Shown in pieces: positions 1-64,000 of a stretch of 64,000 nt of DNA. Origin of the DNA: an uncultured Verrucomicrobiae bacterium (GTDB taxonomy: Bacteria; Verrucomicrobiota; Verrucomicrobiia; Limisphaerales; J093); assembly GCA_937946835.1 (NCBI GenBank), contig CALFAV010000040.1, positions 1 to 64,000 on the forward strand, read 5' to 3'. The translations under genes were made by a program, and so were the position numbers. The notes below the pieces were generated by a model. The model had not been told where the DNA came from. It saw only the letters and a list, made by a program, of their open reading frames with translations, and made no database searches. The number at the start of each line of letters is the position of its first letter. Position 1 is the stretch's first letter.

Positions 1-94
1 ACATGTCTTCGAAACGGCTGATATTCAGTGCAAAGTGAGGGGGCTGAAGTCCCCGCGCAGTGTCCCTTTAAACGGTGTAAGGAATTGCGGGCTG

Positions 95-229
95 GGCCAG
101 ACGCAGTACCGTTACGCCGTGCTGGGCAATGGTCTGCGCACGCTTACCGAAGACGGTCCCTGGGCCAACGACGAGGTGACCGTGACCAACCGCTTCGGTC
201 TCCGCGCCGGGCTGCGCCTCGCCCCGCCA
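95..229 (+). pseudogene. Possible decayed RHS/YD-repeat protein fragment
   Basis: Peptide GQTQYRYAVLGNGLRTLTEDGPWANDEVTVTNRFGLRAGLRLAPP resembles YD-repeat segments (TQYxYxxxG...TEDGPWANDxVT...LRxGL). It has no flanking RHS sequence and runs into repeat-rich DNA. Confidence 0.4.
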
Positions 230-421
230 CACGTTTACCCGGGCCCCGTAGGGGGGCAGCCCAGTATCTTCCACGGCGACTCCCCAGCAGGCGGTGTTGG
301 GGTATTCCGCCGCGGAGAACTTCCGCTCGGGGCAGGTCCGGAGCGGGGGGTCCGGGTGGGCTTGCGGCGCCGGCGCAGCGGCGCTCCACCGGTGGAGAGC
401 CACAACGGGTGCCTTGGTAGG

Positions 422-674
422 GCCGGCTGGAAGCCGGCGCTCCGGCCGGCGGCCGCCATCTTGGCTGCCGTAATGGGCGGCGGCTTGCCGCCAGGGTCCT
501 AGATGCTGGAGGAGGACCGCGCTGCGTCGCGGCCCGGGCCGGCCGGACGCCCGCGCCATCCTCCGTCGGCTGGAAGCCGGCGATACCTGCCTGCGCCAAG
601 CGAAACGCAGCAGGCAGGCGGCAGATTGGTAATCTGCGCTACAGTCGCGTCCGGCTGGAAGCCGGCGCTTCCGG
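422..674. repeat. Cluster of dispersed palindromic intergenic repeats
   Basis: GCCGGCTGGAAGCCGGCGCTCC at ~422, GTCGGCTGGAAGCCGGCGATAC at ~565, GGCAGATTGGTAATCTGCGCTAC at ~620 and GTCCGGCTGGAAGCCGGCGCTTCC at ~649. Related copies recur elsewhere in the window. Confidence 0.85.
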
Positions 675-960
675 CGGCGCGGCGCCCTGTCACGTGATGG
701 AATGCCACCGACGCAGCAGCGCCCTAACCCTGATTGGCCCCCGGCAGGACCGCGCGGTGCCGTGGCCCGGGTAGGCTGAAACCCGGTGGCCCCCGCGAAA
801 GCGGCGGGTACCCCGCCGCACTCCAAACGCTCGCGCGCCTGCGGGAGGGGAGGTAGCCGCCGTCGAACCCGGCCCGCCCCGCGGTGGGACCACGCGGCGG
901 TGTCGCCCGATGCGCCGCCGCGTCCTCGACTTCCCCCGGCCGCTTTGTTACCCAGTGGCC

Positions 961-2037
961 ATGCGACGCAAGTGGCTCAAGGGCGTCACCCGCCTGGTGG
1001 TCAAGCTGGGCACCGGCGTGCTCACCGACGCCCGCAAACAGCCCGATTTCCTGCAACTGGTCCAACTCGTCGCCCAGGTCGCCCGCCAGCGCCAGGCCGG
1101 CCGCGAGGTGGTGCTGGTGACCTCCGGCGCGGTCGGCGCGGGCATGGGGGTGCTGGGGTTGACCCGCCGCCCGAGCCGCCTGCATGAATTGCAGGCCTGC
1201 GCCGCCATCGGCCAGTCCCGCCTCATGGCCATGTACGCCGACCTCTTTGCCAAGTTCGACCTGCACGTCGGCCAGGTGCTCCTCACCCATGCCGACCTCG
1301 AGGATCACGACCGCCATCTCAACGCCCGCAACACACTCCTCACCCTGCTGGCGCGCGGCGTGGTGCCCATCATCAATGAAAACGACGTGGTCTCGGTCGA
1401 GGAATTGCGCTTCGGCGACAATGACCGTCTCTCGGCCCTGGTCGCCAGCCTCCTGCCGGCGCATTTGCTGGTCATCCTGACCTCGGTGGACGGGGTGCTT
1501 GACGGCTTCGGCGGCGCGCAACCGCGGGTCATCCCGCTGGTCGAGCAGGTGGACAGTTCCCTCCAGCAACTGGCCCGGGGCACCCGCAGTGAAACCGCCA
1601 TCGGCGGCATGATCACCAAACTGGAGGCCGCCCGCATTGTCATGCGCGCCGGCATCCCGGCCGTCATTGCCAACGGCCGCAAAGCCGACGTGCTCGAACG
1701 CCTGCTGGCCGGGGAGGAGGAGGGCACCCTCTTTGCCCCGCGCGGGGAACTGCTGCCCAGCCGCAAGCGCTGGATCGCCTTCTTTCACCACCCGCGCGGC
1801 ACGCTGATCGTGGACGAGGGCGCGCGCCGCGCGCTCTGCGAGCAGGGCCGCAGCCTGCTCCGGCCGGGCGTCATCGGCATCGAGGGGAATTTTGCCCGGG
1901 GCGACGTGGTGCGCATCTGTGATGCCGCGGGGCGGGAGTTTGCCCGCGGTCAGGTCGGGTGCGACGCCGCCGCGCTGCGCTCCCCGCCCGGTCCGGACCG
2001 GGAAGTCGTTCACCGCGACCACCTCGTCATTCTGTGA
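961..2037 (+). CDS. proB: Glutamate 5-kinase with C-terminal PUA domain
   Basis: MRRKWLKGVTRLVVKLGTGVLTD...VTSGAVGAGMGVLGL...NENDVVSVEELRFGDNDRLSALVA; C-terminal PUA-like segment GTLIVDEGARRAL. Start chosen at internal ATG 961. Confidence 0.95.
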   Translation: MRRKWLKGVTRLVVKLGTGVLTDARKQPDFLQLVQLVAQVARQRQAGREVVLVTSGAVGAGMGVLGLTRRPSRLHELQACAAIGQSRLMAMYADLFAKFDLHVGQVLLTHADLEDHDRHLNARNTLLTLLARGVVPIINENDVVSVEELRFGDNDRLSALVASLLPAHLLVILTSVDGVLDGFGGAQPRVIPLVEQVDSSLQQLARGTRSETAIGGMITKLEAARIVMRAGIPAVIANGRKADVLERLLAGEEEGTLFAPRGELLPSRKRWIAFFHHPRGTLIVDEGARRALCEQGRSLLRPGVIGIEGNFARGDVVRICDAAGREFARGQVGCDAAALRSPPGPDREVVHRDHLVIL

Positions 2038-2789
2038 AACCCGCCCGCGTGTCCACCGCTCCGGTTTCCCGTGCCGCCCCGCGCGCGGCCGCGCCCGTCC
2101 GCCGTCGCCCGCCGCCCCGTCATCGCCGCGCCGTGGACCGGCTGCTGGCCCTCATGGCCCGGCTGCGCGCGCCGGACGGCTGCCCCTGGGACCGTCGGCA
2201 AACCCATCGCACCCTGCGGTTCCATGCGGTGGAGGAGGTTTATGAACTGCTCGACGCCATCGAGGCGGGAGACGACGCCGAAATGGCCGAGGAACTGGGG
2301 GATCTGCTCCTGCAGGTGGTTTTCCACTGTCAACTGGCCGCCGAGCGCGGCGCCTTCACCTTCGAGACCGTGACCCGCCGGCTTGTGGCCAAGCTCATTC
2401 ACCGCCACCCGCACGTCTTCGGCAACGCCCGCGCCCGCACCGCCGCGGCGGTCTGGGAACAGTGGGACCGCCTCAAACACGCCGAGAAAAAAGGCACCGC
2501 CCGCGAGCGCCATTCCGCACTGGACGGCCTCCCGCGCCATTTGCCCGCCCTGATGCGCGCGCAGAAACTCTGGAAAAAGGCCCGCCGCGCCGGACTGGTT
2601 ATGCCCCCGGCTCCCCCGCCCGGTCCGGCCGGGCGGGCGAACGTGGCGCGCCAGCTTTTTGAACTGGCGGCTTGGTGCCAGGAACGCGGCTGGTCAGCCG
2701 AAGCCCTGCTGCGCGCCGAGGCGCGCCGACGCGAGCGGGCCTGGCGCCGCGCGGAAAGCCGGGGCGCGCCGCGCTCCCGGGCCTCGTGA
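1959..2789 (+). CDS. mazG: MazG family nucleoside triphosphate pyrophosphohydrolase (true start probably ~2040-2130)
   Basis: LMARLRAPDGCPWDRRQTHRTLRFHAVEEVYELLDAIEAGDDAEMAEELGDLLLQVVFHCQLA, the MazG signature. Confidence 0.9.
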   Translation: MRRRRAALPARSGPGSRSPRPPRHSVKPARVSTAPVSRAAPRAAAPVRRRPPPRHRRAVDRLLALMARLRAPDGCPWDRRQTHRTLRFHAVEEVYELLDAIEAGDDAEMAEELGDLLLQVVFHCQLAAERGAFTFETVTRRLVAKLIHRHPHVFGNARARTAAAVWEQWDRLKHAEKKGTARERHSALDGLPRHLPALMRAQKLWKKARRAGLVMPPAPPPGPAGRANVARQLFELAAWCQERGWSAEALLRAEARRRERAWRRAESRGAPRSRAS

Positions 2790-3940
2790 AACCGGATCTG
2801 TCCGCCACCGCCCGACAACCTCTGCGGGTCCTGGGCCTCATGTCCGGGACCAGCCTGGACGGCGTGGATTGTGCCGTGTGCGCCTGCATGCCCGCGCACG
2901 TGGAGTTGATCCGCCACTGGCATGTCCCCTACCCGCGGCGGCTGCGGGCGCGGCTGGATGCGGCCGCCCGCAACGAGGCCACTGCTTGGGAACTGGGGCA
3001 ACTGCACCACGACCTGGGCCGGTTTTATGCCGCGGCGGCCCGGGCCGGTTTGGGGCGTCTGCGCCCGGACGCGGTCGGGCTGCATGGCCAGACGGTGTTT
3101 CACCAGCCGCGCCCGCCCGCAGCCACGCTGCAGATCGGCGAGCCGGCCTGGCTGGCGGAGGCGCTGCGGGTGCCGGTGGTCGGCAATTTCCGCGCGGCGG
3201 ACCTGGCGGCGGGCGGTCAGGGCGCTCCGTTGGCCACGTTGTTTCATCAGGTGGCTTTCGGCCAGCCCGGGGCGTTTGTGTGCGTGAACAATCTGGGCGG
3301 GATCAGCAATGTCACCGCACTGGACTGGCGGCGGCGGGGACCTGCCCCGCGGGTGCGGGCGTTCGACACCGGTCCGGCCAACGTGCTGCTGGACCTGGCC
3401 GCGCGCCACTTCAGTCGCGGCCGGCTGGCCTGCGACCGCGACGGCGCGCTGGCCGCGCAGGGGCGGGTCTGCGAACCGCTGCTGCGCCGCTGGCTGACGC
3501 ATCCGTTCTTCCGGCGGCCCCCGCCCAAGAGCACGGGCCGGGAGCAGTTCGGAGAACCGTTCTGGCGGCGGGCACTGGCCGCGACCGGAACGTACCGACT
3601 TTCCGCGGCCGATGTTTTGGCCACGTTGACCGAACTCACCGCGCGCTCACTGGCGCTGAATTACCGGCTGCACCTGGGCGGCCGGCCGGATCGCGTGGTG
3701 CTGACCGGCGGCGGCGCGGCCAACCCGGAGCTGGTGCGGCGCATCACCGCGGCCCTGAGGGACTGGCATCCGGCGGTGGAGGTGATGGATTCGGCGGCGC
3801 TGGGCTGGCCGCTGGCGGCGGTGGAAGCGGCGGCGTTTGCCCTGCTGGCAGCCCACCGGCTCTGGGAGCTGCCCGGGAATTTGCCCGCCACCACCGGCGC
3901 GCGCCGAGCGGTGCGGCTGGGAACGGTTGCCCGGCCCTGA
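2786..3940 (+). CDS. anmK: Anhydro-N-acetylmuramic acid kinase
   Basis: LRVLGLMSGTSLDGVDCAVC...VGLHGQTVFHQP...NNLGGISNVT...FDTGPANVLLD. In-frame GTG at 2786 overlaps the mazG stop (GTGA). Confidence 0.92.
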   Translation: MKPDLSATARQPLRVLGLMSGTSLDGVDCAVCACMPAHVELIRHWHVPYPRRLRARLDAAARNEATAWELGQLHHDLGRFYAAAARAGLGRLRPDAVGLHGQTVFHQPRPPAATLQIGEPAWLAEALRVPVVGNFRAADLAAGGQGAPLATLFHQVAFGQPGAFVCVNNLGGISNVTALDWRRRGPAPRVRAFDTGPANVLLDLAARHFSRGRLACDRDGALAAQGRVCEPLLRRWLTHPFFRRPPPKSTGREQFGEPFWRRALAATGTYRLSAADVLATLTELTARSLALNYRLHLGGRPDRVVLTGGGAANPELVRRITAALRDWHPAVEVMDSAALGWPLAAVEAAAFALLAAHRLWELPGNLPATTGARRAVRLGTVARP

Positions 3941-3960
3941 AGCGGCTTGGATCGGGCCGT

Positions 3961-4659
3961 TCAGCCGGCGGGCGTGCGATTGGCCGGAGGGGGGGCTGTT
4001 TCGCCGGGCGTTTCGTCGTCTTCGTCCCCCGGCTCGACGCGCGGGTAAATCGCCTCGGGCAGTTCGCCGCGGCGAATCAGCTCCTGCAGGTCGCGGATGA
4101 TGGTGCGGCGGGCCACGCGGAACTGGCGGGCCAGGGCGGAGATGTTGGGGCGCTCGGTCGCGCCGGCCAGCAACTTGCGAATTTCGGTCTGGCGCCGCAG
4201 CCGGTCGGTCGAGCGGCTGAGCAGCTCTTCGACATCCACGCGCTTGGAGCGCTCCAGGGCCTCGAACTGGCGGACAATTTCCGCCTCGCCGCACTGCTCG
4301 ATGGCCGTGGCGACCGTGCGGCGAAGTTCGTTCAAGTCCAGCGGCTTGGTCAGGCAGTAGTGCGCGCGGCGGGGGCCGGTCAACGCGCCGATCTGTTGGT
4401 GCACCTCGAGCGCGCCGGACACCACGATGATCGGCACGTAGGGCAGGAGGTCCTTGAACTCGGGCAGGTAGTCCAGGCCCTTTTCGCGGCGCGCCAACAC
4501 GTGGTCGAGGATGATCACGTCCGGCCGTTCCCGGGGCAGGCGGGCCAGGGCCGCCGAGGCCGTGGTGGCGCGGCTCAGTTCGTAGTCCGCCAACGCCTCC
4601 TCGTAGAGCTCGTAGTGGAGGTCATCATCCTCGATGACGAGGATTTTCTTGCGCGCCAT
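3961..4659 (-). CDS. Response regulator: receiver domain plus C-terminal HTH-like region
   Basis: MARKKILVIEDDDLHYELYEEAL...DVIILDHVL...PIIVVSGAL...CLTKPLDLNEL; C-terminal ISALARQFRVARRTIIRDLQELIRRGELPEAIYPR looks HTH-like. ATG at 4659. Confidence 0.8.
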   Translation of the reverse strand: MARKKILVIEDDDLHYELYEEALADYELSRATTASAALARLPRERPDVIILDHVLARREKGLDYLPEFKDLLPYVPIIVVSGALEVHQQIGALTGPRRAHYCLTKPLDLNELRRTVATAIEQCGEAEIVRQFEALERSKRVDVEELLSRSTDRLRRQTEIRKLLAGATERPNISALARQFRVARRTIIRDLQELIRRGELPEAIYPRVEPGDEDDETPGETAPPPANRTPAG

Positions 4660-4995
4660 GACGTGGAGAACATGGCCGCGGGGGGACGAGGAATCAAGGG
4701 CGGGAGCCGGAGGCTGACCCCGGTCACGACCACTTCGGGCGGCGGAGGCGGGGCACCCTTTCCGTGGTGCAAGCCGGTCCGGTGCGGAGGCGGGCACATA
4801 CCCGAAGGCCGGTCCACCGGCGGCGGGGCGCTTTCGGCGATGCGCTTCGGATTGCCCGCGGATTTCCGGGCTTGGGCGCGGTGTCGGAAACCTGGCGGCC
4901 GCGCAAGAACCCAGGTTATGCCCGGCACGCGCCGGCGGGCCAACGGGACTCGCCCCGCCGGGCCGCCTTTCGTAACCTCTTTCCGAGGTCGTTGC

Positions 4996-5775
4996 ATGAT
5001 CGAGTGGCCAACCATGGCCGGGCTGTGCGGCTTCGCGGCGCTGGCGGGGTGGGTGGACGCCGTGGCCGGCGGAGGCGGTCTGATCCAATTGCCGGCCCTG
5101 TTTCTGCTGCTGCCGCCGGTCGGAGAGACGGGGGTGGCCGCGGTGCTGGGCACGAACAAATTGTCCTCGATCTGCGGCACGGGCATGGCCGTGGGGCAGT
5201 ACACCCGCCGGGTGCGGCTTCCTTGGGGAACGCTGGGGCCGACCGCGGCCGCGGCCCTGGCGTTTTCCCTCCTGGGCGCCCGGGTGGCGGCCGGGCTTGA
5301 CCCCGCGGTGCTGCGGCCGTTGATCCTGGCGCTGCTGGTCGGGGTGGCGGTGTACACCTTTGTTCGGAAGGACCTGGGGCAGCGGCACGCCCCGCGGTTG
5401 GCCGCCGGTCACGAGCGGGCGTGGGGGGTGGTGGTGGGGGCGGCCATTGGCTTTTACGACGGTTTCTTCGGCCCGGGCACGGGCAGTTTCCTGCTCTTCG
5501 CCTTTGTGGGGCTGTTTGGGTTCGATTTTCTCCACGCCTCGGCCAGCGCCAAGGTGGTGAACTTCGCCACGAATCTGTCCGCCGTGGCCTACTTCGCGGC
5601 CACGGACCATGTCCTGTACCGGTACGGCCTGCCGATGGCGGTCTGCAATGTGGCCGGGGCATGGGTGGGCGCCCGCCTGGCGATGGGCAGGGGCAACCGG
5701 TTCGTGCGCGCATTTTTCCTGGCGGTGATGTCCGCTCTGATTCTGCGATTTGGCTGGGAAGTGCTGCGCGCCTGA
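4996..5775 (+). CDS. TauE/SafE family sulfite exporter/permease
   Basis: AGWVDAVAGGGGLIQLPALFL...GTNKLSSICGT...GFYDGFFGPGTGSFL...KVVNFATNLSA, TauE/SafE signatures. Confidence 0.9.
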   Translation: MIEWPTMAGLCGFAALAGWVDAVAGGGGLIQLPALFLLLPPVGETGVAAVLGTNKLSSICGTGMAVGQYTRRVRLPWGTLGPTAAAALAFSLLGARVAAGLDPAVLRPLILALLVGVAVYTFVRKDLGQRHAPRLAAGHERAWGVVVGAAIGFYDGFFGPGTGSFLLFAFVGLFGFDFLHASASAKVVNFATNLSAVAYFAATDHVLYRYGLPMAVCNVAGAWVGARLAMGRGNRFVRAFFLAVMSALILRFGWEVLRA

Positions 5776-5907
5776 CCCGGGCTGAGGCCGGCTCGGGTCG
5801 GCAGGATCCGGTCCGCCAAAATGCCGCTGATAAGTCCGCGCCCAACGAGGCGCTTGACCGGTCCCCCGTTTTTCACCTAAAGAGCGCGCCGCAATATTCA
5901 AAAACAC

Positions 5908-6540
5908 ATGCAAGCCATCAAAACATTCTTCGGGAACGGGCTGGGGATTGGCGTGTTGGTCGCGGGCTTCGCGGCGCAGGCGGCCGTATTCACCTTCGAT
6001 CCGGACGGGCCGGGCATCAACGACGGGGACAACATCAGCAGCTTCTTCAGCGGCGTCATGCTGAGTTCAACCGGCGGCGGCGACGGGTCGGTCTATGCCG
6101 CCTCGCACGGCTTGGCGCCCACCGGGAACCGGGTTTTCGGGTGGAACAACGGCGGCTTCATGGACGAGCACTGGGGTCGCTCGAACGCCCCGGCCTTTGA
6201 GGCCGTGTTCACCGGCTTTTTGGCCAATCAGGTTTCGATTGATTACCTCAGCGACCTGGGTCAGGTGGGCCTGGAAGCCTACGACGCCGCCAACAACCTC
6301 TTGGGCGCGGTGGTCGGCGGTCCGGACTGGGACCCGCAAACCCTCACCTTCAGCACCGGCGGGCCGGACCTGATCAAGCGCATCCGGGTCACCGTGCGGC
6401 ACGTGGGCGGCGCGGATTTTGGCCTGTTGGACCATCTGGTGGTGTACTCGGCCATTCCCGAACCGGGCCAAACGGCCGGGGTGGCGGCACTGGGGCTGGC
6501 CGGGCTGGCGCTGTGGCGCCGACGCTCCCGCCGTAACTGA
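5908..6540 (+). CDS. PEP-CTERM sorting domain-containing secreted protein
   Basis: N-terminal signal peptide; C-terminus AIPEPGQTAGVAALGLAGLALWRRRSRRN (PEP motif, TM, basic tail). Confidence 0.88.
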   Translation: MQAIKTFFGNGLGIGVLVAGFAAQAAVFTFDPDGPGINDGDNISSFFSGVMLSSTGGGDGSVYAASHGLAPTGNRVFGWNNGGFMDEHWGRSNAPAFEAVFTGFLANQVSIDYLSDLGQVGLEAYDAANNLLGAVVGGPDWDPQTLTFSTGGPDLIKRIRVTVRHVGGADFGLLDHLVVYSAIPEPGQTAGVAALGLAGLALWRRRSRRN

Positions 6541-6573
6541 ACGGCTTTAACCCAACCCTCCAACGACTGCCTC

Positions 6574-6602
6574 AGCCACGGTCCGCAAGACCGTGGCTTT
6601 TT
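6574..6602 (+). terminator. Rho-independent terminator
   Basis: AGCCACGGTC-CGCAA-GACCGTGGCT followed by TTTT, just downstream of the PEP-CTERM gene. Confidence 0.85.
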
Positions 6603-6654
6603 GTCCCCAGCGCGGTGAACCCCCGCAGCGGAGAAAGCGCCCGGCACGCGGCCC

Positions 6655-7506
6655 TCAGCTCACAAACTCCAGCTCCGGCGCGCGGGGGATGAACCCCCGC
6701 TCGGCGGCCCGACCCAGGAAACGCCGGATGCTCGCGCGGCCGCGCTCGCCGTAGTCGAGCGTCCAGTGGTTCACGTACATGCCCACGAAGCGATCGGCCA
6801 GCTCCCGTCCCATGGCGCGCGCGTACTGCATGGCGTACTCGACGGCCTCGGCCCGATGGTCCAGCCCAAACCGGATACTGGCCGTCAAAATTTCCGCGAC
6901 CTGCCGGCGCACCTCCGGGGCGTGGCGTCTGTGAATGGCATTGCCCCCGAGCGGCAGGGGCAACCCGTCGTTTTCCCGGCTCCACCACGCGCCCAGGTCC
7001 TCGCACACCACCAGGCCCTCGTTTTGCCAGGTGAGTTGCCCCTCGTGGATGATCAGGCCCGCCTCTGCCCGCCCCGTCTTCACGGCGGCGAAGATTTGGT
7101 CAAACGGCACCACCACGAAGTCGAGTTCCCGCGCCGGCCGGTCCAGCCAGAGCTGAAGGGCGAGAAAGGCGCTGGTCATGACGCCGGGCACGGCGATGCG
7201 TCGGCGCGCCAATTCCGCGCGCCCGAGCCGCTCGCGGGCCACGAGCAACGGGCCGTAGCCGTCGCCCATGCTCGCGCCGCTGGGCAACAGGGCGTACTGG
7301 TCGCCCACGTAGGCGTAGGCATGGAGGCTGATGGCCGTGATGTCCAACTCGCCCCGCATGGCGCGTTCGTTCAAGGTCTGGATGTCCTGCAACACGTGCT
7401 CGAAACGCCAGCCGTGGGTGGGGATTCGGTCCTTCGCCAGTGCGTAAAACATGAAGGCGTCGTCCGGGTCCGGCGAATGCCCGAGCGTCAGGGTCCGATG
7501 CGACAT
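6655..7506 (-). CDS. mqnD: MqnD-type 1,4-dihydroxy-6-naphthoate synthase (futalosine menaquinone pathway)
   Basis: LTLGHSPDPDDAFMFYALAKDRI...HVLQDIQTLNERAMRGELDITAISLHAYAYV...GASMGDGYGP. Confidence 0.9.
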   Translation of the reverse strand: MSHRTLTLGHSPDPDDAFMFYALAKDRIPTHGWRFEHVLQDIQTLNERAMRGELDITAISLHAYAYVGDQYALLPSGASMGDGYGPLLVARERLGRAELARRRIAVPGVMTSAFLALQLWLDRPARELDFVVVPFDQIFAAVKTGRAEAGLIIHEGQLTWQNEGLVVCEDLGAWWSRENDGLPLPLGGNAIHRRHAPEVRRQVAEILTASIRFGLDHRAEAVEYAMQYARAMGRELADRFVGMYVNHWTLDYGERGRASIRRFLGRAAERGFIPRAPELEFVS

Positions 7507-7637
7507 GCGCCCAAAGTAGGGCCGCGCGGCCGGGGGGTCACGGGAGAATTTGGCGCCGTGTCGGGGGTTCGGCCGACCCCGGCGCCAACCGCGGCGGCGC
7601 CCGCGCGGGGCGGGGACGGGCGGGGACCGGGGGCGGC

Positions 7638-8390
7638 TTGTCTCGCCTCCCGGCCGTGCCTATTGTCCGCGCCGTGACCAGGCCCTTGCCGAAGGCTCCC
7701 AAGTCGAATCAACGCAACCACGGCGAATCGTTCGTCTTCGAAGACCCCTGGCGGGTGTTTCGCATCATGGCCGAGTTCGTGGACTCGTTTGAGCAACTGT
7801 CCCGGGTGGGGCCGGCGGTGGCGGTCTTCGGCTCGGCTCGAATGCGCCGCGGGGACAAGTACTACCGGGTGGCCGAGGTGCTGGCGCGGGAACTGGCCCG
7901 CAAGGGCCTGGCGGTGATCACCGGCGGCGGCCCCGGCATCATGGAGGCGGCCAACAAGGGGGCCAGGGCGGGCGGCGGCCTTTCCGTGGGCTTGAACATC
8001 ATCCTGCCCGAGGAACAGAAAAACAACCGGTACGTCACGGTCCCGCTCCAGTTCCGCTACTTCTTCGCGCGCAAGGTGTGCTTCGCCAAGTACAGCCTGG
8101 GCTTTGTCTTTCTGCCCGGTGGGTTCGGCACGCTGGACGAGTTTTTCGAGTTGATCACGTTGCAGCAGACCGAGCGCGTCCCCAAGGCCCCGTTGATCCT
8201 GATCGGGCGGGCCTACTGGCGCGGGTTGTTGCGCTGGCTGCACCGCGCGGTGGAGCAACCGGGCTACATCAGTCGGGAGGACCTGGACCGGGCCACGTTG
8301 TTGGAAGACCCGTACGAAGCGGCCCGCCTGCTGGTCGAGCACTGGAAAGCCCTCGCTGTGCCCGTTCCCGTGGGGAAAGCCTTTGCCTGA
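7638..8390 (+). CDS. TIGR00730/LOG family Rossmann-fold protein (start uncertain)
   Basis: VAVFGSARMRRGDKYYR...VITGGGPGIMEAANKGA...FVFLPGGFGTLDEFFELITLQQT (PGGxGTxxE). Confidence 0.9.
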   Translation: MSRLPAVPIVRAVTRPLPKAPKSNQRNHGESFVFEDPWRVFRIMAEFVDSFEQLSRVGPAVAVFGSARMRRGDKYYRVAEVLARELARKGLAVITGGGPGIMEAANKGARAGGGLSVGLNIILPEEQKNNRYVTVPLQFRYFFARKVCFAKYSLGFVFLPGGFGTLDEFFELITLQQTERVPKAPLILIGRAYWRGLLRWLHRAVEQPGYISREDLDRATLLEDPYEAARLLVEHWKALAVPVPVGKAFA

Positions 8391-8405
8391 GCCGCATCAA
8401 ACGCC

Positions 8406-9686
8406 ATGCGGTTTGCCCCGGAAGTCCAGCGCTATCCCAACGGCCTGACGCTGGCCGTGGCGCCCATGCCGGAGATGGCCAGTGTGAGCGCCGGCTTCTG
8501 GGTGGGCGTGGGCGGGCGGTATGAAGAGGCCGGCCTCAACGGCGCCTCGCACTTCATCGAGCACATGCTCTTCAAGGGCACGCGCCGGCGCAGCGCCCGG
8601 GACATCTCCGAGGCGGTCGAGGGCGTGGGCGGCCACCTCAATGCCTTCACCAGCGAGGAGACCACCTGCTTTTACGCCAAGGCGCCCCGCCAGCACCTGG
8701 CCACCGTGCTCGATGTGCTGGCAGACCTGTTCCTCAACTCGGTCTTCGCCCCGCGCGACCTGAGCACCGAGCGCGAGGTGATCCGCGAAGAGGCGGCCAT
8801 GTACCGCGACCAACCCCACCTCCACGTCGAGGAACTGCTCAACGCGTTGCAATGGCCCAACCACCCGCTGGGGCGGCCCTTGACGGGTACCGAGGCCACC
8901 CTCCCGCGCCTGACCCGCGAGCGGCTGCTGGCATTCCGTCGCCGCCATCACGTGGCGCCCGCCATTGTGATCGCCGTCGCCGGCGCCTGCACCCCGGGTA
9001 CCTGCCGGCGGATCGTGGAGGCCTGGGCGGATCGCTTCCCCTCGGGCCCCCGGCCCACGTTCGAGCCGGTGCCGGCGCGGGTCAACGGTCCCGGCGTGCG
9101 CCTGGAACGGCGCCCCATCGCCCAGACCCAACTGGCCCTGGGCTTGCGGACCTGCTCCCGACATGACCCGCGGCGCTTCGCGCTGCGGCTGCTGAACGTG
9201 CTGGTGGGCGAAAACGCCAGTTCGCGACTGTTCCAGGCCCTGCGCGAGGACCGCGGCATCACCTACAACGTGGCCAGCTCGTTGAGTTTCTTCCACGACA
9301 CCGGCGACCTGGTCGTAACCGCCGGTCTGGAGCCGGGGCACCTTGGCCGGGCGTTGCGCCTGATCGTGGCCGAGCTGCGCCGCTGCAAGCGCCTGGCCCC
9401 CGGCGCCGCCGAACTGCGCCGCGCCCGGGATTACGTCCTGGGGCAGATGGACCTGAGCCTTGAGAACAGCGAAACCCAGATGATGTGGCTGGGCGAGCAA
9501 TGGCTGGGTTACGGCCGGCTCTTCGCCCCGGAGACCTTCCGCCGCGCCCTCCAACGCGTGAGCGCGGCGGACATCCGCGCCGCCGCCGCGGAGTTTTTCC
9601 GCCCCGAGCGTGCCTGCCTGGCCCTGGTCGGCCCGCACCGCGCTGCGGACGCCGAGGCGGCGCGGCGAATTTTGGCCCGGCTCTGA
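8406..9686 (+). CDS. M16 family zinc peptidase
   Basis: HFIEHMLFKGTRRRSARDISEAVEGVGGHLNAFTSEETTCFYAKA (inverted HxxEH). Confidence 0.93.
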   Translation: MRFAPEVQRYPNGLTLAVAPMPEMASVSAGFWVGVGGRYEEAGLNGASHFIEHMLFKGTRRRSARDISEAVEGVGGHLNAFTSEETTCFYAKAPRQHLATVLDVLADLFLNSVFAPRDLSTEREVIREEAAMYRDQPHLHVEELLNALQWPNHPLGRPLTGTEATLPRLTRERLLAFRRRHHVAPAIVIAVAGACTPGTCRRIVEAWADRFPSGPRPTFEPVPARVNGPGVRLERRPIAQTQLALGLRTCSRHDPRRFALRLLNVLVGENASSRLFQALREDRGITYNVASSLSFFHDTGDLVVTAGLEPGHLGRALRLIVAELRRCKRLAPGAAELRRARDYVLGQMDLSLENSETQMMWLGEQWLGYGRLFAPETFRRALQRVSAADIRAAAAEFFRPERACLALVGPHRAADAEAARRILARL

Positions 9687-9687
9687 A

Positions 9688-10659
9688 TCAGTCCGCGTAC
9701 CCGTCGGGGTGCGCCCGATGCCAGGCCCAGGCGCTGGCCACGATTTCCCGCAACCCGGGGAAGCGCGGCCGCCAGCCCAACTCCCGCATGGCCTTCTCCG
9801 CCGACGCCACCAGCCGCGGCGGGTCGCCCGGGCGGCGCGGTCGTTCCACCACGGGGATGCGCACCCCGCTGACCTCCTCGCACATGCGCACCACCTCGCG
9901 CACCGAGTAACCGGCGCCGTTGCCCAGGTTGAAAAAACCGCGCGCCCCGGGCGCCAGCGCCCGGATGTGGGCGTCGGCCAGGTCGCTGATGTGGATGTAG
10001 TCCCGGATGCACGTGCCGTCCGGGGTGGGGTAATCGGTGCCGTAGATTTCGCACTGCGCGGCCCGGCCCAGGGCCACCTTGAGCACGTTGGGGATGAGGT
10101 GTGTCTCGACCCGGTGATCTTCGCCACACCGCTCGGTGGCCCCGGCGGCGTTGAAGTAGCGAAATGCGACGAATTCCAGGCCGTGAAGGCGCTCGTACCA
10201 GCCCAGCAGCCTCTCGAACATCAGCTTGGACTCCCCGTAGGGGTTGATCGGGCGCTGGGGCAGGTCCTCGGTGATCGGCAACCGCTCGGGTTGACCGTAC
10301 GTGGCGCAGGTCGAACTGAAGATCAACTTGCGCACGCCCGCCGCCACCGCAGCGTCGAGCAGGTTCAGCCCGTACGCCACGTTGTTGCGGAAGTACCTGG
10401 ACGGGTCGGTCATGGACTCGCCGACCAGCGCCAGCGCGGCGAAGTGCACGATCGCCTGCGCTCCGCTCTCCCGGACCACGCGCAGCACCGCCTCGCGCTC
10501 GCTGAGGCAGAGCCGGACAAAGCGCGCCCGCGGGTCCACGGCACTGCGGTGCCCCTCGCGCAGATTGTCGAGCACCGTCACGGTGTGCCCCGCCTCACAC
10601 AACTGCTCCACGCACGCCGCCCCGATGTAACCGGCCCCGCCCGTCACCAACACCTTCAT
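9688..10659 (-). CDS. galE: UDP-glucose 4-epimerase
   Basis: MKVLVTGGAGYIGAACVEQLCEAGHTVTVLDNLREGH...SSTCATYG...PINPYGESKLMFE...RYFNAAGA. Confidence 0.93.
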   Translation of the reverse strand: MKVLVTGGAGYIGAACVEQLCEAGHTVTVLDNLREGHRSAVDPRARFVRLCLSEREAVLRVVRESGAQAIVHFAALALVGESMTDPSRYFRNNVAYGLNLLDAAVAAGVRKLIFSSTCATYGQPERLPITEDLPQRPINPYGESKLMFERLLGWYERLHGLEFVAFRYFNAAGATERCGEDHRVETHLIPNVLKVALGRAAQCEIYGTDYPTPDGTCIRDYIHISDLADAHIRALAPGARGFFNLGNGAGYSVREVVRMCEEVSGVRIPVVERPRRPGDPPRLVASAEKAMRELGWRPRFPGLREIVASAWAWHRAHPDGYAD

Positions 10660-10784
10660 GCGCCCAAGCTACCCGGCACGCGGCGCGCGCCTCAACGGGG
10701 AACTTGCGGGTCGCCTCCCGGTCGCGGCGACTCCTCCCGGCCTTCCGGCGGTGCTGCGCGGCTCTTCGCCCGCGCTCCGGCGGC

Positions 10785-12701
10785 TCAGGCGGCCGGGGCG
10801 GGCGCAGGGCGAGCCGGGGGGTCCGCCCGCAGGCTGGCCCAGTACCGCAGCGGCAACGAACCCAGGCCGATCAGCACAAGCTGGCTGGCCACAAAGAGCA
10901 TCAGCCAGAAAAACGCCGCGTCCATGAACCCGTACGAGTGCAGGCCCACGCCCAGCATGTTCACGCCAAACCAGGAAAAGCTGGTCACCACGTTGCCGAA
11001 GATGGCCAGGTTCATCAGCCCGCGCTCGCCGACCAGCCCGCCCCACCGGGCATGGAGGATCAGGGCGTTCCACAACACGATGATCAACGCGCCATTTTCT
11101 TTCGGGTCCCAGCCCCAGAAGCGGCCCCAGGACTGATCGGCCCAGATGCCGCCCAGCACCGTGCCCACGAAGCTGAACAGGGTGGCAAAGCACAGGATGC
11201 CATAGACCATCCGGTTCAAGGCCGCCCGGCTCGGGGCGGTCAGCCCGCGGGTGAACAGGCCGCGCAACACGTACATGATGGCCAGGAAACCGGCGGCGAA
11301 CGTGGCCGAGTAGCCCAGGGTGATGGTGATGACGTGGGTGCTGAGCCAGAAGTTGCTGTCCAGCACCGCGCGCATCATCTCCATCGTGTCGCCCCCGAGG
11401 GCGAGGTTGTGGGCGATGATCAGCGTGATGCACCCCACCGTGGCGGCCATGACCAGGCCGACGCTGTCGCGGTGAATCCGCTCGAGGATGACCCCCAGGG
11501 CCACCGCGCCCCAGCCCACAAACACGGCCGAGGAGTACAGGTTGGTGACCGGCGGCCGGCCCTCGAGCGCCATGCGGAACAGGATGCCCGCGGTGTGCAC
11601 GGCCAGGCCGAGAACCAGCAGCCCGTAGCCGCTGCGATTCCACACCCCGGCCCGGGTGGCGGACAACCACGAGAAACAGCCCAGCAGGAAGGCCACCACG
11701 TACAGGGTCGTGCCCAGGTAAAACGGCCGCCATTGATTGTAGAGAAACTCCCAGCGGCCCTTGGCGATTTCGCGGTCCAGCCCCTTGGCCGTCAACCACT
11801 GCCGGTGGCGGGCCAGGGCCTGGTTGAAGGCTTCGGGCTGCCCGGCGGCGTAAGCGCCGGCCATTTCGGCGTACGCCAGCACCGCGGGGTGAATCTGGCG
11901 CGTCACCAGCGTCTCCATGAGACTCGCCCCCACGTTGGCCCAGGCGTCGCGGTTGGTCTCGGGATGGATCGGCGGCACGATGAGCGGCAGGGCGGTCTGG
12001 CTCAGGGCTTCGAAGCGCCGGGCAAAACGCACGAGCGTGCCCAGCGCCTCCGTGTCGTGCGGCTCGCCCGCCTCGTGTTGGGTTACCGCCGTCAGGCCGG
12101 GCTCCAGCGCGGCCTGGTAGGCCTTCAACTCGGCGAGGAAATTCGTGGTGCCCTCGGGTTGGAGGGTGCTCTTGAGCCGCTGATAGAGCACCAGGTTTTG
12201 GAAGAGCTTGAAGACGGCCTTGTGGAACGTGTTGCGCTGGGCCGGATCCAACGCCCCGGCCTGGCGGGCCTGTTTTTCAATTTCCTCGAAGTGCGGGCGC
12301 AGCTCGCTCTGGGCGTGGTAAAACGGCCCGTCCGGTGGCAGGCCCAGCAGCGTGCGCAACTCCGGGTGGTCAATGCGGAAGACCTTGCGCCGGTCGGCCT
12401 GTTCCGGCCGGGTCATCAGCTCCAGCAACCACTCGAGGGCGCTCATCCGGGTGTACTTCGCCCCCGGGTTCCAGGCGGGCGCGTCGGGACGGGTCACCTC
12501 GGCAAAGGCCTGACGGGCGCGAATCTGCAGGAGCGAGTTGCGCGCCACCGAGTCCCACGGCTGCACGCGGCCGTTGAGCAGCACCGGCAACCGGCCGAAG
12601 CCCACCACGTCAAACTCGGCGGCCGGCCGCGGCGGGCGCAGGGCGGCGAGCACCCACAGGGCAAACAGACCGGTCAACAACCAGGGCAAATGTTTCTTCA
12701 T
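10785..12701 (-). CDS. ccsA: Cytochrome c biogenesis protein CcsA (System II), long N-terminal region
   Basis: C-terminal WADQSWGRFWGWDPKENGALIIVLWNALILHARWGG (WWD-type motif); multiple TM helices; overlaps resB by ATGA. Confidence 0.9.
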   Translation of the reverse strand: MKKHLPWLLTGLFALWVLAALRPPRPAAEFDVVGFGRLPVLLNGRVQPWDSVARNSLLQIRARQAFAEVTRPDAPAWNPGAKYTRMSALEWLLELMTRPEQADRRKVFRIDHPELRTLLGLPPDGPFYHAQSELRPHFEEIEKQARQAGALDPAQRNTFHKAVFKLFQNLVLYQRLKSTLQPEGTTNFLAELKAYQAALEPGLTAVTQHEAGEPHDTEALGTLVRFARRFEALSQTALPLIVPPIHPETNRDAWANVGASLMETLVTRQIHPAVLAYAEMAGAYAAGQPEAFNQALARHRQWLTAKGLDREIAKGRWEFLYNQWRPFYLGTTLYVVAFLLGCFSWLSATRAGVWNRSGYGLLVLGLAVHTAGILFRMALEGRPPVTNLYSSAVFVGWGAVALGVILERIHRDSVGLVMAATVGCITLIIAHNLALGGDTMEMMRAVLDSNFWLSTHVITITLGYSATFAAGFLAIMYVLRGLFTRGLTAPSRAALNRMVYGILCFATLFSFVGTVLGGIWADQSWGRFWGWDPKENGALIIVLWNALILHARWGGLVGERGLMNLAIFGNVVTSFSWFGVNMLGVGLHSYGFMDAAFFWLMLFVASQLVLIGLGSLPLRYWASLRADPPARPAPAPAA

Positions 12702-13930
12702 CGGCTCAACACTGGTTCGGCGGGGGCGGGCCGGGCAGGCAGGGTGCGGCCCGTTGGTCGCGGCCGCCGTTCGCGCAGGAAAGCCAGGAGATGCCCGGTG
12801 AACTGCCAGAGCAGGCCCGCGCTCACCAGGGTGCAGGCGAGGTAGGGCATGAGCCAGCCCGGATTCTGCACCACCTGGAGGGTCGAGGTGGGTTTCTGGC
12901 CCCGCATTCGCACGGCTTCATCCGCCGCCATCTGGTACTGGTAGAACGTGAAGCCGCCGTAGCGCAGCGGGTTGTTCATGTAAATGAGCACCTCGCGGTC
13001 CTCGCCGGTGGCGGGCTGGCGCACGCGCACCCGGCTGGAGAAGTTGCGCGGGATTTCGGTGCCCGGGTACTTGTCGTGGCGGGCCTCGAGCAGGGTGAGG
13101 GAAAACGGCTTGTAATACCGGGCCAGGCGCAGGGCCAGGAGATGTTTGCGGCCCCGGACTTCGACCGCCTGCGGCTCCAGCAACCAGTCACTGACCAGCC
13201 AGATGCCCAGCGAGGTGCCGGGCGCCTGAGCGTCGAGCAACTCGATGATGGCGGTGGGCACGTTGCGTTCGTCGGTGGTGGTCACCGGCGGCCGTGGCAC
13301 GAACCGGGCCTGCAACCCGGTGCCCTGCGTGACCTGGGGCGTGGCGTTGGTGTCGCCACGCACCGGGGCGGAGTTGGCCCAAAACTGGTGCACCCGGATG
13401 GCAAAAGGCAGTTGCGGATGGGAAATGGTGGTCCCGGGCCGCAGGTGCGACTCGGGAATGGCCACGACCCGGTCCACGTTCGGGTCGCTCGGGTCAATCA
13501 CCGCCAGTTCGCTCCGCCGCTGCGATTCGGAGTAGCTCTTGGTCTCGCCCTCGGCCAACCGCATCACGCTCTCCCGCTGGGCCAGGTCGGTCCAAAGCTG
13601 CCCCAGCAGCAGCGCGGCCAGGCCGAAGTGGATCAACAACAACCCCGGATGGAACCGCTGCCGCCCCAGGCGGCTGAAGTACGCGACAAACAGGTTGATC
13701 AACAGCACCCCGCCCAGCAGGTAACCGCCGGGAAACACCGGAATGCGCACCGCGGTCCCGGGCAGTTGCCAGTACACGAAGAAGCTCTGGAAGTACCGCG
13801 CCTGGACCTCGTACAGCCCCAGCTTCACCTGCGCCAGGGTGCCCACAAAGACCAGCACCACCGCCAGCGCCAGACACACCACGGTGAGCCGGAGGGAACT
13901 GAACAAACGAATCAGGGGTTCAAGGAGCAT
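12698..13930 (-). CDS. resB: Cytochrome c biogenesis protein ResB
   Basis: MLLEPLIRLFSSLRLTVVCLALAVVLVFVGTLAQVKLGLYEVQARYFQSFFVYW; adjacent to ccsA; C-terminal YQYQMAADEA. Confidence 0.88.
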   Translation of the reverse strand: MLLEPLIRLFSSLRLTVVCLALAVVLVFVGTLAQVKLGLYEVQARYFQSFFVYWQLPGTAVRIPVFPGGYLLGGVLLINLFVAYFSRLGRQRFHPGLLLIHFGLAALLLGQLWTDLAQRESVMRLAEGETKSYSESQRRSELAVIDPSDPNVDRVVAIPESHLRPGTTISHPQLPFAIRVHQFWANSAPVRGDTNATPQVTQGTGLQARFVPRPPVTTTDERNVPTAIIELLDAQAPGTSLGIWLVSDWLLEPQAVEVRGRKHLLALRLARYYKPFSLTLLEARHDKYPGTEIPRNFSSRVRVRQPATGEDREVLIYMNNPLRYGGFTFYQYQMAADEAVRMRGQKPTSTLQVVQNPGWLMPYLACTLVSAGLLWQFTGHLLAFLRERRPRPTGRTLPARPAPAEPVLSR

Positions 13931-15056
13931 ATTCGGCACTTTCGACAAATTGCAGAAACACCGGCTTCTCACGGTCCACCACGGCCGCCTCGCCGCTCAG
14001 CTTGTAAAACCAGCTTTGATTCCCTTTCTGCACCGCCGCGGCCACCAGGCGGCGCCCCGACTCCGGCGCGGCGATCTCCACCCAATACCCCGGCTGAGCG
14101 CCAAAGGTGCGGGGTTGCATCGCCCCGGCCAGTTCGGATTCCCCGATCGGCCCCAGGCCCAGTTGGCGCCGCCAGCGATTGATGTTCGCCAGCGGCCCGC
14201 CGCCATCCCCGGGCAACATCGCCACGCTGATCTCGGCCCGCCCTTCCGCGTCGCGCGGGAAAAACCGCGCGGCCTGCATCGCCCCCGGGGCCTGGGTCTG
14301 CCAATGCTCGGGCACTTGAAAACGCGGCAGACCGGCCGGACGGGCTTCGGCGGCGCTGCCCGCGCCCGGGCCCGGCGCGGCCGGTGAGACCGGCGGGGCG
14401 CTCTCGAATTGAAGGGTGCGCAAAAACTCCACGAACGCGCCTTTCTGATCGCCCACCAGCGACGCGGGACCGGTCATTTTGAAGAACCACGACATGCCAT
14501 CCCGCCGCAAAATCGCCGCCAGCGTGCGCTGATCATCCGCCTCGTAACTGTCTCCGACCAGATCGTACAACTGCCCTTCCCCACCCCCGAGGGCGACGGT
14601 TTGCGCCAGGCGCGGCAGTTCGTCGGCGGTGACCGCCTTCAGCCCCACCTGGGCGCGCCAGCGGTTGACGTTGTCCAAATCATTCCCCCCCGTCCCGGCC
14701 AGCGGGATGATGGTCACCTCCGCCTCCTGTCCATGCGGACCGGCAATCACAAAGTAGCCCGCGCGCAGGCTCGTGGCCGGGCGCTCCTGCCAACCCGCGG
14801 GCAGTTGCCAGCTCAACCGGGGCCGGCTCGGACCGGCGTGCGGGTCCGCCCCGCCCAACCCGCCCGGGTCGGGAACCATTCCCGCGGTCGCTGTGGCCGG
14901 ACGTTCCTTGGGCGCCTCGTAAACACGGATTTCCTCGCGCCCGCAACCGGCGGTGAGCATCAGCAGTCCCGCCAGCCCGGCCCGACCGAAGCACCACCAC
15001 CGCCGCCGGTGACCCGGCTGCAGGCCCGGAGGCCCGGGTGACTCGAAAGCACGCAC
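13920..15056 (-). CDS. Predicted lipoprotein with two tandem homologous domains, function unknown
   Basis: Lipobox LMLTAGC; two similar halves each contain (N)xNRWRxQ(V/L)GL and (S/Q)WFxK(M/L)(T/S)G. The 3' end overlaps the resB start (ATGCTCCTTGA). Confidence 0.75.
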   Translation of the reverse strand: MRAFESPGPPGLQPGHRRRWWCFGRAGLAGLLMLTAGCGREEIRVYEAPKERPATATAGMVPDPGGLGGADPHAGPSRPRLSWQLPAGWQERPATSLRAGYFVIAGPHGQEAEVTIIPLAGTGGNDLDNVNRWRAQVGLKAVTADELPRLAQTVALGGGEGQLYDLVGDSYEADDQRTLAAILRRDGMSWFFKMTGPASLVGDQKGAFVEFLRTLQFESAPPVSPAAPGPGAGSAAEARPAGLPRFQVPEHWQTQAPGAMQAARFFPRDAEGRAEISVAMLPGDGGGPLANINRWRRQLGLGPIGESELAGAMQPRTFGAQPGYWVEIAAPESGRRLVAAAVQKGNQSWFYKLSGEAAVVDREKPVFLQFVESAEYAP

Positions 15057-15341
15057 GCAAAATTGTTAGGGTACGCGGCCACCCTTGGCAAATGCCGTCG
15101 GCGTTTCGCGCGCCGGGACCTCCCGGGCAAGGGCGCCGGGCGGCAAGCCAAAAGGGACAACCGGCTTGTTTGCCGGGGCGAACGGCCCAACAGGCGTAGC
15201 CCCGTGGCAACCGGACCGGCAGCGCATCCGCCCGGCCACTGAGCAAAGACGTGCGGCTGGCGGCCCTCCGTTTTGCCCGGGGATTGGCAAAAGGGCTGTT
15301 GCACGCCAAGCTTCCCTTCCGGCTGCGCGCCGGGTCGCCGC

Positions 15342-16253
15342 GTGATTCCCGCCCTCATCGCCACGTTTCTGTTTGCCGGGTCCGTCATCGCCGCCAGCCG
15401 GTCCGCCCGCCTGCTGGGCAGCCAGGCCGCGAACTTCTGGCGCATTCTGTTGGCGGCGGTGTTTCTCGGCGGCTGGGCGCACACCGTGGGCCGCGGCCTG
15501 GGCGGGGGCGCCTTCGGACTGTTCTTCCTGAGCGGCGTCATCGGCTTCGGCCTGGGCGACTACGCGCTCTTCGAGGCGTTGCCCCGGCTGGGGCCGCGCC
15601 TGAGCAGCCTGATGATCAACTGCCTGGCCGCACCCTTTGCCGCCCTCATCGAATGGCTGTGGTTGGACACTGGGCTGAGCCTGGCCCAAATCTTCTGGGG
15701 AAGCGTGATTCTGGCCGGCGTGGGGTTGTCTTTGGCCCCCGAAGGCGGCGGCTCCGGCCCGCCGCACCGGCGGCTGGCGGGCATTGGTTTCGGCGTGGTG
15801 GCCGGCTTCGGCCAGGGGCTGGGCGCGGTGATCACCCGCAAGGCCTTCGCGTTGGCGGCCGCCGCGGGCGAGCCGGTGGACGGCGGGACCGCCGCCTACC
15901 AGCGGATTCTGGGCGGCCTGGCGTTCGTGACGCTGCCATACGCCTGGGGACTGCTGCGACGCCGTTGGCGGCAGGCCGGGGAAGTTCCGGTCCACCTGCC
16001 GCCGGACCAGCAGCGGCGGGCTCGGGCCTGGGTGCTGGCCAATGCACTGGCCGGGCCGTCGGTGGGCGTGGGCTTTTATCAATGGGCGCTGAAGACCACG
16101 CCCAGCGGCGTGGTGTTGCCCATCACGGCCATGACCCCGTTGCTGGTGGTGCCCTACACCTGGCTGTGTGAGGGCGACCGCCCGGGGTGGCGTTCCCTGG
16201 CCGGAGCGGTCGCGGCAGTGGTGGGGGTCATCGGACTGGCCCTGTTCCCGTGA
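15342..16253 (+). CDS. EamA/DMT superfamily transporter
   Basis: Ten hydrophobic segments in two EamA-like halves; LGLGDYALFEALPRLGPRLSSLMINCLAAPFAALIEW; GTG start at 15342. Confidence 0.85.
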   Translation: MIPALIATFLFAGSVIAASRSARLLGSQAANFWRILLAAVFLGGWAHTVGRGLGGGAFGLFFLSGVIGFGLGDYALFEALPRLGPRLSSLMINCLAAPFAALIEWLWLDTGLSLAQIFWGSVILAGVGLSLAPEGGGSGPPHRRLAGIGFGVVAGFGQGLGAVITRKAFALAAAAGEPVDGGTAAYQRILGGLAFVTLPYAWGLLRRRWRQAGEVPVHLPPDQQRRARAWVLANALAGPSVGVGFYQWALKTTPSGVVLPITAMTPLLVVPYTWLCEGDRPGWRSLAGAVAAVVGVIGLALFP

Positions 16254-16303
16254 ACGAAGCGGCGCCTCAACCCCCGCCTGCGCGCGTCCGGATCCAGGGG
16301 CTT

Positions 16304-17824
16304 TCAACCGGCACCGGGGGTATCCTCCGAGCCGACCGGGCGTGAGGGGAAAATCGCGCGGACCAGTGCCGCCACGGCCACGGTCACCGTGGCGCCGATG
16401 AGGGTGTACCAGGGCCAGGCCACCCGGGCACGCCAGCCCGTGTAAAGGGTGAGCATTACGGCCAGAGCGACCAGCATCCCGGTGATGACCGGAACGGGGC
16501 TGCCGCGACGCCACGCCAGGGCCAGCACCAGCCCGCCGAGCATGGCGCCACTGGTCAGGCCGCTGAGGGCAAAGGCGGCGTGGAGGACCGATTCCACCGT
16601 GCGGGCGAGCACGGCCACCCCCACCAGCAGCGCGGCCCACAGCAACATTGAGGCCCGGCTGACCCGCAGGTTGACCGCCTCGCCGCGCGCGCGCCGCGCC
16701 AGGCCCTGGTAAAAATCCATCGTGAACACCGACGCCAGCGCCGAAAGCGCCGCGCTGACCGAGGACATGGCCGCCGCCAGAATGGCCACCACCAGCAGGC
16801 CCTTGAAGACCGGCGGCACGGCGGTGAGGATGAAGATCGGGAAGATGTAGTCGTTTTTGCGCACGCCCGGCCGGGCCTCGGGCAGCGCCAATGGCAGGGG
16901 ATGCGTCTGGTAAAACACCCACAACATCACCCCCGCAAGCAGGAAGACCAGCATCAGGGGGAGGATGATCGCCGCGCTCAGCAACAACGCCCGCCGGCCC
17001 GCCGCCACCGAGCCGCAGGTGAGCACGCGCTGGACGATGAGCTGGTCGGCCCCGTGACTGTAGAGCACGAGCACCGTGGCGCCGACCAGGCCCATCCAGA
17101 GATTGAACGGCATCGCCAGGCTGAACCGGAGGTTCAACCAGTGAAATTTTCCCCCCTCGGCCGCCAGCCGCACCGCTTCGGCCATCCCCCCGTCAATCAA
17201 CGTGGGCACGAACGCCAGCGTGAACAGCCCGCCCGCCAGGAACAACAGAAACTGCACCGCCTCGACCCACACGGCGGACTTGACCCCGCCGGCCAGTGTG
17301 TACGTCAACGCCAGCGCCACAAACAACCCGATGGCCCCGCCGATGTCGGCCTCGGCAAACCCCAGGATCAGTTGCAGCGGGATGCAGCTCACGTACACGC
17401 GCACCCCGGCCGCCAGCACCCCGGCCAGCAGGAAAAAGCCGCCCGCCGTGCGGCGCGCCGCCGGACCGAAGGCCCGCTCGAACAGTTGGTAGGGCGAATA
17501 AATCTCGCCGCGGAAATAGTGCGGCACCAGGACCACCGCCAGGAGGACGCGGGCCAGCACGTAACCGAAGATGATCTGGAGGAACGTCAGGTGGTCCGGG
17601 CCGTAGGCCAGCGCGGGGACGCCGATAAACGTCAGTGCGCTGGTCTCGGTGGCGATGATCGAAAAACCCACCGCCCACCAGGGCAGGTTGCGCCCGCCCA
17701 GGAAGTAATCGCGCGTGCCCTGCGTCCGGCGTCCCGCCCACAACCCAAAGCCGATCACCCCGACCAGGTAGGCCCCGATGACCGCCCAGTCGGGCGCGCC
17801 CAAGTGAGGAAGGGTGCTCGGCAC
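16304..17824 (-). CDS. Sodium:solute symporter (SSS) family
   Basis: GFGLWAGRRTQGTRDYFLGGRNLPWWAVGFSIIATETSALTFIGVPALAYG; about 13 TM helices. Confidence 0.92.
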   Translation of the reverse strand: MPSTLPHLGAPDWAVIGAYLVGVIGFGLWAGRRTQGTRDYFLGGRNLPWWAVGFSIIATETSALTFIGVPALAYGPDHLTFLQIIFGYVLARVLLAVVLVPHYFRGEIYSPYQLFERAFGPAARRTAGGFFLLAGVLAAGVRVYVSCIPLQLILGFAEADIGGAIGLFVALALTYTLAGGVKSAVWVEAVQFLLFLAGGLFTLAFVPTLIDGGMAEAVRLAAEGGKFHWLNLRFSLAMPFNLWMGLVGATVLVLYSHGADQLIVQRVLTCGSVAAGRRALLLSAAIILPLMLVFLLAGVMLWVFYQTHPLPLALPEARPGVRKNDYIFPIFILTAVPPVFKGLLVVAILAAAMSSVSAALSALASVFTMDFYQGLARRARGEAVNLRVSRASMLLWAALLVGVAVLARTVESVLHAAFALSGLTSGAMLGGLVLALAWRRGSPVPVITGMLVALAVMLTLYTGWRARVAWPWYTLIGATVTVAVAALVRAIFPSRPVGSEDTPGAG

Positions 17825-17926
17825 GGGCGCGGAGTGTGGCGACTCCCGGCCCGCCTGGCCAGCCTCCCCCTTCGGCGCGGGAGCCGGCGATGGGTTCCAA
17901 GGACCACCGCGGCGGCCGCCCCGCCC

Positions 17927-18583
17927 TTACCGACAAAGGCTCAAGCCGGGCCGGCCCGGCCCCAGGACCTGATCCACCGCGGGCGGCACCAGGGCAAGCT
18001 CGTCGGCCCAGAGTTGGGCGCATACGCTTCGGGGCAGGCCGAGGCTGGCGCCGGCGGTATCCACAAAACCGGCCAGGGTGTGCCGGGAATAAATCAGCAG
18101 TCCGGGCCGCAGGGGCAGTGAAAAGACGGAAAGCACCAGGCCGTACACCAGCACGTGCCAGCCGTGCGCCCGGCCGGTTTCCACCGCCTGCCAGTAGCGG
18201 CGCACCGCGCGTTGGTCCCGCAGGGGGAGCAGGCGCCACAGTTGCGCCCGACCCACCGCCCGACTGGCCCGGGCGAAAGCCTCGAAACGCCGCTCGAACC
18301 GCAGCGCCTGATCCAGCTCCAGCAGTTCGCGGATCTGGTAGTTGCCCACCTGGTCGAAGGCCCGGCGGATCAGCGGCAATTCCACCGGCGCGAGCAGCTC
18401 CGTGCGGTACCAGGTCAGGAAGCCGCGCAGCGAGGGCACGTCCCGCACCCGACCCGGCAGCACGGCCGCCGCCGCCAGGCCCCAGGCCGCTTCCGGCGGC
18501 GCGACCAGTTGCCGCGTCAGCGGCTGCGGGTCGCCCAGCAACCGGGCGGCCACGTAACCGGGCCTGGACTGTTGTTCCGTCAT
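17927..18583 (-). CDS. UreF-like urease accessory protein homologue (divergent)
   Basis: VRDVPSLRGFLTWYRTELLAPVELPLIRRAF...ELLELDQALRFERRFEAFARASRAVGRAQLWRL...HTLAGFVDTAGASLGLP matches the UreF pattern by eye. No ureABC/D/E/G recognised in the window. ATG at 18583. Confidence 0.55.
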   Translation of the reverse strand: MTEQQSRPGYVAARLLGDPQPLTRQLVAPPEAAWGLAAAAVLPGRVRDVPSLRGFLTWYRTELLAPVELPLIRRAFDQVGNYQIRELLELDQALRFERRFEAFARASRAVGRAQLWRLLPLRDQRAVRRYWQAVETGRAHGWHVLVYGLVLSVFSLPLRPGLLIYSRHTLAGFVDTAGASLGLPRSVCAQLWADELALVPPAVDQVLGPGRPGLSLCR

Positions 18584-18724
18584 GCTCTGGAAGGCGGGCG
18601 CGTGCGGGCGCCGCCAACGGGGCCAGCGTAGCCGCGGGCCGGGGTGGTCGGCCAGCGACAAAAACGTGGCGGCGTTTGAAGTCTCCCGCTCCTGGGTTTT
18701 CCCGGCCCCGGTCCGGCGACCGGT

Positions 18725-20857
18725 TCAAACGATTTCCACCGGACACCCGGGCAGCGCGTCCAGGAAGGCGCGGCCGTAGCGTTTGGTCAGGACGCGGTTG
18801 TCCAGAACCACCACGATGCCGGTGTCGGTCTTGGTGCGGATGAGGCGGCCCACCCCCTGCCGGAACTTGAGCACGGCCTCGGGCAGGGAGAAGTCCATAA
18901 AGGCGTTGCCGCCGGCCGCCTCGATGCGCTCCAGCCGCGCCTCGATCAAGGGATGGTCGGGCACGGCGAAGGGCAGGCGGGTGATGATGACGTTGCTGAG
19001 GGCCTCGCCCGGCACGTCCACGCCCTGCCAGAAGCTGTCGGTACCGAAGAGCACCGAGTCCACATCCGCCTTGAACCGTTCCAGCATGGTCGAGCGCGGC
19101 GTGCCGGTGCCCTGGACAAAGCAGCGAATGCCCAGTTCGGTGAAGAACGGCTCCAGTTCCGCCGCCAGTTCCTGCATCAGCCGGGTGTTGGTAAAGAGCA
19201 CAAATGCCTTGCCGTGGGTGAGCCGGATGAAGTGCTGGATCCACTTGAGCAGGGCCGGGCGGTAGCCGGGATCCCGCGGGTCGGGCATTTTCCCGACCAC
19301 GTACACGCGCATCTGGCGGGCGAAGTCGAAGGGCGAACCGACCTGCAGCAGCGTGGCGTCGTCCGCGCCAACGCGGCCGGCCAGGTAGTTGAGCCCCTCG
19401 CGGCTGCCGGGGTGGGGTTTGGTGGGCCGGCCCGCGTGTTTGGTGTCCATCGCCAGCGTGGCGCTGGTGAGAATGACCGAGGTGTCGCTGGCGAAGAGCC
19501 GGCGGCGGAGGAAGTCGGCCACTTCCACGGGCGCGGCGTTGAGGGCGAGGTTTTTCTGGGCCTTGCCGGTGCGCTCGACCCAGTACACGTGCTCGGCGGC
19601 GCTCTGGCTGAGGAAGACGCCCAGTGCCTCGCGCAGCTCGGCCAGGCGCCGGTTGCACTCGAGCAATTCGCTGGCGGTGTCCTTGTCCTCGGCCAGGTCA
19701 ATCAGTTCGCGCACCGCCTCGGACACCCGGCGCAGCGGCAGGGTGAGGGTGTCGGGCACCAGGTCGGGGCGGCGGATGCGCAGCTCGGTCCAGGCGCGTC
19801 GGCCGCCACCCCCACCCCCGTTTTCCTCGCCGGCCGCCGCGCCGCCGCCGCGGGCCGCCGCCCGGGCCCGGGCGTGGAGGGCGTCGCAGGCGGCTTCGAC
19901 GGCGTTGAAAAACGTGTCGCTCTGCTGGAATACCTCCGCGACCAACTCGACGGCCCGGCCCTGGCGGAGCAGGGCCAGCAGTCCCTTCTGGGTGCGCGGG
20001 TTCCAGAGCCGTTGCAGGGCGAAGCGCAACTGACCGCTGGAGACGCTCACGCCGATGTGTTTGGCGGCCACCTGCTCGAGGGTGTGGGCCTCGTCGAAGA
20101 TGACGAAGTCGTTCTTGAACAGCACGCCGTCCTCGACGGTTTCCTCCAGCCCGCCCAGGTGCATGAAGAACAGGGTGTGGTTGAGCACCAGCACATCCGC
20201 CGCGAGAATCCGGCTGCGCACGCGCTGGAAGAAACAGGGGTCGCCGCCGGCTTTGACAAATTCGGAGGGGAAGCCGCACAGCTTGGGCGAGCACAACCCG
20301 CGCTCCGAACAGACCTGGGCCCAGACCTTGGGGTCGGGTTCCTCGTCGAAGTCCGAGAGGCTGCCGTCGGTGGTGCGGCGGGACCATTCGAGGATGCGGG
20401 CCAGTTCCTGTTGCTCGGTGGAGGTGAACAGTTGCGGGGCCTGCTGGAGGGCCTTGTGGAGGCGGCGGGTGCACAGGTAGTTCTGCCGGCCCTTGAGCAT
20501 GGTGTACTGGAACTTCACCGGCAGGAGGCGCTCCAGCAGGGGCAGGTCCTTTTCGGTAAGCTGCTCCTGGAGGTTGATCGTGTGGGTGGAGACGATGGCC
20601 TTTTTCTTCCGCTCGACCGCGAAGAGGATGGCGGGCACCAGGTAGGCGAGGCTCTTGCCCACGCCGGTGCCGGCCTCGACGATGAGGTGTTCGCCGCGGG
20701 TCAGCGCCTCGGCCACGGCCACGGCCATTTGCTGCTGCTGGGGGCGGTACTCGAAGTTCCTGGCCCGGGCCAGCACGCCCTCGGGGGAAAAGAACCGCTC
20801 GGTGAAGGCGACCAGGTCGGTGGCGCCGGCGGGCTGGGCTTCGAGGGTGCTGATCAT
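18725..20857 (-). CDS. DinG/XPD-like ATP-dependent helicase
   Basis: EHLIVEAGTGVGKSLAYLVPAI (Walker A), FVIFDEAHTLEQV (DEAH), Fe-S-type Cys cluster (C...CSERGLC...CGFPSEF...DPC), FGTDSFWQGVDVPGEAL. Confidence 0.92.
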   Translation of the reverse strand: MISTLEAQPAGATDLVAFTERFFSPEGVLARARNFEYRPQQQQMAVAVAEALTRGEHLIVEAGTGVGKSLAYLVPAILFAVERKKKAIVSTHTINLQEQLTEKDLPLLERLLPVKFQYTMLKGRQNYLCTRRLHKALQQAPQLFTSTEQQELARILEWSRRTTDGSLSDFDEEPDPKVWAQVCSERGLCSPKLCGFPSEFVKAGGDPCFFQRVRSRILAADVLVLNHTLFFMHLGGLEETVEDGVLFKNDFVIFDEAHTLEQVAAKHIGVSVSSGQLRFALQRLWNPRTQKGLLALLRQGRAVELVAEVFQQSDTFFNAVEAACDALHARARAAARGGGAAAGEENGGGGGGRRAWTELRIRRPDLVPDTLTLPLRRVSEAVRELIDLAEDKDTASELLECNRRLAELREALGVFLSQSAAEHVYWVERTGKAQKNLALNAAPVEVADFLRRRLFASDTSVILTSATLAMDTKHAGRPTKPHPGSREGLNYLAGRVGADDATLLQVGSPFDFARQMRVYVVGKMPDPRDPGYRPALLKWIQHFIRLTHGKAFVLFTNTRLMQELAAELEPFFTELGIRCFVQGTGTPRSTMLERFKADVDSVLFGTDSFWQGVDVPGEALSNVIITRLPFAVPDHPLIEARLERIEAAGGNAFMDFSLPEAVLKFRQGVGRLIRTKTDTGIVVVLDNRVLTKRYGRAFLDALPGCPVEIV

Positions 20858-20878
20858 GGGAAGCGCGGGCCCCCGCGG

Positions 20879-21568
20879 TCAGGGCGTGGTCCGCGGCCGG
20901 CGGGGGACCACCTCGAGGGCGGCCTTGTTTTTGGCGATCAGGTTTGCGGGCAGGAAGCCGCGCCAGTTCACGCCGGGGTAGATCAGGGCGCCGGGACCCA
21001 GGATGCTGCCCGGGTTGAGCACGGCGTTGCAGCCGACCTGGGCGTGGTCGCCCACCAGGGCGCCGAATTTGCGCAGGCCGGTGTCGAACGGGCGGCCGTC
21101 CAGCTCCACGGTCACGTTGCCGGGGGTGATCTTGAGGTTGGACACGATCACGCCGGCACCCAGGTGGGCCTTGAAGCCGAGGAGCGAGTCGCCCACGTAG
21201 TTGAAGTGCGGCACTTCGCCGCCGTTGAACAGCACGGTGTGCTTGAGCTCGCAAGCGTGGCCCACCAGGCAGTCGTCGCCCACGATGACGTGCTCGCGCA
21301 CGTAGGCGCCCTGGCGGATTTCGCAGTTCCGGCCGATCCAGGCCGGGCCTTTGATCGTGGCGCCGTCCTCCACCACCGTGCCCTCGCCGATAAACACGTC
21401 CGGGCCGACCCGGGCCCCCGGCGCGCAGTGGCCGAGCCGGGCCGGGCGAAGCGTCGCCTGCAGGTACGCGCGCAGGCGCTTGAGCGCGTCCCAGGCATAC
21501 TCACAGCCGTCGAAAAGCGCGGTGTGCGCCGTTTGCGTCAGGTCGAAGAGGTCGGCCGGTTTGAACAT
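20879..21568 (-). CDS. Left-handed beta-helix (hexapeptide repeat) GlmU-like protein
   Basis: VGPDVFIGEGTVVEDGATIKGPAWIGRNCEIRQGAYVREHVIVGDDCLVGHACELK...GVIVSNLK; no N-terminal nucleotidyltransferase domain. Confidence 0.85.
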   Translation of the reverse strand: MFKPADLFDLTQTAHTALFDGCEYAWDALKRLRAYLQATLRPARLGHCAPGARVGPDVFIGEGTVVEDGATIKGPAWIGRNCEIRQGAYVREHVIVGDDCLVGHACELKHTVLFNGGEVPHFNYVGDSLLGFKAHLGAGVIVSNLKITPGNVTVELDGRPFDTGLRKFGALVGDHAQVGCNAVLNPGSILGPGALIYPGVNWRGFLPANLIAKNKAALEVVPRRPRTTP

Positions 21569-21626
21569 CGCCGGCAGCGTAAAGCGCCGGGCCGGCCCGG
21601 CAAGCGCGCAGGCCGGGCGGGCGGCC

Positions 21627-22508
21627 TCAGAAGCGCGTCTCGGGTTTGACCCGCGCCCGCAGGCGCTCGAAGTCCCGCCATTCCGCCGGGCTGTCGGGGG
21701 CCTGGCCCAGCTCGCGGAAGATTTTGGGCGCCGCCCAGCGCCAGCGTTCGACGTGGCCGTCGGCGAAAGACAGGCTCGCCCCCTGGTTGTGCCGGCCGGC
21801 CGGCAGGTCCCACCAGGTCAGGTCCATGAACCGCTCCCAACCGGGCGGGGGAATGCCGAAGAGCGAGTCCAGAATGCCGTCCTCGTGCACATCAATGAAC
21901 ACGAACAACTCCGACGGCCCGGGCCGGTCAATGTGGGATTCCTTCTGAAAACTGGGCGGACCGTAAAAGTCCTCCTCGACCGGGGCGCCGTTGATGGCCT
22001 GGCTCATGTTGTAGCTGCGGGTGCGCAGCCGGCGCAGGCGGCGGCCCTCCTCGGTCTCGACGTACGAGCGGTCGGACGGGCAATGGTAAATGGCCGCCGA
22101 GCGGTTGTAGGGGAAAAGCAGGCCGCGCTCGATGTTGGCCGTGGTCAGGTCCAGCCGCGTGTTGCCGGGGCACCAGGTCATGTTCGTGCTGAAGGCCACG
22201 GGGTCGGGCGACTCGGTCTGCAGATTGTACACGTAGTTGTTGGGCGGCAGGACATCCGCGTGGTCCACCGCGTAAAGGTGCACGCAGAGCTGGAGTTGCT
22301 TGAGGTGGTTGCGGCAGGCGATCCCGCGGGCCTCCTCCTTCGAACGGCCCAGCGCCGGCAGCAACAGCCCAATCAGCACGGCAATCACCGCCACCACCAC
22401 CAGCAGTTCAATGAGGGTGAACCCCCACTGGCCGGGTTGGGGGCGCAATCGGATTGAGCCGCCTTGAGGCTGGACCCACTCGCGGTGGTTTCGGCTCCGG
22501 CCGAGCAT
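21627..22508 (-). CDS. Pseudopilin-like protein, prepilin N-terminus and H-X9-DG motif
   Basis: [46 protein letters not shown]-terminal [15 protein letters not shown]. Confidence 0.92.
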
Positions 22509-22572
22509 GAAAGGAAAAGTAGTGCGCCGGCGCGAAATGCCAAGGCAGATTCGTGGCCAAGTGAGGTCGGCG

Positions 22573-23508
22573 TCACCCCGGCCGGGATTCCAACGCCGTT
22601 TCCCGCAGCAGCGCCTCCACCTGCGCGCGGTCCACCTCGCCCGCCATCAGGGTCAGCGCGTTGGCCGCTCCGGCCGCCGCACCCCAACGGCAGGCTTCGC
22701 CCAGGTCATCCCCGCGCAGCAACCGGGCCACCAGGGCGGCCGTGAAGGCGTCGCCGGAGCCGATCGGGTTCAGGGGGTGAATCGGCGGCGGGGTGACCCG
22801 CCAGGCCGTGCGGCCGTCAAAAGCGAGGGTGGGGGCCGCCCCGGCGGTGATCACCACCCGGTCCGCGCCCCGGGCGTGCAGTTCCCGCATGGCGGCCAGC
22901 ACGGAGGCTTCATCGGGGAGCGGAAGCCCGGTCGTGGCGGTCAGTTCCGCGCGATTGGGTTTGACCACACCCGGCCGCGCGACCAGCGCCTCCAACAGGG
23001 GCGGCCCCTGCGCGTCCACCACCCATAGCACACCGACCGCGCCGGCCCGCTCCCCGCAGCGGCGATAGAAGTCCACCGGCCCCCCGGGCGTGAGCGTCCC
23101 AGACAGCACCACGGCGCGGGCGCGGGGCAGGTGGTGCTCGAAGCGGGCGGCCAGTTGCGCGTAGGCCTCCGGAGCCACCGCCCGGCTTTCCTCGACCAAC
23201 TCGGTAACGGTGCCGCCGGCCTGGTCAATCACGGTGATGCACTGGCGGGTCCGCTCGGGCACGAGGACAAAGTCCTGTTCAATGCCGCGCTCGCTCAGGC
23301 ACTCGCGCACGAATTCCCCGCGGTCCCCGCCCAGGAACCCCGTGGCCAGCGGCCGCTCGCCCAGGGCGTGCAGGACCTTGGCCACGTTCACCGATTTGCC
23401 CGCGGCGCCTTCAAGGGTGGTGTGGGCGCGGTTCACCGCGTCCAGCGCGAGCCGGCGAAACACCATCACGCGCTGCGCGGCCGGGGTGGGTCCCAGACAC
23501 AGGATCAT
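22573..23508 (-). CDS. PfkB family sugar kinase (1-phosphofructokinase/tagatose-6-P kinase type)
   Basis: [33 protein letters not shown]...[20 protein letters not shown]. Confidence 0.9.
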
Positions 23509-23513
23509 GGCGA

Positions 23514-24197
23514 TTAGAAATTGGTTTCCACCATCGGCCGGAAGGTCAACTCATGCACCACCACGTCCTCGGGCGCCAGGATGCACTGCACAATCATGCG
23601 CGCGGCGGATTCGGGGCGCAGGTAGTCCGGGCGCGGTTGGGGACGGAACATCGTGTTCACCCCGCCGGGATAAACGGCCGTGACCTTCACGCCCACGGCG
23701 CGGGCCTCTTTGATCAGGCAGCCGGTGAAGCCGTGCAGGGCGTGCTTCATGGCGGTGTAGATGGCGTAGTTCTCCTGCTTCACGTGCACGATGCTGCTGA
23801 GCACGTTCACGATGTGGCCGGCGCGGCGCGCGGCCATGTCGCGGAGCGCCTCCCGGGCCAACAGGATGGGCGCGCGGACGTTGACGGCGTAGGAGGCGTC
23901 CAGGTCCGCGTCGGTGATCTGCGTGATGGGTTCTTTGGCCTTGTTGAAGCCGGCGTTGTTCACCAGCACCTCCACCCGGCCGAGGGCGGCGCGCGCGGCG
24001 GCATACAACTCCACCACGGCGGCGGCGGTGGACAGGTCGGCAACCCGGCCGGGGCAGTCCAGTTCGCGTTGCAGGTCGGCCAGCCGGGCGGGGTCGCGCC
24101 CGGTGACAAACACGGCAAACCCGGCGGCATGAAGCTGGCGGGCCACTTCACGGCCGATACCGCGGGTGGCGCCGGTGATCAGGGCGGTACGTTGCAT
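23514..24197 (-). CDS. SDR family oxidoreductase
   Basis: ALITGATRGIGREVARQLHAAG...VLVNNAGFNK...YAIYTAMKHALHGF (TGxxxGxG, NNAG, YxxxK). Confidence 0.92.
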   Translation of the reverse strand: MQRTALITGATRGIGREVARQLHAAGFAVFVTGRDPARLADLQRELDCPGRVADLSTAAAVVELYAAARAALGRVEVLVNNAGFNKAKEPITQITDADLDASYAVNVRAPILLAREALRDMAARRAGHIVNVLSSIVHVKQENYAIYTAMKHALHGFTGCLIKEARAVGVKVTAVYPGGVNTMFRPQPRPDYLRPESAARMIVQCILAPEDVVVHELTFRPMVETNF

Positions 24198-24249
24198 CGG
24201 CCCGTTGTGCGGGCCGGGCGGGTGGTTGTCAACGGAGCGGGCGCCTCCC

Positions 24250-27200
24250 TCAAGGCCCGTCGGCCAAGGGCACGGTCAACAGACCGTACTCACCCAAGGG
24301 CAACCACAGCGCGCGGCCCGGTTCGGCCACCGCGCGGGTGAGGTCGGGCCAGTAACAGCCGCTGACCGGTGTTTGCCCGACCACTTTCAGCGCCGGGTCG
24401 TCGGCTTGGAAGACCGCGACGGCACCGCCGTTCTGGGCCGCCAACAGCAAGCCCAGGGGCTGCAATTGCTGGGCCGGTTGGGCGAGCGTGGTTTCGGCCC
24501 ATTTTTCAAAGACGCCGGCGGCGTCCAGCCGCCAGGCCTCCAGCCGACCTGCCGTGGCGGGGGAACCCACCGGCCGCGCCACCCAGACGCTGCCCGCGGC
24601 GTTGACCGCCACCGCGCGCGGCCATTCGGCGGGTTGCTTGAGCGAAGCTATCAGGGACACGGAGACGCCGTCGTAGGCGCAGGCGTCCACGTACTCCGCC
24701 CCGTCGTTTTGGCCCGTCTCATCCCAGTGCGGACCGGTGGTGAACAGCAGCGCGCCTTCGGCGGCCACGCCGACCAGGCGGCCCGGGAGGTTTACGGGCG
24801 GCCGCACCGTGGGCGAGGCCGGGTCACTGTAGTCCACCACATCCAGGTAATGCCGGGTCACCCAAACGCCCACCGGCGGGGTGATTTTTTCGCGCCTGCC
24901 ATCCGGGAAGACGATTTCGTAGGGCTGCGGCTCCGGTTGGCCGGGCAGCCGGACCCCTTCGAGAAATTCACTGGCCTGGTGGCTCAGATAAATCAGCCCC
25001 CCGGCGGTGAAGCTGGCGGCGTCGAACCACCAGTTTTTCTCCGCCCCCGGTTCCAGATCGGAAACCAGCACGGGCGCGGCGGGATTGGTCACGTCAAACG
25101 CCAGCAGGCGGGTCGAGGTCCACCCCGGCCACCAGCCGGGGCCCAGCGGTCGGGTTGGGATACCAGGCCACGCGTCTATGCCCACCAAACCGCCGCGCCA
25201 CCACCACCAGCCGCCGCCGGTGCCGGCCAGCACCAGCAGCCCGGGACGCGGCTGATGGGCTTGAAACTGCAACCCCCAGCCCAGCAGCGGCACTTCGGTT
25301 TGCGCCGCCCCCAGCAGTGCCGGTTCGGGCAAGGTCGAAAGGTCGTAGGCAAGGACCCGCAGGCGGCTTTTCGGTGCCGGGGGATTCGCTTCATCGCCGG
25401 GGACCGGGGCTGCTTCCTCCCCCGCCTGAATCAGGTAAAGAACCGATTCCCGGCGCGTGGCCGCCAAGAGCCGCTCCCCCGGAGCCAGCGCCACCCGGTG
25501 CAGCACGTCGTCGGGGGCGTCGGCCCGGACCACGCGAATCACCCCCGGCGCGGCGGGGTCGGACCAATTGCCCGCGCCGGAGATTTCGATGAGGTAATCG
25601 CCCACCGGCACCACCTCGGACACCGGCCAGGACAACTCGAGCCGCGCCGCCACGCGGGGCCGGTCGCGGTCGGTCGCCTCCACGCTCAGGAACTCGCGGC
25701 CGGACACCGAGATGATCCGCTCGCCGTGGACGGTGGCGCGTCGGGGCTGGAAGGCGTGCTCAATCACCCCGCGGGCCTGGAGGCGGTCGGTGCCCAGGTC
25801 AATGAGCTGGACCCGGGCGACCTGGCCGGTGTCGGCCCAGCTTTGGTAGGGCACGAGGATCAGACCGGCGTCGGGCAGCACGGCAAAGGCCTTTTCGTCG
25901 TGCGTGGCCTCGCTCCAGGAGCTGTTTTCGCCCAGCGGCACGCGGTCCAGCAGGGCCGGTCGGGCCGGGTCCTTCACGTCGAAGAGCGACACGGCCACGC
26001 GCCAGGAGTTGGCGTTGTCAATGCCGATGGTGACGAGGCGGTCGCCCAGCGGATGAATGTAGGTGGACCAGCCGGGCACCTCGAGTTCCCCGAAGACCTT
26101 GGGCCGGGTGGGGTCGCGCAGGTCCACCACCCAGAGCGGATCAACGCGCTGGAAGGTGACCAGGTAGGCCCGTTGGCCGTCGAAGCGCGTGGCGTACAGC
26201 CCTTCACCATGGCCGACCTCGATCTGGCCCAGCTTCTGCGGGTGCCGGGGATCGGCCAGCGAAAAGGTTTCCAAGACGCTGAACTGGCGCCCGCTGGAAG
26301 ACCAACGGTTGACCTCGGAAATGACCGTGAACACGTTGTCTGCCAGATTCATCTTGAATTTGTCCCCCACCCGCCCGGCGGCGAGCAGCGAGCCGACCGG
26401 GCGCAGCGTGCCGTCCGGGGCGGAAATGTCCACCAGATGGACCCGGCTCTGCCACCAGTTGGCCGGCTCGAACACCACCACAAACAGGAACCGGTCAGTG
26501 GCCTGGATCACGTGCCCGTAACCCCCGTACCAGAGGGGCGCACGGACCCGGGGCGCGGCCGGGTCGGCCAGGTCAATGGCGGTGATCTGGGTTCCGTACT
26601 CCCATTGCACGACCGGTTCCCCCCGCTCGGGATCGGGCGGCACCGGCAGCCGACGGTAGGTCTGCGAGGCCACGTACAAGGCCGTGCCCACCAGGCGACT
26701 TTCCTGAATGATGCCGGGGACGGGCAGGCGGGCAATGATGGTCGGGACGCCACCCTCCGCGGGCGCCGGGTCCACGATCAAAATCTGACTGTCCTCACTG
26801 TTGTCCCAGCCGCACCCGTTCCGGATCAGCAACACCACGCGGTCCGCGCCGGTGTTCGGCTCACTAACCACGTACAACTGCTCGCCGGCGGCCGCCAGAG
26901 CGAGCGTCCCCAGGAGACGTGGGTGATCCGGGTCGGTCAGGCTGATGGCCTGCAGGCCGCGGTACTGGTTGAAGAAGTACAAGGTGTTTCCGCGCACGCG
27001 CCAGATGTCGGACTCGACCACGGCCCGCGCGCCACCCCCCGAATCCTCCACGGGCGCCCCGGTCACCACGTTCCCCTCGCGGGTCCAGACCGGCCCCGTG
27101 AGGGGCGACGCGGAAGCCGGCCCCGCAAAGTCCCGCTTGCCCTGGTAAAAAGCGGCGGGCAGCGGCTCGGTTTCATCGCCCCGCACGCGCAGCAATTCAA

Positions 27201-27486
27201 TCTGGGCGGACAGGGGCAGGCGAAAGATGACCGTGCCGCCGGAACCATCGAGCCGTTCGACCGCGCGCGGCACCCACGCGCCGGCCCCCAGCCGGAGCCG
27301 CGATTCGAGGGTGACCTTGTGCAGGCCGGGCGGGACCTGGACCGTGACCACCACGCTGCCGCCGGAGATCGAGATGGATTCGATCCGGGGACGTGCCGCC
27401 CCGGCGGCGAGACTGGAGCAGGTCAGGACCAATCCCAGCAGTGCCGTGGTCCCCCAGCTCAGAAAAGCACAAACGTTGGTTTTCAT
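24250..27486 (-). CDS. Large secreted beta-propeller domain protein (PF09826-like)
   Basis: Signal peptide MKTNVCAFLSWGTTALLGLVLTCSSLAAGA; SDIWRVRGNTLYFFNQYRGLQAISLTDPDHPRLLGTLAL, VHPLGDRLVTIGID-like blades. Start chosen at 27486. Confidence 0.8.
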   Translation of the reverse strand: MKTNVCAFLSWGTTALLGLVLTCSSLAAGAARPRIESISISGGSVVVTVQVPPGLHKVTLESRLRLGAGAWVPRAVERLDGSGGTVIFRLPLSAQIELLRVRGDETEPLPAAFYQGKRDFAGPASASPLTGPVWTREGNVVTGAPVEDSGGGARAVVESDIWRVRGNTLYFFNQYRGLQAISLTDPDHPRLLGTLALAAAGEQLYVVSEPNTGADRVVLLIRNGCGWDNSEDSQILIVDPAPAEGGVPTIIARLPVPGIIQESRLVGTALYVASQTYRRLPVPPDPERGEPVVQWEYGTQITAIDLADPAAPRVRAPLWYGGYGHVIQATDRFLFVVVFEPANWWQSRVHLVDISAPDGTLRPVGSLLAAGRVGDKFKMNLADNVFTVISEVNRWSSSGRQFSVLETFSLADPRHPQKLGQIEVGHGEGLYATRFDGQRAYLVTFQRVDPLWVVDLRDPTRPKVFGELEVPGWSTYIHPLGDRLVTIGIDNANSWRVAVSLFDVKDPARPALLDRVPLGENSSWSEATHDEKAFAVLPDAGLILVPYQSWADTGQVARVQLIDLGTDRLQARGVIEHAFQPRRATVHGERIISVSGREFLSVEATDRDRPRVAARLELSWPVSEVVPVGDYLIEISGAGNWSDPAAPGVIRVVRADAPDDVLHRVALAPGERLLAATRRESVLYLIQAGEEAAPVPGDEANPPAPKSRLRVLAYDLSTLPEPALLGAAQTEVPLLGWGLQFQAHQPRPGLLVLAGTGGGWWWWRGGLVGIDAWPGIPTRPLGPGWWPGWTSTRLLAFDVTNPAAPVLVSDLEPGAEKNWWFDAASFTAGGLIYLSHQASEFLEGVRLPGQPEPQPYEIVFPDGRREKITPPVGVWVTRHYLDVVDYSDPASPTVRPPVNLPGRLVGVAAEGALLFTTGPHWDETGQNDGAEYVDACAYDGVSVSLIASLKQPAEWPRAVAVNAAGSVWVARPVGSPATAGRLEAWRLDAAGVFEKWAETTLAQPAQQLQPLGLLLAAQNGGAVAVFQADDPALKVVGQTPVSGCYWPDLTRAVAEPGRALWLPLGEYGLLTVPLADGP

Positions 27487-27639
27487 GGCTTCAGTTCCGT
27501 AACCCAACCCCAATCGGCCCCGCCGGCCTCGGACGCCAAGCAACTCCCCCTCCGGCCAGGGCCGTCGGTGGTACTATCCGCAACGGTCGGGAATTTGCAA
27601 CAGCGTCAATCGCCAAGCCGTTGTCGCGGCGCCAGCTCG

Positions 27640-28200
27640 GCTGCCGAAAAGGGCGGCAGCCTGCCAGCCGTAAATGTGGCGCCGGCGTAGCAACGCCCGA
27701 CCGGTTTGGGGGGTAGGGCCGCGCTGCATCGCGGCCCGGGCAACTGCCGCATGGTAGGCCCCGCGTACCAGCAGGCGGGCCGCCGGCACCACCGTGCCCG
27801 CCGGCTGGCAGCCGGCGATACGGCAGATTAGCAATCTGCGCTACCACCGCCGGGCGGGACGCCTGCCGCTATCGCGAAAAAGCGGCCGCAAGCGGCCGCA
27901 CTCCAAACGCTCGCGCGCTTGCCGGGCCGTGAAATCGGGCGCCAGCCTTTGGAGTGCGCCGGCTCGCCGGCGCTTTCCCAAGGTCAAGCCGGCAAGCGCG
28001 GCAACCGGCGTCGCCTCCGCCCGGCGCCCAAAACATAGCGTCGCGGCGCTGCGCTCTCCGAAGAAGGCAGGGCTGATCAAGCCTGCTGGGGTACTTCCCC
28101 AAGCAACCTTCCCCGCGGCGGCGAGGGCTCCGCAGGGTCGGGTTGCCGTAAGGTTTGCCCGGCTCGGAAAGAGCATTGCGCCAGGCCGATAAGTTCGTGA
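27640..28200. repeat. Intergenic repeat island with several dispersed repeat types
   Basis: GCCGGCTGGCAGCCGGCGATACGGCAGATTAGCAATCTGCGCTAC at ~27800; GTAGGGCCGCGCTGCATCGCGGCCCGGGCAACTGCCGCATGG at ~27713; CCGCACTCCAAACGCTCGCGCGC at 27896; 75-bp unit at 27951. Confidence 0.85.
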
Positions 28201-28273
28201 AACTCCTGCCGGTCCGCCTCCGGCCGGGGAGCGTCCCGGCGGATCAAGGCGGATCGGTTGGCGCGCACCGCGT

Positions 28274-29158
28274 ATGTACCCCATTCTGGAAGCCCGCTGG
28301 TTGGCGCCGGAGGTGAAACTTTTCCGGCTCCAGGCCCCGCTCATTGCCCGCAAACAAAAGCCGGGGCAGTTCGTGATCGTGCGCGTGCACGAACGCGGGG
28401 AGCGCATCCCCCTGACCATCGCCGACGCGGAGGCGGATTCGATCACGCTCATCGTTCAGGGCGTGGGCAAGACCACCAAGCTGCTCAACACCCTCGAGGC
28501 CGGCCAGCGCGTGCTCGACGTGGTGGGGCCGCTGGGCCGGCCCTCCGAGATTCACCGCTACGGCACGGCCGTGGTCATCGGCGGCGGGGTCGGCACGGCC
28601 ATCGCCTATCCCACGGCCCGGGCGTTGAAGCGCGCGGGCAACCGGGTGCTGGCCATCATCGGCGGACGCACCCGCAGCCTGGTGATCCTGGAGCGGGAAC
28701 TGCGGGGGTTTTGCGACGCGGTCCACGTCACCACGGACGACGGCTCCCACGGGGAAAAGGGCTTGGTCACCGCCCCGCTGCAACGGTTGGTGAACGGTCC
28801 GGACCGACCCGATTTCGTCCTGGCCATCGGGCCCATTCCGATGATGCGGGCGGTGGCCGAGGTCACCCGGCCCCACGGGATCAAAACGATGGTGAGCCTG
28901 AACCCGATCATGGTGGACGGCACCGGCATGTGCGGCGGTTGCCGCGTGGTGGTGGGAGGCAAAACCTTTTTCGCCTGCGTGGACGGGCCGGAGTTTGACG
29001 CCCACCAGGTGGACTTCCAAATCCTGGCCGCCCGCAACGCCATGTACCGCGAGGCCGAGCAGCGGGCCCTGGCCGAGTTCCGGGCGCAGGCCCACCCGCC
29101 CGAAGAATGTCGCCTGACCCGGGCGCACCCCGAGCTGGCGCCGCTGGCCGCTTCGTGA
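28274..29158 (+). CDS. NfnA-type ferredoxin-NADP+ reductase subunit (FAD/NAD-binding, [2Fe-2S])
   Basis: MYPILEARWLAPEVKLFRLQAPLIARKQKPGQFVIVRV...IGGGVGTAIAYPTARALK...GTGMCGGCRVVVGGKTFFACVDGPEFDAHQVDF. Confidence 0.9.
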   Translation: MYPILEARWLAPEVKLFRLQAPLIARKQKPGQFVIVRVHERGERIPLTIADAEADSITLIVQGVGKTTKLLNTLEAGQRVLDVVGPLGRPSEIHRYGTAVVIGGGVGTAIAYPTARALKRAGNRVLAIIGGRTRSLVILERELRGFCDAVHVTTDDGSHGEKGLVTAPLQRLVNGPDRPDFVLAIGPIPMMRAVAEVTRPHGIKTMVSLNPIMVDGTGMCGGCRVVVGGKTFFACVDGPEFDAHQVDFQILAARNAMYREAEQRALAEFRAQAHPPEECRLTRAHPELAPLAAS

Positions 29159-29159
29159 C

Positions 29160-30596
29160 ATGGACGCCGCCAATCCCCTCCCCCTCAAGGAACGAATGCG
29201 CCTGCCGCGCCAGCGGATGCCGGAGCAGGCGCCGGAGGCGCGCCGGGAAAATTTCGCCGAGGTCAACCTGGGCCTGGACGCCGCCCTGGCCCGCCAGGAG
29301 GCCCTGCGCTGTCTGCAATGCAAGAGCCACCAGTGCTTCACCGGTTGTCCGGTGGGGGTGAAGATCAAGGACTTTATCGCCCTGGTCCTGCGCGGGGACT
29401 ACCTGGCTGCCGCGGCCAAAATCCGGGAGGACAACGTCCTGCCGGCCATTACCGGCCGGGTGTGTCCCCAGGAGGAGCAGTGCGAGGGCCGGTGCATCCT
29501 GGGCAAAAACGGCGAGCCGCTGGCCATCGGTTACCTCGAGCGGTTCGTGGCCGATTACGAACGCCGGGTGGGCCAGGTCGGCCTGCCGGTCAAGGCCCCG
29601 CCCACCGGCAAGCGCGTGGCGGTCATCGGTTCCGGCCCGGCCGGCCTGAGTGCGGCGGGTGACCTGGTGCAGCGCGGCCACGCGGTCACGGTCCTGGAGG
29701 CGCTGCACGAGCTGGGCGGGGTGCTCATCTACGGCATCCCCGAGTTTCGCCTGCCCAAGCAAATCGTGCACGAGGAGATCGAGAACCTGCGCCGGCTGGG
29801 GGTCGAATTTCGCACCAACGTGGTGGTTGGCCGCACCGTGACGGTGGATGAACTGCTCGGCCCCGAGGGCTACCACGCCGTGTTCATCGCCACCGGGGCC
29901 GGCCTGCCGGTCTTCCTGAACATCCCCGGCGAGCACCTCTGCGGGGTGTACTCGGCCAATGAATTCCTCACCCGGGTGAATTTGATGCGGGCCAACGAAT
30001 TCCCCGCCTGGGACGAGCCGATTTACGACTGCCGCGGGCGGGACGTGGCGGTGATCGGCGGTGGCAACACCGCCATGGACGCGGTGCGCACCGCGCTGCG
30101 CCTGGGGGCGGCCACCGCCACGATCGTGTACCGCCGCTCCGAGGCGGAGATGCCGGCCCGCGTCGAGGAGATCAAGCACGCGCGCGAGGAAGGGGTGCGT
30201 TTCCTGACCCTGGCCAACCCCGTGGCCTTTCTGGGCGATGAACGGGGCTGGCTCCGGGCCATTCGTTGCCAGCGAATGGCGTTGGGCGAACCGGACGCGT
30301 CCGGTCGCCGACGTCCGCAGCCCATCCCCGATTCGGCGTTTGAAATCCCGGCGCAGGTCGCTGTCGTGGCGGTGGGCAACCGCGGCAATCCGCTGGTCCA
30401 GGCCACCACTCCCGACCTGAAGACCAATCCGCTGGGGTACATCGAAGCCGACCCCGAGACCCTGAAAACCTCCAAGCGCGGCGTGTTTGCCGGCGGGGAC
30501 ATTGTGACCGGCGGGGCCACGGTCATCCTGGCCATGGGCGCGGGTCGGCGCGCCGCGCAGGCCATTGACCGCTACCTGCGCACCGGCGAGTGGTAG
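29160..30596 (+). CDS. GltD/NfnB-type NADPH-dependent glutamate synthase small-chain-like oxidoreductase
   Basis: CLQCKSHQCFTGCPVGVKIKDFI...GRVCPQEEQCEGRCILGKNGEPLAIGYLERFVADY...VAVIGSGPAGLSAAGDL; starts 1 bp after the NfnA-like stop. Confidence 0.92.
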   Translation: MDAANPLPLKERMRLPRQRMPEQAPEARRENFAEVNLGLDAALARQEALRCLQCKSHQCFTGCPVGVKIKDFIALVLRGDYLAAAAKIREDNVLPAITGRVCPQEEQCEGRCILGKNGEPLAIGYLERFVADYERRVGQVGLPVKAPPTGKRVAVIGSGPAGLSAAGDLVQRGHAVTVLEALHELGGVLIYGIPEFRLPKQIVHEEIENLRRLGVEFRTNVVVGRTVTVDELLGPEGYHAVFIATGAGLPVFLNIPGEHLCGVYSANEFLTRVNLMRANEFPAWDEPIYDCRGRDVAVIGGGNTAMDAVRTALRLGAATATIVYRRSEAEMPARVEEIKHAREEGVRFLTLANPVAFLGDERGWLRAIRCQRMALGEPDASGRRRPQPIPDSAFEIPAQVAVVAVGNRGNPLVQATTPDLKTNPLGYIEADPETLKTSKRGVFAGGDIVTGGATVILAMGAGRRAAQAIDRYLRTGEW

Positions 30597-30656
30597 GCCC
30601 TCGCCCGGGTATCCCCGCCCGTTTCAAAAACCAGCCGCCCCACCCGCCGCGATTCT

Positions 30657-32324
30657 TCACCGCGCCGGGGCGGGCTCCGGGGCGGCGAAGCGCGCGTCCA
30701 AAAAGGCCTTGAAGCGCGCCGCCGTCTCGCCGCCAAAGCCCGGCACTGCGGCGATTTCCGCGACCGTGGCCCGCCGCAGCCGCTGCACCGAGCCGAAGCG
30801 TTTGAGCAACGCCGCCTTGCGCGCCTGGCCGATGCCGGGGAACTCATCCAGCACGCTTTCGCTGATTTTGCGCAGCCGCAGTCGGGCGTTGTAGCTGTTG
30901 GCCACGCGGTGGGCTTCGTCGCGAATGCGCTGAAGCAGCTTGATGGCCGGATGGTCCAGGCCCAGCCGCAACGGGGCGGTCTCGCCGGCGCGGTGGATTT
31001 CCTCGAACTCCTTGGCCAGGCCGATCACCGGCAGCGTCCCCAGCCCCAGTTTTTCCAACTCGGCCCGGGCGGCGTTGACCTGGCCCTTGCCGCCGTCAAT
31101 CAGGATCAGGTCCGGCAGCCGCGCCCCCGTGGGCGGGCGCGGACCCACGGCCGCGGCGTCGGTGTCCGCCCGGGCGGGCCGGCCGTTGAGGCGCGCGCGC
31201 ACGTCGTGGATCACCCGCTGCAGGTCGGCGGGGCTGGCGCGGCCGGCGTCGGTTTCCTCGCCGCGGGGGGTGCCGGTCCCGCCACCGGCCAGTTCGCTGA
31301 GCAACCGCCGGTAGCGGCGGCGAATGACCTCGGCCATGCAGGCAAAGTCGTCCTGGCCCGCGACGGTTTTGATGCGGAAGCGCCGGTAGTGCGCGCGGTC
31401 GGGCCGGCCCTGCCAGAAGCTGACCAGTGAGGCGACCTTGAGCGTGCCGCTGATGTTCGAGATGTCGAAGCCCTCGATGCGGGCGGGGGGCGCGGGCAGA
31501 CCCAGCGCCTCGGCCAGGGCGCGCAACTCGGCCTCCGGGTTCACGGCCAGCGGCAGCGAGTACGGGAGGCGCTCGAACTTTTCGGTGCGCTGGGTGGTAC
31601 GGCGCAGGTCCCGGAGCAGGTCCCGCAGTTCGGCGGCCTTCTCAAAGTTCAGCGCCGCGGCCGCCTGTTTCATCTGCGCCTCCAGCTCGGCCGCCATTTC
31701 CTCGCACCGCCCGGCGAGGAAGTCACAGGCCGCCTGCACCTGGAGCCGGTACTGCTCGGGGGTGACGTTGCCGATGCAGGGCGCGGTGCACACCCGCAGG
31801 TGGGCGTACAGGCAGTGTCGGTAATCGGCCTCGGTGGGCGTGAGGGCGCGGCAGCCGCGCAGGTTGAACTTCTGGCGCACCAGGCTCAGGGTGCGCCGCA
31901 GCGCGCCGGAGCTGGCAAACGGTCCGAAGTAGCGCGCCGCGGGATCGTTTTGCAGCCGGGTGAGCGTGAAGCGTGGAATCGGGTCGTTCAGGTTCACCTT
32001 CACCAGCAGGAAGCGCTTGTCGTCGCGGAAACTGATGTTGTAGCGGGGCCGGAACTCCTTGATCAGGCGGCCCTCAAGCAGCACGGCCTCGGCCTCGCTG
32101 CGCACCCGATGCCAGTCGAAGTCCGCAATCGCCTCGACCAGTGTGTTGAACTTGGGGTCCCAACCCCGCCGGCGCGAGGGTTGGAAGTACTGGCTCACCC
32201 GCCGGCGCAGGTCGCGGGCCTTGCCCACGTAAATCACCGTGCCCAGCCGGTCCTTCATCAGGTACACCCCGGGCTGGTGCGGCACCTGGGCCAGCTTGTC
32301 GCGGATATGGTCGCTCACGGTCAT
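30657..32324 (-). CDS. uvrC: Excinuclease ABC subunit C
   Basis: DKLAQVPHQPGVYLMKDRLGTVIYVGKARDLRRRVSQYF (GIY-YIG), UVR motif, DLILIDGGKGQVNAA, C-terminal HhH. Confidence 0.95.
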   Translation of the reverse strand: MTVSDHIRDKLAQVPHQPGVYLMKDRLGTVIYVGKARDLRRRVSQYFQPSRRRGWDPKFNTLVEAIADFDWHRVRSEAEAVLLEGRLIKEFRPRYNISFRDDKRFLLVKVNLNDPIPRFTLTRLQNDPAARYFGPFASSGALRRTLSLVRQKFNLRGCRALTPTEADYRHCLYAHLRVCTAPCIGNVTPEQYRLQVQAACDFLAGRCEEMAAELEAQMKQAAAALNFEKAAELRDLLRDLRRTTQRTEKFERLPYSLPLAVNPEAELRALAEALGLPAPPARIEGFDISNISGTLKVASLVSFWQGRPDRAHYRRFRIKTVAGQDDFACMAEVIRRRYRRLLSELAGGGTGTPRGEETDAGRASPADLQRVIHDVRARLNGRPARADTDAAAVGPRPPTGARLPDLILIDGGKGQVNAARAELEKLGLGTLPVIGLAKEFEEIHRAGETAPLRLGLDHPAIKLLQRIRDEAHRVANSYNARLRLRKISESVLDEFPGIGQARKAALLKRFGSVQRLRRATVAEIAAVPGFGGETAARFKAFLDARFAAPEPAPAR

Positions 32325-32355
32325 GGCCACGCGACGCGCCTTCCCGCGCGGCGGC

Positions 32356-32769
32356 TCACGTCCCCGGCAGGGGATGGCGCGCAAAGGCAAATTCCGCCAC
32401 CACCTCGCCGTGACGCAAGTGCCGTTGAATGATTTGCTCGAGCACCGCCGGGGTGCAGGAGTGGTACCAGACCCCTTCCGGGTACACGACCGCGATCGGG
32501 CCGTGCAGGCACACGCGCAGGCAGTTGGCCCGGGTGCGAAACACCGCCGGCTCCGGGCCGGCCAGACCCAGCTCCTTGAGCCGGCGTTTGAGGTATTCCC
32601 AGGCTTCCGCCCCGGCCTCCCGGGCGCAGCATTTGGGCTCGGAGGCCTCGGCGCACAGGAAGATGTGCCGGCGCACGTGCGCCAGCCCCAGCGCCTGCGC
32701 GGTGGCCGCCAGCGCCGGGCCGGCGGCCGGGTCGGGCACGGGCGGGGTGCAGGGCATGGACTCGGTCAT
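32356..32769 (-). CDS. (2Fe-2S) thioredoxin-like ferredoxin domain protein
   Basis: [36 protein letters not shown]...[42 protein letters not shown]. Confidence 0.88.
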
Positions 32770-32787
32770 GGCACGCGGGCGGAAAGG

Positions 32788-35304
32788 TCAGGGCTGTCGC
32801 AACGGCAGGCGGTGTTCCAGCCGACGGGTCTGGTGCGGCTCCAACGGCGGCAGCTCGGTGGGCGTGGGCGAGGTGGTTTCCTGGAGGATTGCGCGCGCCC
32901 GGGCCTGGAGAGCCTGCCAGCGCGGCCAGTCCAGGGCGGGGGCGTGGGCGATTTGCCGCAGCAGGCTGCGCCACTCGATGATGACCCGGTCAATGTCCCC
33001 CGGACCGAGCAGTTCGCCGGCCCAGGCGTGGCGGGCGGCCGGGTCCCGGTGCACGGCAGCCACGATCACCTCGGCCCCGGCCCCGTACTGGGGGGGCAGA
33101 CCATTTTCGAGGTAGCCGGGGATGGTTTGCAGGCCGTAGGCCTGATGGCAGGCCAGCGCCAGGCGTCCGCCCCAGCGATTGTCCTCGCCGCAGAAACGAA
33201 AGCCCGCCTCGAGGTTGGCCAGGTCGTAGGCCAGTTCCTCGATCGGGTAGGTGGGGTCCTCGAGCGCGGCGGCAATGGCCAGGCCGTCCCCTTGCGAAAA
33301 GAAGCTCACCACCCGGCCGCGGCGCGTGGGCCGCCCGGCGGCGTCCACCAACCCCAGGCGGCGCCAGAGCATGGCGGTGCCGCTGGCGGGGCTTAGTTGG
33401 CGGCATTGGGACGCCAGTTCGCAACCCGCGCACTCACGCGGTTCCACCTCTCGCGCGGGCGGCCGCCACAGGGCCACCCCGTGGCGGTCCACGGGCACTT
33501 TGAGCGTCAGTTCCCCAAGGTCCAGCCGCGCGGTGATGCGCTCGGGCGATTCGATGACCTGCAGCACCGGCGTGTGGCGGCGGGCGAGGCCGGCCCGAAC
33601 CAGGGGCAGAACTTTTTCGCGCCAGACCGGCAGGGGAGCGTGGCGACCATGCCAGTTGGTCAGGCGACGCAGCCACTTGGCCAATAGCACGCGGTCGCCG
33701 GGCAGGCGCTCGGCCAGGGTGAGTTGGCGGCCGTACAGCGCGTGGCCCTCGCGCTCCGCCACGACGCACAATTCGCCGCCCGAGCCGAGTTTTTCCAGGG
33801 CGCGCGGCTCGCTGAGCACCGGGCGCCGCCGCACCTCCCCCACCCCGGGGGTGGTCCCAGCCGCACCTTCATGCGCTTCCACGATCCAGATTTCCCGCAC
33901 CGGCACCTCGCGCAGCGGCGGCAGCGGTTCCCACTCGCCGCGGCTGTTGCGGATTTCGCGCAAGCGCCGGCGGACGTGGCGGGCGCGCTCGGCATCGGTT
34001 TTGAGGCCGCAGGGCGTTTCCGGGTGTTTGAGGCAGAACTCGATGCCCAGCGGGATGGGACGGCTGGTGAACAGGCGTTCCTGGACCTGCGCGGCCGCCG
34101 CGAAGGGGTCCCGGCCCTGTTCGGCGGCGGCGGCCATCAGGCCCAGGAGCGCGGCCCAGTCCACCATGCCATTGCGGGTCAGATGCTGGGCGTGGGCGTC
34201 GCACAGGCGGATTTCGTTGGCGGTGACCAAGACGTAACCGGTCTCGTCAATGCCCCGCCGCCCGGCCCGGCCGAACATTTGCAGCAGTTCATCCGGGCGG
34301 AGCGGTTGCTCGACCAGATCGCGCCGATAGGAATCGCCGGCCAGCGCCACGCTGCGGAGCGAGAAATTGATGCCGGCGGCCAGCCCCATCGTGGCCACCA
34401 CCACGCGCAGTTGTCCCGCCTTGGCCAGCGGTTCGATGACCCCCGCCCGGGCGCCGTAGCTCAGGCCGCTGTGATGGAACGCCACCCGGGCCTTGAGCAG
34501 CCGGGCCAGGTGTTCGCCCACCAGCCGGCGCTGGACCGGGGAGAGGGTCAGGGGCTGCGGGCAGGGCAATTGCCGGGCCAGTTCTTCGGCCAGCGCCTCG
34601 GCCGCCTGGCGACGCGGGGCGAAGATCAAAATGGGTCCCAGCCCCTCGGCCAGGGCCCTGGCCACCAGGCGCGGCCAGTAACCGCGGATGTCCGCGGGCA
34701 CATGGTAACTGAGCGCGGCGGGGTGGACTTCCTCCAGGGGCACCGGCCGTTCGTCCGTGCGGACGACCACCGCGTCGCGCCCCAACCGGCGCAACCATTT
34801 GGCAACGTCCTGGGGATTGGCCACACTGCCGCTGAGCAACAGCAGCCGGGTGGACGGCGGGGCCAGGGCGATGGCCAGTTCGTAGTTCAGGCCGCGGTCG
34901 GGGTCGCTGATCATCTGGTACTCGTCCACGACCAGGAGGCTGGGGCCGTCGCCGTGGATGAGCCGGTGTTTCTGCGTCTCGAGCGTGGCCACGAGCACCG
35001 GGGCGGTGAGGTTTTCGGCCAGGTCGCCGGTGGCGATGCCCACATCCCAGCCGCGGGCGCGCCACTCGGCCAGTTTGTCGTTGGCCAGGGCGCGGGTGGG
35101 CACGGTGTAGATGGCCTGGCCGCGGGGTTTGCCCTGGTTGGACCACAGCTCGAAGATCAGCGTCTTGCCGGCCCCGGTGGGGGCGTGCACCACCACGTCC
35201 CGGCCGGCCCGCAAGGCGGCCACGGCCTGCTGCTGCCACAGGTCGGGCACCAGCACCTGGTTCAGGGCGGGTGCCGTGGCGAGTTGTTCGGCCAGGGACA
35301 ACAT
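32788..35304 (-). CDS. Ski2-like DEAD/DEAH-box helicase with C-terminal Cys cluster
   Basis: VVVHAPTGAGKTLIFELWSNQGKPRGQAIYTVPTRALANDKLAEW, LLVVDEYQMI, QMFGRAGRRGIDETGYVLV; C-terminal ECAGCELASQCRQL. ATG at 35304. Confidence 0.85.
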   Translation of the reverse strand: MLSLAEQLATAPALNQVLVPDLWQQQAVAALRAGRDVVVHAPTGAGKTLIFELWSNQGKPRGQAIYTVPTRALANDKLAEWRARGWDVGIATGDLAENLTAPVLVATLETQKHRLIHGDGPSLLVVDEYQMISDPDRGLNYELAIALAPPSTRLLLLSGSVANPQDVAKWLRRLGRDAVVVRTDERPVPLEEVHPAALSYHVPADIRGYWPRLVARALAEGLGPILIFAPRRQAAEALAEELARQLPCPQPLTLSPVQRRLVGEHLARLLKARVAFHHSGLSYGARAGVIEPLAKAGQLRVVVATMGLAAGINFSLRSVALAGDSYRRDLVEQPLRPDELLQMFGRAGRRGIDETGYVLVTANEIRLCDAHAQHLTRNGMVDWAALLGLMAAAAEQGRDPFAAAAQVQERLFTSRPIPLGIEFCLKHPETPCGLKTDAERARHVRRRLREIRNSRGEWEPLPPLREVPVREIWIVEAHEGAAGTTPGVGEVRRRPVLSEPRALEKLGSGGELCVVAEREGHALYGRQLTLAERLPGDRVLLAKWLRRLTNWHGRHAPLPVWREKVLPLVRAGLARRHTPVLQVIESPERITARLDLGELTLKVPVDRHGVALWRPPAREVEPRECAGCELASQCRQLSPASGTAMLWRRLGLVDAAGRPTRRGRVVSFFSQGDGLAIAAALEDPTYPIEELAYDLANLEAGFRFCGEDNRWGGRLALACHQAYGLQTIPGYLENGLPPQYGAGAEVIVAAVHRDPAARHAWAGELLGPGDIDRVIIEWRSLLRQIAHAPALDWPRWQALQARARAILQETTSPTPTELPPLEPHQTRRLEHRLPLRQP

Positions 35305-35399
35305 GGCTGCAAAATAGCGCAGACCGGTCCGGGGGAAATGGGAAAAACTTGGTTCCGGCGCCGGGAGCCCCCCGGGCAGGGTCCGGGCCGGTGGGCTGC

Positions 35400-35525
35400 C
35401 GCCCCTGACGGCAACCGGTAGGGCGCCGCGGCGCCGGTACCGTGCTTCCGGGCGGCAAGCTGCCACCTCTGCGGCGGCCGGGTCGGCTGCCGTTACGCCA
35501 AAGCGCCGGCTTCCAGCCGGCCTGA
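35400..35525. repeat. Dispersed palindromic repeats upstream of der
   Basis: GGGCGCCGCGGCGCC-type hairpin and GCGCCGGCTTCCAGCCGGCC at 35503 (inverse of the GGCTGGAAGCCGGCG unit). Confidence 0.75.
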
Positions 35526-35612
35526 ACGCCGACCGCCGGTCGGCGCCAACGTGGGCGGAACGGTCCCTTGATTGCGCTCGCCGCGCCGACCTGCCCGCGG
35601 CAAGCTGGAAGC

Positions 35613-37118
35613 GTGTCCGGCACCGTCGCCATCGTGGGCCGACCCAACGTCGGCAAGTCCGCCCTGTTCAACCGCCTGATCGGGCGGCGCCTGGCCATTG
35701 TGCACGACCAGCCCGGGGTCACGCGGGATCGTCTCAGTGCGGAGGTCGCGTGGCGCGGGCGCACCTTCACCGTGCTGGACACCGGCGGCATCGGCCTGTT
35801 GCGGGGGGAAAAGGCGGAGGACGTCATTCTGCGCGCGGCCCTGGATCAGGTGCAGGCGGCCATCGAGGCGGCGGACGTGGTGGTCTTGGTGGTCAACGTG
35901 CAGGAGGGGCTGGTGCCGTTGGACCGCGAAGTGGCCGCGCGTCTGCGCGAGGCGGGCAAGACCGTGCTGGTGGCGGCCAACAAGGCGGACCACGCGGGCT
36001 TTGATGCCGGGTTGCCCGAGTTCGCCGAGCTGGGATTCGAGCGGGTGTTTCCCGTCTCTGCCATCCACGGGCGCGGGGTGGAGGCGCTGTTGAACGCGGT
36101 CGTGGCCCTCCTGCCGGATTCGGCGAAGCCCGCCGCCGGAGCGGACGCGGACAACATTCCCGCGGCCCCGGCACCGCTGAAGCTGGCCGTGGTGGGCCGG
36201 CCGAACGTGGGCAAATCCTCCCTGATCAACGCGCTGACCCGGTCGGCGCGGGTGATTGTCAGCCCCGTGCCCGGCACCACGCGCGATGCCGTGGACGTGC
36301 CCTTCGAGTTGGAAACCGAGGGCGGCCGCGAGCGCTACCTGCTCATTGACACCGCGGGGTTGCGCAAGGCGCGGCGGGTGCGGGATTCGATCGAGTTTTT
36401 CAGCGTCAAACGGGCGGAGGACTCGATCGAGCGCTGCGACCTGGTGCTCTTTGTCCTGGACGCCGAGGCCGGCATCCTTGAGCAGGACAAGAAAATCGCC
36501 GACAAAATCGTGGCCGCCCGCCGGGGCTGCATCGTGGTGGTCAACAAATGGGACCTGTACGCGGAGCAGGTGCGCGCGGCCCGGGAGGCCGCCCGGCGGG
36601 CCGGGGCGAAAAAGCGGCGGGCCGGCGGACCGGACCCCGACCGGATGACCCTGGCGGAGTTTGCGGCGTGGGTGCACGGCCGGTTGTTTTTCCTGGACTA
36701 CGCCCCGGTCATTTTCACCTCGGCCACGGAGGGGACGAATCTGGATCGTCTGCTCGCGGCGGTGCGGTTCGTGAGCGAACAGTGGCGGCAGCGGGTTCCC
36801 ACCGCCGTGTTGAACCGCTGCCTGCGCGACGCCATCGAGCGCCGGCAACCGGTCAGCGCCAGCGGCCGGCGGCTGAAATTCTTTTACGCCACCCAGACCG
36901 GCCAGGCCCCACCCGAGTTTCTGCTCTTTGTGAACGACCCGGCGCTGTGGTCGGATCAGTACGCGAAGTACCTGACCGACCAGATGCGGCGGGCCTTCGG
37001 GTTCGAGGGCTGTCCACTGGTCCTGCACCCACGGGCCCGTCCCCGGGAGGAACGGCCGGCAGCGGGGTCGCGTTCCCGCTCGAGGCAGCGTCGGCCAACC
37101 CGTTCGGTTCCCCGATGA
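35613..37118 (+). CDS. der: Ribosome-associated GTPase Der (two G domains, KH-like C-terminus)
   Basis: TVAIVGRPNVGKSALFNRLIGRRLAIVHDQPGVTRDR...KLAVVGRPNVGKSSLINALTRSARVIVSPVPGTTRDAVD; GTG 35613 is the likely start (ORF opens at 35568). Confidence 0.94.
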   Translation: MSGTVAIVGRPNVGKSALFNRLIGRRLAIVHDQPGVTRDRLSAEVAWRGRTFTVLDTGGIGLLRGEKAEDVILRAALDQVQAAIEAADVVVLVVNVQEGLVPLDREVAARLREAGKTVLVAANKADHAGFDAGLPEFAELGFERVFPVSAIHGRGVEALLNAVVALLPDSAKPAAGADADNIPAAPAPLKLAVVGRPNVGKSSLINALTRSARVIVSPVPGTTRDAVDVPFELETEGGRERYLLIDTAGLRKARRVRDSIEFFSVKRAEDSIERCDLVLFVLDAEAGILEQDKKIADKIVAARRGCIVVVNKWDLYAEQVRAAREAARRAGAKKRRAGGPDPDRMTLAEFAAWVHGRLFFLDYAPVIFTSATEGTNLDRLLAAVRFVSEQWRQRVPTAVLNRCLRDAIERRQPVSASGRRLKFFYATQTGQAPPEFLLFVNDPALWSDQYAKYLTDQMRRAFGFEGCPLVLHPRARPREERPAAGSRSRSRQRRPTRSVPR

Positions 37119-37912
37119 AACTGCCCGCCGATTACCACCTGCACACCCCGCTGTGCCGCCATGCGAGGGGCGAACCGACCGAGTACGCGGCCCGGGCACG
37201 TGAATTGGGCTTGGAGGAAATCGGTTTTTCCGACCACAGCCCGATGTCCCGGGAGGATTTCGACGATTGGCGAATGCGGGCGGACCAGTTGGATGAGTAC
37301 GTCGCAAAGGTGGCCCGGGCGCGCCGCGAGCATCCCGCGCTGCGGATCAAGCTCGCCCTGGAGGTGGATTACCTGCCCGGACAGGAAGCCTGGATTCGCG
37401 AGCTGGCGGCGCGGCATCCCTGGGATTACCTCATCGGCTCGGTGCACTACCTGGGTGACTGGGACATTGACAACCCCAAGAAGCTGTCCCGCTGGCGGGA
37501 ACACGACCCGGCGGAGGTCTGGCGCGCGTACTGCGAGCGACTCACGCGGGCGGCGGCGGCGGGGTTGTTCGACATCATCGGCCATGCGGACCTGGCCAAG
37601 AAGTTTGCCATCTACCCGGTCGCGGATCCCACCGGCTGGTTCGGTCCCTTTCTGGCCGCGGCGCGCGAAGCCGGCGTGGCCCTGGAGTTGAACACCGCCG
37701 GCTTGCGCAAGGAGTGTCGCGAGATTTACCCCAGCCGCGCGATATTGGCCGCCGCCTTTGCGCAAGACGTGCCCATCACCTTCGGCTCGGATGCGCACGC
37801 GCCGGAGGAGGTGGGAGCGGATTTCGACCGTGCCCTGGCGCTGGCCCGCAGCGTGGGGTACACGCGCTGGGTGCGCTTCACGCAGCGGCAGCGTGAGGTG
37901 GTGGCGCTGTAG
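37115..37912 (+). CDS. PHP-domain histidinol-phosphatase (HisJ-type)
   Basis: MKLPADYHLHTPLCRHARGEPTEYAARARELGLEEIGFSDHSPM...GSVHYLGDWDIDNPK...IIGHADLAKKF; ATGA overlap with der. Confidence 0.88.
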   Translation: MKLPADYHLHTPLCRHARGEPTEYAARARELGLEEIGFSDHSPMSREDFDDWRMRADQLDEYVAKVARARREHPALRIKLALEVDYLPGQEAWIRELAARHPWDYLIGSVHYLGDWDIDNPKKLSRWREHDPAEVWRAYCERLTRAAAAGLFDIIGHADLAKKFAIYPVADPTGWFGPFLAAAREAGVALELNTAGLRKECREIYPSRAILAAAFAQDVPITFGSDAHAPEEVGADFDRALALARSVGYTRWVRFTQRQREVVAL

Positions 37913-37923
37913 TGCGGGACCCG

Positions 37924-38085
37924 GCAGGCTGCAAGCCGGCACCTGCGCCCACCGGCGGGAAGCCGGCGCTCCGGGGTAGCGGCAGCCAGGATCGCTGCCG
38001 TGGAGGGCGGCAACCTGCCGCTCGGAAGTGCGGTGCCGGCGCCGCGGCACCCTACCGGGGGAGGGCCGCGCTGCGCCGCGGCCAC
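37924..38085. repeat. Dispersed palindromic repeats
   Basis: CAGGCTGCAAGCCGGCACC, CCGGCGGGAAGCCGGCGCTCCGGGGTAGCGGCAGCC at ~37952, GAGGGCCGCGCTGCGCCGCGGCC at ~38063. Confidence 0.8.
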
Positions 38086-38091
38086 GCCCGG

Positions 38092-39627
38092 TCACAGCCA
38101 GATCATCAGGATTCCCACCCCGACCGCAATCCTGGCCGGCCAACGTCCCACCCCGGCCAGGGACCAGCTCTGGGATTGGTACAGGCCCAGCAGGCCGAGC
38201 AACAGGGCCAGAAGGCCCAGCAGGCGCGTGATCCCCAGCAGGGGCGTGGGCATCCAGTTCAGGGCCACCAACGTCCGCACCCCCGCCGCGAGCACCGCCA
38301 GCAGCAGCGCGGACCAGGCCAGGTCGTTGCGATTGGCCGAGCCGAAGGCCTGGCGGAGCGCGTCTGCCACCGGGGATCCGCTCGGTGTGGCCCCGCCTCC
38401 CCACCGCCGCGCTCGCCAGGGGCGCCCACCGCCGGGGGAGCCGCTCGAAGGCGGAATGGGCCGGGGCAGGGGCGGCATTCGCCCGCCCGGGATGGGCCGG
38501 CCCGGGTAGGGCAGGCTCCAGCCGGAGGTTTGCTTGAGGCGGGTCCGCGCCACGGGCGCGGGGCGCAGGTGCTCCCCGGCCTGGACGGCGGCCACGCTGG
38601 GAAAGGGGTCGCGGCCGCCGAGCATGGCGGCGCGTTCGCACCAGGGGCAGGCGCCGAGGTGGTTGCTGAAAATGTGCTGCTGGTTGTCGTGGCAGGAGAC
38701 CAGGTTCAACTCCGCCTCTTCCAGGCCGAACTGCCAGCTCAACGGGTCGGGCCGCAGGCTCGGCTCGAGGTGTCCGTCCCGGAAGCACCGGCAGAAGAGG
38801 TTTTGCAGCACCGGGTGCAGCCACTCGAAGCGCGGGGCGGCCGGCATGGCCGTGTAGGGCACGCGGGGGTCGCCGCCGTGCGGGAAGTGTCCGGCGGCGA
38901 TGCGTGCGGGCAGGGGCGGTGGTTCGCCCGGGCCGCGGTACACGCCCGCGAACGGGTGCGTGCCTTCCATGAGCAGTTGGAAGATCAGGATGCCCAGGCC
39001 GAAATGGTCGTGCACCGGCTCGCGGTTGATCTGGGCGAAGGATTTGCCCTGCAGCTCCGGCGGCGTGAATTCCGGCCGCCCCACCCGGCAGCGGAACAGC
39101 GTGCCGCTGGCGGCGTCCCAGACCTGGAACGAGTCGGTGTCCACCATCGTGACCAGCGCGGTTTCGGAGGCGAGGATGTTGCACTCGTTGAGATCGCCGA
39201 TCACGTAGCCGCGCTCGTGCAGGGCGCGCATGGCGGTGGCGAGGTTGCGCGCGGTGCGGTGCAGGTAAAACCAGTTGAACAGCGGCGAGTGCTGGAGGCG
39301 GGTCTTGGGGTTGAAGTAGTCAATCACCGGCCGCACCCCCTGCACGCGCGGCATCACAAACCCCACCACGGTCGGCCCGGCCAGGCGCACCAGGCCGGTG
39401 GGCCAGGCGATGGCCACGTGGCCCTGCGCGGCCATGGGATCGGCCGGTGGATTGGCCAGCATGGCGCGGACCTTGCGGGCGCGGTCGGCGGTGGGCTTGT
39501 GCCAGAGCTTGATGACCTGCGCGGGGTCGGTGGGGTGAACGAAAATGCGCGCCTCGCCGCCGGCGGCCAGTTGGTGGTGCTCGCCCACTTCCACCGCCTC
39601 GCCGGTCGCTTCCAGGTACAGCCGCAT
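38092..39627 (-). CDS. Atypical protein kinase of the TerY-P triad type, with Cys cluster and C-terminal TM segments
   Basis: AAGGEARIFVHPTDPAQVIKLWHK; LHERGYVIGDLNECNILASETALVTMVDTDSFQV; RPEFTPPELQG; CHDNQQHIFSNHLGACPWC; two hydrophobic C-terminal segments. Confidence 0.82.
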   Translation of the reverse strand: MRLYLEATGEAVEVGEHHQLAAGGEARIFVHPTDPAQVIKLWHKPTADRARKVRAMLANPPADPMAAQGHVAIAWPTGLVRLAGPTVVGFVMPRVQGVRPVIDYFNPKTRLQHSPLFNWFYLHRTARNLATAMRALHERGYVIGDLNECNILASETALVTMVDTDSFQVWDAASGTLFRCRVGRPEFTPPELQGKSFAQINREPVHDHFGLGILIFQLLMEGTHPFAGVYRGPGEPPPLPARIAAGHFPHGGDPRVPYTAMPAAPRFEWLHPVLQNLFCRCFRDGHLEPSLRPDPLSWQFGLEEAELNLVSCHDNQQHIFSNHLGACPWCERAAMLGGRDPFPSVAAVQAGEHLRPAPVARTRLKQTSGWSLPYPGRPIPGGRMPPLPRPIPPSSGSPGGGRPWRARRWGGGATPSGSPVADALRQAFGSANRNDLAWSALLLAVLAAGVRTLVALNWMPTPLLGITRLLGLLALLLGLLGLYQSQSWSLAGVGRWPARIAVGVGILMIWL

Positions 39628-39629
39628 GG

Positions 39630-40424
39630 TTAGTCGCGCCGCCGCGCCAGCAGCAGGGTCAGGTCATCCTCGGTGCGCTCGGTCACCCGCGGTGACCGCA
39701 ACCAGGCTTCCAGTTGCTCCCGGGCGTCGGGTGCATCGCCGCTCCGGCCGAACCACGCGAACAGGGGCCGGAAAAACGGCGCGTGCGGCGCCGCCTCGGG
39801 CATCTTCAGGGCGAGCATTTGCAGGCCGTCCGAAAACAGCGCCAGCTCCCGCGGCACCCCCGCGCCCGACTCGATTTGCAGCCGGTCCAGCGCCCCGTCG
39901 GAGGTCACGAAGACCGTTTCGTTCAGATACTCGCCCGCGGTGGGGCGGGTGAGCGCGCGCCAGGCCCCGTCCGCGCCGGCAAACACCACCGCACCGTCGC
40001 CCACCTGGGCGGCCCAGAGTTGTTCGGCCGTGGCCACGCACACCAGCAACGTGGTCGCGAGCTCGCCCGGGCCGGCCTGCCGCTTCTGCGCCTCGGCGGA
40101 CAGGGCGTCGCGCGCGGCCAGAAAAGCCGACCGCAGCCGGGCGCGGGCGGCGGCCTCGTCCCGTCCAAACTCGGGCAGTTCGGGTGCGGCCTCCAGATGG
40201 TCCAGCGCGGCGCGGGTGGCGGTCTCGGAGCCGACCTCGCTCAGGCGCGCTGAGCCGGCGCCGTCGGCGACGGCCGCGAGCAGGACCCCGCGCACCACGC
40301 GCCAGGCCACGGCGTCCTGGCAGGGCTGGCCGGTTTTCTCATGGCCCTTGCCCCGCACGGCCGCGGCCAGCACGGTCCAGGGCTGGGTGGACAGGGCACG
40401 CTTGGCGAGGCGCAACAGGCTCAT
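39630..40424 (-). CDS. PP2C-family Ser/Thr phosphatase (TerY-P triad)
   Basis: AAVRGKGHEKTGQPCQDAVAWRVVRGVLLAAVADGAGSARLSEVGSETAT...AQVGDGAVVFAG...LFSDGLQMLAL. Confidence 0.87.
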   Translation of the reverse strand: MSLLRLAKRALSTQPWTVLAAAVRGKGHEKTGQPCQDAVAWRVVRGVLLAAVADGAGSARLSEVGSETATRAALDHLEAAPELPEFGRDEAAARARLRSAFLAARDALSAEAQKRQAGPGELATTLLVCVATAEQLWAAQVGDGAVVFAGADGAWRALTRPTAGEYLNETVFVTSDGALDRLQIESGAGVPRELALFSDGLQMLALKMPEAAPHAPFFRPLFAWFGRSGDAPDAREQLEAWLRSPRVTERTEDDLTLLLARRRD

Positions 40425-40523
40425 GCGGGGTGGGAGAGAAAGCGGCTCAAGCGGGGGCCGGCTCGGTGTGCGGGGTGTCCGAGAGTCGGACCAGTCCGAC
40501 GGGGCCTTCGGGCTTTGCCCGGC

Positions 40524-41198
40524 TCACACCGTGCCCCAGCCCGGGGGCGGCAGGGCCACCTGTTCATCGGTGCGCGAGTGGGCCACGCTTTCCATGCTGC
40601 GGGAGAGCCAGACGAACATTTCGGTGAAGTTGAGCCCCTTGAGCTTGACCGGGGTGCGCACGACGATTTGCGCCAGCCGCTCCATGTTCGCGCCCTCGAC
40701 GCCCACGGCGAAGAACGCCACGCGCTTGGCGGCCTCGTCGTTTTTGAGCCGCTGGGCGGCGGCCTCGACGATGCTCTCGGGTTCGCCCTGCGGCTCGCCG
40801 TCGGTGATCATGAACACCCAGGGCCGGTAGTAGGCCACGCCGTTGGCGCGGTACTGCTGCTTGCGGGCCTGGATCATGTCCAGCGCCTTGTGGATGGCCC
40901 CGCCCATGAAGGTCTGCCCCTGGGCGGTGAGCCGCGGCGGCTCGAAGCGCTCGGCGGTGGTGAAGTCGTGGGCCAGCTTGATCTCGTTGTCGAAGGTGAC
41001 CACGGCCACCTCGACGCGCCGGCAGGCCATGGGGTCCTTGACCAGTTGCTCCTTGAAGACCTGCAGGCCCTGGTTGAGCGCCTCGATGGGTTCGCCGCTC
41101 ATCGAGCCGGAGGTGTCCAGCAGCAGCACGCACGGGCAGCGGGGCTCGGGGTTTTCCGCGAACTCGATCGCGTCTTCGAGTTTGATGTTCTCGGGCAT
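40524..41198 (-). CDS. TerY-like VWA domain protein
   Basis: PCVLLLDTSGSMSGEPIEALNQGLQVFKEQL (MIDAS DxSGS), GQTFMGGAIHKALDMI, PWVFMITDGEPQGEPESIVEAAAQRL. Confidence 0.9.
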   Translation of the reverse strand: MPENIKLEDAIEFAENPEPRCPCVLLLDTSGSMSGEPIEALNQGLQVFKEQLVKDPMACRRVEVAVVTFDNEIKLAHDFTTAERFEPPRLTAQGQTFMGGAIHKALDMIQARKQQYRANGVAYYRPWVFMITDGEPQGEPESIVEAAAQRLKNDEAAKRVAFFAVGVEGANMERLAQIVVRTPVKLKGLNFTEMFVWLSRSMESVAHSRTDEQVALPPPGWGTV

Positions 41199-41296
41199 GG
41201 ACAGGACCAGTTTGGGACCGACGGCTCAACGCCTCAATTATCGGACTGACGGTGCCTTTGTAACCGGGACGGCCCGGCCGGGCAAGTCCCGGCGCC

Positions 41297-42322
41297 TCAG
41301 GGTTCAAAGGCGCCGCCGCCCGCGCCGTCGAGCAGGCGGCTGAAATAGCCCGTCCAGAACGTGACGATGAAGTAGCCCACCACGCCGGCGATGAGCAGGA
41401 ACACCAGCCGCGGCGTCCATTCGGCCAGGTGCTTGTACAGGCGCGCGGCCTCGTCGGCGTAATCCGCGTGCAGGTAGGCCAGGGACTGGTCCAGGCGGCC
41501 GCTGAGTTCGCCGCTGCGGTACAGGCTGGTGAATTTGGCGGGGAAGGCGGCCTCGCGGGCGATGGCCTCGCCCGGGGTTTCCCCGGCCACCATCCGCTCG
41601 CGGGCACGGGCCGCGGCCACCTCGAGGGCGGGCGAGCCGCTGGCGGCGGCGGCCAGCGGCCAGGCGTCGAGGATGTTTACCCCGGCGTTCAAGAGGGCTT
41701 CAAGCGCCAGCGTCAGCCGCGCCAGGGCCATCGAGCGGCGGGCCCGGCCAAAAATCGGAATGGTGTGCAGGACTTCCTCCCACGCGCGCCGAAACCCGCT
41801 CGCCTGGCCGGTGCGGTTCAGGGCCAGCAAGAGCACCTGAATGAGCGCCACCGCGGCCAGGATTTGGAGCTTGGGGATGAGAAAACCAGCCACGTTGCCC
41901 TCCCAGACCAGGTTGGCGAGCGCCCCGGGCGGGAAGATCAACAGCACCAGCAGGAGCAGAAAGATCGGGTAGGCCAGATCGGCGAAAATCGCGCGCAGCA
42001 GCCGGGCCCGGTCCTTGTAGTACGTGGCCAGCCGCAGGCAACAGGCATCCAGGCGGCCGCTTTGTTCGCCGGCGGCGATCAGGGCGATGTCCAGATCCGG
42101 CACCCAGCCGCGGCGGTTGGCCAGGGCCTCGGAAAACGTCGCGCCCTGTTGAAGGTCGGTGATCACCCGGTTCAAAGGCGGACGGAACGAGGCCGCCGGC
42201 GGGGCGTTGCGGATCAGTTCGAGGGCGCGCAGCAGCGTCAGCCCCGAGCCGAGCATGGTGCCCGTTTGGTGGTAAAACTCACCGAACTGATCCAGCCGCC
42301 GGGGTGTCAGAAACAAGGGCAT
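41297..42322 (-). CDS. GspF/PilC-like type II secretion inner-membrane protein
   Basis: Two F-domain halves: FYHQTGTMLGSGLTLLRALELI...GEQSGRLDACCLRLATYY and LTLALEALLNAGVNILDAWPLAA...YRSGELSGRLDQSLAYLHADY. Confidence 0.88.
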   Translation of the reverse strand: MPLFLTPRRLDQFGEFYHQTGTMLGSGLTLLRALELIRNAPPAASFRPPLNRVITDLQQGATFSEALANRRGWVPDLDIALIAAGEQSGRLDACCLRLATYYKDRARLLRAIFADLAYPIFLLLLVLLIFPPGALANLVWEGNVAGFLIPKLQILAAVALIQVLLLALNRTGQASGFRRAWEEVLHTIPIFGRARRSMALARLTLALEALLNAGVNILDAWPLAAAASGSPALEVAAARARERMVAGETPGEAIAREAAFPAKFTSLYRSGELSGRLDQSLAYLHADYADEAARLYKHLAEWTPRLVFLLIAGVVGYFIVTFWTGYFSRLLDGAGGGAFEP

Positions 42323-42386
42323 GGCCGGGGCATTGCCTGCCGGACCCTGCCACGCCGGGGCGGGAATTCAAGCCGGGGCTGCGGGC

Positions 42387-42415
42387 AAAAAAAACTCCCG
42401 CCTTCGGGCGGGAGT
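42387..42415 (-). terminator. Rho-independent terminator (minus strand)
   Basis: On minus strand: ACTCCCGCC-CGAA-GGCGGGAGT followed by TTTTTTT, 30 bp after the pseudopilin stop. Confidence 0.92.
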
Positions 42416-42444
42416 GATCACGCGCTCGCTTGGAAGGGAGCGTT

Positions 42445-43338
42445 TTAGAAGAAGCCGCCGGTGGGACTGTCCGGCGCGGCCCACAATTCGTTGGGCAGGA
42501 TGGCCGGCCGGAAGGTGGTACCACCCGCCACGCCGCCGGCCAGGTCGTAGTACTTCTTGTAGGTGATGCTCAGGGTGCCGCCGCTGATCAGGCCGATGGT
42601 GCCGCGGCCCTTCACGTCCACCGTCACGCTAATGGCCTTGCCCCCGCCGTGGCGCTGGGAGATGCCCTCGTGCGGCTGGTTGCCGGCGTCGTTGAAGAAG
42701 AACGGGGTGTACTCGTCCGCCTCCCACATCAGGTACGACATCGGGTTCATGGCCGACTGCTTGTGGGTGGCGCCAATGGGCGGGAGTGGTGAGGTGCGGG
42801 TGGAATTGACCAACTGGCCGTAGCTGATGACGGACCCGTTCCACGTGTAGCTGGTCAATTTCACGTCGCGCTGGCGGTACAGGTTCTTCTTGGACCCCCG
42901 TGACTCGACGGCGTCTTTCGGGCAGATCAGCACTTTTTCGGTCTCGAGGTAACGTCCCAACTGACTCTGGCGGAAGTAGGGCAGTTGGTTTGTGTACTCC
43001 ATGCTGTTGGCTGCGGAGCGCATCCAGCCCAAGCCGTCAATGTAAGAGGCGTAGCACCAGTTGTTGGGCCCATTGCCCGAACCGCCGGAGACGGTGCCCC
43101 AACTGGGGTGCGGCATGTAGTCGTTGTTGTCGCCCACGTACATGGACATGGCCAACAGGATTTGCTTGTTGTTGCTCAGGTCAATCGAGAGCTGCGCCCG
43201 GTCCTTGGCGCGGCTGAGCGCCGGCAACAACATGCCCGCCAGAATGGCGATGATGGCAATCACCACCAGCAGCTCGATCAGGGTGAAGCCGCCGCGCACC
43301 CGGCCGCTCACCCGCCTGGGAAAGGTTTTGTCGGTCAT
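42445..43338 (-). CDS. Pseudopilin-like protein with prepilin N-terminus
   Basis: [39 protein letters not shown] at 43338. Confidence 0.92.
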
Positions 43339-43490
43339 AAACAACAGGGTTCAGGGTTCGCTGGCGCCATTGGTACCGCGTGCCGCGGCGCAAGGCAAGT
43401 GTGCTTTGCGGGGCACAGGGGGTTGCGGGCATTGGCCTCAGTGACCCGGATTCCAATTGAAAACCGGCGCCTGCCGCGAACACTTCCCGC

Positions 43491-45236
43491 GTGATCCGGC
43501 GGCCCCACCTTCGCCAACCGGCCAGGACCGGGAAACGGGCTTCCAACCAGCCCGGACCGGTCCGGTCCGGCGGGCGAAGGCGCTCCCTGCACGCCCCCGG
43601 GCGTTTGCTGCTTTGGGCGTTGAGTGTGGCCGCACTCCGGGCATGGGCGGCGGCCGCTTGCGCCGGCGCACTTTCCGAATCGCCGCTGCTGGCCCGGGTG
43701 GGCGACCGCAGCGTGGTCCTGCACTGGCCCCCGGCACCTGCCGGACGCTACGAGGTGTTTCGCCAGACCGAAGACGGCCCGTCGGTGTGCCTGACGCGGC
43801 GACCGCTGGTCCAACCCCGCTTCGCCGATCTGGCCGTGACCAACGGTGTGACCTACCGCTACCGGGTCACCGGCGGTCCCGGCGGTCCGTGGACGGTGTC
43901 GGCCACGCCCCGGCCGTTTGCCAGCGACGACGCGTTTCTGGAACTGCTCCAGGCCACGGCCTTCGATTATTTCTGGCGCGAGGCCAACCCCACCAACGGC
44001 CTGGTCAAAGACCGCAGCACGCCGGACTCGTTTTGCAGCATCGCCGCCACGGGCTTCGGGCTGACGGCGATCGGCATCGGCATTGACCACGGCTGGATTT
44101 CCCGCGCTGCGGGCCGGGCGCGGGTGCTGGCCACGCTGCGCACCTTCTGGGAAGGCCCGCAGGGTGAGGCCGCGACGGGGGTGATCGGCCATCGCGGCTG
44201 GTTTTATCACTTCCTGGACCTGAGCACGGCCACGCGGTTCAAGCAGGTGGAGCTGTCCTCGATTGACACCGCGCTGCTGCTGGCCGGAGCGCTCGACGCC
44301 CGGGAATACTTCGACGGCGAGCACCCGGACGAACGCCGGATCCGGGAGCTGGCCGATGCGTTGCTGGACCGGGTGGACTGGCTTTGGATGACCGACGGCA
44401 GCGACACCCTCAGCATGGGCTGGCACCCGGAAAGCGGGTTCATCCAAAGCCGCTGGATCGGCTACAACGAGGCGATGATCCTGTACCTGCTGGCGCTGGG
44501 CGCGCGCCGCGAGCCCCTGCCGCCGGAAAGCTGGACGGCGTGGACACGCGGGTACCGTTGGGCCACGCACTACGGGCTGAGCTACGTCGAGTTCGCGCCG
44601 CTGTTCGGCCACCAATACTCGCATTGCTGGGTGGATTTCCGTGGCATCGCGGACGCCTACTTGCGCCCGCGCGGCATTGACTACTTCGAGAACTCGCGCC
44701 GGGCCACCCTGGCCAACCGCGCCTACTGCCTCGCCAACCCCAAGGGCTGGCGCGGCTACGGCCCGGACTGCTGGGGCCTGAGCGCCTGCGACGGCCCGGG
44801 CTTCGCGCCCTACCACGCCTACATGGCCCGCGGTGCGCCGCCGCCGGAAAACGACGACGGCACGATTGCCCCCACCGCGGCGGGCGGCTCGCTGCCCTTT
44901 GCCCCGGAGGTGTGCCTGCCCACGTTGCGGCACTTTTACGAGGCGTACCGCGAGCGGCTCTGGACGCCGTTTGGTTTCCGCGACGCCTTCAACCTGACCG
45001 CCGACTGGTGGGATCCGGACGTGCTGGGCATTGACCAGGGGCCGATGTTGATCATGGCCGAAAACCACCGCACCGGCCGGGTGTGGCGGCGATTCATGAA
45101 AAACGAAATCATCCGGCGCGGCCTTGAACGGGCGGGGTTCTCGCCGTTGGACCGCCCGGCAAGAAATGCGGCCGGGGCCGGGCAGGTCTTCCCTCGCCCC
45201 GCGGTGGAAAGCACGGCCGGCCCGCGAAAGCCCTGA
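43491..45236 (+). CDS. Glycoamylase/glucoamylase-family (PF10091-like) secreted protein
   Basis: FLELLQATAFDYFWREANPTNGLVKDRST...FCSIAATGFGLTAIGIG...GWFYHFLD...ELSSIDTALLLAG...WIGYNEAMILYLLALG. Confidence 0.88.
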   Translation: MIRRPHLRQPARTGKRASNQPGPVRSGGRRRSLHAPGRLLLWALSVAALRAWAAAACAGALSESPLLARVGDRSVVLHWPPAPAGRYEVFRQTEDGPSVCLTRRPLVQPRFADLAVTNGVTYRYRVTGGPGGPWTVSATPRPFASDDAFLELLQATAFDYFWREANPTNGLVKDRSTPDSFCSIAATGFGLTAIGIGIDHGWISRAAGRARVLATLRTFWEGPQGEAATGVIGHRGWFYHFLDLSTATRFKQVELSSIDTALLLAGALDAREYFDGEHPDERRIRELADALLDRVDWLWMTDGSDTLSMGWHPESGFIQSRWIGYNEAMILYLLALGARREPLPPESWTAWTRGYRWATHYGLSYVEFAPLFGHQYSHCWVDFRGIADAYLRPRGIDYFENSRRATLANRAYCLANPKGWRGYGPDCWGLSACDGPGFAPYHAYMARGAPPPENDDGTIAPTAAGGSLPFAPEVCLPTLRHFYEAYRERLWTPFGFRDAFNLTADWWDPDVLGIDQGPMLIMAENHRTGRVWRRFMKNEIIRRGLERAGFSPLDRPARNAAGAGQVFPRPAVESTAGPRKP

Positions 45237-46219
45237 TGCGCGCGATGATCATGGAACAACCGCGCCGGCCCCTGGTGCCGCGCAACGTGCCGCTCCCTGA
45301 ACCCGGCCCGGGCCAGGTGCGGGTGCGCGTGGCGGCCTGCGCGGTGTGCCGGACCGACCTGCACGTGCTCGACGGCGAACTCCCCCGGCCCAAGCTGCCG
45401 CTGATCCTCGGCCACGAAATCGTGGGCCGGGTCGAGGCGCTGGGACCGGGCGTCGAAACCCTGGCCCCCGCTCAGCGCGTGGGCATTCCCTGGCTGGCCT
45501 GGACGTGCGGGCAATGCGCGTTTTGCCGCGCCGGGCAGGAAAACCTGTGCGCCGCGGCGCGGTTCACCGGCTACACCGCCGACGGCGGCTACGCGGAATA
45601 CGCCGTGGCTGACGCGCGCTATTGCTTCCCGCTGGCCGAAGGCCTGGACGACGTCTCCGCCGCGCCGCTGCTCTGCGCGGGGTTGATCGGTTTCCGGGCG
45701 CTGCGCAAGGCGGGCGACTGCCGCACGCTGGGTCTTTACGGTTTCGGCGCCGCGGCACATCTGGTCACCCAGGTGGCCCGGCATCAGGGCCGCGAGGTGT
45801 TCGCGTTCACCCGACCGGGTGATCGGGCGGCGCAGGAGTTTGCCCGACGGCTGGGCGCGGCGTGGGCGGGCGACTCGGACCAGCCACCCCCGCGGCCGCT
45901 GGATGCGGCGATCATTTTCGCGCCGGTCGGCGCGCTGGTGCCGCTGGCCCTGCGGGCCGTGCGCCCGGGCGGGACGGTGGTCTGCGGCGGGATTCACATG
46001 AGCGACATTCCCGCCTTCCCCTACCGGGACCTGTGGCAGGAGCGCACGGTCTGTTCCGTGGCCAACCTGACCCGGCAGGACGGGGTGGAATTCCTCCAAC
46101 TGGCGCCGCGCATCCCGGTGCGGACCGAGACGGTGATGTTTCCGTTGGCCGAGGCCAACGAGGCGCTGACCCGGCTGCGCGAGGGCCGCCTGCAGGGCGC
46201 GGCGGTGTTGGTCCCCTGA
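45236..46219 (+). CDS. Zinc-dependent alcohol dehydrogenase family protein
   Basis: ACAVCRTDLHVLDGELPRPKLPLILGHEIVGRVEALG...WTCGQCAFCRAGQENLC; ATG overlaps the upstream TGA. Confidence 0.92.
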   Translation: MRAMIMEQPRRPLVPRNVPLPEPGPGQVRVRVAACAVCRTDLHVLDGELPRPKLPLILGHEIVGRVEALGPGVETLAPAQRVGIPWLAWTCGQCAFCRAGQENLCAAARFTGYTADGGYAEYAVADARYCFPLAEGLDDVSAAPLLCAGLIGFRALRKAGDCRTLGLYGFGAAAHLVTQVARHQGREVFAFTRPGDRAAQEFARRLGAAWAGDSDQPPPRPLDAAIIFAPVGALVPLALRAVRPGGTVVCGGIHMSDIPAFPYRDLWQERTVCSVANLTRQDGVEFLQLAPRIPVRTETVMFPLAEANEALTRLREGRLQGAAVLVP

Positions 46220-46340
46220 GACGGCTCCGGCTGAGTCGCCCCCGGCCTGTCCAACCGCCCGGGTTTTCAGCCCGGCTCGATGAGGGCTTGGAAACGGGCT
46301 CCAGCCGCGCGCAAAGCGCGAGACCTCCGCCGGCCCGGGT

Positions 46341-47804
46341 TCAGAGCAATCCCAATTCCCCGACGATGCGAACCCCATCTGGTGCCACACCGCCCCGGGC
46401 GAGGTGTTCGCGTGCTTCCTCGGCGTACCCGGGCAGGATGCGCGCCAGGGTCGGGTCCGGAGCGCCCAGGTGTTTGCGGATGATTTCCCCCAGCACGCTG
46501 CGGTAATCCACCGTGCGGCCCAGGTAGCGGCGATCCACGCTGAACTGCGCGCCGCCAGGGCCGATGGGCCAGGTGGCGCCGTCGCACTGGTACACGCCTC
46601 CGCGCACGCGGCCGCCGGCCACCAACATGACGCCGGCCTCGGCGTGGTCGGTGCCCAGCGACCCGTTTTCCACCGAGGTGCGCCCGAATTCGGAAAGGGT
46701 CACCAGCACGGTGTCCTCCCAGAGTTTGGGGTCCACACGGCGGAGAAACTGCCGCACGGCGTAGAAACCCCAGCCCAGCCACGAAAGCAGGCGCGCGTGG
46801 GTGCCATTGAGGGCGCCCTGGGCCCCGTGGGTGTCGAAGCCGTCCAGTTGCGTGCCGGCCACGACGGCGTCGGTGTGGGCGAGAACTTGCGCGGCCACCT
46901 TGAGGTTGCGGAAGAAGCCAAATGCCCCGCTCGAAAAGCCCTTCTGGTTCGAGGCCGTGTCAATCGGGAACAGGTGCGTCTTGCCGTCGGTGTCAAAGAA
47001 ATCGTTGCGGGCCAGGCCGATTGCGCGCAGGGCCTCGATGGACGACGCCAGCCCGGCGCCGGTGCCGAAGAGCAGCGGGCGATTGGCGCGCTCGGGGTGG
47101 GGTACCCGATGCGCCTCGGTCAGCGCCGCCAGGAGTTTGGCGCGGTCGCCGCCGTTGTTGTTTACGCCGAGCAGATCGTAGCGGGCGGGGTCGCTCAGGT
47201 TGGGAAAGGCCAGTGGGCCGCGCAGCAGCAGCGGGTGTTTGCTCTGGACCGAAACCGCGGGGAACTGACGCCCTTCATGCAGGCCGGTTTCCACCAGGGC
47301 GCGATAGAAAATGCCCGAGCCGGTGAAGTCGGCGCGGGGCGTGCCGTTTTCCCAGTAGCGTTGCGAGTCGAAGTGCGAGCGGGACTGCCGGGGATAACCC
47401 ACCCGGTGGATCAGGGCCAGGTGGCCGTCATTGTAGAGCGGCCCCAGGTCCTGGAGTGCGGGATGGAGCCCGGCGAAGCCGTTGCCCAGGTCAATGGCCC
47501 GGGTCAGGTCCGGCTCGGGCGGCATGCGCCCGGGGGCGGTGCTGCGGGGGTCGGGCGGCGGCAGGTAGAGTGTGGGGCGGTTTTGCTGGTTGTAGGCGTC
47601 GTCGCCCCAGGGGATGAGGGTGTTGAGGCCGTCGTTGCCCCCGCGCAGGAAGATGAACAGCACCTTGCGCGTGCCGGTGGGCACCGCGCCCTGCGCGAGC
47701 GCCCGGCGCAGAAACAGCGGCACGTGCCAGGCAGCGCCCACCGCGGAGGCCAGGGCGAGGCGAAAGGTTTGGTCGAGAAAGCCGCGTCGAGTGAGCAGGT
47801 TCAT
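46341..47804 (-). CDS. DUF1501 domain-containing protein
   Basis: MNLLTRRGFLDQTFRLALASAVGAAWHVPLFLRRAL...VLFIFLRGGNDGLNTLIPWGDDAY...DTHGAQGALNGTHARLLSWL...LSEFGRTSVENGSLGTDHAEAGVMLVAGG. Confidence 0.93.
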   Translation of the reverse strand: MNLLTRRGFLDQTFRLALASAVGAAWHVPLFLRRALAQGAVPTGTRKVLFIFLRGGNDGLNTLIPWGDDAYNQQNRPTLYLPPPDPRSTAPGRMPPEPDLTRAIDLGNGFAGLHPALQDLGPLYNDGHLALIHRVGYPRQSRSHFDSQRYWENGTPRADFTGSGIFYRALVETGLHEGRQFPAVSVQSKHPLLLRGPLAFPNLSDPARYDLLGVNNNGGDRAKLLAALTEAHRVPHPERANRPLLFGTGAGLASSIEALRAIGLARNDFFDTDGKTHLFPIDTASNQKGFSSGAFGFFRNLKVAAQVLAHTDAVVAGTQLDGFDTHGAQGALNGTHARLLSWLGWGFYAVRQFLRRVDPKLWEDTVLVTLSEFGRTSVENGSLGTDHAEAGVMLVAGGRVRGGVYQCDGATWPIGPGGAQFSVDRRYLGRTVDYRSVLGEIIRKHLGAPDPTLARILPGYAEEAREHLARGGVAPDGVRIVGELGLL

Positions 47805-47901
47805 GGTAGGGCAATCCAGCTTTTGGGTTGACCCGCTGCGAGCCGCAGGGCGAGCGTGAGCGGCAAGAGCAGGCCGTGATCGGTGGGGGAATGCAACAGC
47901 T

Positions 47902-50376
47902 TCATTGCTCTTGGAACCGGGGCAGGCCCAGGAGAAACGCCACCAGCCCGCGGATGCGGCCTTCGTAAGCGGCGGACCCCGGGGTCAGCGTGACAAACGG
48001 GGCAGAATCCGGCGCCCCGCTGTCGGCGGAATTCAGGAAGGCCAGGGCCAGTTCGCGGTCCGGCCACCAGTTGGCCCGGCCTTCGCCCGGGAAAAACAAC
48101 CCCAGGAAACAATCCACGACGGCCGCCGCGTCCCGGAGTTGCTCGGGGTTCAGCCGCTGCCGCAACAGGGCCACCGGGTCGCAGACGTTGTCGGTGCCGG
48201 TGATGCCGAAATCGCGTTGCTTGAGCGGGTCGCGGGCGGCGACGAGGAAGTTTTGCGCGAAGCGCATCCGCTCGATCAACGCCGCCGTGCTGATCCATTC
48301 CCGACCTGCCTCGGGCCAGCCATCCGGGTCGGCCCGATCAAACAGGGGCATGTTCAGGCGACGCAGCGAGGTGATCAGGTCGTAACCATCCGTCTCTGCC
48401 GTGAAGCCGCCCTCCGGTCGCCCGGCCCGCACGGCCCGAATGACGCTCACGACGTACTCCAGCGGAGTCTTGACCTTTTGCGCCAGCGCGGCGCGGGAGC
48501 GGAACAACTCGGAATGGAAGATCGTGTGCAGGACCTGGCGCAGGTTGCCTTTCCGGCCGTCCGGACCGGGCCGTTCCCAGGCCTCCATGCACGCGCGGAC
48601 CAGCCGGCCTTCCGGTCCGAGATTCGGGTCGGTGTAGTCGTACACGCCGTGGTGGAAGTCCTCGTGAACAAACCAGCGGCAGAGCTTGACGCTGAGGTAC
48701 TCCTGGGTTTGGGGCAGGTTGGCCAGGTGCCGGAGGATGTCGTAGCCGTCGGCCATGCCGTTGGTCCCGGAGCGGGCGGGCAGGCGCAATTCGTAGTTTT
48801 GTCCGGCCCAGGGCGGGCCGAAGCGCGCGGGGACGGTTTTCCCTCGGAAGATCACTTTGGCGCCGTTGTCGTGGCGATCGGTCCGGTACCGGAGGGTCCA
48901 AACTCCCGGGTCGTTGTCCCGATCGTTCACGCGGTTGGCGAACGGATTGTCGGCCTGTTCGAGCGGGAGCTTGTCCACGCGCCAGCCGGTCCAGGCCCGG
49001 CTCATTTGCTCGATGTCGGTCTGGTCATAGCCGTTGTCCACGCCCATGGTGAACAGCTCGAGCAGTTCGCGGGAGTAGTTCTCGTTGGCGTTGCCGCCGC
49101 GGCTGGTGACGGTGTCGAGGTAGATGATCATGGCCGGGCTTTCGGCGCTGATCCGGAGCAGGTCCAGAAACGTGCCGTTGGGGTTGAGGAAGACCTCGCG
49201 CCAGCGAATCAACTCGCGGAACTCAAACTCGGCGGCCACCAGCGGCGGGGTCAGTTCGTTGGTCACCTGTCCATCCAGCCATTCCCGGCTCTTGCTGTAT
49301 TGGGTCACGAAGTGGTTGTCGGTGAATTGGAGCAGGGTTTGGAGCAACTGCCGTTCGGAACGGACGGCGTGCATCAGATACCACGCCCGCAGGTCATCCA
49401 CCCGGGCCTGCCCGGCTTGGAGCCGGGCATACAACACACCCGGCAAATAGGCCGGCGGAACCAGGCTGTGCGTGGTGTCAATTCCCCGGCCGGGGTAGTC
49501 CGAAGACCGCGACAGGCGCGCGGTCAGATAGGTGCCGTTGGTGCTGGGCCGGTACCAGTAACTGAGCGTGTAGGTCTGGCCCACCTTCAACGAGGGCGAA
49601 ATGGTCTGCCAGAGCGAGCTTTCGCGAGTGGTCCCGCCCGAAGTGGCCACCAGATGCAGGCTGCTTTGTCCGGACCGCTTGACCGTCGTGCTCAGGTGCG
49701 AACCGCTGAGATTGGTCGAGATTGTCCACGTGGCGGCGAGGGCGGTCTCAAAGTCCCCGTTGCGCACCAGGTTCGGGCCCTGGGCGGGCACGCTGCCGGC
49801 CACCAGGGTCAGGTCGTCCAAGTACACGTCACCGGCTTCGGCCGGATACAGGTACAGGAGGGAGCTGGAGGCCACGCCGGTGACGCTCACGAACTGCCAG
49901 TCCAGCTCGGGCAGGGGCGCGTCCAAAGCGTCCGGGATGGTTTCCGGGGCCAACTGTTCGGCGACGTAAGCAGCGGCGCCAATCGCGCGAGGGCCGGTGA
50001 GGACGCGGTCCAATAGGTCCGGCGTGGGTCCGTAAGCCAGCCGGTTCAGGGCCACGACCGCCCAGCGCGTGTCCGGGTCCAACGACTCTCCGCGCAGCCG
50101 GTAAAAGGCCGATGGCCCGGGAGTGGGGCCGGACCAGACGTAGCCCTGGGGAGGAGTTCCCGTCGCAGGCTCGAACGGCTGCCCCAACGCCGGCGTGGCC
50201 TCGACGGTCCACGAGTCCATCGCCACGACCTTGGGAAGCGGCAGGTGAACCCGGCCGTTGGTCAGGGTCAGTCCCTCGACCCGGACCGGCAGCTCACCTG
50301 CGGCTGCGACCCAACCGACCCCACCCAGCGCCAGTAGCAGATTCCGGCTGCGCTTCCACCATGTACCTTCTTCCAT
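47902..50376 (-). CDS. DUF1800 domain-containing protein with jelly-roll (CBM-like) insertion
   Basis: LNRLAYGPTPDLLDRVL...NFSRELLELFTMGVDNGYDQTDIEQMSRAWTGW...KLCRWFVHEDF; insert GPNLVRNGDFETALAATWTIS...SLWQTISPSLKVGQTYTLSYWYRPS. Confidence 0.9.
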   Translation of the reverse strand: MEEGTWWKRSRNLLLALGGVGWVAAAGELPVRVEGLTLTNGRVHLPLPKVVAMDSWTVEATPALGQPFEPATGTPPQGYVWSGPTPGPSAFYRLRGESLDPDTRWAVVALNRLAYGPTPDLLDRVLTGPRAIGAAAYVAEQLAPETIPDALDAPLPELDWQFVSVTGVASSSLLYLYPAEAGDVYLDDLTLVAGSVPAQGPNLVRNGDFETALAATWTISTNLSGSHLSTTVKRSGQSSLHLVATSGGTTRESSLWQTISPSLKVGQTYTLSYWYRPSTNGTYLTARLSRSSDYPGRGIDTTHSLVPPAYLPGVLYARLQAGQARVDDLRAWYLMHAVRSERQLLQTLLQFTDNHFVTQYSKSREWLDGQVTNELTPPLVAAEFEFRELIRWREVFLNPNGTFLDLLRISAESPAMIIYLDTVTSRGGNANENYSRELLELFTMGVDNGYDQTDIEQMSRAWTGWRVDKLPLEQADNPFANRVNDRDNDPGVWTLRYRTDRHDNGAKVIFRGKTVPARFGPPWAGQNYELRLPARSGTNGMADGYDILRHLANLPQTQEYLSVKLCRWFVHEDFHHGVYDYTDPNLGPEGRLVRACMEAWERPGPDGRKGNLRQVLHTIFHSELFRSRAALAQKVKTPLEYVVSVIRAVRAGRPEGGFTAETDGYDLITSLRRLNMPLFDRADPDGWPEAGREWISTAALIERMRFAQNFLVAARDPLKQRDFGITGTDNVCDPVALLRQRLNPEQLRDAAAVVDCFLGLFFPGEGRANWWPDRELALAFLNSADSGAPDSAPFVTLTPGSAAYEGRIRGLVAFLLGLPRFQEQ

Positions 50377-50842
50377 ATTCTGAAGCCCAACAGGCTGGTG
50401 TCCTGCATCTACACTGGCGGCAGACTAAGCATCTTTCAGACCAGGAATCAATGGGTCAAATGTCCCCTTCGGTGGCGCGCCACGGTGTTTTCCCCCACGG
50501 GCGCGTTGCTCAAAAAAATCCTCACCCTGGCGGAATTGACCCGCTTCGAAGCACACGTGCCGGCCGGCGGGCTGGAGAAACTGATGGGGCCGTTGGGTCG
50601 CCGCAAACCGATTTGGCACCAATGCGAAATCGGCACGAGCTACCCCGGTGGAGGGCAAACCCGGTCCTAGTTGGGAGGGCAGGCCCAGAATTACATCCCC
50701 GCCAATTCGGCAGCGCCAATGATCAACCCCACACCTCGCCTGGCGCCCGGCACGGCCGTGGCTCACTGCCGCGAAGTTGGGAAACCCCGAAGGTCAACAA
50801 ACTTCAGACCCGCACGCCGGCTGGGGGACAGAGCGGCCAACA

Positions 50843-51952
50843 TCAAACCCGGCCGGGGCGAGGCCCCGGTACCAGCAGCAACACCGCCCCGCCCAGCAGC
50901 AGCAGACTCAACGCGCCCGGCTCGGGCACCGGCGTGAAGTCCACGCCCCGGAAAACCGTGTTGGCTCCAGCCGTGGCGAGCGTCTCGGCCACGGCGCTGG
51001 CACCGGTGTCTTCGATGCGGATCAGCCGGTTGGCAGTGGTTTCTTCGGTGATGGCGAACAACACGGGCACAGTGCCCGACCAGTCCACGGTCAGCCCACG
51101 CGCGCCCACTCCGGCAACGCCCGTGCCCAGGGTGTAGGCCAGGCTCCAGGCGCTGCCGTTGAACTCCCAGCGTTGGATGCCCTCCGTGTTGTCGTCTGCC
51201 ACGTAAAGCACCGTGCCGCTCGGGCTGAGGGCGAAGTCGTAGGGCGAGGAACTGCCGCCGGTGGCCAGGAGTTGGGTGGCCGTCGCCCCACCGGCGGTGG
51301 GCAGCCCCGCGAAGAAGTGAACACCGCGCGTATCGGACCCGGACCCGGTCGAGAAGTACAGATTGCCGCCAAAGATGTTCGGCACCCGCAAATTGCCAAT
51401 GGTGTTGTACACCTGCGTATCACTGTCGCCGACGACGTACCAGACGCCGCCCGACCCGCTGCCGCCGGTGCCCGACATCCAAAAGCTGCTGCCGTCCACC
51501 GTGACCGCACCCCGGACGTTGTTGCCGCTGAAGCCCTGGTCCGTGCGGGCAGCCAGGGTGTATTGTCCGTCGTAAGTGACCAAACCGGCCCCACGGTTCA
51601 CCGTCGCCGAGGCGGTTCCGGCAATGCTCGCCGTGCCGGCATTGGCATTGTAGCCGGCGAAGGACAGGTATAGGCCATTCCCCGAAAGGCTCAACGCCCC
51701 TTCGGAAGTTGCCGTGCCGCTCAGCGTCAAGGCATCCGGGCCGGTACTGGGAATGGCCAGCGTGTAAGTGGGCGTCTGACCACTTCCCACCGGGGCATAT
51801 TGATCGAGGAAAATCGCCTGTGCGGCGCTGGACAAGGCAGCCGAACCATCCCCAACACGCAAGACCACCAGGTTGTCGGGGCTGAACTGCGCGTGGAGCG
51901 CGCTGGTTGCGCCGGTCAGAACGGTCACCAGACAGAGACGCAGAGCTTTCAT
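50843..51952 (-). CDS. PEP-CTERM sorting domain-containing protein
   Basis: Signal peptide MKALRLCLVTVLTGATSALHA; C-terminus TPVPEPGALSLLLLGGAVLLLVPGPRPGRV. Confidence 0.88.
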   Translation of the reverse strand: MKALRLCLVTVLTGATSALHAQFSPDNLVVLRVGDGSAALSSAAQAIFLDQYAPVGSGQTPTYTLAIPSTGPDALTLSGTATSEGALSLSGNGLYLSFAGYNANAGTASIAGTASATVNRGAGLVTYDGQYTLAARTDQGFSGNNVRGAVTVDGSSFWMSGTGGSGSGGVWYVVGDSDTQVYNTIGNLRVPNIFGGNLYFSTGSGSDTRGVHFFAGLPTAGGATATQLLATGGSSSPYDFALSPSGTVLYVADDNTEGIQRWEFNGSAWSLAYTLGTGVAGVGARGLTVDWSGTVPVLFAITEETTANRLIRIEDTGASAVAETLATAGANTVFRGVDFTPVPEPGALSLLLLGGAVLLLVPGPRPGRV

Positions 51953-52143
51953 GATGGCAAGGTTTGAGTTGTGTTCGCTGACGCGATTTTTTAGCCCGCG
52001 CCCGCCGCCCCGTCCAGTGACAAAACCGTGACGCCACCCCCGGGGGGCTTTTTCCGGGCTGCGGGGACCTTGAGGACCGGTCAGTGCGGAAATCTCAAGG
52101 CCGAAAAATGCCGCCCCCGACGGCAAGCGGGACGGTTGCCGCT

Positions 52144-52261
52144 CCGCCGGAGCGCCGGCTTCCAGTCGGCAACGCCCGGCCGGGTCGCCGGGCGGAGGCG
52201 ACGCCGGTTGCCGCGCTTGCCGGTTTGACCTTGGGAAAGCGCCGGCGAGTTGGCGCACTCC
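52144..52261. repeat. Dispersed repeats including the inverted copy of the 27951-28025 unit
   Basis: 52187-52261 is the reverse complement of 27951-28025 with 3 mismatches counted by eye; CGGAGCGCCGGCTTCCAGTCGGC immediately upstream. Confidence 0.9.
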
Positions 52262-52413
52262 GTAGGCTGACGCCCGGCCCGACGTCCCCCGTCGAGGACC
52301 GAGGCTTGGGCTTGGCGGTGCCCGCGGCAGAGAATTCGCTTGGAATCCCTGGCGGTAAGCTGCCGCCTGCTACGGCAGCCGCGGTGGTCGCCGCTACGGC
52401 GGGGTCGGCCGCC

Positions 52414-53658
52414 TTATTCTTCTTCGTTGTCCGGGGAGGCCGGCTCGAGGGTGGCTTCCACCGGGTCGGGAGGTGGCGCAGGTTCCGAAGACGTGGCCGC
52501 CGGTTTCTCGGCCGGGGTCGCCGCTTGGAGGAAATCAGCGCGCTTTTTGAGCACGGAGTCCAAGGTCCACTTGGAGACCAGGAACACCCGTCCGGCCAGG
52601 GCCTTTTCGTTGCGGAGTTTCTCGGCAAGTTTCTCGGTCTTTTCCTTGAACTCCTTGTCGAGTTTCTCCTTGTCCTCGGGTTTTTCGTCGGCGCCCGGCG
52701 TGCGCTCTTTGGGGAAATCGGCCGTGACGTCCACCATGAGGTGGTACTTTTCCTCGGTGCCTTTCTGGGCGGCGCGCAGTTGGTAGCGGAAACCTTCGGT
52801 GGTTTCGATTTCGATGCTGATCGGCTGGTCCAATCCCAGGGCGGCGGGTTCCTGTCCCACCACCACGTCCTCGAAGCTGGGCCAGGAGAGCACGCTGCCC
52901 AACCCGCTGACCTTGGAGGGGTCAAGCTTTTCGTCGGGCTGCAGGTCGGCCAGGGTCCAGTCGTTGGTTTCGCTGGCGCGGGTCATTTTCCAGGAGTTGG
53001 TGGGCGCGTCGGGGTAGGCGACGGCAATGGTCCGGGGCTTTTCGACCTTGAAGAAGTCGCGGTTGAGCCAGGACTCGGGGCGGGGTTCGAGGTTGCTGAA
53101 GGTTTCGGAAACGACGCTGGCGCCGTTGGCCGCGCCGCCCCGGAGCATCACGTAGCGGCCGTCCGGCCAGCCTTCGTCGCCGCCGAACGGCGAGGGATTG
53201 GCGGGCTGGCGGCGGTGCTGTTTGCCCAGCAGCAGGGTGCGCAGGGCTTTGCCGTCCTTGTCGAGCAGCTCGACCACCGTGGCCGGGTTGTTGGTGGCGT
53301 CGGGGTTCAACTCCAGGCGCTCCAGGGCCGAGGGACCGAGCGGGCCGGCAATGGGCTGAACCACCTTCAGATCCCAGAGCTTGCGGAGCGTTTCGCCGAC
53401 CTCGGTGAAGTTGGCGGGGTAGTCGGCGCGCTCGGCCACGACCCAACGGTCATCTTTCTGGGCCAGGGTCAGGGAATTGGTGCCCTTGCGAATCACCACG
53501 CGCGCGACGGCATTGACGTCGAACTCGCCGAGCACCTTTTGCCCCATTTGGCCGGTGGAGGCGCGGTAAGTGGCGGCGTCGCGGCTGCGCAGCCACAGGC
53601 CCAGGCCGCCGAGAAGGACGAAGGCCAGCAGGATGAGCGAGAGCTGTTTGCGGTTCAT
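52414..53658 (-). CDS. DUF4340 domain-containing protein
   Basis: MNRKQLSLILLAFVLLGGLGLWL...VARVVIRKGTNSLTLAQKDDRWVVAERADYPANFTEVGETLRKLWDLKVVQPI; ATGA overlap with upstream gldG. Confidence 0.85.
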   Translation of the reverse strand: MNRKQLSLILLAFVLLGGLGLWLRSRDAATYRASTGQMGQKVLGEFDVNAVARVVIRKGTNSLTLAQKDDRWVVAERADYPANFTEVGETLRKLWDLKVVQPIAGPLGPSALERLELNPDATNNPATVVELLDKDGKALRTLLLGKQHRRQPANPSPFGGDEGWPDGRYVMLRGGAANGASVVSETFSNLEPRPESWLNRDFFKVEKPRTIAVAYPDAPTNSWKMTRASETNDWTLADLQPDEKLDPSKVSGLGSVLSWPSFEDVVVGQEPAALGLDQPISIEIETTEGFRYQLRAAQKGTEEKYHLMVDVTADFPKERTPGADEKPEDKEKLDKEFKEKTEKLAEKLRNEKALAGRVFLVSKWTLDSVLKKRADFLQAATPAEKPAATSSEPAPPPDPVEATLEPASPDNEEE

Positions 53659-55604
53659 TTGGCAGCGGTCTTTTTGCGTTTGATCACAGCCAGAGACACG
53701 CCGGCCACGGCCACCAGGGCGGGCATGGCGGCGATGTTGAGCCACTTGAGGCGGGTTTCGAGCGCGTCAATCTCGCGACGCAACTGCTTGCGCACCTCTT
53801 TAAGCTCGCGGTTGGTGCGGGCCTCCTTGGCCCGGAGATTGGCGATCTCCTGCTGGATGTCCGGCGGCAGGATGACGCGCTGGTTTTTGGCGTCGCGGTT
53901 GGCCAGCAGTTCGTTGAGTTTGCGCTGGGTTTCCGCCACGTCGTCTTCCAGGCGCTTGATGGTGTCGCGGTAGCGCTGCTCGGCCCGGGCCTGAATGTTT
54001 TTGACCACCTCGAACTCGCGCCGCTGCACGCCGCGGCTGCGGACACGGATGAGGTCGCTGTCGCCCATCATCTGCTCGACCAGGTTTTGGATGAAGCTCA
54101 GGTTGCCGTTGAAGGGGATGATGAGCTTTTGGCCGAAGAAGTTCTGGATTTGGGCGCAGAACTGGTCGTAGAGCAGGTCGGTGTCGCCCACCAGCACCAC
54201 CACGCCGTCCTGGGTGGATTCCTTGAGCGGCTCGGGCTGCGCGGACTTTTCGGCGTCTTTGTTTTCCGCCTTCTTTTCTTCGGGCTTGGCGGCGTCGGCC
54301 GGCTTGCCGTCCGGGAAGGCGGTTTTGAACTTGCCGGTCAGGCGCAGGGCGAGGGTGAACTCCTTGTCCTCGGGCTTGAAATCCTTGATGTCCGTGCCGC
54401 CGCCGAACTGGGCGAGCATCTTGTCCACGAGCATCGCGTTGGGGGAAGACTTGAGCAGAACGGTTTGGGTCAGGCCCGGCCCGGCCGAACCGGTGAAGAC
54501 GCCCGCCGCCGGCAGCAGGACGTTGTCGAGGTCGGCCGTGGCCACGTCCTCCCGGTTGATGGCCCGCGGGGTCAGCGACAGCCAGGTCGGATCGGGCATT
54601 GGCCGGCCGTCCTCGCGGCGGCGCACCTGGGTGAAGTATTCCTTGTCGGCAAGGACCTTGTTGACGTCGAAGTCCAGGCCCCAGGCCTTGAGGAGCTTGT
54701 CGAGGGTGGAGCTGGCCTGGGCGGTGCGTTGGAGCATGTTCTGCATGCCCATCGCATTGCGGCTGTCCACCAACGAGAGCGGATCCAGGAACGCGATCAA
54801 CTTGCCGCCCCGCAGGACGAACTGATCCAGGGCAAACTGGGTTTTCTCCGAAATGCCGGCCGGATGCACCACCACCAGCACCTGGATGTCGTCGTCTATC
54901 TTCTCGGCGGTCAGTTCGATCTGGCGGACCTTGAAGTCGCGTTGCAGCTCGGTCAGGAACACCCAGGGATCCTGCCCGCCGCCCATTGGCATCATCATCG
55001 GGTTGAAGCGCTGCCCGAAGACCGGCAGGGCGGTCATCAGGCCCAGGTTCGGTTTCTGGGGGTTGATCACCTGGGCAATTGCGCGGGTCAGGTCATACTC
55101 CAGCAGGCGTTCGCGACTCGGGTCCAGGTAAGGAATGGCGGCCTTCTGATCCAGGCAGGTTACCGCCAGTCCCAGGTACACCTTGTCCCCCATGCCCATC
55201 AGACCGGCCGGGTGGAGCACCTGGCCTTCAACCCCGTCCAGCCGCGCCGAATCCTCCGCGTCCGAGTCGGGCACCGGATCGAACTTCTTGACCTCGATTT
55301 TGCCCCGCGCCCACTGCTGGTACTCGGCCAGCAGGTCCTCGACGCGGTCCGCATAGGTCTTGAGGAAGACCGGCATGTCCGTGGAACTGCGGGTGCGGTA
55401 GAAATGGATGACCACCGGGGTGTCAATCTTGGCCAGGATGCGCTTGGTGCCCTCCGAGAGGGTGTAGAGGCGGTCCTCGGTGAGGTCCAGGCGCAGGCGC
55501 ACAAAGCTGGCAATGGTGCCGACGGCCACCAGCACCAGGAACATGGCCGCCACGCCCAGCCCGGAATACAGCAGCGGTTCCCATTTGGTTTTGGATTGTG
55601 TCAT
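53655..55604 (-). CDS. GldG-family ABC-associated auxiliary protein
   Basis: LRLDLTEDRLYTLSEGTKRILAKIDTPVVIHFYRTRSSTDMP...YADRVEDLLAEYQQWARGKIEVKKFDPVPDS; N- and C-terminal TM segments. Confidence 0.88.
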   Translation of the reverse strand: MTQSKTKWEPLLYSGLGVAAMFLVLVAVGTIASFVRLRLDLTEDRLYTLSEGTKRILAKIDTPVVIHFYRTRSSTDMPVFLKTYADRVEDLLAEYQQWARGKIEVKKFDPVPDSDAEDSARLDGVEGQVLHPAGLMGMGDKVYLGLAVTCLDQKAAIPYLDPSRERLLEYDLTRAIAQVINPQKPNLGLMTALPVFGQRFNPMMMPMGGGQDPWVFLTELQRDFKVRQIELTAEKIDDDIQVLVVVHPAGISEKTQFALDQFVLRGGKLIAFLDPLSLVDSRNAMGMQNMLQRTAQASSTLDKLLKAWGLDFDVNKVLADKEYFTQVRRREDGRPMPDPTWLSLTPRAINREDVATADLDNVLLPAAGVFTGSAGPGLTQTVLLKSSPNAMLVDKMLAQFGGGTDIKDFKPEDKEFTLALRLTGKFKTAFPDGKPADAAKPEEKKAENKDAEKSAQPEPLKESTQDGVVVLVGDTDLLYDQFCAQIQNFFGQKLIIPFNGNLSFIQNLVEQMMGDSDLIRVRSRGVQRREFEVVKNIQARAEQRYRDTIKRLEDDVAETQRKLNELLANRDAKNQRVILPPDIQQEIANLRAKEARTNRELKEVRKQLRREIDALETRLKWLNIAAMPALVAVAGVSLAVIKRKKTAAK

Positions 55605-55636
55605 GGCGGAAAGGACAGGTTCAAAGTTGGAGGGAC

Positions 55637-56455
55637 TCAGCCGGCGCGGTGACTGCGAATGATCACCCCGGTGGTGAACAGGCAGAAGACCATCACCAGC
55701 GCGAAGTACACCACGTCCCGCAGGTCCAGCACGCCGCGCTGGAAACTCTCGAAGTGCGGCATCACGCTGAAGGACGCCACCAGGTCCAGCAGCCAGGCGG
55801 GCGCCCAGGTCAGCGCATCAGTGACCGGGGGCCAGCCGGCCAGCACCAGAAACAAACAGCCCACCACCGACAGGATGAAGCTGATCACCTGGTTGCGGGT
55901 CATGGCCGAGGTCATCGAGCCGACCGACAGGTACGCCCCGGCCAGCAGGAAGCTGCCCAGGTAACCGCAAAAGACCGCGCCGGCATCCGGGTTGCCCAGG
56001 TAGGCCACGGTGATAATCATCGGAAAGGTCAGGGCCAGGGCCAGTCCCAGAAACAGCCAGGAGGCCAGAAATTTCCCGACGATCGCCTGCCAGGCCGTGA
56101 CCGGCATGGTGAGCAACAGTTCGATCGTGCCCACGCGCCGTTCCTCGGCCCAGAGCCGCATCCCCACCGCGGGCACCAGGAACAGGTACAGCCACGGATG
56201 CCACATGAAGAACGAGTTCAACGAGGCCTCGTTGCGCAGGAAAAACCGGCCCACGTTGAAGGTGAAGAAGCCGATCAGGACCAGGAAGATGACGATGAAA
56301 ATGTAGGCCACCGGCGAGGCGAAGTAGCCGCCCAGCTCGCGCTTGGCGATGGCCCAGATGTGGTGCAGCGCGCCGGTGTGCTCACCGGCGGCCACTGGCA
56401 GGGCCGCCGCACTGCCGGGTGCTGGCATCGTAGCAGTTTGAGGGGAGTCACTCAT
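55637..56455 (-). CDS. ABC transporter permease (GldF-like)
   Basis: AIAKRELGGYFASPVAYIFIVIFLVLIGFFTF...RTWAEERRVGTIELLLTMPVTAWQAIVGKFLA-like; six TM helices. Confidence 0.87.
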   Translation of the reverse strand: MSDSPQTATMPAPGSAAALPVAAGEHTGALHHIWAIAKRELGGYFASPVAYIFIVIFLVLIGFFTFNVGRFFLRNEASLNSFFMWHPWLYLFLVPAVGMRLWAEERRVGTIELLLTMPVTAWQAIVGKFLASWLFLGLALALTFPMIITVAYLGNPDAGAVFCGYLGSFLLAGAYLSVGSMTSAMTRNQVISFILSVVGCLFLVLAGWPPVTDALTWAPAWLLDLVASFSVMPHFESFQRGVLDLRDVVYFALVMVFCLFTTGVIIRSHRAG

Positions 56456-57426
56456 GGGGTCGCGGTTTCGTTCACGGTGCGGGTGGTGTCGGGCAGCGTG
56501 ATGCTGCGGAAAACCTCGTCCAGCCGGCCCTCCTCGGTGCGCAGCTCCAGCAGCCGCCAGCGCTCGCGCACGGCCAACTCGTAAATGCTGGCCTGGAGTT
56601 CGCCGTTGCGGCCGCCGGCCCGCGGGTAGGCCCGGATGAGCACGTCCGGCTGCTCGCGCAGCACCAGGGTGCGCTTGACGGTGGGCAGTTCGCGCAGTTT
56701 CTGATTGACCGTGGACGCCGGAGTATCCTGCACGCTTACCGCCACCGCGCCGGCCAGCTCGGATCGCTGCCGCAACTCGGCCGGTGTGCCGTTGGCCACG
56801 ATCTGGCCGCGATCAATGATGATGGCCCGGGTGCAGGCGGCGTCCACCTCCTCGAGGATGTGGGTCGAAAACACGATCGCCTTGGTCTGGCCCATGCGGC
56901 GGATGAGCGTGCGCACCTCGTGCTTTTGATTGGGGTCCAGCCCGTCGGTCGGTTCGTCCAGAATGAGCACCGGCGGGTCGTGGATGATGGATTGGGCAAA
57001 ACAGGTCCGGTGCCGGTAACCCTTGGAGAGGGTGTCCACGCTCTGGTGGACCACACTGTCCAGGAAGCAGATTTCGATCGCCCGCATCACCGCCCTGCGT
57101 TTGGCCTCGCCGCGCAGGCCGCGCAGCTCGGCGGCGAAGTTCAGGAACCCCCACACCGTCATGTCCGTGTAGGCCGGGGCGTTTTCCGGCAGGTACCCGA
57201 TGAGGCGCTTGGCGGCGATGGGATGCTCGGCCAGGTCGTGCCCCCCCACGCTCACCCGCCCGGCGGTCGGCGGCATGAAGCCGGTGATCATGCGCATGGT
57301 GGTGGACTTCCCGGCGCCGTTGGGCCCCAGAAACCCCAGCACCTCCCCGCGCTCGACCGAGAAGGAGACGCCGTTGACGGCCAGTTTGGGGCCAAAGGCC
57401 TTGACCAGATTCTCGACTTTGATCAT
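56452..57426 (-). CDS. ABC transporter ATP-binding protein (GldA-like)
   Basis: MIKVENLVKAFGPKLAVNGVSFSVERGEVLGFLGPNGAGKSTTMRMITGFM...LSKGYRHRTCFAQSIIHDPPVLILDEPTDGLDPNQ. Confidence 0.92.
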   Translation of the reverse strand: MIKVENLVKAFGPKLAVNGVSFSVERGEVLGFLGPNGAGKSTTMRMITGFMPPTAGRVSVGGHDLAEHPIAAKRLIGYLPENAPAYTDMTVWGFLNFAAELRGLRGEAKRRAVMRAIEICFLDSVVHQSVDTLSKGYRHRTCFAQSIIHDPPVLILDEPTDGLDPNQKHEVRTLIRRMGQTKAIVFSTHILEEVDAACTRAIIIDRGQIVANGTPAELRQRSELAGAVAVSVQDTPASTVNQKLRELPTVKRTLVLREQPDVLIRAYPRAGGRNGELQASIYELAVRERWRLLELRTEEGRLDEVFRSITLPDTTRTVNETATP

Positions 57427-57668
57427 GCGTCGCTCTCCAAAGACCACCACCGCTCAATCCGGGGGCCCCCGGCTCGGCGGTGGCGCAACTCCGCGTTTGG
57501 CCTCGGGCCGTGCGGTCGGCCCAGTGTTTTACACCCTTTGTCAAGGGCGGGCCGCACCATTTAGACAACCGGCTCCGAAAATGTTCAAACAAAACTTGGC
57601 CGCCCCGGCCTCGGGCCGCCGCCCCGGCTCCATTGACGGGGCGGATGCAACCCGTAGGCTCCCCCGGC

Positions 57669-58106
57669 ATGAAGACCCCGCGGCGCCAGACGGTGACGCG
57701 CTTCAGTGTGTCCCTGCCGGCACAGTTGGCCCGGCAACTCGATCAGATGGTTCGGGAGCAGGGCTACACGAACCGATCCCTGGCGGTGGCGGACATGATC
57801 CGCGACCGGTTGGTGGAGCACCGGCAGAAACTCGGGGACCGGGAAATCGCCGGCACGATCACGCTGGTGTACGACCATCACAAACCGCACGTGCAGGCCA
57901 CGCTCACCGACATCCAACACGATCATCACGAGGTCATCGTCTCAACCCTGCACGTGCACCTGGACCACGACAACTGCCTGGAGGTGCTGGTGGTGCGGGG
58001 GCGGGCGGGCGTGATCAAGCGCATCGCCGACGAGCTGATCGCCGCCAAGGGGGTCAAGCACGGCAAACTCACCGTGACCACCACCGGTCAGGACCTGCCG
58101 GCCTGA
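57669..58106 (+). CDS. nikR: NikR-type nickel-responsive regulator
   Basis: TVTRFSVSLPAQLARQLDQMVREQGYTNRSLAVADMIRDRL (RHH); GTITLVYDHHKPHVQATLTDIQHDHHEVIVSTLHVHLDHDNCLEVLVVRG (Ni-site His/Cys). Confidence 0.92.
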   Translation: MKTPRRQTVTRFSVSLPAQLARQLDQMVREQGYTNRSLAVADMIRDRLVEHRQKLGDREIAGTITLVYDHHKPHVQATLTDIQHDHHEVIVSTLHVHLDHDNCLEVLVVRGRAGVIKRIADELIAAKGVKHGKLTVTTTGQDLPA

Positions 58107-58159
58107 CCGGGCCCGCAGGGATGACCGCCCTCGCCCCGGGCGCGGCCCCGCGATCCCGG

Positions 58160-59002
58160 TCACTCGGCGGCGGTGACGATGTAGCCGCCGGATTTCTCGT
58201 CGTGCCGGAGCTTGAGCAGGCCGCGTTTCTCCGCCTCGAGGAGCAGGTCGTTAAAGGAGCGGAAGCCGTGCGCCCGTTCGTTGAACCCGGGGTTCCGCCG
58301 TTTCAGCGCCTGTTTGATCATCGAGCCCCAGATGCGGTCGTCCTCGTCCCGCTCCTCGCGGATGGCCTCGAGGGTTTCGAGCACCTGTTCAATGGCCTTT
58401 TCGGGCGAGAGGCTTTCGCTGGGCGCCGGCTCCGGCTCCGCGGCCGCGCGGGTCTCGGTGGCTTTGGCGGGCCGGTCCGAGCCGGCCGACGCGGCGCCGC
58501 CACGGCGCGGCTTGGCGCGCTCGGCCCGGACCAGGTCGTCGTAGTAGAGGAACTCGTCGCAATTGCTGATGAACAGGTCGGAGGTGGAGTTTTTGACGCC
58601 CACGCCGATGACGGTCTTGGCGTTTTCGCGCAGCTTCGACACCAGCGGGGAGAAGTCCGAGTCGCCGCTGATGATGACGAAGGTGTCCACGTGGCCCTTG
58701 GTGTAACAAAGGTCCAGGGCGTCCACGACCATGCGGATGTCGGCGGAGTTTTTGCCGGACTGGCGCACGTGGGGGATTTCGATCAGCTCGAAGGCCGCCT
58801 CGTGCAGGTCGCGCTTGAAGGCCTTGTAACGGTCGAAATCGCAGTAGGCCTTTTTGACCACGATGTGGCCCTTGAGGAGCAGGCGCTCGAGCACCTTGCG
58901 GATGTCGAAGCGCGGGTAGTGGGCGTCCTGGGCGCCGCGGGCGATGTTTTCCAGGTCCAGAAACACCGCCATCGTGGCGTCGTCGGTGCGGTTGGAGTTC
59001 AT
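58160..59002 (-). CDS. NYN domain protein with C-terminal OST-HTH/LOTUS-like domain
   Basis: MAVFLDLENIARGAQ...DIRMVVDALDLCYTKGHVDTFVIISGDSDFSPLVSKLRENAKTVIGVGVKNSTSDLFISNCDEFLYYDDL; C-term AIEQVLETLEAI...IWGSMIKQALKRRNPGFNERAHGFRSFNDLLLEAEKRGLLKLRHDEKSGGYIV. Confidence 0.9.
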   Translation of the reverse strand: MNSNRTDDATMAVFLDLENIARGAQDAHYPRFDIRKVLERLLLKGHIVVKKAYCDFDRYKAFKRDLHEAAFELIEIPHVRQSGKNSADIRMVVDALDLCYTKGHVDTFVIISGDSDFSPLVSKLRENAKTVIGVGVKNSTSDLFISNCDEFLYYDDLVRAERAKPRRGGAASAGSDRPAKATETRAAAEPEPAPSESLSPEKAIEQVLETLEAIREERDEDDRIWGSMIKQALKRRNPGFNERAHGFRSFNDLLLEAEKRGLLKLRHDEKSGGYIVTAAE

Positions 59003-59022
59003 GGGAGCCGGGGATTTGGGGG

Positions 59023-61725
59023 TCAAAGGGTGACCAACTCCGGGTGGACTTTTTCCGGGTCCAGGTCCAGATCGCGCAGGGCGCGGGCCACGAGGGCGCG
59101 GTCCACGGCCCCGCGCCGGGCCAGGGCGTGCAGCGTGGCCAGGGTGATGCACTCGGCATCCACCTCGAAGAAGCGCCGCAGGCGCGCGCGGGTGTCGCTG
59201 CGGCCGAAGCCGTCCGTGCCCAGGGTGGTCAGGCCGCCGGGGACCCAGGGCGCGATCTGGTCGGGCACGGTGCGGATGTTGTCCGAAACCGCGACAAACG
59301 GACCGGTTTCGCCCTCGAGCAAGGTCTGAAGGTACGGCCGGCGGGGTGGTTCCCCGGGGTGAAACATGTTCCAGCGCTCGGCCTGGAGGGCGTCGTAGCG
59401 GAGCTGCTTGTAGCTGGTGGCGCTCCAGACATCGGCGGACACCTCGTACCGCTCGGCCAGGATCGTCTGGGCGCGCAGGGCCTCGTTGATCAGGGGCCCG
59501 CTGCCCAAGAGGTGCGCCCTGTGTTTCAGTCCCGCCGGGCCGGCCTGGAAGCGGTAAAGCCCCTTGAGGATGCCCTCGGTCACGCCTTCGGGCAGGGGCG
59601 GCATGACGTAGTTCTCGTTGTACAGGGCCAGGTAGTAAAAAATCTCTTCGCCCTGCGCAAACATGCGCCGCAGGCCGTCGGCCACAATCACCGCCACCTC
59701 GTAAGCAAAGGCCGGATCGTACGCCAGCAAGGTCGGAATCGTGCTGGCGTGCAGCAGGCTGTGGCCGTCCTGGTGTTGCAGTCCCTCGCCGTTGAGGGTG
59801 GTGCGCCCGGCCGTGGCGCCGAGCAGGAACCCCTTGGCCCGGATGTCGCCGCACAACCACATCAGGTCGCCCACGCGCTGGAAGCCGAACATCGAGTAGT
59901 AGATGTAGAATGGGATCATGTTCACCCCGTGCGTGGCGTAAGCGGTGCCGGCGGCAATGAAGCTGGACAGGGCACCGGCCTCGGTGATGCCTTCCTCCAG
60001 AATCTGCCCATCCTTCGTCTCGTGGTAGTACAGCAGCGATTTGCTGTCCACCGGCTCGTAGAGCTGGCCCTGGGGCGCGTAGATGCCCACCTCCCGGAAC
60101 AACGCGTCCATGCCGAAGGTGCGCGCCTCGTCCGGGATGATCGGCACCACGTGCCGGCCCACCTCCTTGTGCCGGATCAACATGCTCAACAGGCGCACAA
60201 ACGCCATCGTGGTGGACACCGCCAGCTTGCCCGAGCCGCGGTGCAGCTCGGCAAAATAATCCGGCGCGGGCACCTCCAGGGGCGGGGCGGTGACCTTGCG
60301 CTCCGGCAGGAAACCGCCCAGCTCGCGGCGGCGCTCCTTCAGGTAAATCGTCTCCGGCGCCTCTTCCGGCGGCCGGTAGAACGGCATCTCGGCGATTTCC
60401 TCGTCGCTGATGGGGATGCCGAACCGGGTGCGGAACTCCCGCAGCTCCTTTTCGTTGAGCTTTTTCTGCTGGTGGGTGATGTTGCGGCCCTCGCCCGCCT
60501 CGCCCAGGCCGTAGCCCTTGATGGTTTTGGCCAGGATCACCGTGGGCTGGCCGCGATGCTCGACCGCCGCGCGGTAGGCGGCATACACCTTTTCCGGGTC
60601 ATGCCCGCCGCGGGTCAGGCGCCGGATTTGGTCGTCGGTCAGGTGGTTGACCAGCTCGCGCAGCTCCGGGTACTTGCCGAAGAAATGCCGGCGGGTGTAA
60701 CTGCCCGGCTCGACCGAGTACTTCTGGTAATCGCCGTCCACGGCCTCTTCCATCCGTTGGACCAACCGGCCGCTGGTGTCCGCCTCCAACAGGGGGTCCC
60801 AGTCGCTGCCCCAGATGACCTTGATGACGTTCCAACCCGCCCCGCGGAAGACCGCCTCCAGTTCCTGGATGATCTTGCCGTTGCCGCGCACCGGGCCGTC
60901 CAGGCGCTGGAGGTTGCAGTTGACCACCCAGGTCAGGTTGTCCAGCCGCTCGCGCGCGGCCAGCGTGAGCGAGCCCAGCGTCTCCGGCTCGTCGGTCTCG
61001 CCGTCGCCCACAAAACACCAGACCCGCGGCTCCGGCCCGCTCAGGAACCCCCGCGCCCGCAGGTAGCGGATGAACCGGGCCTGGTAAATGGACATGATCG
61101 GCCCCAGCCCCATCGAAACGGTGGGGAACTGCCAGAAATTCGGCATCAGGTACGGATGCGGGTACGAGGACAGCCCGCCGCCCGCGGCCAGTTCCTGGCG
61201 GAAGTGTTCGAGGTGCTGTTCGTCCAGCCGTCCCTCCAGAAACGCCCGGGCGTACACCCCCGGCGAGGCATGGCCCTGGAAGTACACCAGGTCGGCCGGG
61301 TGCCCGTCGCCGGCGCCGCGGAAAAAGTGGTTGAAGCCCACCTCGAACAACGTGGCCGCCGAGGCATACGTGGAAATGTGCCCGCCCACGTTCGTGGTCG
61401 AGTTGGCCCGCACCACCATCGCCATCGCGTTCCACCGGATCAGGCTCTTGATGCGGCGCTCCAACTCGCGGTTCCCCGGCATGGGCGGCTGTTCTGACCG
61501 GGGAATGGTGTTCACGTACGGGGTGTTGGTGACCTCGGGCACGGGCAGGCCGGCCCGGCGCAGGCGGAGCAACAGTTCGCTCATCCACCTGCGGGCCTGG
61601 AACGCCTCCGGCTGGCGCAGCGCCAGTTCCAACAGTTGACCGTACGCTTCAAACCAGCGCCGGCTCTCGACGGCGTTCGGGGACGGAAGCGGGGCATCGG
61701 CGCCCGGCTCGGATGTTGTTTTCAC
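59023..61725 (-). CDS. aceE: Pyruvate dehydrogenase E1 component, homodimeric type
   Basis: NTIPRSEQPPMPGNRELERRIKSLIRWNAMAMVVRAN...GGHISTYASAATLFEVGFNHFFRG...FVGDGETDEPETLGSLTLAARERLDNLTWVVNCNLQRLDGPVRGNGKIIQELE. Probable GTG at 61725. Confidence 0.95.
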   Translation of the reverse strand: MKTTSEPGADAPLPSPNAVESRRWFEAYGQLLELALRQPEAFQARRWMSELLLRLRRAGLPVPEVTNTPYVNTIPRSEQPPMPGNRELERRIKSLIRWNAMAMVVRANSTTNVGGHISTYASAATLFEVGFNHFFRGAGDGHPADLVYFQGHASPGVYARAFLEGRLDEQHLEHFRQELAAGGGLSSYPHPYLMPNFWQFPTVSMGLGPIMSIYQARFIRYLRARGFLSGPEPRVWCFVGDGETDEPETLGSLTLAARERLDNLTWVVNCNLQRLDGPVRGNGKIIQELEAVFRGAGWNVIKVIWGSDWDPLLEADTSGRLVQRMEEAVDGDYQKYSVEPGSYTRRHFFGKYPELRELVNHLTDDQIRRLTRGGHDPEKVYAAYRAAVEHRGQPTVILAKTIKGYGLGEAGEGRNITHQQKKLNEKELREFRTRFGIPISDEEIAEMPFYRPPEEAPETIYLKERRRELGGFLPERKVTAPPLEVPAPDYFAELHRGSGKLAVSTTMAFVRLLSMLIRHKEVGRHVVPIIPDEARTFGMDALFREVGIYAPQGQLYEPVDSKSLLYYHETKDGQILEEGITEAGALSSFIAAGTAYATHGVNMIPFYIYYSMFGFQRVGDLMWLCGDIRAKGFLLGATAGRTTLNGEGLQHQDGHSLLHASTIPTLLAYDPAFAYEVAVIVADGLRRMFAQGEEIFYYLALYNENYVMPPLPEGVTEGILKGLYRFQAGPAGLKHRAHLLGSGPLINEALRAQTILAERYEVSADVWSATSYKQLRYDALQAERWNMFHPGEPPRRPYLQTLLEGETGPFVAVSDNIRTVPDQIAPWVPGGLTTLGTDGFGRSDTRARLRRFFEVDAECITLATLHALARRGAVDRALVARALRDLDLDPEKVHPELVTL

Positions 61726-61859
61726 GTTCAAGAACAGTTGAGGCCCGCCGCAGCGGCGGCCCGGCACGCGCGGCCGGGTTTCGGAACCCGACCGGACGGG
61801 CAAGATAGCCGATTGCGCCGGGCCGACAATCCCTACGTGCGCATCCGGCCGAACCACCC

Positions 61860-62085
61860 CGGCAGGCTGTCGCCGGCTGAAAGCCGGTACTCCGGCGGTA
61901 GCGGCAGCCGGAGTGGCGCCGACTGGCAGTCGCCCGTATCGCGGACTGCCAATCCGCGCTACTGCGCGGCCAAGATGTCCCCGATCTGTGGTAGGGCCGC
62001 GCAGCGTCGCGGCCCGGGCAACCGCCGCATGGGATACCCGGCTTGCCCGCCGGCGGGAAGCCGGCGCTCCGGTGTTAGCGGCACC
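61860..62085. repeat. Cluster of dispersed palindromic repeats
   Basis: CGCCGGCTGAAAGCCGGTACTCCGGCGGTAGCGGCAGCC, GCGGACTGCCAATCCGCGCTAC, GTAGGGCCGCGCAGCGTCGCGGCCCGGGCAACCGCCGCATGGG, CGCCGGCGGGAAGCCGGCGCTCCGGTGTTAGCGGC. Confidence 0.88.
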
Positions 62086-62146
62086 ACTCGCGGAGGCCCA
62101 TGCTCGGGCTGGATTTTAGCCCGCAGCCGGGCATTATTCGCCCGAC

Positions 62147-62500
62147 ATGAAGTTCATTCTCACCACGCACAACCTCACGGTCACCCAGGCCATCGAGGAT
62201 CACATCCTCGACAAAATCGAGAAGCTCGAGCACCTGGACCGCTGGCTGATTGACGCCCGGGTGACGCTGGTTCACGACAAAACCAAGGCCCCGGAAAAGC
62301 AATTCGGCTGCTCGGTCCGATTGGGCGTGCGTGGTCCGGACCTCTTTGCCCAGGACTCGCGGGGGGACCTGTACACCGCCATTGACCAGGTCTTCAAAAA
62401 AATCGAGCAGCAAATCCGCAAACGCCACAACAAGCGCAAGGCCACCAAGCACGGCGAAGGCTCGCGCCTGAAGCGCACCCGCCAGGAAACCAGCCTCTGA
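62147..62500 (+). CDS. hpf: Ribosome hibernation-promoting factor, HPF/YfiA family
   Basis: MKFILTTHNLTVTQAIEDHILDKIEKLEHLDRWLIDARVTLVHD...DLFAQDSRGDLYTAIDQVFKKIEQQIRKRHNKRK. Confidence 0.9.
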   Translation: MKFILTTHNLTVTQAIEDHILDKIEKLEHLDRWLIDARVTLVHDKTKAPEKQFGCSVRLGVRGPDLFAQDSRGDLYTAIDQVFKKIEQQIRKRHNKRKATKHGEGSRLKRTRQETSL

Positions 62501-62546
62501 GTCGCGGCCGCTCGCCGCCTTTCCCCCGCCGGGCCCCGGGCCGTGG

Positions 62547-63851
62547 TTAGCGCGAACTGTCGGGCCGGGACGGTCCGCGCCCCCGGCGCCGTTGCCCCCA
62601 CCAGACCAGCCAGCCCACCGCCATCGTGGCCAGCCCCAGCAGGCTTTCCCGGGGGCGCCGGCCCACGGTGAACGCCGTCATCGCCAGCACACCGGCCAAA
62701 AACAACCCCGGCACCCACGGCCAGCCCGGCACCGCCAGGCGCGGCCCCTCCCGAAAACGCAGGCGCATCAACCCGGCCACGGTCGCGGCCGTGCTCAGAC
62801 TCAGGGTGAAACCGATGTAGGTGAGCAGCGCGTCAAAGGTGGCGCTCCAGAGCAACGCCAGCGCCACCCCGGCCTGCAGGGCGATGGACGTGCGCGGCGG
62901 CCCGGCCGTGGCGGCGAAAATCCGCGGCACGCACCCGTCGGCCGCCATTTGCGCGTACACCCGCGGCCCGGCCATCACCAGCGAAGACACCGAACTGACC
63001 AGCGCCACGGCCACCAGCACGGTAATCGCCTCCGCCCAGGCCGCCCCGCCCAGGGCCGCCGCCGCCACCCGCCCCACCTCCAGCTTGCCGGCCAGCTCGG
63101 GCACCGGCGCGGCGTGCACAAACACGTAATTCAACGCCAGGTACAGCGCGGTGACCACCCCGGTCCCCAGCACCAACGCCCGGGGCAACGTGCGTTCCGC
63201 ATCGCGCACCTCCCCGCCGATGTACACCGCCGCGTTCCAACCCGCGTAGCTGAAGGAAATCCACACCAGCGACACCGCGAACGCGCCCACCGAGGCCGGC
63301 GCGGGATCAGTCGGCGGCAGTTCGGGCAGCCGCGGCCAGGCCAGCGCCGCGAAGCCGGCGATCAGCCCGATTTTCAGCACCACGGCGGCGTTTTGCAGCC
63401 AGGCGCCGCGCCGCACGTGCCAGGCGTGAATCGCGGAAAACCCCACAATCAACAGCGTGCCCGCCACTTTCGGCGGCCAGCCGGGCAGCCACGTCTTGGT
63501 GTACTCGCCGAAGGCAAACGCCGCGCTGGCCAGCGGCGCCGAAAACCCCACCAACAACGACAACCACCCCGCCACGTACCCCGCCGCCGGGTGCAGCGTC
63601 CGCGACAAAAACAGGTACTCGCCACCCGACTCGGGCAGGCGCCGCGCCAACGCGCCGTAACACAGCGCGCCCAACCCCGCCTGAACCCCGCCCACCGCCC
63701 AGGCCACCAGCACCAGCCCGGGCGAATGCAGGTCCGCAAGCAGAAATCCGCTGGTGGTAAACACACCCGTGCCGATCATGCTGGCCACCACCAGCGCGGC
63801 GGCGGTCCCCAGGCCCAGTTGGCGGCGCGCGGTGTTGGCCTGAGCGCTCAT
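62547..63851 (-). CDS. APC-superfamily amino acid permease
   Basis: RQLGLGTAAALVVASMIGTGVFTTSGFLLADLHSPGLVLVAWAVGGVQAGLGALCYGALARRLPESGGEYLFLSRTLHPAAGYVAGW. Confidence 0.93.
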   Translation of the reverse strand: MSAQANTARRQLGLGTAAALVVASMIGTGVFTTSGFLLADLHSPGLVLVAWAVGGVQAGLGALCYGALARRLPESGGEYLFLSRTLHPAAGYVAGWLSLLVGFSAPLASAAFAFGEYTKTWLPGWPPKVAGTLLIVGFSAIHAWHVRRGAWLQNAAVVLKIGLIAGFAALAWPRLPELPPTDPAPASVGAFAVSLVWISFSYAGWNAAVYIGGEVRDAERTLPRALVLGTGVVTALYLALNYVFVHAAPVPELAGKLEVGRVAAAALGGAAWAEAITVLVAVALVSSVSSLVMAGPRVYAQMAADGCVPRIFAATAGPPRTSIALQAGVALALLWSATFDALLTYIGFTLSLSTAATVAGLMRLRFREGPRLAVPGWPWVPGLFLAGVLAMTAFTVGRRPRESLLGLATMAVGWLVWWGQRRRGRGPSRPDSSR

Positions 63852-64000
63852 CGGCCCACCTTCCGAAAGCGCACCAGATAGTTTTCCCGCAGAAAATCCG
63901 CCCGGCCGATTTTTTTGAACCCTGCCGCCTCAATCTCCGCCGTGAACACCTCCTCGCCCGCCCGCACGTGGTTCAACACCCAGTCCGAGCTTTCCCCCGG
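63848..64000 (-). CDS. 3'-terminal part of a probable methyltransferase-like gene (truncated by window edge)
   Basis: Manual translation PGESSDWVLNHVRAGEEVFTAEIEAAGFKKIGRADFLRENYLVRFRKVGR*; C-terminus resembles SAM-dependent methyltransferases; stop overlaps the permease start. Confidence 0.5.
   Translation of the reverse strand, partial: PGESSDWVLNHVRAGEEVFTAEIEAAGFKKIGRADFLRENYLVRFRKVGR

Follow-up and report, generated by a model that had tools for sequence, protein, structure and literature searches.

The window analysed here (64,000 nucleotides, positions 1 to 64,000 of contig CALFAV010000040.1 from an uncultured Verrucomicrobiae bacterium) encodes a VWA-domain protein, a PP2C phosphatase and a protein kinase that constitute a known kind of phospho-signalling module, found here in a Verrucomicrobiota (Pedosphaeraceae-like) chromosome. 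Judged by sequence homology, the precise name of the triad is the YegL-PphC-YegI branch, which describes it better than TerY-P in the narrow sense; "TerY-P-like" is valid for it in the broad sense only. An unannotated Verrucomicrobiota operon is thereby tied to a module of which E. coli work has characterised a part, and comparison across phyla tells the kinase motifs, Cys/His cluster, VWA and PP2C, which form an invariant core, apart from an exchangeable tail. That separation makes the sensing question open to experiment, and of these findings the pattern of exchangeable tails most deserves further study. The triad and its associated sites comprise:

40524-41198, minus strand: VWA-domain protein of YegL/TerY type (COG4245-like), leading gene of the triad, 224 aa (Pfam VWA, 2.9e-12)
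39630-40424, minus strand: PP2C Ser/Thr phosphatase of PphC type, 264 aa (Pfam PP2C_2, 1.1e-54)
38092-39627, minus strand: protein kinase of YegI type, 511 aa (YegI homology, motifs, hydrophobicity, AlphaFold2 model, PDB folds)
38638-38694, minus strand: codons for the zinc-ribbon-like cluster C312..H318..H323..CPWC, kinase residues 312-330 (conservation in 72 kinases)
41237-41264, minus strand: weakly supported promoter-like site preceding the VWA gene in the gap, with the sequence GTTACA-16-GATAAT

Identity and linkage of the three genes

A preliminary description of this DNA had placed three minus-strand genes here in the transcription order VWA, PP2C, kinase, and the open reading frames bear it out, as they do the MIDAS motif DTSGS (VWA residues 28-32), the PP2C motif DGAGSA and the 2 bp (39628-39629) that separate the PP2C stop codon from the kinase ATG; the VWA-PP2C gap is 99 bp. 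HMM searches against Pfam gave strong VWA and PP2C_2 matches, and the Pkinase match (5.1e-06, 26.5 bits) falls under the curated cut-off of 31.7 bits. Compared with the nearest relative (L033), differences at codon positions 1/2/3 are 0.06/0.02/0.30 for VWA, 0.29/0.22/0.49 for PP2C and 0.20/0.16/0.39 for the kinase, and this excess at third positions supports coding for all three. The promoter-like site was observed once vs 0.1 expected in shuffles, and has no clear conservation in L033.

All three products align with E. coli proteins by BLASTP: VWA with YegL (52% identity, 225 columns, E=1e-76), PP2C with PphC (35%, 257 columns, E=9e-41) and the kinase with YegI (31%, 337 columns, E=3e-46), the last alignment spanning the CPWC motif. 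On the E. coli K-12 chromosome yegL, pphC and yegI stand in the triad's order, with yegJ intervening in the opposite direction. In a tree of 34 VWA proteins, whose long ter branches are flagged by the program, the window VWA groups with YegL and relatives from Verrucomicrobiota and Cyanobacteria, and three ter VWAs with eight order-level relatives lie across a split supported at 100/100; within this tree the window VWA is not in the ter TerY clade. In contigs labelled Omnitrophota (L036) and Poribacteria (L043) the VWA gene has 81% and 74% identity, respectively, to that of the window, closer than expected for their phyla; these may be mis-binned Verrucomicrobiota contigs or reflect transfer. 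Order-level relatives (L022-L030) have a second family of TerY-type VWAs with about 30% identity to that of the window; of its eight members in the tree, which lie on the ter-operon side of the split, five have a PP2C-like gene within 1.5 kb.

For gene-neighbourhood comparison, contigs were scanned with a two-sequence VWA alignment and the 80 best loci kept, mainly from Nostocales and Verrucomicrobiota and also from Armatimonadota and Myxococcota. The linkage of the three genes is conserved across phyla, all lying within 8 kb in 72/80 loci, a count that does not equal 72 independent events in a Nostoc-rich set picked by VWA similarity. Every complete locus (72/72) has the order VWA>PP2C>kinase on one strand, and this constancy argues that the gene set is not due to chance. 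Several of the remaining eight loci stop at contig edges, and orphan VWA genes with long flanks occur at L034, L037 and L084. No other neighbour recurs across phyla in the 80 loci as an extra partner gene. At the Hormoscilla locus (L046:10001-17398) about 5 kb separates PP2C from kinase, vs compact triads elsewhere.

YegL-type VWA genes were found in about 19/146 order-level genomes (roughly at least 42% identity, plus one contig-edge fragment), 10/14 same-family genomes among them; the distribution is largely vertical in the family and patchy in the order. Among incomplete same-family MAGs, G003 and G005 have VWA and the PP2C-kinase pair on different contigs, and in G001 the pair is present and VWA was not found, so co-regulation of VWA with PP2C and kinase may not be strict. 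In G003, which is of the same genus, a group II intron maturase-like reverse transcriptase lies between the T2SS-F gene and the orphan VWA (contig C23, L034:7993-9339), and on contig C35 the matches to PP2C and to kinase are each spread over more than one frame, which may reflect frameshifts or errors of assembly.

Neighbours of the triad in the window encode UvrC, a DEAD/DEAH helicase, Der, a PHP protein, T2SS-F and a prepilin-like protein, and further neighbours a glucoamylase, an alcohol dehydrogenase, DUF1501 and DUF1800. The T2SS-F gene, preceded by the prepilin-like gene, is directly upstream of the triad (41297-43344, minus strand). Among the loci compared, T2SS-F keeps this position in none but the closest relatives (L033-L035) and was rejected as a conserved partner on that account.

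Anatomy of the kinase

The window kinase is divided as follows:

Residues about 1-307: kinase domain
Residues 312-330: Cys/His cluster, C312-H318-H323-C327PWC330
Residues 361-418: disordered linker (AlphaFold2 model)
Residues about 435-455, 461-485 and possibly 495-510: predicted membrane helices (hydrophobicity and model)

To call this kinase atypical, as had been done, overstates the case: it retains Lys, HxD-type Asp, Asn, DxD and APE-like motifs (K40, D145, N150, D163/D165, P190-E191), and its model has a protein-kinase fold. Among 72 full-length kinases G23-G24-E25, K40, D145, D163, D165, T188-P189 and E191 are invariant, C312, H318, H323, C327 and C330 are 100% conserved (YegI included), and N150 is present in 99%. 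The AlphaFold2 model, built on a 20-sequence alignment, has a mean pLDDT of 83.3 and is confident over the kinase domain and Cys/His cluster. Foldseek matches it to protein kinases in the PDB (E about 1e-8), where a sequence search returned generic kinases only. Its tail helices span 419-428, 435-455, 461-485 and 495-510, two of which are marked as membrane segments by hydrophobicity. Pfam gave no OB family match, and the modelled tail consists of the disordered linker followed by helices; nor was there an HHH match in the window kinase, and in E. coli YegI itself HHH is a weak match (E=9e-4).

The C-H-H-CPWC cluster occupies the position at which TerY-P kinases reportedly have their C-terminal zinc ribbon (PMC11090510). 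Tails of YegI-type kinases differ by lineage, with TPR in cyanobacteria, HhH in E. coli, WD40 in L091 and one further kinase among 20 scanned, and many hydrophobic segments in L083. Because tails vary across the family, the HhH tail of YegI is a variable trait and not defining for the module. At L082:11536-13434, in a genome labelled Deltaproteobacteria/Myxococcota, a YegI-type kinase has a DsbA-like thioredoxin domain with CPFC fused after the membrane region, a possible redox-sensing tail.

Proposed mechanism and alternative readings

With the identities and order of the genes, the conservation of catalytic and Cys/His residues and the diversity of tails established here, the triad is probably a YegL-PphC-YegI switch, comprising a membrane-anchored Ser/Thr kinase, a PP2C that resets it and a VWA substrate or scaffold. 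According to PMC13232886, which cites Rajagopalan and co-workers (2018, 2020), the Ser/Thr kinase YegI of E. coli is bound to the membrane and autophosphorylates, and PphC dephosphorylates it. By homology to YegI and PphC, the same reactions are proposed for the window triad: the C-terminal helices would hold the kinase at the membrane, the kinase would autophosphorylate, and PP2C would strip the phosphates and so reset the switch, dephosphorylation of the kinase being carried over from E. coli. The VWA protein is most likely phosphorylated by the kinase or acts as its scaffold. The Cys/His cluster probably binds metal, linking the kinase core to the variable membrane tail, and tail and cluster together form the likely input side. 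It is conceivable, and is put forward tentatively, that kinases of YegI type serve as a general receptor chassis, in which kinase and Cys/His metal site are coupled through a membrane segment to an exchangeable tail (TPR, WD40, DsbA-like, HhH or two to three helices) and signal through a common YegL-type VWA and PphC-type phosphatase; the window would then hold the minimal form, with membrane hairpin and metal site alone as sensor.

The PP2C and kinase might instead be the working pair and the VWA an independent protein merely tending to adjoin them. Their adjacency is kept in G001, G005 and G003 while VWA is absent or elsewhere, the orphan VWAs point the same way, and VWA evolves far more slowly than its neighbours (93% identity to L033, vs 63% and 75% for PP2C and kinase). 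This reading is nevertheless unlikely, since three-gene linkage in 72/80 VWA-selected loci, drawn from several phyla, exceeds what neutral proximity would explain. TerY-P-like kinase-OB anti-phage systems were reportedly tested by Gao and colleagues in 2020. A similar anti-phage role for the window triad, or one like that of the CoCoNuT TerY-P genes, would accord with defence loci reported to have the same three domain types (PMC11090510) and with weak PADLOC matches (TerY, E = 0.0067; kinase models, at best 4.8e-5). However, these scores are near background and E. coli YegI scores similarly to the window kinase, for which reasons defence-system membership was rejected; the UvrC, helicase, Der, PHP and T2SS-F/prepilin neighbours are not a defence island, an OB-fold was undetected in the window kinase, and inheritance is largely vertical in the family (10/14 genomes), all of which leaves this role quite improbable.

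It is very unlikely that the triad is a TerY-P module for metal stress or tellurite, working together with Ter proteins from other genomic locations. The domain set is common to plasmid ter triads and the window triad, the ter-operon kinase also has a Cys cluster (CPYC) behind its kinase domain, and one TerC-family protein is encoded on another contig of the genome. TerD, however, had no match in the genome (89% complete), no ter gene is conserved beside the triad in the loci compared, and the window proteins share only 26-31% identity with the PP2C and kinase of the ter operon and, in the two nearest full-length alignments, with its VWAs. Membership of a ter operon was rejected on the absence of TerD and the 100/100 separation of the two groups in the VWA tree. 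The stress or defence module suggested in the preliminary description gains no support for a tellurite or phage role: the PADLOC matches are weak, most of the adjoining genes have housekeeping or unrelated functions, and nothing in the window favours either function.

Comparison with known systems

The TerY-P triad of ter (tellurite resistance) operons was reportedly described by Anantharaman and colleagues in 2012. A plasmid ter operon (L113, with TerD) resembles the window in having VWA, PP2C and a kinase whose catalytic domain is followed by a Cys-rich motif, but it contains three VWA copies, TerD and biosynthetic genes, its VWAs form a separate clade, and its PP2C, kinase and full-length VWA alignments are about 26-31% identical to the window proteins over most of their length (one ter VWA reaches 41% over half its length). 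The window retains broad-sense TerY-P features, namely linked VWA, PP2C and a kinase with a predicted C-terminal metal-binding motif. The earlier TerY-P identification therefore holds for the linked kinase, PP2C and TerY-type VWA, but the close relatives are chromosomal yegL-pphC-yegI and the VWA is split from ter TerY. Likewise, the triad does stand alone, outside a ter operon, but it is not a peculiar variant, because its chromosomal relatives and the VWA tree make this the ordinary state of the YegL-PphC-YegI branch.

The PpkA/PppA pathway of the T6SS likewise joins a kinase-phosphatase pair, with a shared target, to a VWA component, which in PpkA lies within the same polypeptide as the kinase; in the window the VWA is a separate protein and no T6SS genes were recognised beside the triad. 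TerY-P genes in Type II/III-A CoCoNuT loci encode the same three protein types (VWA, PP2C and a Ser/Thr kinase with a C-terminal zinc ribbon; PMC11090510), but the McrB-type GTPase, helicase-nuclease and HEPN partners of those loci are absent at the window triad, whose kinase differs in having membrane helices. Relative to E. coli yegL-pphC(yegK)-yegI, the window triad is without yegJ and yegD beside it, its kinase does not have the ~200-aa tail with helix-hairpin-helix of YegI, and it keeps the Asn at N150 that YegI, alone among the 72 kinases, has lost to Ser. All three proteins are nonetheless homologous over their catalytic parts, the Cys/His cluster and membrane helices are common to both kinases, and the gene order and strand are identical.
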